NCBI RefSeq assembly: GCF_008329525.1
Contig: NZ_NPKQ01000003.1
Coordinates: 310,001 to 374,000 of the forward strand
DNA from: Tardiphaga sp. P9-11
Lineage (GTDB): Bacteria > Pseudomonadota > Alphaproteobacteria > Rhizobiales > Xanthobacteraceae
Direction of reading: 5' to 3'
DNA length: 64,000 nt
Shown here: one piece after another, positions 1 through 64,000 of the stretch
How the letters are laid out: every line of letters starts with the position of its first letter
How positions within the stretch are numbered: the stretch's first letter is position 1
The notes under the pieces: generated by a model
Seen by the model: the letters and a program-made list of their open reading frames with translations, nothing else
Database searches by the model: none
Told to the model about the DNA's origin: nothing
Position numbers and translations under genes: made by a program

Positions 1-212
1 GCATTTCCGGTATCTTTTCGGGTCTCGCCGCAATGGCCATCAGCCCGTTCGGCGGTTTCGTCCTCGTGATGTCGAGCCTCGCCAGCGTGATCGTCGGAAT
101 CATCTTCGCACGCATTGCGGCTGAGTTCGTTCTGATCGTGTTCCGTATTAACGAACATCTCGGCGCGATACGCGACCAGGGGCAGACGCTGGGTCAGCAC
201 CAGCAGTATTGA
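1..212 (+). CDS. DUF4282 domain-containing membrane protein (3' part only)
   Basis: The window opens inside a plus-strand frame that ends with TGA at 210-212. The 69 visible residues contain two hydrophobic stretches (about residues 3-25 and 26-44) separated by a short loop, then the amphipathic run FRINEHLGAIRDQG and a Gln-rich tail. This is the usual C-terminal end of DUF4282 proteins, small inner-membrane proteins of unknown function. The start codon lies upstream of the window. It converges on ychF, with a strong inverted repeat between the two stops. Confidence 0.6.
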   Translation, partial: ISGIFSGLAAMAISPFGGFVLVMSSLASVIVGIIFARIAAEFVLIVFRINEHLGAIRDQGQTLGQHQQY

Positions 213-220
213 GTGCTTGA

Positions 221-252
221 GCCCCGCTCCTCGGTCATGTGAGGAGCGGGGC
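221..252. terminator. 12-bp perfect inverted repeat between convergent genes
   Basis: Arms GCCCCGCTCCTC (221-232) and GAGGAGCGGGGC (241-252) pair perfectly around an 8-nt loop, exactly between the DUF4282 stop and the ychF stop. No T-run follows on either strand, so it is either a U-less bidirectional terminator or an mRNA 3'-end stabiliser. Confidence 0.5.
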
Positions 253-259
253 AGGACGC

Positions 260-1357
260 TTAGGTATTGAACCGGAAATGCAGCACGTCGCCGTCGGCGA
301 CGACATATTCCTTGCCTTCCAGTCGTAGCTTGCCACCATCGCGTGCGCCGGCTTCACCGCCGAGCCTGACATAGTCGTCATACCCGATGGTTTCTGCGCG
401 GATGAAGCCCTTCTCGAAATCCGTGTGGATCACGGCCGCTGCCTGCGGAGCCTTGGTGCCCTTGGTGATGGTCCAGGCGCGCGCTTCCTTGGGGCCTACG
501 GTGAAATAGGTGATGAGGTGCAGCAGCGTATAACCGGCTCGGATCAGCTTATCGAGACCGGCTTCTTCGAGACCGAGCGTATCGAGAAATTCGGTGCGCT
601 CTTCGCGGGACAGCGTCGCGATTTCGGATTCGATCTTGGCTGAGATCGCGACCGCGACGGCGCCTTCTTTCGCGGCGTGCTCCGCAACCCGCTGCGAGTA
701 TTCATTGCCTGTTCCGGCAGAGCCTTCTTCGACGTTGCAGACATAAAGAACAGGCTTGGAAGTCAGCAGGCCGAGCATGCCGAAGGCACGTTCTTCCTCG
801 GGCTTGCGCTCAAGAAAACGCGTCGGCTTGCCGTCGCGCAGCAGCACCAAAGCGCGTTGGACCAGATCGAGCTGTTCCTTGGCGTCCTTGTCGTTGCCCT
901 TGGCCTTCTTGGTGAGGTTGTCGATGCGCTTCTCGCAGGAATCCAGATCGGCCAGCATCAGCTCGGTCTCGATGATCTCGATGTCGGCGAGCGGATCGAT
1001 CTTGCCTTCGACGTGGGTGATGTCGTCATCGATGAAGCAACGCACCACATGAGCGACGGCATCGACTTCGCGGATGGTGGCGAGGAACTGGTTACCCAGG
1101 CCTTCGCCCTTCGATGCGCCCTTCACCAGGCCCGCGATGTCCACGAAGGTCAGGCGCGTCGGAATGATTTGCTGCGACTTGCCGATCTCGGACAGCTTGT
1201 CTAGCCGCTTGTCCGGCACCGCGACTTCACCGACATTCGGCTCGATGGTGCAGAACGGATAGTTCGCGGCCTGCGCCGCGGCGGTTTCGGTGAGCGCATT
1301 GAACAGCGTCGATTTGCCGACATTCGGCAGCCCGACGATCCCGCATTTGAATCCCAT
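260..1357 (-). CDS. ychF: Redox-regulated ATPase YchF (Obg family P-loop protein)
   Basis: A full-length 365-residue YchF/OLA1 homologue. Visible are the P-loop GLPNVGKST (residues 9-17), a switch II segment [16 protein letters not shown] near residue 73, a helical coiled-coil insertion near residues 125-170, and a C-terminal TGS domain (from about residue 275, containing [14 protein letters not shown]). The usual NKxD base-specificity motif appears as NVEE, which in this family goes with ATP rather than GTP preference. The protein is a cytosolic, ribosome-associated ATPase linked to stress responses. It is last in the rplY-pth-ychF run, with only 9 nt between the pth stop and its start. Confidence 0.95.
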
Positions 1358-1366
1358 GACCCTGTC

Positions 1367-1990
1367 CTAATTCTTCGACGGCTTCTCAGCGGAGCCGTTG
1401 TCGTCCTTCGACGTGAAACCCTTGGCCTGCATCGTCAGATGCACCTTGTTCTGAAACGACGAGTCCTGACCACCGACCAGCATGCCCACATGGTCGGTCA
1501 CCGCATCGTTGAACGCTTCGAGCTGCGGCCGTTCGGCCTTGGCGAAATCGCTCAGCACGTGATTATGCACCAGCTCCTTTGCACCGGGATGTCCGATGCC
1601 GAGGCGAACGCGCCGATAATCGTTGCCGATATGCGCGGAGATCGAGCGCAGACCGTTATGTCCGGCGATGCCGCCGCCGATCTTCACACGCACTTTGGCG
1701 AATGGCAGTTCGAGCTCGTCGTGAAACACGGCGATATCGCCGAGTGAAATCTTCAAATAGGCCGACGCTTCCTGCACCGAACGGCCGGAGTCGTTCATGA
1801 AGGTCATGGGCTTCAACAGGACGACGCGTTCGCCGTCCAGCGTGCCTTCGGAGGTCTCGCCCTGAAAGCGACGGCGCCACGGTCCAAAACCGTGACGCCG
1901 CGCGATGTCGTCGAGAACCATGAACCCGATATTGTGCCGGTTGCCCTGGTATTTCGCACCAGGGTTTCCGAGGCCAACAAAGAGAAGCAT
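1367..1990 (-). CDS. pth: Peptidyl-tRNA hydrolase
   Basis: 207 residues. It cleaves peptidyl-tRNA released by stalled ribosomes, recycling tRNA in the cytosol. The N-terminus has the family signature [18 protein letters not shown], with catalytic His at residue 19 (His20 in E. coli), and the catalytic Asp region FHDELELPF. The last 20 residues are a charged tail not needed for the fold. It lies between rplY (21 nt upstream) and ychF (9 nt downstream) on the same strand, the usual order in this group. Confidence 0.96.
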
Positions 1991-2011
1991 GACGCGGAGC
2001 TCCGCGCCGGA

Positions 2012-2722
2012 TTACTTCTTCTTCGCCGGAGCGGCGGCAGCGGCCGGAGCCTTTGCACCAGCGGCAGGCGCCTTGGCGCCGGCAGCCGGAGCCTTGGCAC
2101 CCGCAGCGGCAGGAGCCGCAGCGGCAGCCGCAGGGGTCGCAGCTTCTTCACCGTAGCCCGACGGCGGCACGATGGTGACCAGCGTCAGGTCGGCATCGCG
2201 CGCCAGCGTCTTCACGCCCTTCGGCAGAACAACGTCGGTGATGTGCAGCGACGTGCCGATATCGAGCTGGCCGACATCAACTTCGAGGAACTGCGGAATG
2301 CTCTCGGCTTCGGCTTCCAGTTCGATCGTGTGGGTCACGATGTTGATGGTGCCGCCACGCTTCACGCCCGGAGCGCCTTCAGCACCCTTGATGTGCAGTG
2401 GAACGCTGACGCGGATGGTCGCGCCTTCGCCGAGGCGGAGGAAGTCGACGTGGAGCGGGAAGTCCTTGACCGGGTCGAGGTGGAAGTCGCGCGGAATCAC
2501 GCGGTGCTTCTTGCCCTCGAGTTCGATGTCGTAAATCGTTGTGAGAAACCGGCCTGCCAGAATGCGCTGACGCAGTTCGGCATCATTCACCGAAATCGCC
2601 ACCGGGGGCTTGTTGTCACCATAGATCACTCCGGGCACTCGGCCGGCGCGACGCTCTGCCCGTGCGGCCCCCTTGCCGCCGACCGGACGTGAGGTCGCCT
2701 TCAATTCCTTGACGGTCGCCAT
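2012..2722 (-). CDS. rplY: 50S ribosomal protein bL25, CTC form
   Basis: 236 residues: the N-terminal L25 5S-rRNA-binding domain (residues 1-95, starting MATVKELKA), the C-terminal TL5/CTC beta domain (about 96-190, with LPKGVKTLARD), and a low-complexity tail of Ala, Pro and Lys containing three copies of GAKAPAA and ending AKKK. CTC-type L25 binds 5S rRNA in the large subunit. The tail is repeated at DNA level and probably varies in length between strains. First gene of rplY-pth-ychF. A hairpin followed by a T-rich stretch sits in its 5' leader (2750-2768). Confidence 0.95.
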   Translation of the reverse strand: MATVKELKATSRPVGGKGAARAERRAGRVPGVIYGDNKPPVAISVNDAELRQRILAGRFLTTIYDIELEGKKHRVIPRDFHLDPVKDFPLHVDFLRLGEGATIRVSVPLHIKGAEGAPGVKRGGTINIVTHTIELEAEAESIPQFLEVDVGQLDIGTSLHITDVVLPKGVKTLARDADLTLVTIVPPSGYGEEAATPAAAAAAPAAAGAKAPAAGAKAPAAGAKAPAAAAAPAKKK

Positions 2723-2749
2723 CGTTTAAGTCCTTGTTTTCTAAAAGTT

Positions 2750-2768
2750 AAAGGCCGCAATGCGGCCC
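2750..2768 (-). terminator. Terminator-like hairpin in the rplY leader
   Basis: Read on the minus strand, GGCCGC ATT GCGGCC is followed by TTTAACTTTT, about 30 nt before the rplY start. It could end transcripts arriving from ubiK or act as an attenuator for rplY. The stem is short and the T-run is interrupted, so the call is tentative. Confidence 0.35.
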
Positions 2769-2962
2769 GTTTTCACGCTGCAGCAAGCCTCCAGGGGTGC
2801 GGGGGCTGCGGACGTGGGCGGCTTCTACCGCCGAAACGTCAAAAAGACAAGGAAATGACAGGCTTTTTCTTCGTCTACGGAGCCCTTCCAGGGGCCTATT
2901 TTGGCCATCTGTGCGCAGGCCGCCTATATCCGGCGCGCCGTGCGGGCCACCCCGGCTTCCAC

Positions 2963-3214
2963 TCAGCCGCCGAGTTTGGCTTCCAGCGCCGCGATCCGGG
3001 TCTTCAGCGCCTCGTTCTCCTCGCGGGCGAGCCGGGCCATATCCTTGACCGCCTCGAACTCCTCGCGCTTCACGATATCGAGGTCGCGGAGGATTTTCTC
3101 AGCCTGGTTGCGCACAACCGTATCAACCTCGCGCTTGACGCCTTGGGCGGCGCCGGCGGCATCGTTCATCAGGCGGCCGATCTCGTCGAAGAACCGATTA
3201 TTGGTCTGGGTCAT
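2963..3214 (-). CDS. ubiK: UbiK-family accessory factor (BMFP domain)
   Basis: 83 residues starting MTQTNNRFFDEIGRLM. The protein is almost entirely helical: an amphipathic N-terminal segment and a C-terminal coiled coil (EENEALKTRIAALEAKLG). This is the BMFP/UbiK family, which assists aerobic ubiquinone biosynthesis and binds membranes. The start at 3214 is preferred over an ATG ten codons upstream because it matches the family N-terminus and has GGAG 8 nt upstream. It is divergent from lgt and 240 nt upstream of rplY. Confidence 0.8.
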   Translation of the reverse strand: MTQTNNRFFDEIGRLMNDAAGAAQGVKREVDTVVRNQAEKILRDLDIVKREEFEAVKDMARLAREENEALKTRIAALEAKLGG

Positions 3215-3390
3215 GGCAAGAACTCCGGTCGGATGAACAAACACGTGGGATTAAGTTGTAGATCGACAATGGCGATCCCGGCCGCGCAGTTCAAGTATCG
3301 CCTGCGTTTCGCGTTCACAACTGCAGAAGTCCCTCAATTCGTCACAAGCCAATGCTTTACTGGCGGCATCGGGAGCCGTAAGCCCACCAC

Positions 3391-4242
3391 ATGCCATTCC
3401 TGACCATCGCCTTCCCCGTTTTCGATCCGATCGCCATTGCGCTCGGTCCGATTGTTATTCGCTGGTACGCGCTGGCCTATATCGGCGGCATCGTGCTCGG
3501 CTGGATTTATGCCCGCGCACTGATCAAGAGCACGAGACTGTGGGGCGGCCCCTCGCCGATCTCGCTACTGGATTTCGACGACTTCATCCTGTGGGTGACG
3601 ATCGGCATCATTGTCGGCGGCCGCACCGGTTATGTGCTGTTCTACAATCTGGATTTCTTCATTGCCCATCCCGCCGAGATCCTGGAGCTATGGAAGGGCG
3701 GCATGTCGTTCCATGGCGGCTTCATGGGCTGCGTCTTTGCCGTGTTCCTGTTCTGCTGGAAGCGCGGCCTATCGATCCTCTCGCTCGGCGACATCACCTG
3801 CGCGGTTGGCCCGATCGGGCTGCTGCTGGGGCGCCTCGCCAATTTCATCAACAGTGAATTGTGGGGCCGGCATGCCGACGCTAGCGTGCCATGGGCAATG
3901 GTGTTTCCCAATGGCGGGCCGTTGCCGCGCCATCCCAGCCAGCTCTATGAAGCCGGGCTTGAGGGAATCTTTCTGTTTCTCATTCTCGCGCTGATGATCC
4001 GGGCCGGCGCGCTGAAGCGACCCGGCCTGATCCTCGGCGCCTTCATCTTTTTTTATGCGCTGGCGCGTATTACGGGAGAATTCTTCCGCGAGCCGGACCC
4101 GCAGCTGGGATTTTTGTGGGGCGGGCTCACCATGGGCATGTTGCTCTCGGTGCCAATGATATTTGTGGGACTCGTTTTGATGGTGCGCGCCTGGCGAAAG
4201 CCGCAGGCACCGCTCGAAGAGAGTCCGGGCAAGAAGGCCTGA
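3391..4242 (+). CDS. lgt: Prolipoprotein diacylglyceryl transferase
   Basis: 283 residues, a seven-helix inner-membrane enzyme that moves diacylglycerol from phosphatidylglycerol to the lipobox Cys of prolipoproteins. Signature segments are the His-Gly motif [10 protein letters not shown] near residue 108 and [14 protein letters not shown] near residue 148, and [13 protein letters not shown] near 182. It overlaps the next gene by the TGATGTG junction, so the two are probably translationally coupled. A lipoprotein gene (7352) and lspA (39400) elsewhere in the window belong to the same pathway. Confidence 0.96.
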
Positions 4243-4243
4243 T

Positions 4244-5368
4244 GTGACCGACCAATCGCCGCTGCAAGATGAAATCAAACGCCTGATCAAGTCCACCGGA
4301 CCGATGCCGGTGTGGCGCTACATGCAGCTATGCCTGACCCATCCGCAACACGGCTACTACATTTCGCGCGATCCGCTCGGCCGCGAGGGTGACTTCACCA
4401 CATCGCCGGAAGTCAGCCAGATGTTCGGCGAACTGCTGGGCCTGTGGTCGGCTTCGGTCTGGCGGGCCATGGGCGCGCCGCCCTTCGTGCACCTGATCGA
4501 ACTCGGCCCCGGACGCGGCACCATGATGGCCGATGCGCTACGCGCATTGCGCGTGCTGCCGCCGCTATATCAGGCGCTGAACGTGCATCTCGTCGAGATC
4601 AATCCGGTGTTGCGCGAAAAGCAGAAGGCGACACTGTCAGGTGCCCGCAACATCACCTGGCACGACAGTATCGAGACCGTACCGGCGGGCCCGTCGATCA
4701 TCCTTGCCAATGAATATTTCGACGTCCTGCCGATCCATCAGGCCGTGAAGCGCGAAGGCGGCTGGCACGAGCGTATGGTGGAGATCGACAGCAATGGACA
4801 GCTGATGTTCAGCGCGGCGGCTGACCCACTGCCGCGTTTCGACGTGCTGGTGCCGCCACTGGTGCGCGCAGCCCCCGTCGGTGCCGTATTCGAATGGCGG
4901 CCCGATACCGAGATGATGAAGATCGCCAGTCGCGTGCGTGACGAAGGCGGCGCAGCCCTGATCATCGACTACGGCCATGTCCGCAGCGACGCGGGCGACA
5001 CGCTGCAGGCAATTGCGCAGCACAGCTACGCCGATCCGTTGAAGAATCCGGGCCAGGCCGATATCACCGCGCATGTGGACTTCCAGGCGCTCGGCCGCGC
5101 GGCAGAGGATGTCGGTGCACGCGTGCATGGGCCGGTGACGCAGGGCGAATTCCTCAAGCGCCTCGGCATCGAGACACGCGCGCTGACGCTGATGGCCAAG
5201 GCCACGCCGGAAGTATCGGAAACGATCTCGGGTGCCCTGAAGCGCCTGATCGACGGCGGCCGCGGCGGCATGGGCTCGATGTTCAAGGTCGTCGGTATAT
5301 CCGATCCCAGTATCGACACGCTGGTGGCGCTCAGTGACGACACCGGCATCGAGGCCCCTAAACCATGA
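4244..5368 (+). CDS. Class I SAM-dependent methyltransferase, NDUFAF7/MidA family (COG1565)
   Basis: 374 residues beginning at GTG 4244, immediately after the lgt stop. The SAM-binding loop is ELGPGRGTMMADAL (near residue 86), followed by the acidic strand VHLVEINPVLREK and by ILANEYFDVLPIHQ, all hallmarks of the MidA/NDUFAF7 family. The mitochondrial member dimethylates an Arg of complex I subunit NDUFS2; the bacterial substrate is not proven. Its start overlaps the lgt stop region and its stop overlaps the start of pgeF by ATGA, so lgt, this gene and pgeF form one operon. Confidence 0.88.
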   Translation: MTDQSPLQDEIKRLIKSTGPMPVWRYMQLCLTHPQHGYYISRDPLGREGDFTTSPEVSQMFGELLGLWSASVWRAMGAPPFVHLIELGPGRGTMMADALRALRVLPPLYQALNVHLVEINPVLREKQKATLSGARNITWHDSIETVPAGPSIILANEYFDVLPIHQAVKREGGWHERMVEIDSNGQLMFSAAADPLPRFDVLVPPLVRAAPVGAVFEWRPDTEMMKIASRVRDEGGAALIIDYGHVRSDAGDTLQAIAQHSYADPLKNPGQADITAHVDFQALGRAAEDVGARVHGPVTQGEFLKRLGIETRALTLMAKATPEVSETISGALKRLIDGGRGGMGSMFKVVGISDPSIDTLVALSDDTGIEAPKP

Positions 5369-6135
5369 CATTCACATCGCCCTTGCTGTCAGCCATTCCC
5401 GGCCTGCGCCACGCGTTCTTCACGCGCGACGGCGGCGTCTCCGAAGGCATCTATGCCGGCCTCAATGGCGGGCTCGGATCGAACGACGATCCCGCGCATG
5501 TGGCGGAGAACCGCCGGCGTATGGCGGCGGAGATGGGCGTCGACCCGCTGCACTTCCTCACCGCCTATCAAATCCATTCACCCGACGTCGCGGTCGCCAC
5601 AGCGCCATGGGATGGAGATTCGCGTCCGCGCGTCGATGCGATGGTGACGAAGGTCGAGGGTCTGGCGCTCGGCGTCACGACGGCCGATTGCGGACCGGTG
5701 CTGTTTGCCGATCCCAAGGCGCGCGTCATCGGTGCCGCCCATGCCGGCTGGAAGGGCGCCTTGACCGGCGTGCTCGAGACCACAATCGCGGAGATGGAAA
5801 AACTCGGCGCCGACCGTTCCGACATCGTGGTCGCAATCGGCCCACTGATCCGCCAGCCAAGCTACGAAGTCGGCGCCGAATTTGTCGAGCGCTTCACCCA
5901 GGCCGATGCCGGCTTTGCCCGCTTCTTCATTCCCTCGACCCGCGCCGGCCATGCCATGTTCGACCTCGGCGGATTCATCCGGACGCGGCTGGAGCGGGCC
6001 GGCATTACCATTATCGACGATACCGGCATCGATACCTATCCCGACGAGCGCCTGTTCAGCTATCGCCGCTCGGTGCACCGGAAAGAGCCGGATTACGGCC
6101 GCCAGATCCACTCGATTGTGCTGGAAGCCGAATAG
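5365..6135 (+). CDS. pgeF: Peptidoglycan editing factor PgeF (YfiH, multicopper-type laccase-domain protein)
   Basis: 256 residues. The conserved metal ligands of the YfiH family are visible: His in YQIHSPDV, Cys in TTADCGPVL and His in AAHAGWKG. The E. coli protein hydrolyses UDP-MurNAc carrying L-Ser and so keeps peptidoglycan composition correct; related proteins act on purine nucleosides. Cytosolic. Start overlaps the upstream stop (ATGA at 5365). A small hairpin with a T-run follows the stop. Confidence 0.9.
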   Translation: MTFTSPLLSAIPGLRHAFFTRDGGVSEGIYAGLNGGLGSNDDPAHVAENRRRMAAEMGVDPLHFLTAYQIHSPDVAVATAPWDGDSRPRVDAMVTKVEGLALGVTTADCGPVLFADPKARVIGAAHAGWKGALTGVLETTIAEMEKLGADRSDIVVAIGPLIRQPSYEVGAEFVERFTQADAGFARFFIPSTRAGHAMFDLGGFIRTRLERAGITIIDDTGIDTYPDERLFSYRRSVHRKEPDYGRQIHSIVLEAE

Positions 6136-6164
6136 CGGCGGCGGCGCGCCTCCCAGGCGCCGAC

Positions 6165-6182
6165 AAGGCCATGCGGCCTTTT
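6165..6182 (+). terminator. Short terminator-like hairpin after pgeF
   Basis: AAGGCC ATGC GGCCTT followed by TT, 30 nt after the pgeF stop. The stem is only 6 bp, so this is a modest candidate end for the lgt-pgeF operon. Confidence 0.35.
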
Positions 6183-6223
6183 GACCAGCGGAGATGCTCC
6201 GCACGAGAGCCGCTAAAGTGCCC

Positions 6224-6250
6224 TTGACTCTCCACTGAGTGGAGGCCGCA
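6224..6250 (+). promoter_or_regulatory. MerR-type operator and promoter
   Basis: A -35-like TTGACT (6224-6229) is followed directly by the perfect inverted repeat CTCCACT G AGTGGAG (6230-6244). It lies where MerR-family regulators bind in the stretched spacer of their promoters, 11 bp before the RBS/start of the MerR gene. The -10 is weak (around 6249-6254), as is common for MerR promoters. Autoregulation is the simplest reading. Confidence 0.7.
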
Positions 6251-6260
6251 CAAGGCTCAC

Positions 6261-7193
6261 ATGAAACATCGAACCTACACGATTGGAGAAGCGTCCCGTC
6301 TGAGCGGAGTTTCGGTCAGACGGCTGCGGTTCTATTCCGACAAGGGGCTGCTGCCGCCTGCCGGGCGGACGGAGAGCGGCTACCGCGTCTTCACCGACGA
6401 AGAATTGGTGCGCCTCGATCTCATTCGCTGCCTGCGCGATGCAGGTCTTGGCCTCGACGCCATCCGCGAGGTGCTGTCTCGAGAATTTCCACTCGCCGAC
6501 GCGCTGCGGATAAGACTTCGCGCGCTTGAGGCGGAAATTGCCTCGCAACGCCGCGTGGCTTCAGCGCTGCGTGCGGTTCTTCGATCCCCTGAACTGACTG
6601 AAGCTGACCTGAGGAGATACTGGACCATGATCAACCTGTCCCGCACCGAACGTCGCAACGTCATTGAACGTTTCTACAGTCAGGTGTCCCAAGATGTGCG
6701 CATTGATCCTGAATGGATGCGTCAGATGATCGAGGCCAGCACGCCGGAATTGCCGGATGACCCGACACCCGAGCAGTGCGATGCATGGATCGAACTTTCT
6801 GCAATCCTCGACGATCCGGGTTTCGTCGCCAACGTGCGCTCCAACGCAAAAGAAATCTGGGACGGCGCGGACTTCGATCTCAACGCCTGGCAGGCCGCCG
6901 CGGAGCCTTTCATGGAAAAAGCCAAGGACGCTGTCGCGCAAGGGTTTGGGCCGGGATCGGAGACAGCACACGAGCTTGCCCAGGAATGGCTGGAAACCTC
7001 CGCACGCGTAATGGGCCGCGCGCCGGACGACGATTACAAGGCATGGCTGCGCACCAGATACGCCGCACATGATTCCCGCTCGGTGCGCTATTGGGAACTT
7101 GTCGCGATCATGAAAGGCCAGCCGCCGCAGACCAGCCCCAACCAGGAATGGAACTGGATCATCGACGCCATGAAGCATCATCTCGCAGAATAA
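6261..7193 (+). CDS. MerR-family transcriptional regulator with an unassigned C-terminal domain
   Basis: 310 residues. Residues 1-75 are a MerR winged helix-turn-helix (YTIGEASRLSGVSVRRLRFYSDKGLL), then a coiled-coil dimer helix to about residue 115. The remaining roughly 190 residues are helical and Trp-rich (EEIWDGADF-like, YWELVAIMKG) and look like an effector-sensing domain of the TipAS type, but the ligand cannot be named. Only two Cys, so a metal sensor is unlikely. AAGG lies 6 nt before the ATG. A perfect MerR operator precedes it. Confidence 0.85.
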   Translation: MKHRTYTIGEASRLSGVSVRRLRFYSDKGLLPPAGRTESGYRVFTDEELVRLDLIRCLRDAGLGLDAIREVLSREFPLADALRIRLRALEAEIASQRRVASALRAVLRSPELTEADLRRYWTMINLSRTERRNVIERFYSQVSQDVRIDPEWMRQMIEASTPELPDDPTPEQCDAWIELSAILDDPGFVANVRSNAKEIWDGADFDLNAWQAAAEPFMEKAKDAVAQGFGPGSETAHELAQEWLETSARVMGRAPDDDYKAWLRTRYAAHDSRSVRYWELVAIMKGQPPQTSPNQEWNWIIDAMKHHLAE

Positions 7194-7351
7194 AGTCGCG
7201 GCGGGGCTAGGATTTAGCTCAAATTCGAGCCAGCGCAGACCGGGTCTGAAAACCCAGTTCACAGCCTGCCCTAGACCTTAACGCATTTTAACGATATCGC
7301 TCGACCTGTCTGGAGCCGCTTGCGGCGAACGGACGGAAGTCGGGACGCCCT

Positions 7352-7963
7352 ATGCGATTTTCTGCCCTTACCGATCGAGCCAGACCGCGCCTGATCCAGG
7401 CTGCGCTGTCGCTGACCGTAGCGTTCGGGCTTGCCGGTTGCGCCAATGTCCCCAATTCGGGCGGCGCCATGAATGCGCAAGCCAGCCTTTCTGCCGCCTC
7501 CGGCCCAACGGTCGCATTCGAATCCATCGACGGGCCGCCGCCGCAGGTCTTCGACCGCATGGTCAACCTTCTGGATAGTGAGGCACGCCTGCGCAACCTT
7601 GCGGTTGTATCCCGCAAGGACAGCGCCGCCTTCCGGGTCCGCAGCTATCTCTCCGCGCAGGTTCGCAGCGGTCAGACCTCGATCGCCTGGGTCTGGGACG
7701 TCTATGACCGCGACCAGAATCGCGCTTTGCGCCTGACCGGCGAGGAACGGACCGGAAAGGGTGGTCGCGACGCCTGGGCCACCGCCGATGACCTCGTTCT
7801 GCGCCGGATCGCTCAGGCGGGGCTCACCGGCCTTAATGGCATGATCAACGGTACCACGCCCGACGATCAGGCGCCGGCTTCTGCGCCGCGTGGCAACGGA
7901 CCTGCTATCGCCAGCGCCTACGAATTGCCCGTGCAGGCCACCGCATTTGCCGAGACGCGCTAA
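7352..7963 (+). CDS. Predicted lipoprotein of unknown function
   Basis: 203 residues. The N-terminus is a lipoprotein signal: basic MRFSALTDRARPR, hydrophobic core LSLTVAFG, then the lipobox LAGC with Cys at about residue 30. The mature part starts with a Ser/Ala-rich linker, then a compact alpha/beta stretch including AFESIDGPPPQVFDRMVNLL and RSGQTSIAWVWDVYDRDQNR. No catalytic motif is recognised. It resembles uncharacterised lipoproteins conserved in Bradyrhizobium relatives, placed before prs. Substrate of Lgt (3391) and LspA (39400). Confidence 0.75.
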   Translation: MRFSALTDRARPRLIQAALSLTVAFGLAGCANVPNSGGAMNAQASLSAASGPTVAFESIDGPPPQVFDRMVNLLDSEARLRNLAVVSRKDSAAFRVRSYLSAQVRSGQTSIAWVWDVYDRDQNRALRLTGEERTGKGGRDAWATADDLVLRRIAQAGLTGLNGMINGTTPDDQAPASAPRGNGPAIASAYELPVQATAFAETR

Positions 7964-8008
7964 CTTCAGCACGCGTTAAGCAGAGGCCCGTTTTTACGCA
8001 GGAAAACA

Positions 8009-8035
8009 GCGGCCCACGGGTTGCCAGCGGGCCGC
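8009..8035 (+). other. 7-bp stem-loop between the lipoprotein gene and prs
   Basis: GCGGCCC (8009-8015) and GGGCCGC (8029-8035) pair around a 13-nt loop, 45 nt after the lipoprotein stop and before the prs leader. No T-run follows, so termination is uncertain. Confidence 0.3.
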
Positions 8036-8129
8036 CGTCCTTGATATCACCTCGCTCAGCTAGACGAGTTCTTGTGGGTAATCCGATATGCTGAACGTTG
8101 TATCCACCAAGCCGCGGGGAGACGCGTCG

Positions 8130-9083
8130 ATGTCGGCCAAGAACGGCTCCATCAAACTGGTCGCCGGCAATTCCAATCCGGTTCTGGCGGCCGAAATCGC
8201 GGCATGGCTCGAACTGCCGCTGACCAAGGCCAATGTCCGGCGCTTCGCCGACATGGAAATCTTCGTCGAGATCCAGGAAAACGTTCGCGGCTCGGATGTC
8301 TTCGTCATTCAGTCGACTTCATTTCCGGTCAACGACCATCTGATGGAATTGCTGATCGTCACCGACGCGCTGCGCCGCGCGTCCGCACGCCGCATCACCG
8401 CGGTGATTCCGTATTTCGGTTACGCCCGGCAGGACCGCAAGGTGGGCTCGCGCTCGCCGATTTCAGCCAAGCTGGTCGCCAATATGATCACCCATGCGGG
8501 CGTCGACCGCGTCATGACGCTCGACCTGCATGCAGGGCAGATCCAGGGCTTCTTCGACATTCCCACCGACAATCTCTTTGCCTCGCCGGTGATGGTGCGC
8601 GACATCAAGGAGAAGTTTGACCTCGATAATGTGATGGTGGTATCGCCGGACGTCGGCGGTGTGGCGCGCGCCCGTGGCCTCGCCAAGCGCATCAACACGC
8701 CGCTGGCGATCGTCGACAAGCGCCGCGAACGCGCCGGTGAATCCGAAGTGATGAACGTGATCGGCGACGTCGCCGGCTATACCTGCATTCTGATCGACGA
8801 CATCGTCGATTCCGGCGGCACGCTGGTCAACGCCGCCGATGCGTTGCTCGCCAATGGCGCCAAGGACGTCTACGCCTATCTCACCCACGGCGTGCTGTCC
8901 GGCGGCGCAGCGGCGCGCATCACCAATTCGAAGCTCAAGGAACTGGTGATTACGGACTCGATTCAACCGACCGAAGCCGTGATCAAGTCGCCGAACATCC
9001 GCACGCTGTCGATCGCATCCCTGATCGGGGAAGCGATCGGCCGCACGGCAGCGGAAGAGTCAGTGTCGAGCCTGTTCGACTAA
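8130..9083 (+). CDS. prs: Ribose-phosphate pyrophosphokinase
   Basis: 317 residues from ATG 8130 (GGGGAG 8 nt upstream; an in-frame ATG at 8088 lacks an RBS and adds residues absent from the family). Makes PRPP from ribose 5-phosphate and ATP for purine, pyrimidine, His, Trp and NAD synthesis. Motifs: the catalytic His-containing [15 protein letters not shown], the flexible loop [12 protein letters not shown], and the PRPP-binding signature [14 protein letters not shown]. Cytosolic hexamer. It is followed by a palindromic repeat rather than a classical terminator. Confidence 0.96.
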
Positions 9084-9103
9084 AGCTCGCATTCTTCAAT
9101 CCG

Positions 9104-9182
9104 TAGGATAGGTAGAGCGAAGCGAAACCCATCACTCGAAGACAAGACGATGGGTTTCGCGAAGACGCTCTACCCATCCGAC
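9104..9182. repeat. Dispersed palindromic repeat, family B, copy 1
   Basis: A double hairpin: outer arms GGATAGGTAGAGCG (9106-9119) and CGCTCTACCCATCC (9166-9179) with one mismatch, inner arms GCGAAACCCATC (9122-9133) and GATGGGTTTCGC (9149-9160), perfect. Near-identical arms occur at 55009-55099 and a degenerate half at 23336-23380. It lies between convergent prs and the lumazine synthase homologue and could terminate both. Confidence 0.85.
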
Positions 9183-9190
9183 AAGACCCC

Positions 9191-9706
9191 CTACACGATC
9201 CCCGCCGCCACCTGCCCGCGCAGACGCTCCAGACTCAGCAACGTCTCGGCGCAGGCCGCAGCAACCTTCAGGCCGCTCTCCGCAAAGTGCTTGCGGAAGA
9301 ATGCCGCGCTCTCTTCCGTCTCACGGAAATCCTCTGGCGCCGTCACGGCCGAGAACACCGGGATCTCGGTACGTAGTTGCACATCCATCAGCGCACGGAT
9401 GACGGTGTCTGCTACAAAGCCGCGGGTACCGCTGTCGACCACCAGGCCGGCCGCGACGATCGCTGTGTAGCGCCGCGTCTTGGCCAGCACCTGCACATGC
9501 AGCGGGATCTCGAACGAGCCAGGCACTTCGAACAGATCAACCTGCGACGGGCTGATATGGCGCGCCTCTATTTCGCTCAGAAATGCCTCCCAACAGGGCG
9601 CAACCATGTCGCGATGCCAGGACGACTGCACGAAGGCGACGCGCTGCGGCTTGGCAAAGCGCGGGTGTTGCTGGACTGCGGATGACTCGGAGGTCGTGTC
9701 GTTCAT
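9191..9706 (-). CDS. 6,7-dimethyl-8-ribityllumazine synthase homologue, type II (RibH2-like), diverged active site
   Basis: 171 residues with the lumazine synthase fold; closest in pattern to the RibH2 type of Rhizobiales: VAFVQSSWHRDMV, EVPGSFEIPLHVQVLAKTRRY and VQLRTEIPVFSAV. Lumazine synthase condenses 3,4-dihydroxy-2-butanone 4-phosphate with the ribityl pyrimidine to give the riboflavin precursor. The active-site segment is altered: where RibH2 has a GGIYRHDFVA-type sequence, this protein has SGTRGFVAD, one residue shorter and without the catalytic His; TPHHFHE is APEDFRE. It may be a weak enzyme or have another role. ribF sits elsewhere in the window. Confidence 0.8.
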   Translation of the reverse strand: MNDTTSESSAVQQHPRFAKPQRVAFVQSSWHRDMVAPCWEAFLSEIEARHISPSQVDLFEVPGSFEIPLHVQVLAKTRRYTAIVAAGLVVDSGTRGFVADTVIRALMDVQLRTEIPVFSAVTAPEDFRETEESAAFFRKHFAESGLKVAAACAETLLSLERLRGQVAAGIV

Positions 9707-10126
9707 GGCCTGATACTTTCGTTATGGCCAAACTATGCCGAAACCGAACCAACCCAGCAAGGCCGTCCAGAGGCTGTATCGGGGCCCAACAGGACTCTTG
9801 CGAGGCTGGGAAAGCCTGCATGCCCCGCGGCGGAATCAATAGTTACCTCTAACCGGACTCGCGGCACGCGAGGGCGCACCGCACAGACTCGCAATCCGAG
9901 AATCCGATTCCGGTTTGTTCTCATTGCGACGAGATGACCTGTGGATGAGGGGTTGTTTGGTTGTGGATGGATTCGTGGTGCCGTTGCGCAGATTCAGCAA
10001 ATCACATCACTTCAAACTCGCAAGGTCTGGATGAATAGAACTTGCAGCCTGCAGCGACGCTCCGACATTTTCGCGTACCGGCCAGCTGTTTGCATCATCA
10101 CATTTCAAGAGCAAGGTCGCGACGGC
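9707..10126. other. 420-bp divergent intergenic region
   Basis: No credible gene. It holds the leaders of the minus-strand lumazine synthase homologue and plus-strand ybjN-like gene. A small hairpin CTCGCG GCA CGCGAG lies near 9858-9872. The upstream frame extension of the YbjN protein through this region (from 9941) has no RBS and composition unlike the neighbours. No clear sigma70 promoter was seen. Confidence 0.5.
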
Positions 10127-10627
10127 ATGTCACTCCTCGAAAGCACTATCGATTCACGGCTCAACCCGCTCGCGGTTGTCGAGGATATTGCCGCTGATCA
10201 TAACTGGGCGTTTGAGCGCTCGGGCGAAGACGAAGTCACAATTGTTTCCAAAGGTGACTGGATCGATTACCAACTCTCCTTCACCTGGATGAACGAAATC
10301 GAAGCGCTGCATCTGGCCTGCGCCTTCGACATGAAGATTCCACCCGCACGCCGCGCCGAAGTGCAGCGCCTGATCGCCATGATCAACGAACAGATGTGGG
10401 TCGGTCATTTCGATATCTGGACTCACTCAGGCATGGTGATGTACCGGCAGGCACTGGTGCTACCGGATGGTCTCATCGCGACGACTGCGCAATGCGAAGC
10501 CATGCTGGTCTCGGCGATCCATTCCTGCGAGCGCTACTATCCAGCGTTGCAGTTCGTGGTATGGGCCGGCAAGACCGCGGCCGAAGCAATGTCTGCCGCG
10601 ATGTTTGATACAGCCGGCGAAGCATGA
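10127..10627 (+). CDS. YbjN domain-containing protein
   Basis: 166 residues starting MSLLESTIDSRLNPLAVVEDIA; start chosen at 10127 with AAGG upstream. The YbjN fold (PF10722) is a chaperone-like alpha/beta domain shared with type III secretion chaperones; members affect stress tolerance and motility but the molecular partner is unknown. Conserved features seen are the WAFERSGEDEVTI beginning and the CERYYPALQFVVWAGKTAAEAM end. The stop overlaps the start of the acetyltransferase gene (ATGA), indicating co-translation. Confidence 0.85.
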   Translation: MSLLESTIDSRLNPLAVVEDIAADHNWAFERSGEDEVTIVSKGDWIDYQLSFTWMNEIEALHLACAFDMKIPPARRAEVQRLIAMINEQMWVGHFDIWTHSGMVMYRQALVLPDGLIATTAQCEAMLVSAIHSCERYYPALQFVVWAGKTAAEAMSAAMFDTAGEA

Positions 10628-11055
10628 CCAGCGTTCCCGTCATCACCGTGCCGGATGCGCCCGGTGAAGCGGAACGTCTGGTCGTCGCCAATGCCTTGCT
10701 GGCCTACAATACCAAGACGGTCGGACCGAACAATCACCAGCCGCTCTCGATCCTGATCCACGATCCCGCGACCGGCGAACCGATCGGCGGCATCTGGGGC
10801 AAGACGGCGTTCAATTGGTGTTTTGTCGAGCTGTTCGTCGTGCCCGAGCAGTTCCGCGGCCAGGATATCGGTTCGAAGATCCTCGCCAAGGCTGAAGAAA
10901 TCGCGCGCGAGCGCGGCTGCATCGGTCTGTGGCTCGACACCTACTGGTTTCAGGCGCGCAGCTTCTACGAGAAGCGGGGCTATGAAGTATTCGGTGAAAT
11001 CCCAGACTATCCGCGCGGCGGCCCGCGCTACTTCCTGAAAAAGAGCTTCATCTAG
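10624..11055 (+). CDS. GNAT family N-acetyltransferase
   Basis: 143 residues. The acetyl-CoA motif A is RGQDIGSKILAKAEEIARER (residues 78-97), following the beta4 strand CFVELFVVPEQF, and motif B contains WFQARSFYEKRGYEVFG. Substrate is unknown. Overlaps the YbjN gene by ATGA, so the two are one transcription unit. Confidence 0.88.
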   Translation: MTSVPVITVPDAPGEAERLVVANALLAYNTKTVGPNNHQPLSILIHDPATGEPIGGIWGKTAFNWCFVELFVVPEQFRGQDIGSKILAKAEEIARERGCIGLWLDTYWFQARSFYEKRGYEVFGEIPDYPRGGPRYFLKKSFI

Positions 11056-11094
11056 GTCCGTTCAGGCTGTGCAGCCTGCCCCGCAATGATATGG

Positions 11095-11122
11095 TCCCGG
11101 CCGTTCTGACAGCCGGGATTTT
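11095..11122 (+). terminator. Terminator hairpin between the GNAT gene and proC
   Basis: TCCCGGC (11095-11101) pairs with GCCGGGA (11112-11118) and is followed by TTTT, ending only 3 nt before the proC ATG. A second small hairpin, CAGGCT GTGC AGCCTG, lies just upstream (11063-11078). The main stem includes the only SD-like GGGA for proC, so it could also limit proC translation. Confidence 0.55.
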
Positions 11123-11125
11123 GCG

Positions 11126-11959
11126 ATGACCTTTTCTACGACCTCACGCGCGCTCAACGATATCGATGGCCACATCGTGCTGGCCGGCGCCGGCAAGATG
11201 GGCGGCGCGATGCTGACCGGCTGGATCGCGGGCGGTCTCGATCCCAAACGCACCGTTGTGATCGATCCGCATGTCTCCGACGAGATAAAGGCGCTCGCGG
11301 CCAAAGGCGCTCGTCTCAATCCGGATCTGAAAGACATCGGCCCCGTGGCAGCACTGGTGCTCGCTGTGAAGCCGCAGATGTTCGCCGAGGTCGGCCCGAC
11401 GCTACGCGCCATCGCCGGATCGTCGCTCGTGGTTTCGATCATGGCCGGCACGACCATCGCCGGCATCGCGAAAGCCTGCGGCGGCAAAGTGGTGCGCGCG
11501 ATGCCGAACACGCCGGCCGCCATCGGCCGGGGCATCACCGTCGCGGTCCCCGCCAGCGACGTCTCGCCGGCACAACGCGATCTGACTGACGCGTTGCTGC
11601 GCGCGACCGGCTCGGTTGAATGGGTCGAGGACGAGAACCTGATCGACGCAGTCACCGCCGTCTCCGGCTCGGGTCCGGCCTATGTGTTCCTGCTAGCTGA
11701 AGAAATGGCCCGCGCCGGCATCGCTGCCGGCCTTCCGCCTGAACTGGCTATGAAGCTGGCGCGCGAAACCGTGTCAGGCTCGGGTGAGTTGCTGCGTCAG
11801 TCCGACCTCGATGCCGCAACACTCCGCAAAAACGTCACGTCGCCCGGCGGAACCACGGCCGCAGCGTTGAGCGTGCTGATGGCGGATGACGGTTTCGAGC
11901 CGCTACTAACGCGCGCCATCGCTGCGGCAACTGCGCGCTCAAAAGAACTGGCGAAGTAA
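11126..11959 (+). CDS. proC: Pyrroline-5-carboxylate reductase
   Basis: 277 residues. Catalyses the last step of proline synthesis, NAD(P)H reduction of 1-pyrroline-5-carboxylate. Rossmann motif LAGAGKMGGAMLTGW near residue 20; the P5CR signature around residue 225-250 contains LRKNVTSPGGTTAAAL, and AVSGSGPAYVFLLAEEM near 180. Cytosolic decamer. Convergent with the histidine kinase; the two stops are adjacent (11959/11960). Confidence 0.95.
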   Translation: MTFSTTSRALNDIDGHIVLAGAGKMGGAMLTGWIAGGLDPKRTVVIDPHVSDEIKALAAKGARLNPDLKDIGPVAALVLAVKPQMFAEVGPTLRAIAGSSLVVSIMAGTTIAGIAKACGGKVVRAMPNTPAAIGRGITVAVPASDVSPAQRDLTDALLRATGSVEWVEDENLIDAVTAVSGSGPAYVFLLAEEMARAGIAAGLPPELAMKLARETVSGSGELLRQSDLDAATLRKNVTSPGGTTAAALSVLMADDGFEPLLTRAIAAATARSKELAK

Positions 11960-13348
11960 CTACACCGGCACCCGCACCACGGCGCGCAGTCCGCCCATCG
12001 GACTATCCATCAACGTGATATCGCCGCCATGCGAGCGCGCGATGTCGCGGGCGATGGCGAGGCCAAGGCCTGTGCCGCCTTCGTCCTGATTGCGCGCGTC
12101 GTCGAGCCGCAGGAACGGCTTGAATACTTCCTCGCGCATGTCGGCGGGAATACCGGGGCCGTCGTCGTCCACCGTGACCGTGAGATAGCGATGATCGCGG
12201 TGCCCGGTGATAGCGATGTCGTTGGCATGGCGCGCGGCATTCGAGACGAGATTGCCGAGGCAACGCTTGAATGCTGCCGGCTTCACCGTGACGATCGGCA
12301 GGCCGTGGAACGTGACCGTCGCCTTGTGGCCGTTGCGCTCCGCGTCACTGCGAAGCTCTTCCAGCGCCGCAGCCATGTCGGTCGGCTGCGCCTGCTCGCC
12401 GCTGTCGCCGCGCGCAAAGGCGAGATAGGCCTCGAGCATGCCGGACATCTCGTCGATGTCCTTGCGCATGCCCTCGACGTCCGGACCGTCCTCGATCAGC
12501 GCCAGCTCAAGCTTGAAGCGCGTCAGGATGGTGCGCAGATCGTGGGAGACGCCGGCCAGCATGGCCGTGCGCTGTTCCATCGCGCGTTCGATACGTGCCT
12601 TCATCTCGATGAAGGCATTGGCGGCACGACGGACCTCGCGTGCGCCGCGCGGTCGGAAATTCGGCGCTTCGCGGCCCTTGCCGAAACTCTCGGCGGCGTC
12701 AGCGAGCTTGAGGATCGGGCGTATCTGGTTGCGCAGAAACAGGATCGCGACAATCAGTAGGATCGACGATGTCCCCACCATCCAGAACAGGAAGATTTCC
12801 GAATTCGATGCATAGGCTGCGCTGCGCTGCGCGAAGATGCGCATCACGGCGTCATCGAGCTGGATGCGGATTTCGACGAGATTGGAACGACCGACGGTGT
12901 CGATCCAGAACGGCCGCGTGATCTGCCGACCGATCTGGACGGACAGCGCCTGATCGAGCAGCGAGAAGAACGGCTTCGGACCGGGCGGCGGCATGTCGCC
13001 GAGCGGCAGGAAATCCACCACGAGGCCAAGGCGCTGCTGTGCGATAGCCTTGATCTGCGTGCGGTCCTTGTCCTGCGGATAGACCTTGTAGACGTCGATC
13101 AGCGTCGCGATGTCCTGCACCACGGCCTGTGACAGGCGGCGCGTCACCGTGTTCCAGTGCCGCTCCATGAAGACGAAGGCCACCACCGACTGCAGCAGAA
13201 CCATCGGCACGATCATGATCAGCAGCGTGCGGGCATAGAGTCCCGTGGGCATCACGCTCTTGAAGCGCCGGCCCATCAGGCTGTGCGCCGCAGAAACACG
13301 GCCCGCGGCGGAGCGGAGGATGGTTATGCCGGTGTCGAGCGTGCTCAT
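11960..13348 (-). CDS. EnvZ-like envelope sensor histidine kinase
   Basis: 462 residues: TM1 about 41-61, a periplasmic sensor of about 120 residues, TM2 about 185-205, HAMP about 206-258, dimerisation/phosphoacceptor domain with H-box SHDLRTILTRFKLEL (His269), and HATPase domain with N-box NLVSNAARHA, G1 DDDGPGIP and G2 GGTGLGLAIA. The H-box residue after HDLRT is Ile rather than the common Pro. Downstream of and 17 nt from its response regulator gene. Stimulus unknown. Confidence 0.9.
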   Translation of the reverse strand: MSTLDTGITILRSAAGRVSAAHSLMGRRFKSVMPTGLYARTLLIMIVPMVLLQSVVAFVFMERHWNTVTRRLSQAVVQDIATLIDVYKVYPQDKDRTQIKAIAQQRLGLVVDFLPLGDMPPPGPKPFFSLLDQALSVQIGRQITRPFWIDTVGRSNLVEIRIQLDDAVMRIFAQRSAAYASNSEIFLFWMVGTSSILLIVAILFLRNQIRPILKLADAAESFGKGREAPNFRPRGAREVRRAANAFIEMKARIERAMEQRTAMLAGVSHDLRTILTRFKLELALIEDGPDVEGMRKDIDEMSGMLEAYLAFARGDSGEQAQPTDMAAALEELRSDAERNGHKATVTFHGLPIVTVKPAAFKRCLGNLVSNAARHANDIAITGHRDHRYLTVTVDDDGPGIPADMREEVFKPFLRLDDARNQDEGGTGLGLAIARDIARSHGGDITLMDSPMGGLRAVVRVPV

Positions 13349-13365
13349 CGCGCAAACTTCATGGA

Positions 13366-14091
13366 CTATGGCGATGCGACGAGGCGATAGCCGATGCCAC
13401 GCACGGCCTGCAGAAACAGCGGATTGGCTGGATCGGTCTCGATCTTGCGGCGCAGGCGATTGATCTGCACGTCCACCGCACGCTCGTTCACGGTGCCACC
13501 GCCGCCAGTGAGTTCACCGCGCGGCACGGTCTCGCCGGGCGCTGCGGCCAGCACGCGCAGCATGTCACGCTCGCGGTCGGTAAGATGGATGATTTCGTCA
13601 CCCTGGCGTAATTCACCACGCGCGAGGTGATATACATAAGGTCCGAATTGCAGCGACTCCGCGCGCTCGACCGGCACCGGTGCACTGCGCTTGAGGATGT
13701 TGGCGATGCGCAGCACCAGTTCGCGCGGCTCGAACGGCTTGGCAACATAGTCGTCGGCGCCGATCTGCAATCCCTCGATCCGGCTTTCCGCCTCGTGCCG
13801 CGCCGTCAGCATGATGATCGGCACGGCGGAGGACGTCCGAATGAAGCGCGCGAGTTCGAAGCCGGTCTCGCCTGGCATCATCACATCGAGGATCAGGAGA
13901 TCGAAATGCAGCCCGAGCAATTTGGCACGCGCTTCCTTGGCGCTCGGCGCCGTGGTGACGCGGTAGCCTTCGCCGGAGAGAAAGCGCGAGAGGAGATCGC
14001 GAATACGGCGGTCGTCATCGACCAGCAGCAGATGCGGCGCATCGTCGGCCAATGGCACCGGCATTCGTTTGGCGGCCTGAGCTAACATCAT
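13366..14091 (-). CDS. OmpR-family response regulator (PetR-like)
   Basis: 241 residues. Receiver domain with acidic pocket VDDD (24-27), phosphoacceptor Asp69 in LILDVMMPG, and Lys in DYVAKPFEPREL; C-terminal winged helix with LTDRERDMLRVLA and NERAVDVQINRLRRKIE. Start ATG overlaps the stop of the MarR gene (ATGA), and the sensor kinase follows 17 nt downstream, giving a MarR-RR-HK operon. The MarR plus OmpR-type pairing next to each other recalls PetP-PetR of Rhodobacter, which controls cytochrome bc1; that link is inference. Confidence 0.9.
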   Translation of the reverse strand: MMLAQAAKRMPVPLADDAPHLLLVDDDRRIRDLLSRFLSGEGYRVTTAPSAKEARAKLLGLHFDLLILDVMMPGETGFELARFIRTSSAVPIIMLTARHEAESRIEGLQIGADDYVAKPFEPRELVLRIANILKRSAPVPVERAESLQFGPYVYHLARGELRQGDEIIHLTDRERDMLRVLAAAPGETVPRGELTGGGGTVNERAVDVQINRLRRKIETDPANPLFLQAVRGIGYRLVASP

Positions 14092-14654
14092 GTCTTGTTT
14101 GTCCTGCCGTCAGTTTTGGCGGATGCCTGGCTCAAAATGACCTGCAGCACCTTGTCGGGATCATTGCGGTCGATCATCGCCGAGAGAAACCTGCCGATCG
14201 CCTCAACTTCGACCGGCGTAAAATCCTTGAGCGCGCGGTTGATGCGATCAGTCTGCAAACCCGCGAGCTGCGCAACGAGAGCTTCACCCTTGGCGGTGGC
14301 GAAAAGAAGCCGCTGCCGCCGATCTGCCTCGCCGGATTTCTGGACGATATACCCTTCATCGAGCAATTGCTTGAGAACACGGCCCAGCGACTGCTTCGTG
14401 ATGCGCAGGACATCGAGCAGATCGGCAACCTTCAGGCCGGGATAGCGATGCACGAAGTGCACGACCCGGTGATGGGCGCGCCCGAAACCGAATTGGTCGA
14501 GCACATCGTCGGGATCGCCCACAAAGTCGCGATAGGCAAAGAACAACAGCTCGATGATGTCCCAGCGAGGCGGTTTCGCAGGATCGCCGCTGGATTGCCG
14601 CTGGATTGTCTCAAGCGATCGTGACGCCGCGTCCTTGGAATTTACGTCAACCAT
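14088..14654 (-). CDS. MarR-family transcriptional regulator (PetP-like)
   Basis: 188 residues from ATG 14654 (MVDVNSKDAASR). A winged helix is visible in LKVADLLDVLRITKQSLGRVLKQLLDEGYI followed by the wing SGEADRRQRLLFATAKGEAL. No Shine-Dalgarno is apparent before this ATG or before an upstream in-frame ATG at 14693, so the transcript may be leaderless. The start codon lies inside the inverted repeat GTCAA-N5-TTGAC, a likely autoregulatory operator. First gene of the operon with the OmpR-type regulator and sensor kinase; divergent from ilvE. Confidence 0.85.
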   Translation of the reverse strand: MVDVNSKDAASRSLETIQRQSSGDPAKPPRWDIIELLFFAYRDFVGDPDDVLDQFGFGRAHHRVVHFVHRYPGLKVADLLDVLRITKQSLGRVLKQLLDEGYIVQKSGEADRRQRLLFATAKGEALVAQLAGLQTDRINRALKDFTPVEVEAIGRFLSAMIDRNDPDKVLQVILSQASAKTDGRTNKT

Positions 14655-14684
14655 ATTGACATATCTTGGGTTCAATCTTACAAA
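14646..14684 (+). promoter_or_regulatory. Operator-like palindrome overlapping the MarR start codon and a plus-strand promoter
   Basis: GTCAA (14646-14650) and TTGAC (14656-14660) form a perfect inverted repeat with a 5-bp spacer containing the MarR start codon. On the plus strand TTGACA (14656-14661) is a consensus -35, followed 17 bp later by TACAAA (14679-14684). A repressor bound here would block both its own gene and a promoter reading toward ilvE. Confidence 0.55.
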
Positions 14685-14892
14685 ACTGACCATCGCGACG
14701 AAACATTAGAACTCTCGCCGCATGGTCCCAATAGGGCCGATCTGAGAACCATACCGGACTTCGGCATGGCGCTAAAGCCTGTCCTGGGTCATCCACCCGG
14801 GCCGGAAACGCTTTTGCCGTGGGTCCGCTTGACGTAGAACAACATCGACGCTGCCGCCCCCAGGAGCTGCGCCGTAAGCAGGAGTGAGATCC

Positions 14893-16005
14893 ATGGGAGT
14901 TTCGTTCGATAAAATCGATGGCGCAGCTTTGCTGAAATTCGACATTCAGCCCGCGGCGAACGCGGTGTCCGAGGCGGACCGCGCAGCAAAGCTCAAGGAT
15001 CCGGGCTTCGGCCGGGTTTTCACCGATCACATGGCCATCGTCCGCTATAATCAGACCGAGGGCTGGCATGGTGCGCGCGTCGAATCCCGCGCGAATTTCC
15101 CGCTCGATCCGGCCGCGGCCGTCCTGCATTACGCGCAGGAGATCTTCGAAGGCCTCAAGGCCTATGTCCGTGAGGACGGCGGCGTGAACCTGTTCCGCCC
15201 CGATGCCAATGCCAAGCGCTTCCAGAATTCGGCCGATCGCATGGCCATGGCGCCACTGCCCGAGCCGGTGTTCATCGAAGCCATCGAACAGCTCGTGCGC
15301 ATGGACCGCGCCTGGATTCCAGGTGGCGAAGGCAGCCTCTATCTGCGGCCGTTCATGGTCGCGAGCGAGATCTTCCTCGGCGTCAAGCCGTCCGCGGAAT
15401 ACATCTTCGCTGTCATCGCCTCGCCGGTCGGCTCCTATTTCAAGGGCGGACCTGCCCCTGTGTCGATCTGGGTCTCGGAGAACTATACCCGCGCTGCGAT
15501 CGGCGGTACCGGCGCTGTCAAATGCGGTGGCAACTACGCCGCAAGCCTGCGCGCGCAGGCCGAAGCCAGCGATCACGGCTGCGATCAGGTCGTGTTCCTC
15601 GATGCGGTCGAGCGTCGCTACATCGAAGAACTCGGCGGCATGAACATCTTCTTCGTGTTCGAGGACGGTTCGCTGCTGACGCCGCCGCTCGGCACGATCC
15701 TGCCAGGCATCACGCGCGATTCCATCATAGCTCTGGCGAAGGACAAGGGCACGCGGGTGCGCGAAGAGGCTTATACGCTCGACCAGTGGCGCGCCGACGC
15801 TACCAGCGGCAGACTGAAAGAAGCCTTCGCCTGCGGCACAGCTGCGGTTATCTCGCCGATCGGCCAGGTGCGTTCGGTGAGCGGTGATTTCGAGATCAAT
15901 GGCGGCGCAGCTGGTCCCGTCACGATGGGCCTGCGCAAGCAGCTGGTCGACATTCAGTACGGCCGCGCGCCCGACCCGCATAACTGGATCCGCAAGGTCC
16001 TGTAA
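14893..16005 (+). CDS. ilvE: Branched-chain amino acid aminotransferase
   Basis: 370 residues from ATG 14893, with AGGAG 9 nt upstream (an in-frame GTG at 14884 is inside the RBS). A fold-type IV PLP enzyme that makes or degrades Leu, Ile and Val. The PLP Lys is in GTGAVKCGGNYAASL, with downstream EELGGMNIFFVFEDG and LPGITRDSII typical of the BCAT subgroup related to eukaryotic enzymes. The promoter candidate at 14656 would give a leader of about 200 nt. A perfect 13-bp terminator follows. Confidence 0.95.
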   Translation: MGVSFDKIDGAALLKFDIQPAANAVSEADRAAKLKDPGFGRVFTDHMAIVRYNQTEGWHGARVESRANFPLDPAAAVLHYAQEIFEGLKAYVREDGGVNLFRPDANAKRFQNSADRMAMAPLPEPVFIEAIEQLVRMDRAWIPGGEGSLYLRPFMVASEIFLGVKPSAEYIFAVIASPVGSYFKGGPAPVSIWVSENYTRAAIGGTGAVKCGGNYAASLRAQAEASDHGCDQVVFLDAVERRYIEELGGMNIFFVFEDGSLLTPPLGTILPGITRDSIIALAKDKGTRVREEAYTLDQWRADATSGRLKEAFACGTAAVISPIGQVRSVSGDFEINGGAAGPVTMGLRKQLVDIQYGRAPDPHNWIRKVL

Positions 16006-16027
16006 ACGCCGAGCCCTTCAAGACGAC

Positions 16028-16065
16028 AAATGCCGCAGCCTTTCGAGGCTGCGGCATTTTTATTT
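16028..16065. terminator. Bidirectional intrinsic terminator of ilvE and the MATE gene
   Basis: A 13-bp perfect stem (AAATGCCGCAGCC at 16028-16040 with its complement at 16047-16059) closes a 6-nt loop TTTCGA. It is T-rich on the plus strand and A-rich before the stem, so it can end ilvE and, in reverse, the MATE gene whose stop codon lies in its tail. Confidence 0.9.
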
Positions 16066-17466
16066 GGTCCGCGTCGCCGGCACGAGCCCGAGCTGCTCGC
16101 GCCGTGTCCAGCGCCAGAGCATCACCGGCGCCACCACGGCCAAACCTGCAGCCAGTCCAATCCAGATGCCAACACCGCCGAAGCCCAGCTTGAATGCGAA
16201 CAGCAGGCTGAGACCCATGCCGAAGCCCCAATAGCCTAATGCGGCAAAGATCATCGGCATGCGCGTATCCTGCAATCCACGCAGCATCCCCGCAGCCACT
16301 GACTGCGCGCCATCTGCAATCTGGAACACCGCCGCGCAAAACAGAAACGACATTGCCGTGTCGATGACGACGGCATTGGCGGGATTAGCCAGATCGATGA
16401 AGGCGCCAATCAGGACACGTGGCGCAGCCAGCAACAACATGCTCATCGACGCCATGAATGCCACCGCAAGGCCGAATGCAGTCCACCCTGCTCGCGTGAT
16501 GCCATCGCGATCCGAGGCGCCTTTGGCCAACCCGACACGAACAGTTGCCGCCTGGCTCAGTCCCATCGGCACCATGAAAGAGATCGATGCGATCTGGATC
16601 GCAATCGCATGCGCCGCGATGGCGGCCGTTCCGAACTGCCCCATCAGGAACACTGCTGCATTGAAGACGGTGATTTCGAAGGCGAGCGTCGCGCCGATCG
16701 GCAGACCTATACGCCATAGCTTTGCGAGGCGGGGCCAGTCAGCGCGCCACCAATTGCCGAACAGGTGATAGCGCCGGAACTTCGGATGCCATGCAACGAC
16801 GAGGGCAAAGACTGCGAACAGAAAAATGTTCGACAGAGTGGTTGCAAGGCCGGAACCGCGCAGACCCATCTCCGGAAATCCGAGATGGCCGAACACCAGC
16901 ACCCAGTTGGCAGCCGCATTGAACAGAATGGTCGCGCCCGTCACCACCAGCGCCCAAAGCGGACGCTGCACCGCAGCGACGAAAGAGCGCAACACGATGA
17001 AACCAAGCGCGGGCAGAAAGCCCCACTGCAGCATATGCATGAATGCCTGCGCATCGGCAGCCGCCTGCGCCTGTTGACCGAATAGCAACAGGATCGCTTC
17101 CGTATGCCAGAAAACAATCCATGCCGGCACCGCGACAATCAGCGCCGTCCACAAACCCTGGCGAAACGTCCGCCTGACATCGCGCACCGCATGCAGCTTG
17201 CGGCCAATCGCCTCCGCCATCATCGGCGATGTCGCAGTGACGAGGCCGATGGCGAAAATCAAAATGGCGAAATAGACATTCACGCCGAGTGCGGACGCAG
17301 CCAAAGCTTCTGCACTCACGCGGCCGAGTATGATGACGTCAGTCGTGGTGAGTGCGATCTGCGCCAGATTGGTCAGCACCAGAGGCCAGCCGAGCGCTAG
17401 TGTTGCCCGCAACTCGGTGAGCCACAGATCGCGCGTCAAAGCCTTCTGACCGAGAGCCAGCAGCAT
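16060..17466 (-). CDS. MATE family multidrug/cation exporter
   Basis: 468 residues from ATG 17466, chosen because AAGGA lies 5 nt upstream; the longer frame to 17502 lacks an RBS. Twelve hydrophobic helices are visible. Conserved MATE features include GWPLVLTNLAQIALTTTDVI in TM1, SPMMAEAIGRK, and MGLSQAATVRVGLAKG near the middle. NorM-type transporters export cationic drugs using Na+ or H+. The substrate here is unknown. Convergent with ilvE. Confidence 0.9.
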   Translation of the reverse strand: MLLALGQKALTRDLWLTELRATLALGWPLVLTNLAQIALTTTDVIILGRVSAEALAASALGVNVYFAILIFAIGLVTATSPMMAEAIGRKLHAVRDVRRTFRQGLWTALIVAVPAWIVFWHTEAILLLFGQQAQAAADAQAFMHMLQWGFLPALGFIVLRSFVAAVQRPLWALVVTGATILFNAAANWVLVFGHLGFPEMGLRGSGLATTLSNIFLFAVFALVVAWHPKFRRYHLFGNWWRADWPRLAKLWRIGLPIGATLAFEITVFNAAVFLMGQFGTAAIAAHAIAIQIASISFMVPMGLSQAATVRVGLAKGASDRDGITRAGWTAFGLAVAFMASMSMLLLAAPRVLIGAFIDLANPANAVVIDTAMSFLFCAAVFQIADGAQSVAAGMLRGLQDTRMPMIFAALGYWGFGMGLSLLFAFKLGFGGVGIWIGLAAGLAVVAPVMLWRWTRREQLGLVPATRTK

Positions 17467-17611
17467 GGAATCCTTCAGTCGATTTGAGTGGCGCGACTGC
17501 AAGGGATGTCACGTCAGAATCCGTCCGACAACGATGCCGGACATTCACACATCAAAATGCGCGTGAAGATGCCGTGATAAACGCTGCAGGCGTGTTTGGC
17601 CAGACGTTGGA

Positions 17612-18649
17612 CTAGCCGGTGCCGCGACCTTGCAGCGCAGCAGCGGACACCCAGAACACCTCGCCTTCGGAGTCTTCGGTGTCCAGCCAGATCAGCGGGA
17701 GATCGGGAAACGCTTCATCGACATTGGCGCGGCCGCGACCAATCTCGCAGAGCAGGCCGCCATGCGGATTCAGATGATCGCCAGCCTGTTCAATGATTTT
17801 CCTGACGATATCGAGCCCATCATCACCGCCATCGAACGCCATCGCGGGTTCCGCCAGGCATTCGTCCGGCAGATCGGCCATGCCCTGCGCATCGACATAA
17901 GGCGGATTGGTGATGATGAGATCGTAGCGGGTATCGCCGAGCGGTTCGAACAGATTGCCCTTGTAGAGCGTCAAACGCTCATCGAGCCCATAGTCAATGA
18001 CATTGCGCATGGCAACGGCGAGTGCCGCGGGCGAGAGATCGACGGCATCGACCTGCGCATTGGGAAATGACTGGCTCGCCAGGATCGCGATGCAGCCAGA
18101 ACCGGTGCAGAGATCCAGCACGCTTTCAATGTCCATCGGATCGTCGATCAACGAACCGCCGTCACCGTCGTCACCGCTGAAATGCGAGTCCAGCAATTCG
18201 CCGATGAAGGAACGCGGCACGATGGTGCGCTCGTCCACATAGAACGGCAGGCCGCGCATATAGATCTTGTTGACCAGATAGGCCGCCGGTTTGCGCGTCG
18301 TCACGCGGCGATGAATGACATCGAGGATCTGCTTGCCCTCGGCAACGGTCACTCGCGCCATGGCAAAATTCTCGAACTGGTCGGGATGCAGATGCAGCAC
18401 TTCGCAGACGATGAAGGCCGCTTCGGCAACGGGATCAGTCGTGCCATGCGCAAAAGAAAGCCTGGCCTCGATGAAGCGGCTGGTGGCATAGCGCACATAA
18501 TCCAGCAGCGTCGCAAGCTCGCCCGGCCCGACCTTCGGCAAACTCGCCGTAGCGATCTTCTTCACAGAGGTCTTTGCTTTTGTGGAACCCTTGGTCGCGG
18601 ACTTCTTGACCGCCTTCTTGGCAACTGTCTTCACGGTCTTCTTGGCCAT
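17612..18649 (-). CDS. prmB: 50S ribosomal protein L3 N5-glutamine methyltransferase PrmB
   Basis: 345 residues. After a 35-residue Lys/Ala-rich basic N-terminal extension comes the PrmB/PrmC helical domain and a SAM-binding Rossmann domain with VLDLCTGSGCIAI and the amide-binding NPPY motif in IITNPPYVDAQG. The IPRSFIGELL-like segment IVPRSFIGELLD favours PrmB (L3 Gln) over PrmC. The basic tail is unusual and may bind rRNA. Its ATG overlaps the moaE stop (ATGA), so it is translated from the moa transcript. Confidence 0.85.
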   Translation of the reverse strand: MAKKTVKTVAKKAVKKSATKGSTKAKTSVKKIATASLPKVGPGELATLLDYVRYATSRFIEARLSFAHGTTDPVAEAAFIVCEVLHLHPDQFENFAMARVTVAEGKQILDVIHRRVTTRKPAAYLVNKIYMRGLPFYVDERTIVPRSFIGELLDSHFSGDDGDGGSLIDDPMDIESVLDLCTGSGCIAILASQSFPNAQVDAVDLSPAALAVAMRNVIDYGLDERLTLYKGNLFEPLGDTRYDLIITNPPYVDAQGMADLPDECLAEPAMAFDGGDDGLDIVRKIIEQAGDHLNPHGGLLCEIGRGRANVDEAFPDLPLIWLDTEDSEGEVFWVSAAALQGRGTG

Positions 18650-19128
18650 CAGTTTTTATCCCAGCGCGCCGCAGCGTCGTCATCGTCGGTCTTCGCAGCA
18701 ATCCAGTTGCTGCCACCGGCGGTTTCCTCGCGCTTCCAGAACGGAGCATGCGCCTTGAGGTAATCCATCAAAAATTCAGCGGCCTGAAACGCCGCCTGGC
18801 GATGTGCCGACGCGGTCAGCACCACCATGATATTCTCACCAGGCAGGATGCGGCCGACACGGTGAACGATCGTCAGCCCCGTCAGCGGCCAGCGCGTCAT
18901 CGCCTCCTCGGCATGACGCGCAATCTCTGCCTCCGCCATGCCGGGATAGTGCTCCAGCGTCAGCGCCGTGGTCGCGTCGCCGCTCCCACTCAAGTTTTCC
19001 TGGCCGCGGCAGATACCACTGAAGGTGACCACCGCGCCGATGTCGGTGCGGCTCGCCGTCAGCGCAGCGATTTCGCGTGCAACGTCGAAATCGGCATCCT
19101 GGATGCGGATGGTCACGTTGGAGGTCAT
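18649..19128 (-). CDS. moaE: Molybdopterin synthase catalytic subunit
   Basis: 159 residues. MoaE with MoaD converts cyclic pyranopterin monophosphate to molybdopterin. Family motifs: GAVVTFSGICRG, LTLEHYPGMAEAEI, VHRVGRILPGENIMVVL and APFWKREE, the last carrying the active-site Lys region. It starts 25 nt after the moaD stop and overlaps prmB. Cytosolic heterotetramer. Confidence 0.95.
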   Translation of the reverse strand: MTSNVTIRIQDADFDVAREIAALTASRTDIGAVVTFSGICRGQENLSGSGDATTALTLEHYPGMAEAEIARHAEEAMTRWPLTGLTIVHRVGRILPGENIMVVLTASAHRQAAFQAAEFLMDYLKAHAPFWKREETAGGSNWIAAKTDDDDAAARWDKN

Positions 19129-19153
19129 GAGGTCAACGCAGTCGTTGGTAAAA

Positions 19154-19405
19154 TCAGCCGCCGGTCATCGGCGGGAAGAACGCAATCTCGCGGGCGCCGG
19201 CGATCACAGTATCCGGCCGCACATGCGTATGGTCGATGGCAGCGCGGATCACCTTCGGCGTCTCGAACGCATAGGCATATTCGTCGCCACGCGTGCTCAG
19301 CCATCCGATCAGATCGCCGACTGTGCGCACGGCAGCAGGCGGCTCGACCGTCTCTTCGGACTTGCCGATACGCTCGCGAACCCAAGCGAAGTAGACGACC
19401 TTCAT
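19154..19405 (-). CDS. moaD: Molybdopterin synthase sulfur carrier subunit
   Basis: 83 residues of ubiquitin-like beta-grasp type ending in the required Gly-Gly (FFPPMTGG), which is thiocarboxylated and donates sulfur to MoaE. Start MKVVYFAWVRERIG is typical of MoaD. The start codon overlaps the pgsA stop (ATGA at 19405-19402). Confidence 0.95.
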   Translation of the reverse strand: MKVVYFAWVRERIGKSEETVEPPAAVRTVGDLIGWLSTRGDEYAYAFETPKVIRAAIDHTHVRPDTVIAGAREIAFFPPMTGG

Positions 19406-20013
19406 GCATCCTCCGCGATGAGGTGATGAATGCCCGCACGGAAATAATCGTAGCCCGTATAAATGGTGACGAGCGCGGAAATCCACAGCAGCAAGAGGCC
19501 GAGCTGGGTCGTGAACGGGATCACCTGGTCGCCTGCCTCGCCGGCCAGCAGGAAGCCGATGGCGATCAACTGGGCCGTCGTCTTCCACTTCGCAACTTTC
19601 GTGACCGGGACACTGACACGAAGTGCGGCTAGATATTCGCGCAGGCCCGAGACCAGGATTTCGCGGCACAGGATTACGATGGCGGCCCACAGGGTCCAGC
19701 CATGGATGATGCCGTCGGCGGCCAGCATCAGCAGGCAGGAGGCCACCAGCAGCTTGTCGGCGATCGGATCGAGCATCCGGCCAAAGGCGGACTGCTGATT
19801 CCAGATCCGGGCGTAATAGCCATCGAGAAAATCCGTGACCGCGGCGCCGATGAACACCGCCAGCGCGACCCAGCGCAGCCACAGTGGACCATCCATGATC
19901 GACTGCGAATAGATGCAGCCGACCACCACCGGAATCGCGGCGATGCGGGTCATGGTCAGGATATTTGGCAGGGACATCGCGGAATTCGCGGCCCGTCTCG
20001 TGGTCTCTGTCAT
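19402..20013 (-). CDS. pgsA: CDP-diacylglycerol-glycerol-3-phosphate 3-phosphatidyltransferase
   Basis: 203 residues from ATG 20013; a longer frame would need TTG at 20025. Integral membrane enzyme making phosphatidylglycerophosphate. The CDP-alcohol phosphotransferase signature D-G-x2-A-R-x8-G-x3-D-x3-D is present from DFLDGYYARIW to GRMLDPIADK. The product PG is the lipid donor used by Lgt (3391). Sits between uvrC and moaD. Confidence 0.95.
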   Translation of the reverse strand: MTETTRRAANSAMSLPNILTMTRIAAIPVVVGCIYSQSIMDGPLWLRWVALAVFIGAAVTDFLDGYYARIWNQQSAFGRMLDPIADKLLVASCLLMLAADGIIHGWTLWAAIVILCREILVSGLREYLAALRVSVPVTKVAKWKTTAQLIAIGFLLAGEAGDQVIPFTTQLGLLLLWISALVTIYTGYDYFRAGIHHLIAEDA

Positions 20014-20134
20014 CCGTCTTACCAATACTGCCAGAGCGCGGAGGTCAACCGCCAGCGAAGCGGGGCAGCTTAGTTTACCGCAAAACTGCCCCGAGGCATG
20101 CGACAGCCAGATTACGTCTCGTTCATCTTGGCCG

Positions 20135-22228
20135 TCATCTGGCGCCGGGCTGGGGGTGGAAAAAGTCGAAAATCTTGCGGGCGCTCTCGGCCGAGATACC
20201 CGGAACCTTGCCCAGGTCGCCCACCGAGGCGCGCTCGATCTCCTTCAGCGTTCCGAAATGGTGCAGGAGCGCCCGCTTGCGGGTCGGCCCAATCCCGGGG
20301 ATTTCCTGCAAACCGGCCTCGCGGATGTCCTTCTTGCGCAGTGTGCGGTGCGATCCGATGACAAACCGATGCGCCTCGTCACGCAGCCTCTGGATAAAAT
20401 ACAGCACGGGGTCGCGTGGCTCGAGCTTGATGGCGTCGCGGCCCGGAATGAACATGGTTTCGCGGCCGGCGTCGCGGTCCGGCCCCTTGGCCACCGCCAT
20501 CAGAGTCACATCGGTCAGTTTCAGCTCATCGAAGATTTCCTTGACCGCGTTGAGCTGGCCACGGCCACCATCGATGATGACCAGATCCGGCCAGAGCGGC
20601 ACGTCCTCGTCCTTCGGCTTGATCGCCTCGCCCTCGACCGGCGGCGTCAGCAACCGCTTGAAACGCCGCTGCAGCACCTCCTTCATCATCCCGTAGTCGT
20701 CGCCGGGCGTGAGCCCCTCGGACTTGATGTTGAACTTGCGGTACTGGTTCTTGATGAAGCCATCCGGCCCCGCCACGATCATGGCGCCGACTGCGTTGGT
20801 GCCCTGGATATGGCTGTTGTCATAAACCTCGATGCGCTTCGGCACGGTGGCCATGCCCGCCATCTTCGACATGCCTTCCAGGAGACGCGTCTGCGTCGCC
20901 GTGTCGGCGAGCTTGCGGCCGAGCGCCTCGCGGGCATTGGTCAGTGCGTGGAGAACCAGCTCTTTCTTCTCGCCGCGCTGCGGTGTTAGCACCTCGACCT
21001 TGAAACCGGCCTTGACGCTGAGCGCGCTGGCCAGCAGCTCGCTTTCCTCGATGGCATGCGACAGCAGCACCATCTTCGGCGGCGGCTTGTCCTCGTAGAA
21101 CTGCGCCAGGAATGAGCCCAACACTTCCTCGGACGTGTAGGATTTCTCCGCGCGCGGGAAATAAGCCCGGTTGCCCCAGTTCTGGCCGGTGCGGAAGAAG
21201 AACACCTCGACGCAGGAATAGCCGCCCTCCTGATGGATGGCGAAGACGTCGGCTTCTTCCACAGTACGGGGATTGATGCCCTGCTGCGACTGGATTGCCG
21301 ACAATGCCGCAAGGCGGTCGCGATACAGTGCCGCGCGCTCGAAGGCGAGTTCGTCCGAGGCCTTCTCCATTTCACCGGCGAGTAACTGCTTCACGGCGCG
21401 GCTGCGACCGGACAGGAAGTCCTTCGCCTCGCGCACCAGTTCGGTGTAGCCGGGGAAATCGATCTCGCTCGTGCAAGGACCCGAGCAGCGGCGGATTTGA
21501 TAAAGCAGACAAGGCCGTGTGCGGCTCTCGAAGAACGAATCCGTGCATGACCGCACCAGAAACGCTCGCTGCAGTGCCGTGATGGTGCGATTGACCGCAC
21601 CGACCGATGCGAACGGACCGAAATAGCGCCCAGGCCGTGACTGCGCGCCGCGATGCTTCAATATCTGCGGCGCCCAGTGATCGCCCGAGATCAGAATATA
21701 GGGGAATGATTTGTCGTCGCGGAGCTGCACGTTGAAGCGCGGGCGGAGTTGCTTGATGAGATTGGCTTCGAGCAGCAGCGCTTCGGTTTCGGTCGATGTC
21801 GAGATGATCTCCACCACCACCGTCGCGGCAATCATGCGGGCGATGCGCATCACCTGCCCGGTCGGCCTTGCATAGGATGACAGCCGCTTCTTCACGTTCT
21901 TGGCCTTGCCGACATACAGCACGTCATTGGCCGCGTTCAGCATTCGGTACACCCCGGGCGAGGTCGGGGCGTGGCGCACGGCATGCTCGATGGCCGCCCG
22001 GCCAAGCGCCAGGGGACCTTCGGCAATCGCGTCGCCGAGATCGTCGTCGCCGGCATCCGGCAGCGCACCGTCTTCCTCATCGTCGGCCGCCCCGGGTTCC
22101 GGTTCGAGATCGGGCGGCACCTGCAGCGTGGACTGGATGCCCTGTCCGGGACCACGGTCGTCGGAACCTGGCTCTGCCGCGGGCTCGGTCGAGGTCTGGT
22201 GCAGCGGCTCGGTGGGGTCTTGAATCAT
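20135..22228 (-). CDS. uvrC: UvrABC system protein C
   Basis: 697 residues. Nucleotide excision repair endonuclease. An acidic, Pro/Glu/Asp-rich extension of about 85 residues precedes the GIY-YIG nuclease domain ([19 protein letters not shown]). Then come the Cys-containing middle region, the UVR helix pair near residue 285, the RNase H-like UvrC domain ([28 protein letters not shown]) and C-terminal helix-hairpin-helix motifs ([25 protein letters not shown]). First gene of uvrC-pgsA-moaDE-prmB, with 120 nt to pgsA. Confidence 0.96.
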
Positions 22229-22546
22229 GAGGTCAATTTAAGCGCTGCGGCGGGTCATCGCCAGCATCCGCTGATCCGGAAACACCGGTGCGACGGCTCA
22301 CTCCCGGGTGTTCGGAGCGGGCCACAGGACTTTGGCCGTCCCTGTAGGAAAAATCACGAATTGCCAAAAGTAAGACTCTTTTAACGCCAATACGGCGCCG
22401 CAGAGGGCCGTTAAGGACCGCTTAATCTAAAACTCTCGATAAATCGTCTCGATAAATGATGGAATTCCGTAACCCTAGGGCTTCGTTCGCCAGATCCCGA
22501 ACGCGCACCGATGGGCCGGCAATAACGCGTATTTTGGAGAGTTGAG
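22229..22546. promoter_or_regulatory. 318-bp divergent region uvrC / outer-membrane protein, with a 13-bp tandem repeat
   Basis: No gene seen. About 90 nt before the omp start, TCTCGATAAAT occurs twice in tandem (22434-22444 and 22447-22457, period 13), just downstream of a TTAAGGACCGCTTAA-like stretch. Tandem sites at this spacing, near one and a quarter helical turns, suggest regulator binding near the omp promoter. The omp RBS is GGAGAG. Confidence 0.45.
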
Positions 22547-23167
22547 ATGAGTAAGTTTGCGTTCGCGGCAGTCGCCCTCGTGGCTGCAGGTGCGACAACG
22601 GCACATGCGGCGGACATGCCTTACCGGTCGCGGGCGCCCTATACAGTCGCCCAGCCGCTCAACGCCTATAGCTGGGCCGGCCCATATCTCGGCGCCACTC
22701 TCGGCTACGAATGGGGCAGCGTCTCCAACACCGGCGCGAAGCCCTCGGGCATCGCCGGCGGCGTGACGGGTGGTTACAACTGGCAGAGCGGCAACATCGT
22801 GTTCGGTCTCGAAGGCGATCTGCAGGGCACCGGCGCGGATGACCGCTTCGCCACCTACAAGTTCTCGAACCCCTGGTTCGGCACCGCGCGCGGCCGTATC
22901 GGCTACGCCTTCAACAATGTGCTGCTCTACGGCACCGCCGGTCTCTCCTTCGGCAGCCTTGAAGCCGAACGCAATGGCCTGCAGCAGACCCAGACGTCGG
23001 TCGGCTGGACCGCGGGTGTCGGCGCCGAAGTCGGCATCTACCAGAACTGGACCGCGAAGATCGAATATCTCTATGTCGATCTGTCCAAGAACACCTACAC
23101 GCTCACCGGCACCGACAGCGCGCTCAGCTTCGGCACCGTGCGCGTCGGCGTGAACTATCACTTCTAA
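22547..23167 (+). CDS. Outer-membrane beta-barrel protein (Omp25/Omp31-like)
   Basis: 206 residues. Signal peptide MSKFAFAAVALVAAGATTAHA, cleavage before ADMPYR. The mature protein has alternating aromatic/hydrophobic strands of an 8-stranded barrel: WAGPYLGATLGYEWG, GGYNWQSGNIVFGLEGDLQG, WTAKIEYLYVDL, and the C-terminal VRVGVNYHF ending in Phe, the BAM recognition signal. Members of this family are abundant structural outer-membrane proteins of Rhizobiales. Own promoter region upstream and strong terminator downstream. Confidence 0.9.
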   Translation: MSKFAFAAVALVAAGATTAHAADMPYRSRAPYTVAQPLNAYSWAGPYLGATLGYEWGSVSNTGAKPSGIAGGVTGGYNWQSGNIVFGLEGDLQGTGADDRFATYKFSNPWFGTARGRIGYAFNNVLLYGTAGLSFGSLEAERNGLQQTQTSVGWTAGVGAEVGIYQNWTAKIEYLYVDLSKNTYTLTGTDSALSFGTVRVGVNYHF

Positions 23168-23232
23168 GTTCGGCTCCGGACACCTCGCATCCGGACTTCT
23201 GCTCCAAGTGAGAAGAAAACAATACAACCCAC

Positions 23233-23262
23233 TCCCGACCGCGTCGCGGTCGGGATTTTTTT
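23233..23262 (+). terminator. Intrinsic terminator of the outer-membrane protein gene
   Basis: CCCGACC...GGTCGGG stem (23234-23254, extendable to a near-perfect palindrome through GCG T CGC) followed by A and seven T, 66 nt after the omp stop. Classical strong terminator. Confidence 0.92.
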
Positions 23263-23335
23263 ATGTGCGGCGCTCAAGCACAGAATAGACGGAGCTCAAC
23301 AAAACTCATCTCTTTCGGAGAGTCTCACGAAAGAT

Positions 23336-23380
23336 GGAGGGGTGACGGGTTTCGCCAAGACGCTCACCCCATCCGACAAA
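23336..23380. repeat. Dispersed palindromic repeat, family B, degenerate copy
   Basis: ACGGGTTTCGCCAAGACGCTC followed by ACCCCATCCGACAA matches the right half of copy 1 at 9150-9184 with few changes; GGGGTGA (23339-23345) pairs with TCACCCC (23364-23370). The left half is mostly lost. Located downstream of cspA, between it and omp. Confidence 0.65.
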
Positions 23381-23390
23381 TCTGCGCTCG

Positions 23391-23606
23391 CTATCCTGTG
23401 ATGACCAGATCGACCGCCTTGGGGCCCTTGCCCTTCTTGTCGGGCTCGACCTCGAAGGTGATCCGCTGGCCTTCGATCAGGTCTTTCAGGCCGGCGCGTT
23501 CGACCGCGGTGATATGCACAAACACGTCCCGTCCACCATCGTCGGGCTTGATGAAGCCGTAGCCGCGCTCGCCATTGAAAAACTTGACCGTACCGCTCAT
23601 GCCCAT
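23391..23606 (-). CDS. Cold-shock domain protein (CspA family)
   Basis: 71 residues. Single OB-fold cold-shock domain with RNP1 GYGFIKP and RNP2 DVFVHI; binds single-stranded nucleic acid and acts as RNA chaperone. Start at 23606 (MGMSGTVKFFN) is favoured because GGAGG lies 6 nt upstream; the ATG at 23600 is too far. The core is diverged after residue 35 (RAGLKDLIEGQRITFEVEPDKKGKG), typical of alphaproteobacterial paralogues that are often not cold-inducible. Confidence 0.93.
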   Translation of the reverse strand: MGMSGTVKFFNGERGYGFIKPDDGGRDVFVHITAVERAGLKDLIEGQRITFEVEPDKKGKGPKAVDLVITG

Positions 23607-23861
23607 CGGGTCCCTCCCCGCAATGCTCCGCCGCAGCGCCTTCGCGCCGCGACCGACCGGACATTCACTCCACGGAGGCTTGGCCTTTATTTCAAATATC
23701 GATGTGGGCCACGTCACTCCGCCGCAACCATTCGCGGAAGCGGAACGTAAAGCCAGTCATAATGGCACTAGCTTAATACGGTTCCGCCGGGATTGACCAC
23801 CGTTTTTGGCGGTGCCGTTTGGTAGTTGAAGTTTGCGTAGTTCGGCGCCGGCTTTGCAGCG

Positions 23862-24722
23862 TCAGGGTTTCGCCGTCTCCAGCCGAAAGCGTCCGGCGCT
23901 GCCGAGGCCGAGCGGCTTTTCGAGCTGCGGCAGGATTTCCTTGAGCTCGGCGGAGAGCTTCCACGGCGGATTGACGATCAGCAGGCCCGTCGAAGTCAGC
24001 GGGCCATCCGCCGTTTGTGGTGCAACGCTGAATTCGAGACGCAGGCATTTGCCCGGCGTGGCCGATGCTGCAGCCGTCGCGGCAACATGCTGCGCCAGTT
24101 CATCGGTGGCCCGGCGGCTCTTCGCCGGATACCACATCACGTAAATACCGGTCGCCCACTTGGCGTAGATCTGTTCGAAGGTCACCGCCAGCCGTGCGAA
24201 CTCCTTCTTGTCCTCATAGGGCGGGTCGATCAGCACCACGCCGCGGCGCTCCTTCGGCGGCAAGAAGGCGGGCAGACCCACCCAGCCGTCGATATCAACG
24301 ACGCGTGCCTGCTCGTCCCTGCGCAACGACGAAATGAGCTTCTTGCGCGCCTGCGGCTCGACTTCGCAGCAGACCATGCTGTCCTGTGGCCGCATCAGGG
24401 CGCGCGCGATCAGCGGCGAGCCGGGATAGGCTTTAAGTTCGCGCGGCGCATTGAACGATCGGACGATGTCGAGATAGGGCGCGACCAGCGGCACACTGGC
24501 CTCGCTGAACCGCGCCTGCATGGCGCGCGCGATGCCGGTGGTCCATTCGCCGGAGCGCGTGGCTTCGTCGCCAGTCAGGTCATAGAGCCCGGCACCGGCA
24601 TGGCTGTCGATAACGCGGAACGGCGCCGGCTTCTCCTGCAGATGGGTCAGGATCCGGACCAGCACGATATGCTTGATGACGTCGGCAAAGTTGCCGGCGT
24701 GGAAGGCGTGGCGATAATTCAT
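23862..24722 (-). CDS. rlmJ: 23S rRNA (adenine(2030)-N6)-methyltransferase RlmJ
   Basis: 286 residues beginning MNYRHAFHAGNFADVIKHIVL, the RlmJ N-terminal signature. The catalytic N6-methyltransferase motif is DPPY in VLIDPPYEDKKEFARL; DGWVGLPAFLPPKERRG and DSHAGAGLYDL supply SAM-binding positions. Cytosolic. The family is normally about 280 residues. A family A palindromic repeat lies in its 5' leader, between it and the RNase T2 gene. Confidence 0.93.
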   Translation of the reverse strand: MNYRHAFHAGNFADVIKHIVLVRILTHLQEKPAPFRVIDSHAGAGLYDLTGDEATRSGEWTTGIARAMQARFSEASVPLVAPYLDIVRSFNAPRELKAYPGSPLIARALMRPQDSMVCCEVEPQARKKLISSLRRDEQARVVDIDGWVGLPAFLPPKERRGVVLIDPPYEDKKEFARLAVTFEQIYAKWATGIYVMWYPAKSRRATDELAQHVAATAAASATPGKCLRLEFSVAPQTADGPLTSTGLLIVNPPWKLSAELKEILPQLEKPLGLGSAGRFRLETAKP

Positions 24723-24775
24723 GCGCCAGCAGTACGCTACGGCGGCTCACACCGCAAAAGCTTAGACGTCCGTTT

Positions 24776-24824
24776 GCGCGTATTCCGGTCGCAAAACCGG
24801 TGCCCACTTTTGCGGAATACGCGC
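24776..24824. repeat. Dispersed palindromic repeat, family A, copy 1
   Basis: Perfect 11-bp terminal inverted repeat GCGCGTATTCC (24776-24786) and GGAATACGCGC (24814-24824), enclosing a core with AAAACCGG and CCCACTTTTGC. Same design at 45440-45483 (reverse orientation) and 50867-50908. Lies between the RNase T2 stop and the rlmJ start, both minus strand. Confidence 0.85.
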
Positions 24825-24827
24825 TGG

Positions 24828-25529
24828 CTAGCCGCCCCGCATTGGCGGCATCACGACCTGGTCGCGGCGGCAGGCACGGCGGTCGATCTCCTCGCAAGCG
24901 CGAAACTGGAGATCCTTGCTCATACAGACCCGGACTTCGGTGAGCCGGTTGCGGTCGCAGGTCACCGCGATGGCCGAGCTGCTGAGGCCCGGATTGACCT
25001 TGATGAAAGCTTCCTCGATTGCAGCCGGCGCAATTGTCTTGGTCTGCTGCAGATCGAGAAATTCGTCGGGAATCTTGACGCCGGCGCGCGCCTTGCGGAT
25101 GGCTTCGAAATAGCCGCGTTGGCCGAGGCCGGAGCAAGTGCCGTGCTTGTCCCATTCATTGAAGATCAGGCCGGGCGCCGGCATCAGGTCGAGCATCGAC
25201 TGCATGATATTGCGTGCCAGCCGCGGGGCCGGACGCTCGCAGTAATTCGGGAAGCCGCGGTCGTATTGTGGCCAAAGCCCATGCACCACGAAGGAGTAAG
25301 GCCGGCCGCCGCACTGCATCTGGGCCGAGCGGTTGTTGCCGCCGCGCTCCTGTGCCGCCTCGCAGAAGGTCGGCGACCAGGATAGCGACAACACGTAGAA
25401 GTCGAACTCACCGGGCGCATTCTGCCGGCGATCCTGCGCAGAGGCCGGATTGGCCGTTAGGGCCGTAAGCGCCAGAAACGCGAGCGACAAAAACCTTCGC
25501 GAAATGACAAATCGAAATGCCTGAAACAT
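24828..25529 (-). CDS. Secreted ribonuclease T2 family protein
   Basis: 233 residues from ATG 25529. Signal peptide to about residue 32 (core SLAFLALTALT, ending NPASAQD). Both active-site segments are present: CAS I VHGLWPQY with catalytic His and CAS II FNEWDKHGTCSG with Glu, Lys and His. Several Cys suggest disulfides in the periplasm. Cleaves single-stranded RNA via 2',3'-cyclic phosphates, like periplasmic RNase I. Head of a run of small exported proteins. Confidence 0.9.
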   Translation of the reverse strand: MFQAFRFVISRRFLSLAFLALTALTANPASAQDRRQNAPGEFDFYVLSLSWSPTFCEAAQERGGNNRSAQMQCGGRPYSFVVHGLWPQYDRGFPNYCERPAPRLARNIMQSMLDLMPAPGLIFNEWDKHGTCSGLGQRGYFEAIRKARAGVKIPDEFLDLQQTKTIAPAAIEEAFIKVNPGLSSSAIAVTCDRNRLTEVRVCMSKDLQFRACEEIDRRACRRDQVVMPPMRGG

Positions 25530-25615
25530 GACGCGCCCCACCCCTGAGAAGGGCAAGCCTAGTCAGGCATCAAGAACAATTCAAGAACAAAATTGTTTAG
25601 TTATGCGAGCGACGC

Positions 25616-26086
25616 TTAGTGCTTCGCCGCACGGCAGCGCGGGTTATAGGCCCAGTTGCGGTCGAGACCGACGACGCACCATTCCACGCCCTGGCCATAG
25701 CCGGCAAAGCCGCCGTCCTCGATGATCGAGTAATGCACCTGGCGCATCTTGCCGTCGGTCAGCATCGCATCGGCGGTGCAGTAGCGGCGCGGAATGTTGT
25801 CGGACTGCCAAGGGCGGAAGGCCGTCTCATGAACGCGGCTGAAGCCGGTGATCTGCAGCGCCGAATTCCAGAAGCTGCTTTCCTTGTCCTGGAACTGCGA
25901 CGAAATGGTCGAAAGGCCCGCCTCGCAATCCGCCACACGACCCTCGTAGTTCGGCCCGGACAGCCAGAAATTCAGCTCCAGCAGGTTCGCAGCCTGTGCG
26001 CCCGGAGCCAGGGTCATCAACCCGAGGACAGCGCCGGCAACGGCAGCCAGAACGGCTTTCTTCCAGGATGAGATGAGGTCGCGCAT
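25616..26086 (-). CDS. Exported protein of unknown function
   Basis: 156 residues from ATG 26086. Signal peptide AVLAAVAGAVLGLMTLAPGAQA cleaved before ANLLELNFW (this spans about residues 11-32). The mature part has four Cys (in ADCEAG, RYCTAD, EWCVVG and NPRCRAAKH), suggesting two periplasmic disulfides, and is rich in aromatic residues. No family with known function recognised. Divergent from the next gene; the RNase T2 gene follows 87 nt downstream on the same strand. Confidence 0.7.
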   Translation of the reverse strand: MRDLISSWKKAVLAAVAGAVLGLMTLAPGAQAANLLELNFWLSGPNYEGRVADCEAGLSTISSQFQDKESSFWNSALQITGFSRVHETAFRPWQSDNIPRRYCTADAMLTDGKMRQVHYSIIEDGGFAGYGQGVEWCVVGLDRNWAYNPRCRAAKH

Positions 26087-26253
26087 GGGGAATCCGCCGT
26101 CTGATGATTGTTCCCGGAACGTGCCGCGAAGCCCGTGCAGGGTCAAGTGCATCGCGGCCACACCCAGCGCACAACTCTGTCAGAACCTGGACGGCGTTCT
26201 TTTCAGCGTCGCCGATGCCCTCTAAGGTGCCCACAACGACGATGGAGACGGTG

Positions 26254-26547
26254 ATGCGAATGATTCGGTTGGCGATTTTGGCTGCAGGTCTGAGCGGTGC
26301 GATCATGAGCAGCGCGGCCAAGGCCGACTGGGTGCCGCCATTCAAGGGCAACGACACCGGCGGCATCATCTCCACATCGCTGATCAGCCAGACCGACATT
26401 CGCGCCCTGGCGATCGATCATTGCGCGCGTTACGGCAAGGTCGTGAAATTCCTGAGCGCCCCGCAAGAGTATGGCGCCTACGTCTCATTCGCCTGCCGCT
26501 GGGTGCCCTATGGCGCCTCGGATCGGCCGCTCCGCGTTCGCTACTGA
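26254..26547 (+). CDS. Small exported protein of unknown function
   Basis: 97 residues from ATG 26254, chosen for GGAG 6 nt upstream; ATG 26242 and 26260 are alternatives. Signal peptide ends SSAAKA before DWVPPFKGNDTGG. Mature part of about 75 residues has two Cys (IDHCARYGK, SFACRWVPY), likely one disulfide. The stop is only 13 nt before the large hairpin that opens the DUF3617 gene, so the two may share a transcript. Confidence 0.65.
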   Translation: MRMIRLAILAAGLSGAIMSSAAKADWVPPFKGNDTGGIISTSLISQTDIRALAIDHCARYGKVVKFLSAPQEYGAYVSFACRWVPYGASDRPLRVRY

Positions 26548-26560
26548 ACCTTTTTACGCG

Positions 26561-26611
26561 ACACAGCGTCTCATCGGCTTGGGGAGAACCAAGCATGATG
26601 CGACGCTGTGT
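26561..26611 (+). promoter_or_regulatory. RNA hairpin with the Shine-Dalgarno in its loop and the start codon in its stem
   Basis: ACACAGCGTC (26561-26570) pairs with GACGCTGTGT (26602-26611); after a T/C mismatch CATC pairs with GATG (26572-26575 / 26597-26600); then GCTTGG (26577-26582) pairs with CCAAGC (26589-26594), leaving the loop GGAGAA (26583-26588). The loop holds the Shine-Dalgarno, and the ATG at 26595-26597 lies opposite the left arm. A structure of 20 base pairs plus one G-U at this exact position suggests translational control of the DUF3617 gene. Confidence 0.75.
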
Positions 26612-27140
26612 TTCACTGTTTAATATTTCCGTTTTGAGCGCGACTGCGATGTTGTGGGCAATACCCGCCATCGCCGATCCCATCGAGTTGCCGGCACGCA
26701 AGGCCGGGCTCTGGGAAATGAAGATGCAGGGCAGCGCCGGGATGCCCGGCATGACGATGCAGCACTGCACCGACGAGACCACCGACAAGTTCATGAACAC
26801 CACCTTCTCGCCGATGGCGAAGGACATGTGTTCGAAGAACGAAATGAAGAAGACCGCGACAGGCTATGTCACGGATTCGGTCTGCAATATCGGCGGCACC
26901 ACCAGCACGTCGCATGCCGAGATCACCGGCGATTTCAATTCCGCCTATACGATGAAGATCACCTCACAGAGCTCGGGCGGCGCCAGGGCCAACACTGGCG
27001 ACAGCACCACGCAGCTGGAAGCCAAATGGCTCGGCGCCTGCAAACCGGACCAGAAGCCCGGCGACATCATGATGCCCGGCGGCATGAAGATGAATGTCAA
27101 GGACATGGAGAAGATGAAGGGCATGCACCGGCCGCAATAG
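26595..27140 (+). CDS. DUF3617 family exported protein
   Basis: 181 residues starting MMRRCVSLFN; RBS GGGGAG 8 nt upstream, inside the hairpin loop. Signal peptide to about residue 27 (AIPAIA before DPIELPARKAGLWEMKMQG). The DUF3617 pattern is clear: ARKAGLWEM, CTDETTDKFM, CSKNEMKKTATGYVTDSVC and a C-terminal LEAKWLGAC followed by a Met/Lys-rich tail. Four or more Cys suggest disulfides. Role of the family is unknown; periplasmic. The coding start is part of the strong hairpin at 26561-26611. Confidence 0.85.
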   Translation: MMRRCVSLFNISVLSATAMLWAIPAIADPIELPARKAGLWEMKMQGSAGMPGMTMQHCTDETTDKFMNTTFSPMAKDMCSKNEMKKTATGYVTDSVCNIGGTTSTSHAEITGDFNSAYTMKITSQSSGGARANTGDSTTQLEAKWLGACKPDQKPGDIMMPGGMKMNVKDMEKMKGMHRPQ

Positions 27141-27256
27141 AGCCGCGCGCCCGTTGCGCCGATGTTTCCCACCGCTGCGTTCCTCGCTATAGATGATGCC
27201 AATCATCCCAATGGCGCATCATGACGCCGGCGACAGGAAACACCGAAGGCAGCTCC

Positions 27257-28048
27257 ATGACTGAATTCACCGCACTGATGTCATCCATGACGCGCTCCGG
27301 CGACGGTTGGGCTGTCAGCGTCAGCGACGACTGGCTGCAGGGCCGTACCGTCTATGGCGGTCTGGCCGCGGCACTGTGCATGCAGGCCGCGCTCAATGAA
27401 TTCGGCGACGTGCCGCCGCTGCGCTCGGCGCAGATCGCCTTTATCGGCCCGGCCACCGGTCCATTGCAGTTGCGCGCCAGCGTTCTGCGTAAGGGTAAGT
27501 CGACACTGTTCGCCAGTGTCGATCTGATCGGTGAAGCAGGCCTCGCGACCCGCGCCATGTTCTGCTTCGGCGCCGCGCGTGAATCAGCTTTTGCCCATGT
27601 GGTCACCGGGACGCCGGAACTGAAAGCGCCAGAGGGTTGCCCCGATTTCTTCCTCCGTGCGCCGCCGACGCTGCGCTTCCTGGAGCATATCGACGGCCGG
27701 CATATGGGGGGCTCGACGCCGTTCAGCGGCAGCGAAGATCCGCAGATGATGCTGTGGCTGCGCCACCGCGAGCCCGGCATCCAGCCATCGCTGGTGGCGT
27801 TGCTGGCCTTGGCCGACGCACCGCCGCCGGCAGCGTCGGTTCGGTCAACAAAGCCCTCGCCGATCTCAACCATGACCTGGTCGATCGACATGCTGACCGA
27901 CGAGATCACGACCGACGACGGCTGGTGGCTGATCCGCAATGTCGCCGAGCAGATCTCCGGCGGCTACTCCAGCCAGGCGATGACCCTGTGGAATCGAAAC
28001 GGCCAGCCAATCATGGCCAGCCGTCAGAATATTGCAGTGTTTGGATAG
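27257..28048 (+). CDS. Acyl-CoA thioesterase family protein (TesB-like double hotdog)
   Basis: 263 residues from ATG 27257 (AAGG 8 nt upstream); ATG 27221 would add 12 residues. N-terminal hotdog with WLQGRTVYGGLAAALCMQAAL and the hydrophobic strand APPLRSAQIAF-like PPLRSAQIAFIGPATGPL; C-terminal hotdog from about residue 130 with LWLRHREPGIQPSLVALLALADA and the end MASRQNIAVFG. Thioesterase-like superfamily (4HBT_3); the acyl substrate is not known. Converges on the tautomerase gene with 3 nt between stops. Confidence 0.8.
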   Translation: MTEFTALMSSMTRSGDGWAVSVSDDWLQGRTVYGGLAAALCMQAALNEFGDVPPLRSAQIAFIGPATGPLQLRASVLRKGKSTLFASVDLIGEAGLATRAMFCFGAARESAFAHVVTGTPELKAPEGCPDFFLRAPPTLRFLEHIDGRHMGGSTPFSGSEDPQMMLWLRHREPGIQPSLVALLALADAPPPAASVRSTKPSPISTMTWSIDMLTDEITTDDGWWLIRNVAEQISGGYSSQAMTLWNRNGQPIMASRQNIAVFG

Positions 28049-28051
28049 AGC

Positions 28052-28255
28052 TTACTTCTTCGCAGCGGCTGCGCGCTCGACGAAGGTCTGGCCACCCTTC
28101 ATCTTGTTGTTGAGCGGCGCTTCGTTGATCTGGATGACGACGGCATCGGCGGTGACGCCGAGGTTCTTCACCAGCGCCTGGGTGATGTCGAGCATCATGC
28201 CCTTCTTCTGCTCGTCGGTGCGGCCGGCGGCCAGGTTGATCGTGATCTCAGGCAT
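28052..28255 (-). CDS. 4-oxalocrotonate tautomerase family protein
   Basis: 67 residues starting MPEITINLAAGRTDEQKKGM. Pro directly after the initiator Met is the catalytic base of the family, so ATG 28255 is the right start and the longer frame to 28279 is not. Arg at residue 12 and the C-terminal amphipathic stretch fit. Subunits of this size act as dimers of trimers. Physiological substrate unknown. 39 nt downstream of hisS. Confidence 0.88.
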   Translation of the reverse strand: MPEITINLAAGRTDEQKKGMMLDITQALVKNLGVTADAVVIQINEAPLNNKMKGGQTFVERAAAAKK

Positions 28256-28294
28256 TGACGTCTCCCGTTGCTCTACCAATTGTTGGCGCGTGGA

Positions 28295-29797
28295 TTAATT
28301 CCACTTCACGCCGTGCTTGTCGAGAATCTTGCGGACCGCGTTCACGAGATCGTTTTCCGCGATTCTGGTCTGCGCATCTGCCTGCTTCTGCAGATAGGCG
28401 TCGCGATCGCCTTCCAGATCCGACAATCCGGCACCGAGGATCAGATCCTTCAGCATCACTTCGCCGGTCGCCTTTTCGTCGGAGCCTTGAATGATCACAC
28501 AGGGTGAATTGCGTCGGTCGGCATATTTCAGCTGGTTGCCCATGCTCTTGGGATTGCCGAGATAGAGTTCGGCGCGGATGCCGGCATTGCGCAGGCTCGC
28601 AACCATCTTTTGATAATCGGTGACGCGGTCGCGATCGAACACGGTGACGACCACCGGGCCAAAGGCCGGCGTGGTGTCGATTTTGCCCAGCAGCGTCAGC
28701 GCCGCCTGCAGGCGTGAAACGCCGATCGAAAAGCCTGTCGCCGGCACGAGCTCGCCGCGGAAGCGCGAAACGAGACCATCGTAACGGCCGCCGCCACCGA
28801 CCGAACCGAAACGCACGGGGCGGCCTTTCTCGTCCTTGGTCTCAAGCGTGAGTTCAACTTCGTAAACCGGGCCGGTGTAGTATTCGAGACCGCGAACGAC
28901 AGATGGGTCGATCTTGATGCGATCAGCGTTATAGCCCGCCGCCGTGATCAGCTTCGCAATTTCATCAAGCTCGGCGCGGCCTTGGTTGTAGGCTTCCGAC
29001 GTATTGAGCTTCGACGTAGCATCACGATCCGCCTCGGCATCGAGGCTGCGCAACACGGTTTCGGTAGCTTCAGGTGTCAGTCCAGCGCCCTTTGTGAAGT
29101 CGCCCTTACCTTCCTCACCGCCATCCCAGCGCCCGGGACCGAGCAGCTTCCTGATCTCGTCGACCGGAAACTTGTCCATCTTGTCGATGGCGCGCAACAC
29201 GGTCAGACGTCGCCCGGCATTGTCATCGCCGCCGAGGCCGATGCTCTCCATCACGCCGTCGAGCACCTTGCGGTTGTTGACGCGCACCACATAGCTGCCA
29301 CGCGGAATGCCCAGCGCTTCCATGGCATCCGCCGCCATCATGCACATCTCGGCATCGGCCGCTGGCGAGCCGGAGCCGACGGTGTCCGCGTCGAACTGCA
29401 TGAACTGGCGGAAACGGCCCGGACCCGGCTTCTCGTTACGATAGACGTAACCGGCGCGGTAGCTGCGATACGGCTTCGGCAGCGCGTCCCAATGCTCGGC
29501 GACGTAGCGCGCCAATGGCGCGGTCAGGTCGTAGCGCAGTGAGATCCACTGTTCGTCGTCGTCCTGGAACGAGAACACGCCCTCGTTCGGCCGGTCCTGA
29601 TCCGGCAAGAACTTGCCGAGCGCATCGGTGAATTCCATGGTCGGGGTCTCGACCGGCTCGAAGCCGTAGCGCTCATAGACCTCGCGGATAATGTCGGTCA
29701 TGCGCCGGGTCGCGGCGAGATCGGCCGGTCCGCGGTCGCCAAGGCCGCGCGGCAGACGCGCGCGCAGTTTCTGGGGTTTTTTGGGTTTGTCAGCCAT
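28295..29797 (-). CDS. hisS: Histidine-tRNA ligase
   Basis: 500 residues from ATG 29797 ([10 protein letters not shown]); a longer frame exists but is not conserved in type. Class II synthetase charging tRNA-His. Motif 1 region ends [21 protein letters not shown]; motif 2 has [18 protein letters not shown] and [19 protein letters not shown]; histidine loop [15 protein letters not shown]; motif 3 [14 protein letters not shown]-terminal anticodon domain [12 protein letters not shown]. Divergent from the membrane protein at 29965. Confidence 0.95.
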
Positions 29798-29964
29798 GGC
29801 GCGTCGTACCAGCGCAGGCCGGAACCGGCAAGCGTTGGAGCCACTGCCATGCGGGTCTGACGATGCCCGAAGCCACACGTCCGCCGCGGCGGAACCTTCG
29901 TCTGGCCTCCCCGTTCATTTTCATATGCCCGCCACCACGGCCGGATCCCAACGAGGCTTTCACG

Positions 29965-30561
29965 ATGCCACCGCTCGCAAGTGCCCTGGTGCGAACAGGG
30001 CTCGTTCTCAAGTTCAATCAGATCAAACGCGCCACATCTTCTTATATGCGTGATCGCAGCGAACAGACCCAGGGCATCGCCGTTTCCTATGCCGTCGCAG
30101 CCGGGCTTTATGCCGCCGCAGGCGTTTTTCTGATCGCCACCTTGCTGGTGGGCGCTGCCGCGTTATTCCGCTGGGTCGAACTGCGCTATGGCCTGTTTCA
30201 CGCCTTCGGCGCCAGCGGTGGATTGCTGCTGTTGCTCGCCATTGCTTTCGCGGCGCTCGCCGCAAGCCGGTTGAAACGTCCCTCGAGACAGTTTCCGAGC
30301 CTCGGCAGCAGGCTGCGCGTTGCGGTCAATGCGAGCCCCGGCAAGCATAAGCAGGCCATCTCCGCCGCGCCGCACCGCGCGGCTGCGCCCAACGAATTCA
30401 AGCCAAGCACACGCAGTGCACAACCTGGCCAGAACAGTACACCAGTGAAGGCCGGGCTGATTCTTGTTGCGACGCTGGCGGGCTGGGCGCTTGCGCGCCG
30501 GCATGATCTCAATCGGGAGGCTGCGGCTGCCCGCACGCCATCGGGCCGCGCCAGCGCCTGA
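29965..30561 (+). CDS. Small membrane protein, holin-like topology, unknown function
   Basis: 198 residues from ATG 29965 (GAGG 9 nt upstream). Two adjacent TM helices (about residues 39-67 and 77-101) follow a basic N-terminus, then a basic Pro/Ala linker and a third short hydrophobic segment (AGLILVATLAGWALA). The layout resembles small phage-holin-superfamily proteins common in Rhizobiales chromosomes, but no phage genes are nearby. Function unknown. Confidence 0.65.
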   Translation: MPPLASALVRTGLVLKFNQIKRATSSYMRDRSEQTQGIAVSYAVAAGLYAAAGVFLIATLLVGAAALFRWVELRYGLFHAFGASGGLLLLLAIAFAALAASRLKRPSRQFPSLGSRLRVAVNASPGKHKQAISAAPHRAAAPNEFKPSTRSAQPGQNSTPVKAGLILVATLAGWALARRHDLNREAAAARTPSGRASA

Positions 30562-30716
30562 GGTGCAAAAGCACCGGTGGGCAGTTCCATCAGCCCTGCT
30601 TTCCGAATCAACAATAATGCTAAGCTCCGCCGGACACTTAAGGCGCAGGGAGCGCTCGCGGCCGGACCGTCCGTCATGCCGTGCAGGAGTTTGGATTTGA
30701 GGATGTTGCGCGCGTT

Positions 30717-32189
30717 ATGATCCGCATCTCCACGATTTTTGTCGGCATCTGCATGGTGCTGGTCTCTGCGTCGCTCGGCGTGGTGCTGTATGCGATCGCG
30801 GGTGTCAGCGGCTATGAGTCCGCCATCGTCGGGCTGGCCGCGCTCACCCTGATGATCCTCTACAATGCGGTGTCGATGCGCATCAAAGATCGCAACGAAT
30901 CCACCGGACAGATCACAGATCTCTCGCGCGGCACCACCGACCTTGCCCGGCAGGTCGCGGAATTCGGCCGCCGTCTCGCTGTGGTCGAAAGCAAGATCGC
31001 GTCCACCGGCTCCGCCAATCAGGAGCGCATCCAGTCCGTCGTCGGCGAGATCGGCGAACTCGGCAAGCTGGTGACGCAACTGGCAACGTCGGTGGCAACG
31101 CATGAGGACATGCTGACCGCGATGCCCGCGCCGGCAACTGTTTCCGCGGCGATCGCGCCGCCGTCGCCACCTGTGAGGACGGAGACATCGGCCGATGTCC
31201 CGCTCGCCGTCGAGGTTGCTGAAGACACCGTGACGCCGACTGCGCCCGTGATTGTCGTCAAGCCAGAGGCCGCGCCGGCGCGCAACGATGCGCAGTTCAC
31301 CGCCATGGTGAAGAATGCCATCGCTGACAACCGCATCGACATCTATCTGCAGCCGATGGTCACGCTGCCGCAGCGCAAGGTGCGCTTCTACGAGGCAATG
31401 ACGCGGCTGCGCGACGACAAGGATCAGGTCATCACCGCCGACGATTTCATCGGCCCCGCGGAAGCCGCAGGCCTGATGGGCCAGATCGATCATATGGTGT
31501 TGCTGCGCTGCATGCAGGTGCTACGCCGGCTGATGGTGCGCAACAAGGATGTCGGCGTGTTCTGCAACATGGCCGGCGCCACGCTGTCGAATGCCGAGAC
31601 CTTTGCGCAGTGCATCGACTTCCTCGAAGCCAATCGCGCGCTGGCGCCGTCCTTCGTGCTGGAGTTCAAGCAGAGCGTGTTCCGCAATCTCGGCCCCGTC
31701 GAGAGCGAACATCTCGCCGCTCTCGCGCAGCGCGGCTACCGGTTTTCCATCGATCACGTCACCGATCTGCGGATCGAGCCGCGCGACCTCGCCGATCGCG
31801 GCGTGCGCTTTATCAAGGTACCGGCGGCGTTGTTGCTGGACCCCAAACACAACTCGAATTCCGACATTCATCCGGCCGATCTTTCCGATCTGCTCGGCCG
31901 TTTTGGCATCGATCTGATTGCCGAGCGGATCGAGGGCGAACGGGCCGTGGTCGACCTGCTCGACTTCGACGTCCGGTTCGGGCAAGGCTTCCTCTTCGCG
32001 GCGCCCCGCCCGCTCAGGCCGGAAACTCCGGCCAATGGGGGTGCGCCAAATCCTCCCGCCAGGGAACCCGCCAAGGCGCCCACGGATCCCAATGGCCCAG
32101 CAAGATCTGCACCAAGCACGCCTGTGCGGCCTGAGCCGCGCTCCACCGGCAATGCCGCGCTGGCGCGCCGCGCCACCGGCCCGAACTGA
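30717..32189 (+). CDS. TipF-like membrane protein with a degenerate EAL domain
   Basis: 490 residues from ATG 30717 (no clear RBS; GTG 30681 is an alternative). TM1 about 4-28, TM2 about 36-54, coiled coil about 58-125, Pro/Ala/Val linker to about 190, EAL domain about 190-435 and a Pro-rich tail. EAL reads EAM (residues 216-218), the catalytic DDFG segment reads IDHV, and INLS reads CNMA; the late Lys (FIKVPA) and QG.LF (GQGFLFAAP) remain. Hydrolysis of c-di-GMP is unlikely; binding is possible. The order two TM, coiled coil, degenerate EAL matches Caulobacter TipF, a c-di-GMP receptor for flagellar placement. Confidence 0.82.
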   Translation: MIRISTIFVGICMVLVSASLGVVLYAIAGVSGYESAIVGLAALTLMILYNAVSMRIKDRNESTGQITDLSRGTTDLARQVAEFGRRLAVVESKIASTGSANQERIQSVVGEIGELGKLVTQLATSVATHEDMLTAMPAPATVSAAIAPPSPPVRTETSADVPLAVEVAEDTVTPTAPVIVVKPEAAPARNDAQFTAMVKNAIADNRIDIYLQPMVTLPQRKVRFYEAMTRLRDDKDQVITADDFIGPAEAAGLMGQIDHMVLLRCMQVLRRLMVRNKDVGVFCNMAGATLSNAETFAQCIDFLEANRALAPSFVLEFKQSVFRNLGPVESEHLAALAQRGYRFSIDHVTDLRIEPRDLADRGVRFIKVPAALLLDPKHNSNSDIHPADLSDLLGRFGIDLIAERIEGERAVVDLLDFDVRFGQGFLFAAPRPLRPETPANGGAPNPPAREPAKAPTDPNGPARSAPSTPVRPEPRSTGNAALARRATGPN

Positions 32190-32203
32190 TCGGCACTAAA
32201 TTC

Positions 32204-33058
32204 ATGACCACACTGCGTTTCGTCGAGCGCTTGCGCGACCTCACCGGCAATGTCGACGTCGTCCTCAGCGACATCTGGGGCGTCGTCCATAACGGCCTCG
32301 AATCTTTCCCCGAAGCCTGCGAGGCGCTGCATACGTTTCGCGCCCGAGGCGGCACGGTGATCATGATCACCAACGCGCCGCGGCCGGCGGATTCCGTGCA
32401 GCGGCAGCTCCGCAAACTCGGCGTTGCTGACGACGTCTATGATGCGATCGTCTCGTCGGGCGACCTCACGCGCAATTTCGTCGCCGGCCGACCGGGTCAG
32501 GCGATGTATCTGATCGGACCGGACCGCGACAGTTCGATCTATCGTGGCCTTGACGTCAAACTCACGCCGCTCGAACAGGCCGACTACATCGTCTGCAGCG
32601 GGCTGTTCGACGACGAAACCGAAAACGCAGAAAACTATCGCGACATGATGCAACAGGCCCTGTCGCACAGGCAGACACTCGTATGCGCCAATCCGGACAT
32701 CATCGTCGAGCGCGGCGACCGGTTGATCTACTGCGCCGGCGCGGTGGCCGAACTGTATCGCGAGATGGGCGGCGAGGTGATCTTCTACGGCAAGCCGCAC
32801 CGGCCAATCTACGATCAGGCCATGGCGCTCGCCAAGGTGAAGCGCGGCAAGGACACGGCGCTGGATCGCGTGCTGGCGATCGGGGATTCCGTGCGCACCG
32901 ATCTCACCGGCGCCCATGCATATGGCATCGATCTCCTGTTCGTCACCCGCGGCATCCATGCCGGCGACTTCGAAGGCATCGAGCAGATGGGCGCCGCGGA
33001 AGTGAAGGAACTGTTCGGCCATCCACCGAAAGCGCTGATGCGTGAGTTGAAGTGGTGA
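32204..33058 (+). CDS. HAD-superfamily hydrolase, TIGR01459 type
   Basis: 284 residues. HAD motif I is DVVLSDIWGVVHNG (nucleophile Asp; DIWGVVHNG is characteristic of this subfamily), motif II VIMITNAPRP, and motif III/IV GDSVRTDLTGAHAYGIDLLFVTRG. Class IIA cap in the middle, FYGKPHRPIYDQAM. Related to NagD and pyridoxal phosphate phosphatases; substrate unknown. Starts 14 nt after the TipF-like gene, so probably co-transcribed with it. Faces the unusual non-coding region. Confidence 0.85.
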   Translation: MTTLRFVERLRDLTGNVDVVLSDIWGVVHNGLESFPEACEALHTFRARGGTVIMITNAPRPADSVQRQLRKLGVADDVYDAIVSSGDLTRNFVAGRPGQAMYLIGPDRDSSIYRGLDVKLTPLEQADYIVCSGLFDDETENAENYRDMMQQALSHRQTLVCANPDIIVERGDRLIYCAGAVAELYREMGGEVIFYGKPHRPIYDQAMALAKVKRGKDTALDRVLAIGDSVRTDLTGAHAYGIDLLFVTRGIHAGDFEGIEQMGAAEVKELFGHPPKALMRELKW

Positions 33059-33109
33059 GCTGAGGCGACTTCTCCTCCTTCAAACAGCAAATCTGCGCTG
33101 GAGGGGATA

Positions 33110-33671
33110 TCGCTGACGCCTGAGCGTCTTCAGATTCAACTGTCAAACAGCAACTGCTCTTCAGACATGCCTCATCACCCCTGTTGTTTGCGGCGCGGGG
33201 GCGCCGTCGTCTGCTGCATTCCCGCCCCCTTGTGAGAGGGCGCGCGGAACGCCGGGTGCCCGTTGCACCCTTGGGCCTGATGCCATGCGGTCTTCCGCAA
33301 TAGTGAATGCATCAGGACTTTCGGAGGCGCAGGGCAAGAAAGTGCCCAGCGTTCCGCACGCGGTGTTTGACGGGGTGCCCGGCTTTCCAGATGAATCCTC
33401 AGACCCACCATTATTAGACCCCATTGCGATGAGGTCGGATTAGCGCAGCCAAGAACCGAACGCCTCGGATGAAGTCGTCCGTCACACTGTCCAGAGGGTC
33501 TTTCCATCTCAAGGCCAGCCGTCTCCTTGCCAGTGGCAGTGCTGGCGCAGATCCGTCCTGCCCGAAGACAGACGTCACCCATGAACCGCGTGACGCCGCA
33601 TCTCCAGCGCCCACCGCATCCCACCCCGCGACCGTGACGATCGCGATCGCCCCTCTCGGTGGGGCAGGACG
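33110..33671 (-). ncRNA. Candidate structured non-coding RNA, unrecognised family
   Basis: Downstream of a near-consensus minus-strand promoter (33678-33705) lies about 500 nt with a dense series of perfect stems. In transcript order: GCCCC/GGGGC near the 5' end; a C-UUCG-G tetraloop hairpin (about 33571-33553); GCCAGC/GCTGGC; GACCTCAT CGCA ATGGGGTC (33437-33418); then a multibranch domain closed by GCGGAACGC/GCGTTCCGC (33357-33349 / 33252-33244) holding hairpins GGGCA/TGCCC, CCTGATGC/GCATCAGG with inner TGCGG/CCGCA, and GGGTGC/GCACCC. GACGC/GCGTC lies at the far end. No conserved tmRNA, RNase P, SRP or 6S sequence was found. Ends are approximate. Confidence 0.5.
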
Positions 33672-33677
33672 AAGGGG

Positions 33678-33705
33678 AATATAATCAAGGACGGGATATT
33701 GTCAA
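33678..33705 (-). promoter_or_regulatory. Near-consensus sigma70-type promoter, minus strand
   Basis: TTGACA (33705-33700), a 16-bp spacer, then TATATT (33683-33678). A full-consensus -35 with a 5/6 -10 is rare in this GC-rich window and there is no protein start downstream within reach, so it points to a non-coding transcript running left from about 33671. Confidence 0.6.
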
Positions 33706-33755
33706 CGCGAGATAGGAAAAAATGTTTTACGTCTCTATGCGCCTCGCCCCACACT

Positions 33756-33908
33756 GTCATTCCGGGGCGACTGCGCGCCTTCGCGCAGGCGAACCCGGAA
33801 TCTCCACCAATTTTGCGCTGAACATTCCGGGATTCCGGGTTCGCACTGCAGCGGCTTCGCCGCCTTCGTGCGCCCTCCGGCCCACCAATTGGTGTGCGGG
33901 AGAATGAC
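33756..33908. repeat. REP-like compound palindrome
   Basis: Outer arms GTCATTC (33756-33762) and GAATGAC (33902-33908) enclose nested repeats: GCGAACCCGGAATC (33789-33802) with its perfect complement GATTCCGGGTTCGC (33831-33844), plus TGCGCG/CGCGCA and CAGCGGC TTC GCCG hairpins. The CATTCCGGGGC and GAACCCGGAATC words are typical of Bradyrhizobium-group extragenic palindromes. Lies between the cheY terminator and the ncRNA promoter. Confidence 0.8.
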
Positions 33909-33925
33909 GGCGGCGAACCACAACG

Positions 33926-33954
33926 CAAATGCCCGGCACGAGGCCGGGCATTGC
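33926..33954 (-). terminator. Hairpin downstream of the cheY-like gene
   Basis: AATGCCCGGC (33928-33937) and GCCGGGCATT (33943-33952) form a perfect 10-bp stem with a 5-nt loop, 37 nt after the cheY-like stop on the minus strand. The T content after the stem is low, so termination may be Rho-assisted. Confidence 0.6.
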
Positions 33955-33990
33955 GAAACTCGAAAGCTCTGAAGAACGAAGCTGCGCGGC

Positions 33991-34386
33991 TTACGCGGGC
34001 ACGGTGTCCGGGAACACGGCTTCGATCTTGGTCTTCAGCGTCGCCGCGTTGAACGGCTTGACGATATAGTTGTTCACGCCGGCCTTCTTGGCGGCAATCA
34101 CGTTCTCGGTCTTGGACTCCGCCGTGATCATGATGAACGGGGTCTGCGACAGGTTGGGGTCGGCGCGGACTTCCTTGAGCAGGTCGTAGCCCGTCATCGG
34201 CTCCATGTTCCAGTCGGAAATCACCAGGCCATATTTCTTGGTGCGCATCTTTTCCAGCGCCATCGAACCGTCGCTGGCATCGTCGATGTGTTCGAAACCA
34301 AGCTGCTTCAGAAGATTGCGAATGATGCGGATCATGGTGTTGTAATCATCCACCACCAGCACCGTCATCGACAAATCAACCGCCAT
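33991..34386 (-). CDS. CheY-like single-domain response regulator
   Basis: 131 residues from ATG 34386, fixed by AGGAGG 7 nt upstream; the ATG at 34392 is too close. Receiver domain only: acidic pair in VLVVDDYNTM, phosphoacceptor Asp in LVISDWNMEPMTG, Thr/Ser in PFIMITAESK and Lys in NNYIVKPFNAATL. SDWNMEPM is the CheY signature, so it probably binds the flagellar motor switch or acts as a phosphate sink. No other chemotaxis genes are adjacent; the TipF-like gene is 1.8 kb away. TTTGCC GTCA GGCAAA hairpin in the leader (34430-34445). Confidence 0.93.
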   Translation of the reverse strand: MAVDLSMTVLVVDDYNTMIRIIRNLLKQLGFEHIDDASDGSMALEKMRTKKYGLVISDWNMEPMTGYDLLKEVRADPNLSQTPFIMITAESKTENVIAAKKAGVNNYIVKPFNAATLKTKIEAVFPDTVPA

Positions 34387-34646
34387 CTTCATTCCTCCTG
34401 AGGCACGATACGCAAATGCAAAAATGATATTTGCCGTCAGGCAAACCGTTCCCGACCGGGATTGGCGAGTATAGCTGTCCGCGGCCCGGAGCAAGAATTA
34501 GCAGCCTGGGTTAAATTTCCAGTTAACCGCCCTGTGGCACCAAATTGGTCAAATTCGAGGAGAAAGCCGATTTTACCTTCGCTTGACTTCGAGGCAGCGC
34601 GCGCGCCACGCTCCCTTACCCGCCAAAACCACCAACGAATCCAATC

Positions 34647-35618
34647 ATGACGACTACTTTCCGCGTGATCCGCGACACAACGCCTGCCAATGCCATCCCG
34701 CACGGATGCGTCGTGGCCATGGGCAATTTCGACGGCGTCCATCTCGGCCACCGCGCGGTCATCGGCGCTGCCTTGCGCATGGCCGAACTGCATAAAACAA
34801 GCGCTTTGGCGGTGACCTTCGAGCCGCACCCGCGCAGTTTCTTCAGCCCGAACACACCGCAGTTCCGGCTCTCCGACGAAGCCGCCAAGCTGCGCCTGCT
34901 GGCAGGAACCGGCCTCGCCGGCGCCGTCGTCATGACCTTCGACAAGGGACGCGCCAGCACCACGGCGCAAGATTTCATTCACCACGATCTCATCGAGCGT
35001 CTCGGCATCAGCGGCATCGCCGTCGGCTATGATTTTCATTTCGGCAAAGGCCGCGTCGGCTCTCCCAGCCTACTGGTGAATGAAGCCCCGCGGCTCGGCA
35101 TCGAGGTCGATGTGCAGCCGCATATCGATATCGATGAGCGCCCGGTGTCATCGACGGCCATCCGCATGGCCTTGGCCGAGGGCCAGGTGACCGAGGCCAC
35201 GGAGATGCTGAACGGCCCGTGGTTCATTACCGGAGAGGTGATCCACGGCAAGAAGCTCGGTCGCGATCTCGGCTATCCCACCGCCAACATTCGCCTGAAT
35301 GCCAATTGCGGCCTCAAGCACGGCATCTACGCCGTGCGGGTCGGCCGCGGCAACGAGCGCTTCGACGGCGTTGCATCCTTTGGTCGCCGCCCGACCTTCG
35401 ACAACGGCGCGCCTCTGCTCGAAGTGTTCCTGTTCGACTTCAAGGGCGACCTTTACGGCCAGGCACTGGACGTCGCCTTCATCGCCTTCATCCGCGATGA
35501 AATGAAATTCGAGGGCATTGAACCGCTGATCCGCCAGATGGACGACGACAGCGCCAAGGCGCGGGCCGCGCTGGCGGCCGCGCCGGATGCGTTTCCAAAG
35601 CTGGGAGACATCGACTGA
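34647..35618 (+). CDS. ribF: Bifunctional riboflavin kinase / FAD synthetase
   Basis: 323 residues. N-terminal nucleotidyltransferase domain with GNFDGVHLGHRAVIG and the FEPHPRSFF segment makes FAD from FMN and ATP; C-terminal flavokinase domain (from about residue 190) with GRDLGYPTANIRL and VASFGRRPTFDNG makes FMN. Cytosolic. The stop overlaps the probable CTG start of the acetyltransferase gene. Confidence 0.96.
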   Translation: MTTTFRVIRDTTPANAIPHGCVVAMGNFDGVHLGHRAVIGAALRMAELHKTSALAVTFEPHPRSFFSPNTPQFRLSDEAAKLRLLAGTGLAGAVVMTFDKGRASTTAQDFIHHDLIERLGISGIAVGYDFHFGKGRVGSPSLLVNEAPRLGIEVDVQPHIDIDERPVSSTAIRMALAEGQVTEATEMLNGPWFITGEVIHGKKLGRDLGYPTANIRLNANCGLKHGIYAVRVGRGNERFDGVASFGRRPTFDNGAPLLEVFLFDFKGDLYGQALDVAFIAFIRDEMKFEGIEPLIRQMDDDSAKARAALAAAPDAFPKLGDID

Positions 35619-36175
35619 CCAGGACCGAAAAGCAGAAAATGCTGGCGGGCGAACTCTATCGCCCCGGCAGCCCCGAACTGGTCGCCGACGAGAAGGCCAA
35701 CAAGGCCTGGCTGGCGAAATACAATGCGCAGCTGGACCGGCCGGTGGCCGAACGGCGCGAACTGCTCGCGGAGCATTTCGGCAAGGTCGGCGCCGACTGC
35801 GTGATCCGGCCACCGTTCTTCTGCGACTACGGCTACAATATCCATCTCGGCGACAACGTCTTCCTGAATTTCAACTGCGTGATCCTGGACGTCGTCGCGG
35901 TCACCATCGGCGACCGGACGCAAATCGGCCCCGCTGTGCAGATCTACGCTGCCGACCATCCGCGGGACGCCGAAACCCGCCGCAGCGGGCTGGAATTCGG
36001 CCGGCCGGTCAAAATCGGCGCCGATGTCTGGATCGGCGGCGGGGCCATTATCGTCCCCGGCGTGACCATCGGTGACGGCGCCGTGATCGGTGCTGGCAGC
36101 GTGGTGACCCGGAACGTCGCCCCGAACCAGACGGTAGCCGGCAATCCGGCGCGGCCGATCGGCAAGCAGGCCTGA
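35615..36175 (+). CDS. Sugar O-acetyltransferase, maltose/galactoside acetyltransferase (LbH-MAT) family
   Basis: 186 residues if started at CTG 35615, 178 if started at ATG 35639. The N-terminus of this family is typically a short charged run before KMLAGELY; TRTEKQKMLAGELY fits only with the upstream CTG, which overlaps the ribF TGA and has GGGAG 7 nt before it. The maltose-acetyltransferase helix is followed by hexapeptide repeats of a left-handed beta helix (IGDRTQIGPAVQIY, VWIGGGAIIVPGVTIGDGAVIG). Catalytic His in AADHPRD. The physiological acceptor is not known; NodL is a relative. Confidence 0.85.
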   Translation: MTRTEKQKMLAGELYRPGSPELVADEKANKAWLAKYNAQLDRPVAERRELLAEHFGKVGADCVIRPPFFCDYGYNIHLGDNVFLNFNCVILDVVAVTIGDRTQIGPAVQIYAADHPRDAETRRSGLEFGRPVKIGADVWIGGGAIIVPGVTIGDGAVIGAGSVVTRNVAPNQTVAGNPARPIGKQA

Positions 36176-36373
36176 CCGGCGTCAAAACCCCGTTAGGACG
36201 CTTTGCGATCCCTGTTCCGGCTGCTATTGAGTGCCGGATGTCTGCACGGCGCCCCATCATAAGCATTATCGGCCCGGCTTCCGCCTGAGCTTCGCTCGGC
36301 GCAAGACCGGGACCGTCCAGTTTTCATCGCGTTTTCACGCGTTTCAGCGCCATTCGAGCAAGCCAGAGCCATT

Positions 36374-39300
36374 ATGTCCGAGAAGCCCAAGTCCGACTCC
36401 CACGACTATTCGAAAACCCTCTACCTGCCGCAGACCGAATTTCCGATGCGCGCAGGCCTGCCGACCAGCGAGCCGAAAATGCTGGCGCGCTGGAACGAGA
36501 TCGACCTCTACGGCAAGCTCCGCGAGACCGCGAAGGGCAAGCCGAAATTCGTGCTGCATGACGGCCCGCCCTATGCCAACGGCAACATCCATATCGGGCA
36601 TGCGCTCAACAAGATCCTCAAGGATGTGGTGACCAAGAGCCAGCAGATGCTGGGCTTCGACTCGAATTACGTGCCCGGCTGGGACTGTCACGGCCTGCCG
36701 ATTGAGTGGAAGATCGAGGAAGAGAACTACCGCTCCAAGGGCAAGACCAAGCCGAACTTCAAGGACGGCGCGGCGATGATCGCGTTCCGCCAGGAATGCC
36801 GTGCCTATGCCAACAAGTGGCTCGACATCCAGCGCGAAGAATTCAAGCGTCTCGGCATCATCGGCGACTGGGCCGGCCGCTATGCGACGATGGACTATTT
36901 CGCCGAAGCGCAGATCGCGCGCGAGCTGATGAAGTTCGCCGCCAACGGCACGCTGTATCGCGGATCGAAGCCGGTCATGTGGAGCGTGGTCGAGAAGACC
37001 GCGCTGGCCGAAGCCGAAGTGGAATACGAAGACTACACGTCCGATGCAGTGTGGGTGAAATTCCCCGTCGCTGCCGAATTCGGCCGCCTCGCCAAGGCTG
37101 CGGTCGTGATCTGGACCACCACGCCGTGGACGCTGCCGGCCAACCGCGCCATCTCGTTCTCCAGCAAGATCGCCTATGGCCTCTATGAGGTCACCGAGGC
37201 GCCCGAGGACAACTGGTTGAAGACCGGCGATCTCCTTATCCTCGCCGACGCACTGGCCGAGGGCGTGTTCAAGCAGGCCCGCGTGACGTCCTGGAAGAAG
37301 AGCAGCGAACTGTCGTCCGACATCCTCGAGGATCTGGAATGCCGGCATCCGCTGAAGGGTCTCGCCGGCGGCTATGACTTCATCGTGCCGCTGCTCGACG
37401 GCGACCATGTCACCGACGATGCCGGCACCGGCTTCGTGCATACCGCGCCCAGCCACGGCCGCGACGACTTCGATATCTGGACGTCGAATGGCCGCCAGCT
37501 CACCGAGCGCGGCATCGCCACCACAATCCCCTACACTGTCGACGAGAACGGCACGCTCACCGAACAGGCGCCGGGCTTCACCGGTGCACGTGTGCTCAAT
37601 GACAAGGGCGAGAAGGGCGACGCCAACGAAGCCGTCATCAAGGCGCTGGTCGAGCGCGGCATGCTGGTGGCGCGTGCGCGCCTGAAGCATCAATATCCGC
37701 ATTCCTGGCGCTCCAAGAAGCCGGTGATCTATCGCAACACGCCGCAGTGGTTCATCGCGATGGACAAGGACATTTTGGAAGTGAACGCTTCCGGCAAGCC
37801 GGGAGCTATGGCGGACGACGGCAAGGCGAAGCCCGGCGACACGCTGCGTCACCGTGCCCTCGAAGCCATCAAGATCACGCGATGGGTGCCGGCCACCGGC
37901 CAGAACCGCATCAACGGCATGATCAACACCAAGCCCGACTGGGTGATCTCGCGCCAGCGCGCCTGGGGCGTTCCGATCGCGGTATTCGTGCGCGAGAAGG
38001 GCGACGGCTCCGCGGAAATTCTGATCGATGACGCCGTCAATCTGCGGATCGCCGAAGCCTTCATGAATGAAGGCGCGGACGCGTGGTATGCCGAAGGCGC
38101 CCGCGAACGCTTCCTCGGTTCGCTCGCCAATGAAGCGTGGAAGAAGGTCGACGACATCTGCGACGTCTGGTTCGACTCAGGCTCCACACACGCCTTCGTG
38201 CTCGAAGACCCCCTGCACTTCCCCGGCCTTGCGGGCATCAAGCGCAAGGTCGAGGGCGGCCAGGATACGGTCATGTATTTGGAAGGCTCCGACCAGCACC
38301 GCGGCTGGTTCCAGTCGTCATTGCTGGAGAGCAGCGGCACCCGCGGCCGCGCGCCCTTCGACGTCGTGCTGACTCACGGCTTCACGCTCGACGAAAACGG
38401 CCGCAAGATGTCGAAATCGATCGGCAACACGATCGAGCCGCAGAAGATCATCAAGGACTCCGGCGCCGACATCCTGCGGCTCTGGGTCTGCGCCACCGAT
38501 TATGCCGACGACCAGCGCATCGGCGCGGAGATCATCAAGAACACCATCGAGACCTATCGCAAGCTGCGCAACAGCGTGCGCTGGATGCTCGGCAGCCTCG
38601 CGCATTTCCACGATGAGGAGCGCGTCAGGGCAGACGATATGCCGGAGCTCGAGCGGCTGATGCTGCATCGTCTCGCGGAAGTCGATGCGGTGGTGCGACA
38701 GGCCTATATCGATTTCGACTACAAGACGGTGGTGGCCACACTCGCCGCCTTCATGAACACCGAATTGTCGGCCTTCTACTTCGACATCCGCAAGGACACG
38801 TTGTATTGCGACGCGCCATCGTCGGTGACACGCAAGGCGTCGCTGACCGTGATCGACTACCTGTTCCGCTCGATCGTAACCTGGTTCGCGCCCATTCTGA
38901 GCTTCACCGCCGAGGAAGCGTGGCTGTCGCGCTATGGCAGCGCGGCCGTATCGGTGCATCTCGAACCGTTCCAAAAGACTCTGCCAGCATGGCGTAACGA
39001 GGCGCTCGCCGCGAAGTGGGACACCATCCGCAATGTGCGCCGCGTCGTCACCGGCGCGCTGGAAGTGGAACGCGCCGCCAAGAACATCGGCTCGTCGCTG
39101 GAAGCCTCGCCGCTGATCCATGTCACCGACAAGGCGATCTTCGCTGTACTGGCTGACGTCGATCTCGCGGAGATCTGCATCACCTCGAATGCGATGCTGA
39201 CCAATGCCGAAGCGCCGGCAGGCGCCTTCACGCTGAACGACGTGCCCGGCGTGGCCGTGGTGGTCGAAAAGGCCGTCGGCACCAAATGTGCGCGGTCGTG

Positions 39301-39403
39301 GAAGATCCTGCCCACCGTGGGCGAAGACAAGGACTATCCCGACGTCACCCCGCGCGATGCGCAGGCGCTGCGGGAGTGGAAGGCGCTGGGAGTGGCTGTT
39401 TGA
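36374..39403 (+). CDS. ileS: Isoleucine-tRNA ligase
   Basis: 1009 residues. Class Ia synthetase. HIGH motif in [16 protein letters not shown] (near residue 65), editing CP1 domain with [14 protein letters not shown] and [20 protein letters not shown] motif in [11 protein letters not shown] (near residue 678), and the anticodon domain after. The usual C-terminal Zn finger is not seen: the last residues lack a CxxC pair, as in several alphaproteobacteria. The stop overlaps the TTG start of lspA. Upstream region holds a small GC-rich hairpin only. Confidence 0.96.
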
Positions 39404-39897
39404 AACCAGTCGTCCGCTCCGGGCTAATCGCAGCCATTGTCGTCCTGATCCTCGATCAGGCGTCGAAGCTGTGGCTGCTCTATGGCTTCGATCTCGGCCA
39501 CCGCGGCCTGGTCCAGATCACGCCGTTCTTCGACCTGGTCCTGGCCTGGAATACCGGCATCAGCTACGGCTGGTTTTCCGATTCGGGGCCCACAGGCCAG
39601 GTCGTGCTGGTGGCCATCAAGGCGATTGCGGTGGTGGCGCTGGCGGTCTGGATGGCGAAATCGGAGACCAGACTGGCCACCATCGGGCTCGGGCTGATCA
39701 TCGGGGGCGCGATCGGCAATGCCATCGACCGGTTTGCCTATGGCGCCGTGGTCGATTTCGCCCTGCTGCACGTCGAAATCTCCGGCAAGACCTACAACTG
39801 GTACGTGTTTAACCTTGCCGACGTCGCCATTGTTGCCGGTGTTGCGGCCCTGCTGTATGACTCTTTCTTCACGGTACCCGCCGCAAAAGCGCCCTGA
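39400..39897 (+). CDS. lspA: Lipoprotein signal peptidase
   Basis: 165 residues starting at TTG 39400 (GGGAG 7 nt upstream), overlapping the ileS stop; no ATG or GTG gives a complete protein. Four-TM inner-membrane aspartic peptidase that removes lipoprotein signal peptides after Lgt. Catalytic Asp residues in [10 protein letters not shown] and [12 protein letters not shown]-terminal TM with [20 protein letters not shown] matches the conserved NxGxxFG-like segment. ileS-lspA order is widespread. Confidence 0.95.
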
Positions 39898-39996
39898 TCC
39901 CAGCCGATACGCAAGGCCAAGGGCGATACCAGCGGAACCGCATCAGGGTTTTCGGATTCTTGCCGATCCGCCAGATATTTGAACAGGATGAACACG

Positions 39997-40710
39997 ATGC
40001 GCGAGACCGAAACCGGTTGGGCTCTGCACACTTCATCGGGCGCCTGGATGCGCGCCCTGCGGCTCACCGCCGTTGCCCTTAGCGTTGGTCTCGTGATGTC
40101 CGCTGGCGTCGCACGCGCCCAGGATGCCGAGGAAGAGGACCAGCCGTTCGAGCAGAAGGTCATCAAGCAGATCATGACCGGTCTCGGCGGCACCAATATG
40201 GAAAACACCGGCATCGACTACCGCGAGCGTTCGCCGCTGGTGGTTCCGCCGAAGATCGACCTGCCGCCGCCGGATGCCAAGGGGCCCGCACCTCTCGCGA
40301 ACTGGCCCAAGGATCCGGATGTGCAGCAGCGCCGCGCCGCCGCCGCCAATGCCAAGACCGGACGTCCTGAGGAAGTGCTGGAAGCCGCACGACCACTGAC
40401 CCCGCGCGAAATGGCCCCGAAGCGCGCACGTGGTGCGTCTGCCGCCGTGGACAACTCCTCGCCTGGCGATCCGAACAAGAACATCGTGCTGAGCCCGAAA
40501 CAGCTCGGCTATGAAGGCGGCCTGTTCAAGAACATGTTCGGCAGCAACAAAGGTGAGACCGCCCAGTTCACAGGCGAGCCCACCCGCGATTCGCTGACCC
40601 AGCCGCCGGCCGGTTACCAGACGCCTGCCTCGGGCTATGCCTATGGCACCGGGCCGAAGGAAACCATGAAGAACGATTACAATCTCAACCCGATGACGGG
40701 CAAGTTCTGA
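39997..40710 (+). CDS. Exported Pro/Ala-rich protein of unknown function
   Basis: 237 residues from ATG 39997 (AGGA 8 nt upstream; ATG 39988 possible). A long N-region precedes the hydrophobic core LTAVALSVGLVMSAGVARA, cleavage before QDAEEEDQPFEQ. The mature protein is low in predicted strand and helix, with repeated Pro/Ala/Gly and Asn-Pro segments (PPKIDLPPPDAKGPAPL, DYNLNPMTGKF), so it is probably disordered or peptidoglycan/membrane-associated. No known domain. It sits between lspA and the M16 peptidase pair, which suggests an envelope role. Confidence 0.7.
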   Translation: MRETETGWALHTSSGAWMRALRLTAVALSVGLVMSAGVARAQDAEEEDQPFEQKVIKQIMTGLGGTNMENTGIDYRERSPLVVPPKIDLPPPDAKGPAPLANWPKDPDVQQRRAAAANAKTGRPEEVLEAARPLTPREMAPKRARGASAAVDNSSPGDPNKNIVLSPKQLGYEGGLFKNMFGSNKGETAQFTGEPTRDSLTQPPAGYQTPASGYAYGTGPKETMKNDYNLNPMTGKF

Positions 40711-40854
40711 TCGCGGCGCTCCCGTTGCGCCGCCAATCCAAAGACGTCCTTTTACAGCGATCGACTTGCACGCGCGGATACGTCCGGCGCGACTGCTTGC
40801 CCACGCTTTTTACGATGCCGCCTTTCCCCATGCTTTGGAGCTGTTAGCCCCGCC

Positions 40855-42252
40855 ATGACCTCATCATTCCGACTTGCCGCACGATCCGTCGCAGTCGTCG
40901 CCTTGCTGCTGGCTCCTGTCTTTGCGATATCGGGCACCCACGCGCAAACGGTGACATCGAAGCCGCCGACCACTTTCAAGCTCGCCAACGGCATGCAGGT
41001 CGTCGTGATCGAGGATCACCGCACGCCCGTCGTGACGCAGATGATCTGGTACAAGGTCGGTTCCGCCGACGAGACACCCGGCAAGTCGGGGCTGGCGCAT
41101 TTCCTCGAACATCTGATGTTCAAGGGCACCGCGAAACATCCGGCCGGCGAATTCTCGCAGACGGTGCAGCGCATCGGCGGCAACGAGAATGCCTTCACGT
41201 CCACCGATTACACCGGCTACTACCAGCGGGTCACCAAGGACCAGCTCGGCAAGATGATGGAGTTCGAAGCCGATCGGATGACCGGCCTCGTATTGAAGGA
41301 CGAGAACGTGCTGCCGGAGCGCGACGTCGTGCTCGAAGAATACAATATGCGCGTTGCCAACAGCCCGGATGCGCGGTTGTCCGAACAGATCATGGCGGCG
41401 CTCTATCTCAACCATCCCTATGGCCGGCCGATCATCGGCTGGCATCAGGAAATCGAGAAGCTCGATCGTGAAGACGCGCTCGCCTTCTACAAGCGCTTCT
41501 ACGCTCCGAACAACGCAACGCTGATCATCGCAGGCGACGTCGACGTGGAAGAAATCCGCCCGATGGTGGAGCGCACCTATGGCGTCGTCCCGGCGCAGCC
41601 ATCGATACCCGAGCGTCGTATGCGCCCGCAGGAGCCGACGCCTGCCGCTCCCCGCGCCGTGACCCTTTCCGATCCGCGCGTCGAACAGAGCAGCGTCCGT
41701 CGCTACTACCTCGTACCGTCCGCTACCACCGCAGCTGCCGGCGAAAGCCAGGCACTCGATGTCCTCGGCCAATTGATCGGCGGCGGCGCCAATTCGTATC
41801 TCTACCGTGCGTTGGTGGTCGACAAGCAGCTCGCGATCAATGCCGGCGCCAGCTATCAGGGCACGGCACTCGACAGTGCGCAGTTCATGATTTCCGCTTC
41901 GCCGCGGCCCGGCGTCGATTTCGCCGAGATCGAAAAGACGATGGATGCCGTGATCGCCGATCTCGCAACCAGCCCCGTTCCGGCTGCCGACCTCGAACGC
42001 GTGAAAACGCAGCTCGTCGCCGAAGCTATCTATGCGCAGGACAATCAGGCCTCGCTGGCCCGCTGGTATGGCGCAGCCCTCACCACCGGCCTCAGCGTCG
42101 AGGACATTCGCAGCTGGCCCGACCGCATCAAGGCGGTGACGGCCGAGCAGGTGCGCGCCGCGGCGCAAGCCTGGCTCGAGAAGAAACGCTCGGTCACCGG
42201 CTACCTGGTCAAGGATACATCTGCGCCGAAGCGCGAGGAGAAGCGGTCGTGA
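40855..42252 (+). CDS. M16 family zinc metallopeptidase (catalytic subunit)
   Basis: 465 residues. Signal peptide ending THAQ before TVTSKPPTTF. The inverse zinc motif HxxEH is present (HFLEHLMF, near residue 83), with the distal Glu about 75 residues later in VLEEYNMRV. C-terminal M16 domain with the R/Y region less conserved. Periplasmic pitrilysin/processing-peptidase type. The stop overlaps the GTG start of the second M16 gene, so the two proteins are likely partners in one complex, as in alphaproteobacterial PqqL/ymxG-type pairs. Confidence 0.92.
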   Translation: MTSSFRLAARSVAVVALLLAPVFAISGTHAQTVTSKPPTTFKLANGMQVVVIEDHRTPVVTQMIWYKVGSADETPGKSGLAHFLEHLMFKGTAKHPAGEFSQTVQRIGGNENAFTSTDYTGYYQRVTKDQLGKMMEFEADRMTGLVLKDENVLPERDVVLEEYNMRVANSPDARLSEQIMAALYLNHPYGRPIIGWHQEIEKLDREDALAFYKRFYAPNNATLIIAGDVDVEEIRPMVERTYGVVPAQPSIPERRMRPQEPTPAAPRAVTLSDPRVEQSSVRRYYLVPSATTAAAGESQALDVLGQLIGGGANSYLYRALVVDKQLAINAGASYQGTALDSAQFMISASPRPGVDFAEIEKTMDAVIADLATSPVPAADLERVKTQLVAEAIYAQDNQASLARWYGAALTTGLSVEDIRSWPDRIKAVTAEQVRAAAQAWLEKKRSVTGYLVKDTSAPKREEKRS

Positions 42253-43616
42253 ACATGATCACCAGCGCACGGCGCATCGGCCTCGCCTTCGCGGCAGCCC
42301 TCTCCTTCACATCACTGACAGCGGCACCATCGCATGCCGCGGCTAAGATCCAGCATCTGGTCACGCCTGGCGGTATCGAAGCCTGGTTCGTGCAAGACGC
42401 GACCGTCCCTTTGATTGCCATGGAATACGCCTTCGGCGGCGGCGCGGCGCAGGACCCCAAGGACAAGTCCGGCACCGCCAACATGGTCGCCAGCCTGATG
42501 GACGAAGGCGCGGCTGACCTGGATTCCAAGACCTTCCATGAACGTCTGGATCGTCGCGCCATCGAACTCAGCTACAACGCCCAACGTGATTACTTCCGCG
42601 GCTCGCTGCGCATGCTGAAGGACAATCGCGACGAAGCCTTCGATCTGCTGCGGCTGTCGCTGACGCAGCCACGCTTCGACAGCGCCGATGTCGAGCGCAT
42701 CCGCGCGCAAATCCTGTCCGGATTGCGCCGCGAGACCACCAATCCGAGTTCGATCGCCACCCGCAAGTTTCTCGAACTGGCCTTCGGCGATCATCCCTAC
42801 AGCCGTCCATCGAATGGCAGCCTCGCTGAAGTCCCTGGCATCACCATCGACGACATCAAGGCCTACAAGGCGCGTGTCATCGCCAAGGACACGCTGAAGG
42901 TGGCCGTGGTCGGCGACGTCGATCCCGCAACACTGAGCAAGCTGCTCGACCAGACCTTCGGTGGCCTGCCCGCAAAAGCCAGCCTGCCCCCGGTGCCCGA
43001 GATTGTCGCGACCAAACCGCCGCAGAAGAGCTTCGTGACGCTCGATGTGCCGCAGACGGTCATCACCTTCGGTAGTCCCGGTATCAAGCGCGATGATCCA
43101 AATTTCATGGCCGCCTATATCGTTACGCATATCCTGGGCGGCGGCACGCTGTCGTCACGGCTGTATCACGAGGTGCGCGAGAAGCGCGGCCTGGTCTATG
43201 GCGTGTCCGGCTCACTGCTGTGGATGGCGCATTCCGGCATCTATATCGGCAACACCGCGACCCGCGCCGACCGCGCCACCGAAACCATCGATACCGTGAC
43301 CAGCGAAGTAAAGCGCATGGCCGAGCAGGGTCCGACCCAACAGGAGCTGGACGAAGCCAAGTCGTATCTGAAGGGTTCGCAGATGCTGGCGCTCGATACG
43401 TCATCAAAGCTTGCCGGCGCGCTGCTGCAGTATCAGCTCGACAGACTGCCGATCGATTACATCGAGAAGCGCAACGCCGTGGTCGATGCGGTAACGCTGG
43501 ATCAGGCCAAGGCGGCGGCGAAGAAGCTGTGGGCCGATGGTCTGCTGACGGTGGTTGTCGGCCGCGCGCCGCAAGCGGCGGCAGCGCCATTGGTGCCGGC
43601 GCCAAAGGCGAACTGA
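42249..43616 (+). CDS. M16 family peptidase homologue (non-catalytic partner)
   Basis: 455 residues from GTG 42249 or ATG 42255, overlapping the upstream stop. Signal peptide AALSFTSLTAAPSHAA. Where the catalytic gene has HFLEH, this one has GTANMVASLMDEGA, so the zinc site is absent. The substrate-binding Arg-Tyr region of the C-terminal domain is kept (LYHEVREKRGLVYGVSG). This matches the alpha-subunit-like, glycine-rich-loop partner of mitochondrial processing peptidase pairs. Periplasmic. Confidence 0.92.
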   Translation: MNMITSARRIGLAFAAALSFTSLTAAPSHAAAKIQHLVTPGGIEAWFVQDATVPLIAMEYAFGGGAAQDPKDKSGTANMVASLMDEGAADLDSKTFHERLDRRAIELSYNAQRDYFRGSLRMLKDNRDEAFDLLRLSLTQPRFDSADVERIRAQILSGLRRETTNPSSIATRKFLELAFGDHPYSRPSNGSLAEVPGITIDDIKAYKARVIAKDTLKVAVVGDVDPATLSKLLDQTFGGLPAKASLPPVPEIVATKPPQKSFVTLDVPQTVITFGSPGIKRDDPNFMAAYIVTHILGGGTLSSRLYHEVREKRGLVYGVSGSLLWMAHSGIYIGNTATRADRATETIDTVTSEVKRMAEQGPTQQELDEAKSYLKGSQMLALDTSSKLAGALLQYQLDRLPIDYIEKRNAVVDAVTLDQAKAAAKKLWADGLLTVVVGRAPQAAAAPLVPAPKAN

Positions 43617-43625
43617 GGCGCCGAT

Positions 43626-44528
43626 ATGCGGATTGCCGTGATCGGTGCCGGTGCGGTCGGTTGCTTCTACGGCGCCATGCTGCTGCGTGCGGGTCATGAC
43701 GTCACGCTGATCGGACGGCAGACGCATGTCGACGCCATCAATGCGCAGGGGCTTTATTTCGAAAGCCCGATCTTCACCGGTTTCATTCCCGCAAAGGCCG
43801 CGACTGATATCGCGGATCTGACACCGCCCGATCTCGTGCTGTTCGCCGTCAAATCCGGCGATACAGACGATACCGCAGCAGCGCTGAGGCCCATTCTCAA
43901 GCCGGATACGATCGTACTGAGCCTGCAGAACGGCGTCGACAATCCACAGCGCTTGCGTGCCATCGTCAGCCAGCCGGTGATTGCCGCGGCGGTCTATGTG
44001 GCCGCGGAGATGCCGGCCGCGGGCCATATCAAGCATAACGGGCGCGGGGAGCTGGTCATCGGCGCGTCACCCCAAAGCGAAGCCCTGGCAAAGCTGCTAT
44101 CCGACGCCAGCGTGCCTACCACCATCGCCGACGATATCGACGCGGTACAATGGTCTAAGCTGATCAACAATTGCGCCTATAACGCATTGTCGGCAGTAGC
44201 CGGCATCGCCTATGGCGAGATGTTCAAGGTCGACGGCGTCCCTGATATCGTGACCAACGCCGTCGTCGAATGCTTGGAGGTAGCGCGCGCCTGCGGCATA
44301 TCGCTGCCAGCCGACCTCCTCGACAAGACGCTCGCCCTCGCCGCCAGCATGCCGCTTCAGCAATCGTCGACGTCGCAGGATCTCGCCCGCGGCAAGCCGT
44401 CGGAGATCGACTTCCTCAACGGCTTCATCGTCCGCAAGGGCGCCGAACACGGGATTCCGACACCGACCAACCATGCCCTGCAGGTGATGGTGAAACTGGT
44501 CGAGCGCAGCGGGTCGCGCCGCGCGTAG
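43626..44528 (+). CDS. panE: 2-dehydropantoate 2-reductase (ketopantoate reductase family)
   Basis: 300 residues. Rossmann motif MRIAVIGAGAVGCFYGAML, NADPH-favouring Arg in LIGRQTH, and the ApbA C-terminal helical domain with the catalytic Lys in WSKLINNCAYNALSAVAG and DFLNGFIVRKGAEHGIPTPTNHAL. Reduces ketopantoate to pantoate for CoA synthesis; paralogues of this family can have other substrates, so the symbol is probable rather than certain. 9 nt after the M16 gene. Confidence 0.85.
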   Translation: MRIAVIGAGAVGCFYGAMLLRAGHDVTLIGRQTHVDAINAQGLYFESPIFTGFIPAKAATDIADLTPPDLVLFAVKSGDTDDTAAALRPILKPDTIVLSLQNGVDNPQRLRAIVSQPVIAAAVYVAAEMPAAGHIKHNGRGELVIGASPQSEALAKLLSDASVPTTIADDIDAVQWSKLINNCAYNALSAVAGIAYGEMFKVDGVPDIVTNAVVECLEVARACGISLPADLLDKTLALAASMPLQQSSTSQDLARGKPSEIDFLNGFIVRKGAEHGIPTPTNHALQVMVKLVERSGSRRA

Positions 44529-44577
44529 CGGCACAGCTGCCTCTGCACATCCGCGCGGGATGTGCTACGGAGACACC

Positions 44578-44994
44578 ATGCTCCGGATTACGCGCTCCAT
44601 AGCCATCGCCGAAGACGATATCGACATCGTGTTCGTGCGCGCGTCCGGTCCCGGCGGCCAGAACGTCAACAAGGTCTCGACCGCCGCGCAACTGCGCTTC
44701 GATACGACCAAGCTGACGCTGCCGGAGGACACCGCGATCCGGCTGCGCACGCTCGCCGGGCAGCGCATGACCAAGGACGGCGTGATCGTGATCCACGCCC
44801 AGCGCTTCCGCACCCAGGAGCGCAACAAGGCCGATGCCATCGAGCGGCTGGTCGAACTGATGCAGGAAGCCGCCTTCCGGCAAGCGCCGCGGCGGGCGAC
44901 CAAGCCGACGCTGGGCTCCAAGATGCGCCGCCTCGACGGCAAGAAGCGCCGCAGCGACGTCAAGGCCGGCCGCGGCGGGCGTTTCGACGACTGA
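44578..44994 (+). CDS. arfB: Alternative ribosome-rescue peptidyl-tRNA hydrolase ArfB (YaeJ/ICT1)
   Basis: 138 residues from ATG 44578 (CGGAG upstream). RF-1-like domain with the GGQ motif in ASGPGGQNVNKVSTAA (catalytic Gln near residue 29), and a basic C-terminal tail (KKRRSDVKAGRGGRF) that inserts into the empty mRNA channel. Frees stalled ribosomes lacking a stop codon. Length is normal for the family. Confidence 0.94.
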   Translation: MLRITRSIAIAEDDIDIVFVRASGPGGQNVNKVSTAAQLRFDTTKLTLPEDTAIRLRTLAGQRMTKDGVIVIHAQRFRTQERNKADAIERLVELMQEAAFRQAPRRATKPTLGSKMRRLDGKKRRSDVKAGRGGRFDD

Positions 44995-45042
44995 GCGGCG
45001 CCCCACACAACAAGCCAGACCACTTTTTCAAGGAATTTCCCG

Positions 45043-45438
45043 ATGGCCAAACCCGTTCATTCGATGATCCGCGTGCTCGACGAAGCGCGCGCGCTGGACT
45101 TCTACAAACGCGCTTTCAGGCTCGAGATTGCCGAGCGCATCGCATTTCCCGACTTTGCGCTGATCTATCTGCGCCACCCCTCCTCGCCCTTCGAGCTCGA
45201 ACTGACGGTGAATTTCGGCCGCACCGAGCCCTATATGCTCGGCGACGGCTACGGCCATCTCGCGGTTGTCGTAGACGACGTGGCCGCGGAACATGCCCGA
45301 TTCGAACGCGAGACTCTCGCGCCCGGTCCGCTGCGGGATTTCAAGCATGAGGGCCGCACGCTGGCGCAGTTTTTCTTCGCCACCGACCCCGACGGCTACA
45401 AGATCGAGGTGATCCAGAAGGGCGGCCGATTCGCTTAA
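45043..45438 (+). CDS. Lactoylglutathione lyase / glyoxalase I family protein
   Basis: 131 residues (AAGGA 8 nt before ATG). VOC fold with all four metal ligands of glyoxalase I: His6 in HSMIRVLD, Glu in FELELTVN, His in GYGHLAVVVDD and Glu in GYKIEVIQKGG. Converts the methylglyoxal-glutathione hemithioacetal to S-lactoylglutathione. A family A palindromic repeat begins right at its stop. Confidence 0.88.
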   Translation: MAKPVHSMIRVLDEARALDFYKRAFRLEIAERIAFPDFALIYLRHPSSPFELELTVNFGRTEPYMLGDGYGHLAVVVDDVAAEHARFERETLAPGPLRDFKHEGRTLAQFFFATDPDGYKIEVIQKGGRFA

Positions 45439-45439
45439 A

Positions 45440-45483
45440 GCGTTTTCGAGCAAAGTGGATACCGGTTCGCGTCAAGAAAACGC
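45440..45483. repeat. Dispersed palindromic repeat, family A, copy 2
   Basis: Terminal arms GCGTTTTC (45440-45447) and GAAAACGC (45476-45483), perfect, with the core AAAGTGGATACCGGTTCGCG, which in reverse complement matches the ACCGG...CCACTTT core of copy 1. Immediately after the glyoxalase stop and about 125 nt before the mutL start. Confidence 0.85.
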
Positions 45484-45607
45484 GTCAAAACAAAAAGCCA
45501 GAACCGGGGAAAAGCGAGTTGCGGCGGGGACATCAGGCACCCGGGGCCATAGAATGGCGCTTCAGGTTCCCTACATAACCCCGACCCGTCACCACGCCCC
45601 GAGATCC

Positions 45608-47428
45608 ATGCCCGTTCGCCAGCTCCCAGAAACCATCGTCAACCGCATCGCCGCCGGCGAGGTGGTCGAGCGGCCGGCCAGCGTGGTGAAGGAGCTGGTG
45701 GAGAATGCCATCGATGCCGGTGCCTCCCGGGTCGAGATCTTCACCGACGGTGGCGGCCGGCGGAAGATCGCCATCACCGACGATGGCGGCGGCATGACCC
45801 ATTCCGATCTCGTGCTCGCGATGGATCGCCACGCCACCTCGAAGCTCGATGACGAGGATCTGTTGCAGATCCGCACCCTCGGTTTTCGCGGCGAGGCGCT
45901 GCCCTCCATCGGCTCGGTGGCGCGGCTGAGCATCACCACGCGCCACGCAAGCGAGCCCCATGCCTGGTCGCGCACTGTCGATGGCGGCGAGAAATCTGAC
46001 ATCGCACCCGCCGCGCTGTCGCAGGGCACCCGCGTCGAGGTCAGCGATCTGTTTTACGCGACCCCTGCCCGGCTGAAATTTCTCAAGACCGACCGCACCG
46101 AGGCCGAAGCGATCCGCGAAGTCGTGCGCCGCCTCGCCATGGCGCGGCCGGACATCGCCTTCACCATGGCCGGCGAGGAACGCGCGCCGGTGACATGGGC
46201 GGCTGCGCTACCCGGTCCGGCCGGACAGTTGACGCGGCTAGGCGATATTCTCGGACCCGAGTTTCGTCTCAGCGCCATCGAAGTGCGTAGCGAGCGCGAA
46301 GGAGTGGTGGTTGAAGGTTTTGCTGCCGCGCCATCGCTGACCCGCGCCAATGCGCTTGGACAGTATCTGTTCGTCAATGGCCGGCCAGTGCGCGACAAAC
46401 TGATCATCGGTGCGGTGCGCGCTGCCTATTCCGACTATCTGCCACGCGACCGCCATCCGATCGTCGCGCTGTTCGTGACGCTCGACCCGCAGGAGGTCGA
46501 TGCCAATGTGCATCCGGCCAAGACCGAAGTGCGTTTCCGCAATGCCGGACTGGTGCGCGGGCTGATCGTGCATGCGCTGAAAGAAGGCCTCGCCCGTGAG
46601 GGACGCCGCACGGCAGCCAATAGCGACGGCGCCGTGCTGGACTCGTTCCGCCCCAACTTCGCACCCAATTTCGCGCCCCGTGCGAATGCGAACTGGGACT
46701 GGCAGCGCTCGCCGGCCTATCCGGTCAATCCAGTGCCGGGGTTCGATGGTTCGGCGGCGTTTGCCGAGCGGAGTCAGGCGGCCTTCGATGTCGGCACGCC
46801 ATCCGCCGATGTCCGTTTCGAGGAAGCACCGCAGACCGACCTGATCGACCGCCCGCTCGGTGCCGCGCGCGCGCAGGTGCATGAGAACTACATCATCGCG
46901 CAGACCCGCGACGGCATGATCGTGGTCGATCAGCATGCCGCGCATGAGCGCATCGTCTATGAGCGACTGAAGGCGTCGCTGGCCGCCAATGGCGTGCAGC
47001 GGCAGATCCTGTTGATCCCGGAGATCGTCGAGCTCGACGAAGCCATCGTGGAGAAACTGTTCGATCGCGCCGAGGAACTTGCGAGCTATGGCCTCGCCAT
47101 CGACAGTTTCGGCCCCGGCGCCATTGCCGTGCGCGAGACGCCGTCACTGCTCGGCAAAACCAATGCCGCGTCGCTGCTGCGCGATCTCGCCGAGCATATG
47201 GCGGAGTGGGACGAAGCCCTGCCGCTGGAGCGCCGCCTGCTGCATGTGGCGGCAACCATGGCCTGCCACGGCTCGGTGCGCTCAGGCCGCCGCTTGCGGC
47301 CCGAGGAGATGAACGCGCTGCTGCGCGAGATGGAAGACACACCGAATTCCGGCCAGTGCAACCACGGCCGGCCGACTTATGTCGAGCTGAAGCTCAGCGA
47401 TATCGAGAAGCTGTTCGGGCGACGGTAG
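45608..47428 (+). CDS. mutL: DNA mismatch repair protein MutL
   Basis: 606 residues from ATG 45608 (MPVRQLPETIVNRIAAGEVV, the canonical start; the open frame continues upstream through the repeat but is not coding in character). GHKL ATPase motifs: VVKELVENAIDAGA, DDGGGM, TLGFRGEALPSI, and VNGRPVRDK; C-terminal dimerisation domain with VDQHAAHERIVYERL, ACHGSVRSG and the ending GRPTYVELKLSDIEKLFGRR. MutS is not in the window. Confidence 0.96.
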   Translation: MPVRQLPETIVNRIAAGEVVERPASVVKELVENAIDAGASRVEIFTDGGGRRKIAITDDGGGMTHSDLVLAMDRHATSKLDDEDLLQIRTLGFRGEALPSIGSVARLSITTRHASEPHAWSRTVDGGEKSDIAPAALSQGTRVEVSDLFYATPARLKFLKTDRTEAEAIREVVRRLAMARPDIAFTMAGEERAPVTWAAALPGPAGQLTRLGDILGPEFRLSAIEVRSEREGVVVEGFAAAPSLTRANALGQYLFVNGRPVRDKLIIGAVRAAYSDYLPRDRHPIVALFVTLDPQEVDANVHPAKTEVRFRNAGLVRGLIVHALKEGLAREGRRTAANSDGAVLDSFRPNFAPNFAPRANANWDWQRSPAYPVNPVPGFDGSAAFAERSQAAFDVGTPSADVRFEEAPQTDLIDRPLGAARAQVHENYIIAQTRDGMIVVDQHAAHERIVYERLKASLAANGVQRQILLIPEIVELDEAIVEKLFDRAEELASYGLAIDSFGPGAIAVRETPSLLGKTNAASLLRDLAEHMAEWDEALPLERRLLHVAATMACHGSVRSGRRLRPEEMNALLREMEDTPNSGQCNHGRPTYVELKLSDIEKLFGRR

Positions 47429-47440
47429 GCTTCTTGCTTA

Positions 47441-47483
47441 TCCCTCCCTCAAGCGTAGCGAAACTGCGCGCAGTGGGGAGGGA
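47441..47483. terminator. Inverted repeat between convergent mutL and VOC genes
   Basis: TCCCTCCC (47441-47448) and GGGAGGGA (47476-47483) flank an inner GC-rich palindrome CTGCGCGCAG. It lies 12 nt after the mutL stop and before the VOC stop on the other strand. Without a T-run, the terminator role is tentative; it may be another repeat type. Confidence 0.4.
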
Positions 47484-47494
47484 GAAGAAAGCGC

Positions 47495-47884
47495 TCACGT
47501 ATATTTCGGATCGCGTTCCAAGAGCTCGATCGACACGCCCTGCGGTGCGCGGATGAAGCAGATGCGCAGGCCCGGCTTGAGCGTATGCGGCTCCTTGGTG
47601 AACTCCACGCCCTTGGCCTTCAGCGAGGCAGCCACGGCATCGATGTCCTTCACCTTCAGGCCGAAATGATCGAGGCCCTGATAGGGCGTCGCCGGCGGCG
47701 GGTTGACGCCCATCTCCGACGTCACCGGGGCGAGGAAGATCATGCCGCCGCCAAGCCTGATATCGATGCGGCCGGGCGCACGCAGGATTTCCGCACCGAG
47801 CATGTCGGCGAACCACTGCGCGGTGGCTTCGGTGTCCGGCGTACGGATATGGACGTGATCCCAGGTGTATTCGATCGCAGACAT
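47495..47884 (-). CDS. VOC family protein (methylmalonyl-CoA epimerase / glyoxalase-like)
   Basis: 129 residues. VOC fold: WDHVHIRTPDTEATAQWFADML in the first module with metal-ligand His, HFGLKVKDIDAVAASLKAKG in the second, and GLRICFIRAPQGVSIELLERD near the end with ligand Glu. Overall pattern is close to methylmalonyl-CoA epimerase-like proteins, but specific substrate residues cannot be assigned. 23 nt downstream of rsmD on the same strand. Confidence 0.8.
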   Translation of the reverse strand: MSAIEYTWDHVHIRTPDTEATAQWFADMLGAEILRAPGRIDIRLGGGMIFLAPVTSEMGVNPPPATPYQGLDHFGLKVKDIDAVAASLKAKGVEFTKEPHTLKPGLRICFIRAPQGVSIELLERDPKYT

Positions 47885-47907
47885 CGGCGGCTCCTTTTGA
47901 CGTCTTC

Positions 47908-48462
47908 TTACAAAGATCGCAGAAACGTAAACTCGGTATCGTCATAGGCGCGGCGCTCGAGTTCTTCGAAGCCCTCGGGCGCAGCGAACGCCGCATCCTT
48001 CGCCTCTTCCACCACAAGCAACGCGCCCGGCGTCAGCCAGCCACCATTGCGCAGCGAGTTCAGCGATTTCTCGGCGAGCATCATGCGATAGGGCGGGTCG
48101 AGGAACACCAGCGAGAACGGCTCGACCGGATGGGCGGGGCCGAGATCAGCGGCATCGCGGCGATACACTTTGGTCACGCCGCCAAGACCGAGCGCTTCAA
48201 CATTGTTGCGCAACAGCGCGCGCGCTTCGGAACCGTTGTCCACGAACAGCGTGAACTTTGCGCCGCGCGACACGGCCTCGATGCCGAGCGCGCCGGTGCC
48301 GGCAAACAGATCGAGCACGCGCGCGTCCGCGATCGGATTCTCATAGGCGTGGATCAGGATATTGAACAACGACTCGCGCAGTCGATCCGCCGTGGGACGG
48401 ATCGCCTGCGTCGTGGGCGATGCGATGTTGCGGCCTTTCAGCCGGCCACCGACGACACGCAT
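47908..48462 (-). CDS. rsmD: 16S rRNA (guanine(966)-N2)-methyltransferase
   Basis: 184 residues. RsmD start MRVVGGRLKGRNI, N-terminal basic RPTADRLRESLFNIL, SAM motif VLDLFAGTGALGIEAVSRGA, and catalytic DPPY in VFLDPPYRM. Starts 3 nt after the stop of the pseudouridine synthase gene, so the two rRNA-modification genes are one operon. Confidence 0.95.
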   Translation of the reverse strand: MRVVGGRLKGRNIASPTTQAIRPTADRLRESLFNILIHAYENPIADARVLDLFAGTGALGIEAVSRGAKFTLFVDNGSEARALLRNNVEALGLGGVTKVYRRDAADLGPAHPVEPFSLVFLDPPYRMMLAEKSLNSLRNGGWLTPGALLVVEEAKDAAFAAPEGFEELERRAYDDTEFTFLRSL

Positions 48463-48465
48463 GGC

Positions 48466-50784
48466 CTATTCGTCCCGCGGCTTCAGATCGCGCTTGCCGT
48501 GGTAGCCGCGCTTCGGCTTCTTCGGCGGCCCCCCGAAGGTGGCCGCGTCCTCGTTGCGCGCACGCGACTCTTCCGAGCCGGCGCGCTGCACGAGAATGCG
48601 ACGGCCCTTGCGGTCTTCCACCGTGGAGCGCTTCAGCACCGGCTTCTTCACGATTACCGGATCGAGCGACACATCGCCCTTGCTAGGCAACTGCCGACCG
48701 AAATCGGCGCCCGAAGCATCCGCTATCTTCTCGCCAAGCTGCTCGCGCAGCACGCGGGTCTTCACTTCGTCGACCTGGCCCTCTTCGATCTCACCGAGCT
48801 GGAACGGCCCGTAGGAGATACGGATCAGGCGGTTCACTTCGAGACCGAGATGCGCGAGCACGTTACGCACTTCGCGGTTCTTGCCTTCGCGGATCGCAAA
48901 CACCAGCCAGACGTTGGCGCCCTTGTCGTGCTCCAGCGTGGCATCGATCGAACCGTATTTGACACCGTCGACTTCGACGCCATTCTTCAGTTCGTTCAAC
49001 TGCGCCTGCGTGACTTCGCCATGCGCACGCACGCGATAGCGACGCAGCCAGCCAGTCTCAGGCAGTTCCAATGTCCGCGCGAGGCCGCCGTCATTGGTCA
49101 GCAGCAGCAAGCCTTCGGTGTTGAAATCCAGCCGGCCGATGGAGATCAGGCGCGGCAGGCCTTCGGGCAGATGATCGAACACCGTCGGCCGTCCCTCGGG
49201 ATCGGCATGGGTCGTCATCAGGCCGCGCGGCTTGTGATACAGGAACAGGCGCGTGCGCTCCGGCGCCGGCAACGGCTTGCCGTCAACGGTGATGACATCG
49301 TTGGTCGAGACATCGAGCGCAGGCGAATTGATCACGCGGCCATTGACCGCCACGCGACCCTGCGTGACCCATTCCTCGGCGTCGCGGCGCGAGCACAGGC
49401 CCGCACGTGATACGACCTTGGCGATACGCTCACCGGCTTTCTTGGCAGCGGGAACGCGCGCAGGACGGCGCTGCTCGGAATCACGCTCGCGATATTCACC
49501 GCGGCCACCGAAAGCAGGACGCTTTGCGAAAATCCTGCTGTCGTCCTCGTTCTCGCGGCGCGGACGATCGTCACCGTCGCGAACCTCGCTACGACCATGC
49601 TCCTGCCAATCCATGCGACCACGGGGCTCGCGCGGACGATCGAAACTCGGGCGATCCTCGCGCGGACGCGAGAAACGCGGACGCTCGCTATCGCCGCGCT
49701 CGGGCCGATCGTCACGCGGACGATCAAATTTGGGTCTGTCGAATTTCGGCCGATCGAAATTGCGCGCGCCGTCACGCGGTGGACGCGCATTGCGGCTGCC
49801 ACGGTCGTCCGAACCGCCTTCGCGCTTCTGCCAGGGCTTCTGTTCGCTGCGATCAGGGCCGCGCTCGAAGTCACGTCCACCACGATCTCCGCGATCAGGA
49901 CGATCCCCAAAGCTCTTGCGCGGACCGCCGCGATCCGGCGCACCACGGGAGAACTTCTTGTCGCCGCCAAATTTCTTCTCGGCACTGAAAGGCCGGTCGC
50001 CGCGGGGGCGATCACCATCGCGCGACGGGCGCGGGCTGAATGGACGGTCGCCCTGCGGCCGATCGCTGCGATCACGCTGGGGACGATCGTTGCGATCACC
50101 TTGCGGCCGATCGAAGCGCGGACGCGGACGGTCACCATCGCCACCGCGAAAACCTTCGCCGCGCGGGGTGTAGGGGCGTTTCTCTCCGCCACCATCACGC
50201 GACGCATAGGGCTTCTTGTCGCCAAACTTCTTGTCAGAGAAACGTCCGGCCGGACGCGCATCGCTGCGGTCACCACGCGGGGCGCGGTCGTCGCGGTTGA
50301 AATTCGGACGGTCGCCACGCGGTGCGTCTCCGCGCGGGCTGTAGGGACGTTTATCGCCACCGCCGCCGGCGCGCGGTGTATAGGGCCGCTTCTCGCGGTC
50401 CCCGAAATCCTTGCGCGGACCGCGATCGGGGCGGTCACCACCACCGCTGCGCGCGGGACGGTCGTCGCGGTTGAAGCGGGCCGGACGCGCGTCGTCACGA
50501 TCGCGACGCGGCGCATCGCCGTAGTCACGGCGCGGTGCGCGGTCGTCATCGCGCTTGCCGGCATAGGGCTTGGCGCCGAAGGACTTGCCGCCGGAAGACT
50601 TGCCGCCAAAGGAGCGCTTCTCGCCACCTGCGCCCGCCGGTTTCGGCGCGTAGGTGCCATCGCGCTTGGCGAATTTCTTCTCGGGTCCGCGAGCGGCACC
50701 GGAGCGGCCTTTGCCGGCCCCGCCTTTGCCACCGGGTGGCCGGCCGCGCGAGGGGCCGTTGTTTTTGTCGTTGTCGCGGGGCAT
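48466..50784 (-). CDS. 23S rRNA pseudouridine synthase (RluB/RsuA family) with a very long Arg/Asp/Gly-rich N-terminus
   Basis: 772 residues from ATG 50784 (MPRDNDKNNGPSRGR). About the first 440 residues are low complexity: repeated RDDRP, DRPQGDR, FDRP and GDKK motifs with equal Arg and Asp, resembling RGG-box RNA-binding disordered regions. Then an S4 domain (ERIAKVVSRAGLCSRRDAEEWV) and the RsuA/RluB catalytic domain with the Asp of GRLDFNTEGLLLLTNDGG. A basic C-terminal tail follows. E. coli RluB has about 290 residues, so most of this protein is extra. Normal in several Bradyrhizobium relatives, less extreme elsewhere. Confidence 0.9.
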   Translation of the reverse strand: MPRDNDKNNGPSRGRPPGGKGGAGKGRSGAARGPEKKFAKRDGTYAPKPAGAGGEKRSFGGKSSGGKSFGAKPYAGKRDDDRAPRRDYGDAPRRDRDDARPARFNRDDRPARSGGGDRPDRGPRKDFGDREKRPYTPRAGGGGDKRPYSPRGDAPRGDRPNFNRDDRAPRGDRSDARPAGRFSDKKFGDKKPYASRDGGGEKRPYTPRGEGFRGGDGDRPRPRFDRPQGDRNDRPQRDRSDRPQGDRPFSPRPSRDGDRPRGDRPFSAEKKFGGDKKFSRGAPDRGGPRKSFGDRPDRGDRGGRDFERGPDRSEQKPWQKREGGSDDRGSRNARPPRDGARNFDRPKFDRPKFDRPRDDRPERGDSERPRFSRPREDRPSFDRPREPRGRMDWQEHGRSEVRDGDDRPRRENEDDSRIFAKRPAFGGRGEYRERDSEQRRPARVPAAKKAGERIAKVVSRAGLCSRRDAEEWVTQGRVAVNGRVINSPALDVSTNDVITVDGKPLPAPERTRLFLYHKPRGLMTTHADPEGRPTVFDHLPEGLPRLISIGRLDFNTEGLLLLTNDGGLARTLELPETGWLRRYRVRAHGEVTQAQLNELKNGVEVDGVKYGSIDATLEHDKGANVWLVFAIREGKNREVRNVLAHLGLEVNRLIRISYGPFQLGEIEEGQVDEVKTRVLREQLGEKIADASGADFGRQLPSKGDVSLDPVIVKKPVLKRSTVEDRKGRRILVQRAGSEESRARNEDAATFGGPPKKPKRGYHGKRDLKPRDE

Positions 50785-50866
50785 GAAGGGTCTCACTGCA
50801 GCGGAAGCTGAATTGGGTTGAGCAGTGCGGACAGGGTTCGCGGGCCGAAAATGCGCGCTCATTGGG

Positions 50867-50908
50867 GCGCATTCTCACGCAAAACCAGTATCCACTTTTG
50901 CTGAATGC
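50867..50908. repeat. Dispersed palindromic repeat, family A, copy 3
   Basis: Arms GCATTC (50869-50874) and GAATGC (50903-50908) with core CGCAAAACCAGTATCCACTT and TTGC. Shorter pairing than the other copies but same length and core. Located in the divergent region between the pseudouridine synthase gene and tadA. Confidence 0.8.
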
Positions 50909-50944
50909 AACTCCGTAGCAGAGTTTTGCGCAGGAAACGAGCCG

Positions 50945-51391
50945 TTGACCGCACCTTCTTTCATGGATTTGGCGCTGAAAGCGGCCGAAAGCGCCGGAAA
51001 CGCCGGCGAAGTCCCCATCGGCTGCGTCATCGTAGGAAATAACGAGGTGATTGCCAGTGCCGGCAACCGCACCCTCCGGGACCGCGACCCGACCGCCCAT
51101 GCCGAAGTCCTGGCGATCCGGGAGGCCGCCGCCAGGCTCGGCAGCGAACGGCTGGTCGACTGCGATCTCTATGTGACCCTCGAGCCCTGCACCATGTGCG
51201 CGGGGGCCATCTCCTTCGCCCGGATCCGGCGGCTGTATTACGGAGCTGTCGATCCCAAGGGCGGCGGGGTCGATTCCGGCGTGCGGTTCTTCGCGTCACC
51301 GACCTGCCACCACGTGCCGGAGGTCTATCCGTCCTTGGGAGAAACCCAGTCTGCCACGCTGTTACGAGAGTTTTTTAAAGCGCGGCGCTGA
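50945..51391 (+). CDS. tadA: tRNA-specific adenosine deaminase
   Basis: 148 residues starting at TTG 50945, with AGGAA 8 nt upstream; the first ATG (50963) lacks an RBS and would trim the N-terminal helix. Deaminates A34 to inosine in tRNA-Arg(ACG). Zinc site: HAEVLAI (His and catalytic Glu) and PCTMCAGA (two Cys). Typical MDLALKAAESAGNAGEVPIGCVIV start. Overlaps the 3' end of the convergent DUF6894 gene by 30 nt. Confidence 0.93.
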   Translation: MTAPSFMDLALKAAESAGNAGEVPIGCVIVGNNEVIASAGNRTLRDRDPTAHAEVLAIREAAARLGSERLVDCDLYVTLEPCTMCAGAISFARIRRLYYGAVDPKGGGVDSGVRFFASPTCHHVPEVYPSLGETQSATLLREFFKARR

Positions 51392-51616
51392 GGCTTTGCT
51401 GGCAGCAATATCGATAGGAACGCGGGTCACTTCGTGCCCGTCTTCGTGAATCACGCAAATATAGCGCGCATGGTCCTGATGCGTCGCAGGGCGCGCGCTG
51501 ACTTCATCGGCAATCACATAAGCCTGTGCAACGGCTTCGGCGTCACTGCGCAGCTCCTGACCAGCGTGGTCGCGCTGCGTCGTGCCGTTCTTGAGGTCGA
51601 AATAATAGTGCGCCAT
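51362..51616 (-). CDS. DUF6894 family small protein
   Basis: 84 residues beginning MAHYYFDLKNGTTQRDHAGQEL, the typical start of this Rhizobiales family (HYYFDL...D..G.E). Middle AEAVAQAYVIADEVSARP and a strand with ICVIHEDGHEV. Function unknown; members are abundant in multiple copies in Bradyrhizobium-type genomes. Its last codons overlap the tadA 3' end on the opposite strand. Confidence 0.8.
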   Translation of the reverse strand: MAHYYFDLKNGTTQRDHAGQELRSDAEAVAQAYVIADEVSARPATHQDHARYICVIHEDGHEVTRVPIDIAASKASAPRFKKLS

Positions 51617-51684
51617 GGGTACCTCACAGCCCCATCAACACGCCATGCAACCTTCGGTTCCCCAAGAGGAACCCCTGGATACCT

Positions 51685-52968
51685 TTACTTGCCCTTGCGC
51701 TCCCGCGCCACCGCCTGCCAGCCGATATCGCGCCGACAAAAACCTTCCGGCCAATTGATCAGGCCGATGGCTTCATAGGCACGGCGCTGGGCCTCGCCGA
51801 CAGTCTTGGCCGACGCGGTCACGTTGAGGACGCGCCCGCCATTGGCGAGAATCCAGTCGCCGGACGCCTTGGTCCCGGCGTGAAATACCTCGACGCCCTC
51901 GATCTTCTCGGCCCGGTCGAGGCCGGCGATCCGGGTGCCCTTTTCATAGTCGCCGGGATAGCCCTTGGCGGCCATGACCACGGTCAGCGCCGGATCCGGG
52001 AACCAGCGCAGATCGAAATTCTTGAGCTGCCCGTCGCAGGAAGCGATCAGCGCCGGCAGCAGATCCGACATCAGCCGGACCATCAGAACCTGCGTCTCGG
52101 GATCACCAAACCGCGCATTGTATTCGATCAGCTTCGGGCCTTCGTCGGTGATCATCAGGCCGGCGAACAGCACGCCTTTATACGGCGTGCCCATCGCGCT
52201 CATGGCGCGCAGCGTCGGCAGGATGATCTCGTTCATGGTGCGATCGCGGATCGCATCAGTAAACACCGGCGCCGGCGAATAGGCGCCCATGCCGCCGGTG
52301 TTCGGCCCCTTGTCGCCATCGAAGGCGCGCTTGTGATCCTGCGCCGCGACCAGCGGCAGTGCATGCTCGCCGTCGCAAAGCACAAAGAACGAGGCTTCCT
52401 CGCCGGTCATGAATTCCTCGACCACCGCTTCCGCACCGGCTGCGCCGAAGCCGCCGCCCAGCATCATGTCGATGGCGTCTTCCGCTTCCTTCAGCGTCAT
52501 CGCAACGACCACGCCCTTGCCGGCGGCAAGACCATCGGCCTTGATCACGATCGGCGCACCCTGCGCGCGGATATAGGCCTTGGCGACATCCGCATCACTG
52601 AAGCGCTCATAGGCCGCGGTCGGAATGTTATTGGCCTTGCAGAGATCCTTGGTGAAACCCTTGGAGCCTTCGAGCCGGGCGGCGGCCTTGCTCGGCCCGA
52701 ACGACTTGATACCGGCAGCAGCCAGATCGTCGACGATCCCCGCCGCCAGCGGCGCTTCGGGGCCGACCACGACGAAATCGATCTTGTTGGTCCGGCAGAA
52801 ATCGATCACGGCCGCATGGTCGGCAACATCGAGGGCCACGCATTCGGCCTCCCGGGCAATGCCGGCATTACCTGGCGCGCACCACAATTTGGTCAGCAGT
52901 GGCGAGGACGCGAGTTTCCACGCCAGCGCGTGTTCGCGGCCACCGGAACCAAGGAGGAGAATGTTCAT
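51685..52968 (-). CDS. purD: Phosphoribosylamine-glycine ligase
   Basis: 427 residues. Second step of purine synthesis using phosphoribosylamine made from the PRPP of Prs. N-domain start [22 protein letters not shown]-grasp domain with [17 protein letters not shown], and the metal-binding [15 protein letters not shown]-domain [24 protein letters not shown]. Divergent from xseA. Confidence 0.96.
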
Positions 52969-53050
52969 GGGAGACTGCCAGACCGGGTTTTTTGATGGTT
53001 GCGACAGCCTTTAGCATGCTAATTCGATGCCGCAACAGCTTGAGTCCCCG

Positions 53051-54652
53051 ATGCCTAAAACTGCCGCTGCCCCGCTGACGAATTCCACCGAATTCACCGT
53101 CTCCGAGCTGTCCTCAGCCCTGAAACGGACGGTGGAAGACGCCTACGGGAACGTGCGCGTGCGCGGTGAAATCTCGGGCTTTCGCGGGCCACATTCCTCC
53201 GGCCACTGCTATTTTTCGCTGAAGGACGAGAGTGCCAAGATCGAGGCCGTGATCTGGAAGGGCGTCCACGGCCGGATGCGGTTCAAGCCGCAGGAAGGCC
53301 TCGAAGTCATCGCAACTGGCAAGCTGACCACCTATCCCGGCTCGTCGAAATACCAGATCGTCATCGAGGCCATCGAGCCCGCCGGCGTCGGCGCGCTGAT
53401 GGCGCTGATGGAGGAGCGTAAGCGCAAGCTTGGCGCCGAGGGTCTGTTCGACGAAGCGCGCAAGCAATTGCTGCCGTGGCTACCGGAGGTGATCGGCGTG
53501 GTGACGTCGCCGACCGGCGCTGTCATTCGCGACATCCTGCATCGACTGGAAGATCGCTTCCCGCGCCGCGTATTGGTATGGCCTGTGAAAGTTCAGGGCG
53601 AAGGTTCGGCGGAACAGGTCGCAGCCGCCATCCATGGCTTCAATGCACTGCCGGAGGGCGGCGCCATTCCGCGGCCGGATCTGCTCATCGTCGCGCGCGG
53701 CGGCGGCTCGCTGGAAGACCTTTGGTCGTTCAACGAAGAAATCGTGGTGCGTGCCGCGGCCGAGAGCATGATTCCGCTGATCTCTGCCGTGGGCCACGAG
53801 ACCGACATCACGCTGATCGATTTCGCCGCCGACAAGCGCGCGCCGACGCCGACGGCGGCTGCCGAAATGGCGGTGCCCGTGCGCGCCGAACTGATGGTGG
53901 AGATATCCGGCTTCGAGCGCCGCATGATGCTGTGCTGGCAGCGCGGACAGGAATCCCGCCGCAACGAACTACGCGCCGCAGCGCGTGCTCTGCCGGATCT
54001 CAGCGAATTGCTCGCCATTCCGCGCCAGCGTCTCGACGGCGCAACCGCGTCGCTGCCGCGTGCGTTGAAGGCCAATACACACGCGCATCATCGCCGCTTC
54101 GCGCAGGCCAGCGCCGGGCTGACGCTGCGCGTGCTGCGCGCACAGATCGCCCACGCCACACAGCGACTGACGGTATCGGGTGAACGCTTGAGCCTCTCCG
54201 CGCGTGCACTGCTTCGGCAGCGCCGCGATCGCTTCACTGGCCTTGAAGCACGATTGAAGGCCTCCAAGCTCGCCAATGCGCAGGCGCAGCGCAATGCCAT
54301 CACGCGCGATCGGGAGCGCGCACTGCGCCTTGCCGAACGCGCGCGCCGTGCATTGACGACACTGGTGCAGCGCCAGCAGGCGCGCGTGCAGGCATCGAGC
54401 CAGTTGCTGTCAGCCCTCTCCTATCGCAGCGTGCTGGCGCGCGGCTTTGCACTGGTACGCGACGAGCAAGGCGCAGCGCTGCATGCCGCCGCCAACATCG
54501 GAGCCGGCGTCCGCCTGAGCATCGAATTCGCCGATGGCCGCGTCGGCGTGACTGCCGATGGCGACCGCACGGCCGCTACGCGTGAAGCAAAGCCTGCATC
54601 GCCGGCCGCGCCGAAAAAGACGACGAAAATCGATCAGGGCAGCCTGTTCTAG
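53051..54652 (+). CDS. xseA: Exodeoxyribonuclease VII large subunit
   Basis: 533 residues from ATG 53051, or 541 from ATG 53027; neither has a strong RBS. OB-fold N-terminus ([33 protein letters not shown]), catalytic domain with [18 protein letters not shown] and [16 protein letters not shown] and [25 protein letters not shown], then a long Arg/Ala-rich coiled coil and a C-terminal Lys-rich extension of about 30 residues. Single-strand nuclease acting with XseB, which is not in the window. Confidence 0.95.
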
Positions 54653-54773
54653 AGGTTGCGCAGGCCGCCTTTATTGGGCGACGCCGCGGCCCTATTTATG
54701 CTACGAGATGACGACATTCCGGGCCGGAGACCGATCCGGCAAGACGACTTAGTGACGATCCAGGAGACCAGTC

Positions 54774-55001
54774 GTGCTGAACAAATTTGGCCCCTCGGGC
54801 CACGGCGAAGCCCAGTTGCAATATCTCGACGGCGATTTCCGCGTCGTCTCGCCGGGCACCTACGTGACCTGCGCCATCACCGGCGAGCGCATTCCGCTGG
54901 ATGAGTTGAAATACTGGAGCGTCGATCGGCAGGAAGCCTATGCGGTGCCGAATGCGGTGCTGGCGCGGCATTATCCGGACGCAGTCAAGGGTCAGAAGTG
55001 A
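54774..55001 (+). CDS. DUF2093 domain-containing protein
   Basis: 75 residues starting at GTG 54774 with AGGAG 8 nt upstream. The whole protein is the DUF2093 domain (LNKFGPSGHGEAQLQYLDGDF, GTYVTCAITGERIPLDELKYWSVDRQEAY). A small conserved alphaproteobacterial protein; the Cys plus following Thr-Gly suggest a compact zinc-ribbon-like fold but only one Cys is present. Commonly found after xseA. Function unknown. Confidence 0.92.
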   Translation: MLNKFGPSGHGEAQLQYLDGDFRVVSPGTYVTCAITGERIPLDELKYWSVDRQEAYAVPNAVLARHYPDAVKGQK

Positions 55002-55008
55002 AGCAGTA

Positions 55009-55099
55009 AGATGGGTAGAGCGCAGGCGCATTCGCGCCGGAGCGAAATCCATCAACTACAAACGTTGCGGCGATGGGTTTCGCTACGCTCTACCCATCC
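55009..55099. repeat. Dispersed palindromic repeat, family B, copy 2
   Basis: Outer arms GATGGGTAGAGCG (55010-55022) and CGCTCTACCCATC (55086-55098), perfect; inner arms AGCGAAATCCATC (55041-55053) and GATGGGTTTCGCT (55072-55084) with one mismatch. Contains an extra GC-rich mini-hairpin GGCGCATTCGCGCC not in copy 1. Sits between convergent DUF2093 and lpxK. Confidence 0.88.
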
Positions 55100-56109
55100 T
55101 ACCTTCCGAGCGTCTTCGTTCGCGCCTTGTTGAGCTTCTCGATCACGAAAGCCTGCAGCGCCGCCTTGTCTTCGAAGGCCAGCGTTACGGCGAATGGCAC
55201 GATCTCCGCCGCGGCCGGCATGCTGCCGATCTTGACGAAATCCTTCTCCGTCGTCGCCAGCGTCAGGCCATCGCGCTTGGCCTGTACGACCAACGTATCG
55301 ATCTCCGCGGATGTGTACGGATGATGATCGACGAAGGCCTTCTCTACAGCCAGATCGACACCCGCATGACGCAACGTGCGGAAGAAACGCTGGGGATCGC
55401 CGATCCCCGCAAAGGCCAATACGCGCTTGCCGCGCAAGGCAGCCACTGACGCTTCGTCCGGCACAAGACGCGCCGTCAGCACCGGGCCGCCAGTGCCGGC
55501 AACCAATGCAGCCACACCCGCCGCCGCAACGCCATCGCCGATCACCACCAACGCGTCAGTACGCGCTATTTGCAGATCGAGCGGTGCCCGCAGAGGTCCC
55601 GCGGGCAGCACGCGCCCGTTGCCGAGACCGCGATTGCTGTCGATCACAATGAACGACGCGTCCTTGGCGATGGCAGGATTCTGGAAGCCGTCATCCATCA
55701 CGATGACGCTGGCGCCGGTCGAGCGCGCCAGCGCTGCGCCTGCGACCCGATCCCGGGAGATCACCACCGGCACCTGCCATGCCATCATCAGCGGTTCGTC
55801 GCCAACATCTGCGGCCACATGTCTGGACGGATCGACTTTCACCGGGCCGCGTAACTTGCCGCCATAACCGCGGCTCAGCACAACAGGCGTCTCGCCGAGA
55901 TCGCGCAGCACCTGCGCCAGCGCCAATGTTGTCGGCGTCTTACCGGCACCGCCGACGTGATAATTGCCGACGCAAAGAACGGGAATGCCGACATCGACGC
56001 CCTTGCGCGCCATGCGGCTGCCGGCGACTTCGCCATAGATGGCGCCAAGCGGCATCAGCAGACGCGACAACCATGTCGATGGCGGCCGCCAGAACGCCGG
56101 CTCACGCAT
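55099..56109 (-). CDS. lpxK: Tetraacyldisaccharide 4'-kinase
   Basis: 336 residues. Phosphorylates the lipid A disaccharide at the 4' position; peripheral inner-membrane P-loop kinase. N-terminal hydrophobic helix (WLSRLLMPLGAIYG), Walker A in GNYHVGGAGKTPTTLALAQVL, and DDGFQNPAIAKD. Start overlaps the waaA stop by 8 nt. Last gene of the pmbA-IMPase-DUF4170-DUF374-waaA-lpxK run. Confidence 0.95.
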   Translation of the reverse strand: MREPAFWRPPSTWLSRLLMPLGAIYGEVAGSRMARKGVDVGIPVLCVGNYHVGGAGKTPTTLALAQVLRDLGETPVVLSRGYGGKLRGPVKVDPSRHVAADVGDEPLMMAWQVPVVISRDRVAGAALARSTGASVIVMDDGFQNPAIAKDASFIVIDSNRGLGNGRVLPAGPLRAPLDLQIARTDALVVIGDGVAAAGVAALVAGTGGPVLTARLVPDEASVAALRGKRVLAFAGIGDPQRFFRTLRHAGVDLAVEKAFVDHHPYTSAEIDTLVVQAKRDGLTLATTEKDFVKIGSMPAAAEIVPFAVTLAFEDKAALQAFVIEKLNKARTKTLGR

Positions 56110-57415
56110 CCTGCGCTCCCGCTTCGAGCCGGAGCTGCATCAAATAAGGCTCCAGCGCATGCAGCGTACGATCGAGCGCGCCGCCAAGCCGTTCAACCAC
56201 GCGATGCCCGGCCTCGATTGCGGCATCGCGTGCCGCCTCGTTGCCGAGCATCTGGCCGAGCTGGTTCACCAACTGCTCCGAGGAGTCGGCGAGCTTCGCG
56301 CCGCCGGCGCCATCGAGTGCCTCATAGACATCGGTGAAATTGAAGACATGCGGGCCATGCACCACGGACGCACCGAGCTTCACGGCTTCAATCGGATTCT
56401 GCCCGCCATGGGGCACCAGCGAACCGCCGATGAACACCACCGGTGACAGACGATAGAACAGGCCGAGCTCGCCCATGGTGTCGGCGACATAGAGATCGGT
56501 GCCTGCATGCGGCAATTCCTCGCGCGAGCGCAAGGCGACCTGCGCACCTGCAACCGTGATCATCTGCGCGATCTCCGCTCCGCGATGGGCGTGGCGCGGC
56601 ACGATGACCGTCAGCAATTTCGGGAAGAAACTGGTCAGCGTCTTGTGAGTCTCAAGGATGATCTCTTCTTCGCCGGGATGCGTCGACGATGCGACGATGA
56701 TGGGGCGACCGCGCGTCACCGCCATGAGCTTGTCCAGCTTCACGGCGTCGCCCGGCGGCGCCTGCACATCGAGCTTCAGATTGCCGGTGACGACGACGCT
56801 GCGCGACCCCAATGCGCTGAAGCGCTCGGCGTCGGTTTCGGACTGCGCCAGGCAAATCTCGAAACGCCCGAGCAAAGCGCCGATGGTCGCCGAAAATTTC
56901 TGCCAGCGCGGGAACGAGCGCTGCGACATGCGCGCATTGATCAGCACCATCGGCAGCCGCCGCTTGGCGGCGGAGATGATGAGGTTCGGCCAGAGATCGC
57001 TCTCGATGAACAGCGCCAGGCTTGGCTTCCAGTGATCGAGGAAGCGGGCCACGAAGCGCGGAGAATCGTAGGGAATGTATTGATGGATGATATCGGTCGG
57101 AAAGCGCTTGGCGATGATCTCGGCCGAGGTCACCGTGCCCGAGGTCAGCAGGATGCGCATGCCCAGCGCGCGCAGCCGCTCGATCAGCGCCGCCGCGGCC
57201 AGCACCTCGCCGACACTGGCGCCGTGAATCCAGACCAGCGGCCCGGCGGGGCGCTCGATCTGCGAGATGCCGCGACGCTCGTCGAGGCGCGCGGGATCTT
57301 CCTTGTTCTTCTTCAACCGTTGCCTGATCAAGACGGGCGCAAGCGGCGTCAGCGCAGCAGATAATCTGCGATAGGCGCGCAGCGTGATCGGCAGCGCGTT
57401 AGGCACGACCCGCAC
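56102..57415 (-). CDS. waaA: 3-deoxy-D-manno-octulosonic acid transferase
   Basis: 437 residues. Transfers Kdo from CMP-Kdo to lipid A precursor. N-terminal membrane anchor region, GT-B fold with WIHGASVGEVLAA (catalytic Glu in the GEV segment), LLTSGTVTSAEI, ESDLWPNLI and the C-terminal VFIGGSLVPHGGQNPIEAVKLGA. Overlaps both neighbours (DUF374 by 17 nt, lpxK by 8 nt), so translation is coupled. Confidence 0.95.
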   Translation of the reverse strand: MRVVPNALPITLRAYRRLSAALTPLAPVLIRQRLKKNKEDPARLDERRGISQIERPAGPLVWIHGASVGEVLAAAALIERLRALGMRILLTSGTVTSAEIIAKRFPTDIIHQYIPYDSPRFVARFLDHWKPSLALFIESDLWPNLIISAAKRRLPMVLINARMSQRSFPRWQKFSATIGALLGRFEICLAQSETDAERFSALGSRSVVVTGNLKLDVQAPPGDAVKLDKLMAVTRGRPIIVASSTHPGEEEIILETHKTLTSFFPKLLTVIVPRHAHRGAEIAQMITVAGAQVALRSREELPHAGTDLYVADTMGELGLFYRLSPVVFIGGSLVPHGGQNPIEAVKLGASVVHGPHVFNFTDVYEALDGAGGAKLADSSEQLVNQLGQMLGNEAARDAAIEAGHRVVERLGGALDRTLHALEPYLMQLRLEAGAQDA

Positions 57416-58112
57416 CTTCCGGCCGACCTACCGCATCATAGGCACGCTGCGTAGCCTCGTTCAGCGTGGCCTCGAGCTGCAGGCGCAACGCCTCCATCAA
57501 TGCGCCGTCCGCGTCGGCCGGAACATTGATCGGCTCGCCGCCGACCAGGACGCCGCGCCCGAACGGAAGATTGATCGTTGTGCGGTCCCAGTTGTTGAGT
57601 TGCACATAACGGCTGGTGGCCATGGCGAACGGCATGATCGGCCGGCCGCTTTCGCGGGCCAGCATGATGATGCCCATGCCGGCGACACGCGAGCGCTTCG
57701 GCACGTCGGCGGTCAGCGCCATATTGATACCGCGCTCCAGCACCCGCACCATTTCCTTGAACGCACCGACACCGCCCTTACGGTGAAACGCGCCGCCGTG
57801 ATCGCCGGAGCCACGCACGGTGGCGATGCCAAGACGCTCGGCAGCCAGCGCATTGAACTCGCCGTCACGATGTTTCGAGATCAGCACCGCGCCGCGATAA
57901 TCCTTCTGCTTGATGAACGGCGTCATGAAATGCTGACCATGCCAGAACGCCAGGATGACCGGCATCTGCGGCTCGACGATGTCATAGACATCGACGGGAT
58001 CGAAGGTGAAGGTGTTGGTCTTCCAGACCAGCCGCAAAAATTCGGCCGCGAGAAAACCCGCAGCGCGCTGAACCCAGCTGCTGCGCAGCGTGTTTCGGAG
58101 CAGTCGTTTCAA
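57399..58112 (-). CDS. DUF374 lysophospholipid acyltransferase-like protein
   Basis: 237 residues. DUF374 pattern: ILAFWHGQHFMTPFI, VLISKHRDGEFNALAAERLG, ATVRGSGDHGG, and VPKRSRVAGMGIIMLARESGRPIMPFA. The family is related to LPLAT acyltransferases and always sits beside waaA/lpxK; in some alphaproteobacteria it is proposed to act on lipid A or Kdo, but the reaction is unproven. Inner-membrane association via the N-terminal hydrophobic part. Overlaps DUF4170 by ATGA and waaA by 17 nt. Confidence 0.88.
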   Translation of the reverse strand: MKRLLRNTLRSSWVQRAAGFLAAEFLRLVWKTNTFTFDPVDVYDIVEPQMPVILAFWHGQHFMTPFIKQKDYRGAVLISKHRDGEFNALAAERLGIATVRGSGDHGGAFHRKGGVGAFKEMVRVLERGINMALTADVPKRSRVAGMGIIMLARESGRPIMPFAMATSRYVQLNNWDRTTINLPFGRGVLVGGEPINVPADADGALMEALRLQLEATLNEATQRAYDAVGRPEGAGRA

Positions 58113-58354
58113 GCGCTCGGCTTCGCGTCTTGACCCGGATCGAGCAGCCGATGGAGATGGACGATGAAGTAGCGCATGTGGGCGTTGTCGACGGTCTGCT
58201 GCGCCTTGGCCTTCCAGGCGACAAATGCCGTCGCGTAATTTGGATAGACGCCGACGACTTCAACCTGGCTGAGATCCTTGAACGTCGTCTCTTTCAGGTT
58301 GGTCAGCTCGCCCCCGATGACCAGATGAAGCAGTTGCTGTGGTGTGTCCGACAT
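58109..58354 (-). CDS. DUF4170 domain-containing protein
   Basis: 81 residues. DUF4170 signature: LHLVIGGELTNLKETTFKDLSQVEVVGVYPNYATAFVAWKAKAQQTVDNAHMRYFIVHLHRLLDP. Small soluble alphaproteobacterial protein of unknown function found in lipid A / Kdo clusters. Stop overlaps the DUF374 start. Confidence 0.9.
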   Translation of the reverse strand: MSDTPQQLLHLVIGGELTNLKETTFKDLSQVEVVGVYPNYATAFVAWKAKAQQTVDNAHMRYFIVHLHRLLDPGQDAKPSA

Positions 58355-58415
58355 GAATCCTGTTCCTGCAGCGGCCGGCTGCGATCCGAAAAGTCAAAGA
58401 TAGTGGTGCAGCCGG

Positions 58416-59225
58416 TTATATCCGGCCATTCTGGAATTGCTCAACGATGTAAGCATGACGTTCGGCCCCCGCTGCGACCAGCAATCCGTGCGTCACTTCC
58501 CGGCGATTATAGAGGATAGGTTCGCCCGAAAGCTCGGTCATCCTACCATTCGCTTCTTGGACGATCAAATCTGCGGCCGCCAGATCCCAGTCCCGGCTCT
58601 GCCCCCCGGCAAAAGCCGCGTCCAGCCTGCCATTGGCAATCCAGCACAATCGCAGCGCCAGTGAGCCAATGCGTGGATATAACGTGATGTCCTGCCGTGG
58701 ATGGACCATCCGCTCGACCAGAGGTTTCGGGCCGGCCACGCGGGAGAAATCCATCGCGGTGCCAGTCGTCGCCCGAACCGGAGCACCGTTACAGGTGGCG
58801 CCCTGCCCGCGGACCGCCAGAAAAAATTCATCTGTGGATGGCGCGAATACCGCGGCCATGACCGGTCGGGCATCCTCGACCAACGCGGCACAGACACACC
58901 AGTCCTCACGGCCGGCGAGATAACTGCGCGTGCCGTCGATCGGATCGATGATCCAGGTCAAGCGCTTGCCGAGCCGTGTCGCATCGTCCGCACTCTCCTC
59001 GGAGAGCCAGCCGTAATTCGGCGTCGCCGCCCGCAGCCGCTTCTCGATCAGATCGTTGACGGCGATATCCGCTTCGGAGACGGGGGAGGATTCGCCCTTG
59101 GTCCATTTCCTGAGTTCTGTACCGAACATTGCCAGGCCGAGCTCGCCGGCGGCCCGCACCGTGTCCGCCATCAGGGCAACATCGTGCGCGAGCCGTTTGT
59201 CTGTATCGAGATCAGCGTCCGGCAA
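58416..59225 (-). CDS. 3'(2'),5'-bisphosphate nucleotidase / inositol monophosphatase family phosphatase
   Basis: 269 residues. Metal-dependent IMPase fold: YGWLSEESADD (metal Glu), WIIDPIDGTRSYLAGREDW (DPIDGT signature) and the C-terminal WDLAAADLIVQEANG. N-terminal helix LAHDVALMADTVRAAGELGL. CysQ-type enzymes hydrolyse PAP; the exact substrate is not shown by sequence. Start overlaps the pmbA stop; DUF4170 follows 61 nt downstream. Confidence 0.85.
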   Translation of the reverse strand: MPDADLDTDKRLAHDVALMADTVRAAGELGLAMFGTELRKWTKGESSPVSEADIAVNDLIEKRLRAATPNYGWLSEESADDATRLGKRLTWIIDPIDGTRSYLAGREDWCVCAALVEDARPVMAAVFAPSTDEFFLAVRGQGATCNGAPVRATTGTAMDFSRVAGPKPLVERMVHPRQDITLYPRIGSLALRLCWIANGRLDAAFAGGQSRDWDLAAADLIVQEANGRMTELSGEPILYNRREVTHGLLVAAGAERHAYIVEQFQNGRI

Positions 59226-60612
59226 TCGTCAGTCCCTCGACGCGCACGGTCGGCGCGTTGACGCCGTATTTGAAAGTGAGGTCGTTCGCAGGAGTCATCG
59301 ACTTGAAGATCTCGAACAGATGGCCCGCGATGGTGATCTCGCTAACGGCATAAGTCAGCTTGCCGTTCTCGATCCAGAACCCGCCGGCGCCACGGCTGTA
59401 GTCGCCGGTCACGCCATTGACGCCCGAGCCGATCAGGTCTGTGACGTAAAAGCCTTCCTTGATATCGGCGATCAGATCTTCGGGGCTGACATCGCCTGCT
59501 TCCATATGCAGGTTGTACGCGCCGGGCGATGGCGAAGACGACACGCCACGATGCGCGTGGCCTGTCGTGGTCATGCCCAGCTCGCGCGCGGTCGCGCAAT
59601 CCAGCAGCCAGGTCGTGAGCACACCGCCATCGATGATGGCCTGCTGCTTTGTCGCAACGCCTTCGGCATCGAAAGACTGCGAGCGCAACCCGCGCACGCG
59701 CAGGGGATCGTCGATGATGCGGATATTGCTGCCGAACAATTGCTTGCCGAGGCTATCCTTGAGGAACGTGGTCTTGCGCGCGACGGACGCGCCATTGGCG
59801 GCACCGATGACGTGACCGACCAGCGAGTTCGAGACGCGCGGATCGTACACCACCGGCACCTTGCAGGTCGGCACCTTGCGCGGATTGGCCCGCGCCACCG
59901 TGCGCTCGCCTGCGAGCTTGCCGACACTGGCTGACGACTCCAGATCGGAAGCATGCAGCGCCGAGGTGAAGGCGTAGTCGCGCTCCATCCTGGTGCCGTC
60001 GCCGACAATGGCGGTCATCGACACGCCTTGGCTGGAGCGCAGATAGGAACCGTGGAAACCGGTCGAGGTAACCAGCACCATGCCGCCGATGCCGGTCGAG
60101 GCGGACGCGCCACCGGATTTGGTCACGCCCTTCACCGCGAGCGCGGCTTCTTCAGCTTCGACTGCGCGGCGTTCGAGTTCTGCGACCGATGGCACGACGG
60201 GATCGAGCAGATCGAGATTTGCAAAGTCGCGCGCAAGCAGCGCAGGGTCCGCAAGGCCGACATATTGATCATCGGGCGCCACGCGCGCCATCGCGACAGC
60301 ACGTTCGGCTAGCTGCGCGACATTGTCGCCGGACATGTCATTGGTGGAGATCACCGCCTGACGGCGACCAACGAACACGCGCAGCCCCATATCGTCGCCT
60401 TCCGAACGTTCGGAGGCTTCGACCTTGCCGTCACGCACTTCGACGCCATGCGACACCCCGCGCACCGCGACCGCATCCGCGGCATCCGCACCGGCCTTCC
60501 TGGCAGCCTCGACGAGACGCTGCGCCAGCGTGGAGAGTACGGACTGATCGAGCAAATCGGAATTGTCGGATTTCGTGGAGACAGAGGACGGTGCGTTTGG
60601 TGAAGAGTTCAC
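59212..60612 (-). CDS. pmbA: TldD/PmbA family metalloprotease-like protein
   Basis: 466 residues from GTG 60612 (GGGA 9 nt upstream); the frame extends to a TTG at 60645. TldE/PmbA half of the TldD-TldE protease: N-domain AARKAGADAADAVAVRGVSHGVEVRDGKVE and C-domain VPVVYDPRVSNSLVGHVIGAANG, with LYNLHMEAGDVSPEDLIADIKEGFYVTDLIG-type ending. PmbA lacks the HExxH metal motif that TldD carries, as expected. Known to mature microcin B17 and act with gyrase inhibitors. First gene of the lipid A / Kdo run. Confidence 0.92.
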   Translation of the reverse strand: MNSSPNAPSSVSTKSDNSDLLDQSVLSTLAQRLVEAARKAGADAADAVAVRGVSHGVEVRDGKVEASERSEGDDMGLRVFVGRRQAVISTNDMSGDNVAQLAERAVAMARVAPDDQYVGLADPALLARDFANLDLLDPVVPSVAELERRAVEAEEAALAVKGVTKSGGASASTGIGGMVLVTSTGFHGSYLRSSQGVSMTAIVGDGTRMERDYAFTSALHASDLESSASVGKLAGERTVARANPRKVPTCKVPVVYDPRVSNSLVGHVIGAANGASVARKTTFLKDSLGKQLFGSNIRIIDDPLRVRGLRSQSFDAEGVATKQQAIIDGGVLTTWLLDCATARELGMTTTGHAHRGVSSSPSPGAYNLHMEAGDVSPEDLIADIKEGFYVTDLIGSGVNGVTGDYSRGAGGFWIENGKLTYAVSEITIAGHLFEIFKSMTPANDLTFKYGVNAPTVRVEGLTIAGR

Positions 60613-60896
60613 GAACAAAATCCCAACATTGAGAGACGATTTCAACAGGTCCGAAGCGGCGATGGCCGCTGTTAGAGATGTGCTTATTTCGCAGGGACTT
60701 CAAGCATTTGCCGGGTCGAAAAGGAAAGAATTTCACGGCTCTCGCAACGGTTCGTCAATCATGCCTGCCAAGCTTCTGTCAATCATGAAGGGCAGTCGGA
60801 TTCGATTAACCAGCCTTTTTAAGCCGATTCCGAAACGGCTCTGGCAAGGTCTCCCCATCGACCGGGAACATAATTCCGGCGGGGAGATAAAAAGCC

Positions 60897-61421
60897 GTGA
60901 GGCATCAAACAGCGACAGGTGGGGCCCATGCCCCGGGATCGAGCAGCGCATTGCGGCTCGATCCCCATTCACTTCCGGTTCGTTTCGAGGCGCATGACAC
61001 CCGCGCCGACGGAGCGATCCGCCATATCGAATTGCATCGTACACGCGTCGTCCTGCATCGCGCCGTTAGCGGCATGCGGATGGCGATCAATGTGCGCGTC
61101 AGCGATTTTCTCGGCGTCACCCTGCGCGGTCTCGACGACGGCAAGATGCTGATGCTCGCGCATCGCGATCCCTCACTGTCGATTCCATTGCTGGTCAGTT
61201 CGGATCGCGAGGAAATCGACATGGCCTGGCAGATGTGGAGCGAGATTTTCGCGCTTCCGCAGTTGCCTGAAGAAAAGACCTACGAACCGTCGCAGCGCCG
61301 CCGCCGCCGCAATGCCATTCGCGAACGTCGCCCGAAATTTCTGGTGCGCCGTCGTCCTGGCGGGCTGCTCGGCGAAGCCGGCAGCTACAAGGGCGAGCGC
61401 GAGATCATCGCGCGACATTAA
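60897..61421 (+). CDS. DUF6101 family protein
   Basis: 174 residues starting at GTG 60897 (GGGGAG about 11 nt upstream). A beta-rich core (SLPVRFEAHDTRADGAIRHIELHRTRVVLHRAVSG, VRVSDFLGVTLRGL) is followed by a strongly basic C-terminal part (QRRRRRNAIRERRPKFLVRRRPGG). Conserved among Bradyrhizobium relatives; function unknown. Sits divergent from pmbA and convergent with the FAD oxidase. Confidence 0.75.
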   Translation: MRHQTATGGAHAPGSSSALRLDPHSLPVRFEAHDTRADGAIRHIELHRTRVVLHRAVSGMRMAINVRVSDFLGVTLRGLDDGKMLMLAHRDPSLSIPLLVSSDREEIDMAWQMWSEIFALPQLPEEKTYEPSQRRRRRNAIRERRPKFLVRRRPGGLLGEAGSYKGEREIIARH

Positions 61422-61427
61422 GAAGCA

Positions 61428-61449
61428 GGCAGGATTTCCTGCCGCTTTC
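61428..61449 (+). terminator. Small terminator-like hairpin after the DUF6101 gene
   Basis: GGCAGG ATTT CCTGCC (61428-61443) followed by GCTTTCC, 7 nt after the stop. Stem is short and T-run weak, so confidence is low. Confidence 0.35.
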
Positions 61450-61450
61450 C

Positions 61451-62882
61451 TCACGGCAATCGCAACACCTTGACCGGATTCATCATCCGGTCGGGATCGA
61501 GCGCGAGTTTCACACGCCGCATCAGATCGAGTTCGACCTCCGACGTATAGAGCGGAAGCCGGTCGATATGCATGCGGCCGATGCCGTGCTCGGCGCTGAT
61601 ACTGCCGCCACAGGCGACACTTTCCTGATGCACAATGGTGTTGGCCTCGTGCGCTGCAGCCTCGCGGACCTGTGCATCGCCGATGTCGTAGGGAAACACG
61701 ACGATCACATGAACATTGCCATCGCCGACATGCCCGCAATGGGCGACCTGCGCATTCGGCAGTTCGCGCTGCAGCCGACGCGTGACGCGGTCAATGAATT
61801 CCGGCAGCGCCGAGATCGGCACCGACGTATCGTTCGACACCGTAAAACCCTCGCGCTTGTTGGATTCCGAAATCGTGTGGCGGAGGTTCCAGATCCGGTC
61901 AGCCTTGGCCTGATCGGTTGCGATCACCGCGTCGCCGATAAGTCCGTTCTCCATCGCCGCGGCCAGCGCCGTCTCCAGGCTTTCCACCGCATTCCAGTCC
62001 GCTGCGCTGTCAGCCAGTTCGAGCAGCACATACCATGGCGCTTCAACCGCCATCGGACTGCCGCTCGCCGCGCCATGGCGCAAAACGATCTGCAATTGGC
62101 TCTGCGACATCAGTTCAAAGGTTTCGACACGACCGCCGGTGGTGCGCTGCAGATACTGCAATAGCTCAACCGCGTGGCCGACCTGATCCATCGACACCAT
62201 CGCCGTCGCTGACACCATGAGCTTTGGATACAGTTTCAGCACAGCGGCGGTGACGATGCCGAGCGTGCCCTCCGCGCCGACGAACAGCTGCTTGAGATCG
62301 TAGCCGGTATTGTCCTTGCGCAGCGCCCTGAGGCCATTCCAGACACGCCCGTCTGCCAGCACCACTTCCAGCCCGAGCACCTGCTCACGCATATTGCCAT
62401 AACGCAGCACGCCGGTGCCGCCGGCATTGGTGGAGATCAACCCGCCGATCTCGCAACTGCCGACGCTTCCGAGCAACACCGGAAACTGGCGTTCATGCTG
62501 GTCAGCCAGCGCACGCACATCCGCCAGAATGCAGCCGGCTTCGAGCGTCACCGCATTGTTGAGCGGATCGAGATGACGCACACGGTTGAGCCTTCACGAT
62601 CAGGCAGTCCAATTCATCCGGTGCGACCGCTCCGCCGGTGAGCCCGGTATTGCCGGCTTGCGGCACGACGGCCACACCGAAGCTGCGGCAGACGCCCATC
62701 AGTGCCGCAACTTCCTCCGTACTTCCCGGCAGGGCTACAGCGACAGCAGCCCCGCGATAACGTGCGCGCCAGTCTTGCTGATAGGAATCGGCATCCGCAC
62801 CAGTGCGCACATATTTGCTGCCAATAACTGCGGCCACGGCAGCAAGAAATGCGGCAGGATCAGCTTTCAGAGACGTCAACAC
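61451..62882 (-). pseudogene. FAD-linked oxidase (glycolate oxidase GlcD / D-lactate dehydrogenase-like), frameshifted
   Basis: Two adjacent minus-strand frames make one protein. The N-terminal part starts at GTG 62882 (AGGA 6 nt upstream) with the PCMH FAD-binding core including VVPQAGNTGLTGGAVAPDELDCLIV. The C-terminal part continues from RHLDPLNNAVTLEAGC through ISTNAGGTGVLRYGNMREQVLG and the C-terminal catalytic domain ending DPDRMMNPVKVL. The shift lies at about 62591, between GTGAAG and CTCAACCGT; one extra base there would restore the frame. Either a real lesion or a sequencing error. Family oxidises 2-hydroxy acids. Confidence 0.85.
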
Positions 62883-62899
62883 GCTATCCTTCCGAAGAA

Positions 62900-63895
62900 C
62901 TACTCAGCCTTCAGACCGGCTGCTTGAATGATCGGGCCCCATTTCACGCCCTCGGCCTTGACCTGTGCTTCGAGCTCAGCGCCGGTCGAACCCACCGGAT
63001 CGCCGCTCAGCTCGCGCAACTGCTTTGCCACGTCCGGATCGGCCACGGCCTTGCGGAACTCTGCGCTCAACCGTTCTGCAAGCGCAGGTGCCATGCCGGG
63101 CGGCCCGAACACCGCATTCCACGTATAGGTCTCATAGTCAGGCAGGCCGGACTCCGCGATGGTCGGGATGTCCGGGAAGGACGGCGACCGCTTCTTGGTG
63201 GTGACGGCCAGCGTGCGGATCGAGCCCGCCTTGATGAACGGAGCCGCGCCGCTGAGCACGTCGAACAGAACCGGGATCTGTCCGCCCATCAGATCGTTCA
63301 TGGCCGGCGCGCCGCCGCGATAAGGCACATGCTCCATCTTCACGCCCGCCTGCACCTTGAACAGTTCTCCCGACAGATTAGGCGGCGTCCCAACGCCGGA
63401 CGATCCATAGCTGTATTTGGTCGGATCGGCCTTGAGCAGCGCGATGAGTTCCTTGACGGTGGTCGCTTGCACCTGCTTGGACACCATCAGTACATTGGGC
63501 ACCGTCACCAGCATCGAAATCGCGGTGAAATCCTTGACCGGATCGTAAGGCGGCACCTTCGCCATCAGTGGATTGATCGTGTGGGTGGAGATGGTGCCCA
63601 TCAACAATGTCAGCCCATCTGGCTTGGCCCGCGCGACCCGCGTGGCACCGACCACACCGCCAGCGCCGCCGACATTCTCAATGAGAATAGTCTGCCCGAG
63701 CTGATCGGAGACCTTCTTGGCGACATGCCGGCTGACAATGTCGGTTGCCCCACCGGCTGCAAAAGGCACGATCAGCGTAATTGGACTCTTTGGCAATTCA
63801 GCCTGCGCCCAGGCATGAGTACCCGGAATCATCATGCCAGACGCCGCGACGGCCGCCGAGCGGCAGAACGTGCGGCGCGTGATCTTGCTCGCCAT
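62900..63895 (-). CDS. Bug family tripartite tricarboxylate transporter substrate-binding protein (Tat-exported)
   Basis: 331 residues from ATG 63895 (GGGAA upstream). Tat-type signal TRRTFCRSAAVAASG, cleavage after AWAQA. Mature TctC/Bug fold: ITLIVPFAAGGATDIVSRHVA (N-terminal binding loop), GAGGVVGATRVARAKPDG, YGSSGVGTPPNLSGELF, VPYRGGAPAMNDLMGGQI. Periplasmic; binds a carboxylated ligand that cannot be named. Directly downstream of the FAD oxidase, so the two may take up and oxidise the same hydroxy acid. TctA/TctB membrane partners are not in the window. Confidence 0.9.
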   Translation of the reverse strand: MASKITRRTFCRSAAVAASGMMIPGTHAWAQAELPKSPITLIVPFAAGGATDIVSRHVAKKVSDQLGQTILIENVGGAGGVVGATRVARAKPDGLTLLMGTISTHTINPLMAKVPPYDPVKDFTAISMLVTVPNVLMVSKQVQATTVKELIALLKADPTKYSYGSSGVGTPPNLSGELFKVQAGVKMEHVPYRGGAPAMNDLMGGQIPVLFDVLSGAAPFIKAGSIRTLAVTTKKRSPSFPDIPTIAESGLPDYETYTWNAVFGPPGMAPALAERLSAEFRKAVADPDVAKQLRELSGDPVGSTGAELEAQVKAEGVKWGPIIQAAGLKAE

Positions 63896-63971
63896 TGTTT
63901 CCCTACCCTTGATGATGTTTTTGTTTCCCACACTGGTTTTCCAGCATTGGGTCTTCCAGTGATCGTCGGAA

Positions 63972-64000
63972 GGGCGCCGCATCCATATGGATGAGCGCCC
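63972..64000. repeat. Palindrome at the window edge
   Basis: GGGCGC (63972-63977) and GCGCCC (63995-64000) enclose the perfect palindrome CATCCATATGGATG. It lies about 77 nt upstream of the Bug protein start, so it could be part of its control region; the window ends here. Confidence 0.5.

Follow-up and report, generated by a model that had tools for sequence, protein, structure and literature searches.

A candidate multicopy structured RNA with a boxA-like 3' end in Tardiphaga and its relatives

Introduction

The window analyzed here, a 64,000-nucleotide stretch of the Tardiphaga sp. P9-11 genome, contains a region that a first-pass annotation, made from the sequence alone, had described as promoter-driven, packed with hairpins and free of protein genes, and had put forward as a candidate new structured RNA. 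Does this region encode a structured RNA, and if so, what might such an RNA do? The proposed location, between a HAD gene (TIGR01459) on one side and a palindromic repeat on the other, was confirmed. The proposed extent (33110-33710) held only in part: the block of homology common to 20 near-full-length genomic copies places the whole element, consisting of a promoter, a non-coding structured RNA and a 3' boxA, at positions 33130 to 33727 of the minus strand, so that it runs longer than had been thought, and it is multicopy. A single window could not have revealed that the element is multicopy and evolves in concert, that its 3' end matches a boxA or that a second RNA family exists.

Results

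Promoter and Boundaries of the Element

A promoter scan of positions 32900-34600 returned a single sigma-70-like site, the minus-strand TTGACA-16-TATATT at 33705-33678 that had been claimed at the outset, with 11 of 12 consensus matches, against 0.4 ± 0.7 such sites in shuffles. Across 48 copies, the mean column conservation is 99.3% for the -35 box TTGACA (33700-33705, minus strand) and 95.5% for the -10 box TATATT (33678-33683, minus strand), the spacer reaching only 71.8% and the flank 47.5%. A further conserved stretch, AAACATTTTTTCCTAT, lies 5' of the -35 box (33712-33727, minus strand) in the alignments of the 20 own-genome copies and of the 48 copies; its designation as UP-like is an inference. 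Among named-contig members with other promoters, TTGAC occurs in the expected stretch in 33 of 106, where shuffling predicts 4.8. It is likely that the RNA is made from the element's own promoter, although this is inferred from conservation, with no expression data. Scanning revealed neither a terminator-like site nor a U-tract terminator at the 3' end of the element, and the end of the RNA is therefore undefined, with the boxA possibly internal to a longer transcript.

Directly upstream of the element, and outside the RNA, a palindromic repeat (33757-33850, no strand assigned) fits Br-REP2 when compared by eye with the published consensus (PMC5082802); similar repeats adjoin several other copies. 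The Bradyrhizobium members (L056-L169) have inverted repeats upstream of the RNA and around their promoters, for example TGATTTGGG..CCCAAATCA or TTTGCCCGTCG..CGTCGGGCAAA. By eye, the arms of these repeats seem to covary, and they could possibly represent an operator.

Absence of a Protein Gene

The window copy contains open frames of 149, 87 and 71 codons, which are kept in only 2, 3 and 6 of the 20 own-genome copies, respectively, the window's included. Differences among copies are spread almost equally over the three codon positions, and no codon-level conservation of the 149-codon frame, which would have pointed to a gene, was seen. The three longest frames gave no NCBIfam match and no Pfam match above the cut-off (one Pfam match was sub-threshold), and a codon-usage score found no gene inside any of the 48 copies. 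The original claim that no protein gene is present thus holds.

Structure of the RNA

Covariation shows two folded domains in the RNA, a helix domain on the 5' side and a multibranch domain on the 3' side. The predicted RNA of the minus strand between 33680 and 33160 has a fold that beats 100 of 100 shuffles (z of -4.5), and the individual stems described in the first pass are present: the 9-bp closing stem GCGGAACGC/GCGTTCCGC at 33357-33349/33252-33244, the C-UUCG-G loop in the minus-strand RNA, and the 8-bp stem-loop GACCUCAU-CGCA-AUGGGGUC, which includes one U-G pair and whose coordinates had been given one position off (33437-33418 instead of 33436-33417).

The 3' domain (33237-33369, minus strand) is built from a closing helix of 16 pairs (33361-33346 with 33255-33240) and two further helices. 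In a MAFFT alignment of 31 sequences (all 21 non-redundant sequences of one collection and 10 of the 27 of another), 98.2% of the cells in the three named helices are paired, compared with 88.0 ± 0.7% after shuffling, and two-sided changes are found at 12 of the 27 tested pairs. The covariation score is 0.342, against 0.141 ± 0.010 for shuffled alignments and no more than 0.089 for versions in which the structure was slid, and RNAalifold, given no structure, recovered all three helices, differing slightly at their ends. The closing helices swap among members, as in GCGGAACGCCGG/CCGGCGUUCCGC, AGGGAAUGCCGG/CCGGCAUUCCCU, AGGGAAAGCCGG/CCGGCUUUCCCU and GGGGAAUGCCGG/CCGGCAUUCCCC. Because the regular expressions used to select the set constrain parts of the closing stem (columns 21/140 excepted), the proportion of paired cells in that stem is flattered. 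Left out of this test were the hairpin next to the closing stem and a candidate pseudoknot (33178-33209, minus strand), a CGGCG/CGCCG hairpin with a CCCC loop able to pair with GGGG (33181-33178); the latter was read from the sequence and its conservation and has no covariation data.

The 5' domain (33612-33670, minus strand), defined by a match to the covariance model R1, contains helix P1 (33670-33661 with 33627-33618) capped by the conserved GAGAGGGGCGATCGCGATCGTCACG. In 77 distinct sequences, 96.4% of the cells of this helix are paired compared with 91.0 ± 0.4% after shuffling, with a score of 0.261 versus 0.159. Two-sided changes occur at 6 of 14 pairs, and this measure, one of five in the test, was reached by 22 of 500 shuffles. 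The alignment was fitted to the structure and partly reused the 28 sequences from which R1 was built (out of 31 non-redundant ones, with the 5' end of five lengthened manually). A simpler gapless count over P1 agrees (551 of 784 cells paired versus 499 ± 8), and since a simple rule gave some of its 112 rows a wrong start, which lowers the result, the 77-sequence test is the better of the two. Between the two domains lies a mosaic middle domain (33370-33611, minus strand) that differs among copy types in the alignment and for which no fold has been established.

The helices of the 3' domain contain 39 G-U but only 8 A-C cells, which indicates that the promoter-bearing strand is likely to be the RNA. 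A search of Rfam 15 at gathering score gave no match in the window, in loci L217, L224 and L225 or in 13 loci of relatives, and the weak matches around the element (E values up to 10) look like chance. Known Rfam families were accordingly rejected for the stretches searched, and tmRNA, which the first pass had already ruled out, was rejected because neither ARAGORN nor Rfam gave a match. Conservation in relatives, abundant compensatory changes and the lack of an Rfam family in the stretches searched, three of the outcomes that the first-pass annotation had named as bearing on its proposal, all support the candidate new structured RNA, and we regard a real structured RNA gene family as very likely.

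Copy Number and Distribution

A search of the P9-11 genome gave 24 matches, of which 20 are near full length, the others among these having 76-95% identity to the window copy. The remaining four comprise two fragments (L021 and L022) and a single diverged copy that is split into two halves (L023 and L024). Alignment of the 20 copies reveals a common block from AAACATTTTTTCCTAT 5' of the -35 box (33727 in the window) to a GCTGTTTGA motif near 33145, with flanks that are unlike one another. The fragments at G000:C12:857283 (L021) and G000:C3:113585 (L022) are decayed elements, at sites where the copy in a congener, G016, is longer.

By blastn, the element was found in 21 of 61 genomes including our own, and in 17 of the 18 genomes of the genus (16 of the 17 others), the single negative genome being 81% complete. 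Only 9 or 10 candidates were scored per genome in these many-genome searches, so the copy numbers obtained from them are lower bounds; in G016, which is represented by two contigs, there are 28 matches. A variable middle flanked by both a 5' and a 3' domain recurs in 49 of 53 fetched loci, the other four being fragments or cut by contig ends. In named contigs, the 5'-domain pattern occurs in at least 118 stretches, mainly from Bradyrhizobium, Tardiphaga and Afipia, together with metagenome bins labelled otherwise; the promoter type of the window copy is found on contigs of Tardiphaga robiniae and Bradyrhizobium sp. NFR13.

The 5'-domain covariance model matched 35 of 119 genomes (16 of 47 genera) in a draw from the bacterial family, with 21 to 31 matches in each of the five genomes of the window's genus in that draw. 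In a draw from the class, it matched one of 289 genomes, the window's own, and none of the 288 others. Both searches were strictly filtered and the class draw scored 18 candidates per genome, so weak members may have been missed. Plasmid and phage collections, each searched once in a distant mode, gave no match to the element.

A home-made gene caller, trained on five window genes, placed 27 of the 48 copies between convergent genes, 3 between divergent genes and 9 with both genes reversed, a count for which there is no genome-wide background. Because the neighbors are so mixed, the copies probably do not act as leaders of particular genes.

A boxA-like Motif at the 3' End

Most close copies end in GCTGTTTGAMA, which is the core of the boxA of 16S rRNA leaders, the NusB-S10 site. 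This end motif, GTGGCTGTTTGACA (TTGCTGTTTGACA in the window copy), matches the rRNA-leader boxA, which in the 16S leader of P9-11 itself reads GGGCTGTTTGACAAGT. In the window, a pattern search places the boxA-like 3' end GCTGTTTGACAGTTGAATC at 33133-33151 on the minus strand; the boxA there reads TGCTGTTTGACA, and its core GCTGTTTGACA is identical to that of the own rRNA-leader boxA, an identity of sequence for which there are no binding data. The motif also occurs in each of the six 16S leaders located in five further genomes. The core GGCTGTTTGACA is present in the leaders of P9-11, G016, G010 (two leaders), G065 and G145, and G105 has GTTGTTTGACA instead.

By regular expression, the boxA ends 16 of the 20 own-genome copies and 21 of the 28 G016 copies, and is missing from the other 4 and 7, respectively. 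For the named contigs, we scored the 54 of 118 pattern hits that had a recognizable 3' domain and enough sequence. At least 10 of the 11 boxA letters were found within 260 nt after the 3' domain in 18 of these and fewer than 10 in the other 36; the same score was reached in 7 of 1080 shuffles and in none of 54 reverse complements. Three scored members have the promoter type of the window copy, and all three carry the boxA. With a longer boxA pattern, the P9-11 genome contains 15 places, of which 13 are ends of the main family and 2 are ends of a second family (see below), compared with none for the reversed pattern. In G016, GGCTGTTTGAMA occurs 25 times and its reversed control 3 times; the 25 comprise 19 main-family ends, 3 second-family ends, 1 16S leader boxA and 2 unrelated strings.

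A Second Family with Similar Ends

A second multicopy RNA-like family was noticed, represented by L224 (G000:C16:1322481, minus strand) and L225 (G000:C19:296331, plus strand). Its promoter type and boxA end are those of the main family, but its body is different. Its 5' helix looks related by eye to that of the main family; R1, run on 79 loci, gave 78 matches, none of them in L224 or L225, and Rfam gave no match in these two loci. The second family is present in 24 of 61 genomes, with at least 10 matches in the P9-11 genome (10 candidates were scored), and of 22 loci examined, 15 have the boxA, two of these 15 being the same place. At one shared site, G016 holds the main family and P9-11 holds the second. 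Similar ends combined with different bodies that have been exchanged at one site would fit gene conversion through the common ends, although this is an inference.

Site Comparison and Concerted Evolution

The 20 own-genome copies were compared by synteny with the 28 matches on the two contigs of G016. For 13 of the 20, both flanks match both flanks of one and the same G016 copy. Of the other seven, three match mainly by one flank, two are split over two G016 copies, one match is weak and one copy has none. The flanks of L006 correspond to those of L203 and L206, and the flanks of L011 to those of L028 and L204, that is, to two different G016 copies each, which indicates chromosomal rearrangement through the elements.

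For both members of all 13 syntenic pairs, a paralogue from the same genome is nearer than the orthologue, with identities of 87-91% between orthologues and 91-97% to the best own paralogue. In a tree of the copies, the genome labels require 4 changes versus about 15.5 when the labels are shuffled. The signal is not absolute, as the own-genome copies L011 and L012 group with G016 copies, and the mean identities differ little (90.1% within P9-11, 92.5% within G016 and 89.1% between them). Because all 13 syntenic copies are nearer to a paralogue than to the orthologue, we infer that the copies have been homogenised largely in place, gene conversion being the simplest route. Among dispersed RNA gene families, it is chiefly the rRNA genes that are known to be homogenised in this manner.

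P9-11, G001, G004, G009 and G016 (L200) all have the element at the site where it lies in the window. It was not found there in eight other congeners, in which the neighboring genes are about 30-310 bp apart, and G002 is cut off by a contig end. Conversely, P9-11 has no copy at four inspected G016 sites; neither target-site duplications nor terminal inverted repeats were seen by eye at these four empty sites, the edges of which are blurred by Br-REP-like repeats. Since the element is missing at some congener sites, no single copy need be essential.

Discussion

A Proposed Role in Trans

The reading that we prefer is a stand-alone, multicopy non-coding RNA gene acting in trans through its boxA, although without expression or binding data we think that this reading, taken as a whole, is a little more apt to fail than to hold. 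Sigma-70 RNA polymerase would start near 33671 on the minus strand, as inferred from conservation, and make an RNA of at least about 540 nt. This folded RNA would run into an rRNA-type boxA, the presence of which is shown by sequence. The two-genome comparison shows that most copies stay at fixed sites and yet are more like their paralogues than their orthologues, most simply through gene conversion. The least secure step is the action itself: it is conceivable that the RNA works in trans, with NusB-S10 binding the 3' boxA and the folded body serving as a scaffold or stabiliser, but this is inferred and no binding data support it. The many copies would then provide a dose sufficient to draw Nus factors away from pre-rRNA by competition, or to enlist them for another task, and so tune rRNA synthesis. 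In E. coli, rRNA expression falls when Nus factors are titrated by an RNA containing lambda NutL (PMC4807359); the same study maintains, however, that the importance of Nus factors lies more in the maturation of rRNA than in antitermination. Against the trans-boxA reading stand the lack of expression data, the position of the boxA at the end of the RNA, which is not its usual placement in rRNA, and its absence by regular expression from 4/20 own-genome and 7/28 G016 copies.

A bolder version may also be entertained, in which the Nitrobacteraceae possess a genome-wide system of boxA-tailed structured RNAs that act as decoys or recruiters of the Nus complex and set rRNA output. Such a system would comprise at least two families with similar ends and different bodies. 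The main family, which numbers 20 to 31 copies in genomes close to that of the window, would be kept uniform by gene conversion and would act through its dosage.

Alternative Explanations

The main rival, which remains possible, is a selfish, non-autonomous, RNA-based mobile element, SINE-like, that uses a reverse transcriptase or recombinase encoded elsewhere and retains its promoter and folded RNA for the sake of its own propagation. This would suit the number of model matches (up to 31 per genome), the patchy presence (35/119 genomes of the family), the congener sites with and without the element, the preference for positions between convergent genes (27/48 copies, with 3 divergent), and the promoter type and boxA end common to two families that have been swapped at one site. 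However, neither terminal inverted repeats nor target duplications were seen by eye at the four empty sites, the plasmid and phage collections gave no match, no partner enzyme is known, and the 13/20 sites shared in both flanks with the congener speak against recent bursts there. Less probable is a cis element, in which promoter and boxA launch a Nus-modified, Rho-resistant polymerase into the flank, and antisense or interfering transcription is the function. The boxA does lie at the downstream end, and for 36 of the 48 copies the downstream neighbor lies antisense (the 27 convergent cases and the 9 in which both genes are reversed), but the flanks vary among copies, with divergence setting in immediately beyond the boxA, and such a role would not need a detailed RNA fold.

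We consider it very unlikely that the element is a bidirectional terminator or a DNA-level hairpin repeat of the REP/BIME type between convergent genes. The preference for convergent pairs (lacking a genome-wide background), the hairpins and the neighboring Br-REP-like palindromes could be read in this way, but the element has its own conserved promoter, an excess of G-U over A-C cells (39 to 8), a size near 600 bp and no U-tract terminator. That one of the open frames is a protein-coding gene is all but excluded: the window copy does have frames of 149, 87 and 71 codons, but these are seldom kept among copies, the codon positions differ evenly, no family matched above the cut-off and none of the 48 copies has a coding score.

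Significance and Comparison with Known Systems

An RNA supported by covariation, about 550 nt long, present 20 to 31 times per genome and without an Rfam match, has relatives in Bradyrhizobium, the genus of soybean symbionts, and we did not find a description of it in the open-access literature searched. For the preferred trans-acting reading, the boxA tail offers a direct handle on a link to ribosome synthesis, and if the bolder version were true, the RNA would be a controller of rRNA antitermination. We further infer that repeats of this sort may disrupt genome assemblies and give rise to spurious ORFs in annotation.

Several known systems resemble the element in part. Large structured RNAs represented in Rfam include tmRNA, RNase P, group II introns and HEARO; the element is similar to these in size class and folding, but no model reached the gathering score in the stretches searched. 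The repeats Br-REP1 and Br-REP2 of Bradyrhizobium are also dispersed and intergenic in the same bacterial family (PMC5082802), and one fits beside the window copy; these are short palindromes, whereas the element is a unit of roughly 600 bp with its own promoter. As a candidate identity, REP/Br-REP was rejected for the element itself, the consensus not being matched by eye. The RNAs BjsR1-BjsR10 of B. japonicum are mostly intergenic, with mapped starts, several predicted RpoD promoters and some imperfect copies (PMC5082802). They have 2 to 4 copies (PMC5082802), compared with 20 near-full-length copies here, and the likeness is not based on sequence. Eukaryotic SINEs are short, promoter-bearing RNA units with many copies and shared ends; unlike these, the element has no visible target duplication and no known partner enzyme, and it appears to be homogenised in place. 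With the NusB-S10 antitermination site, the boxA of rRNA leaders, the element shares the core itself, which is located here not upstream of a 16S gene but at the 3' end of a free-standing RNA.
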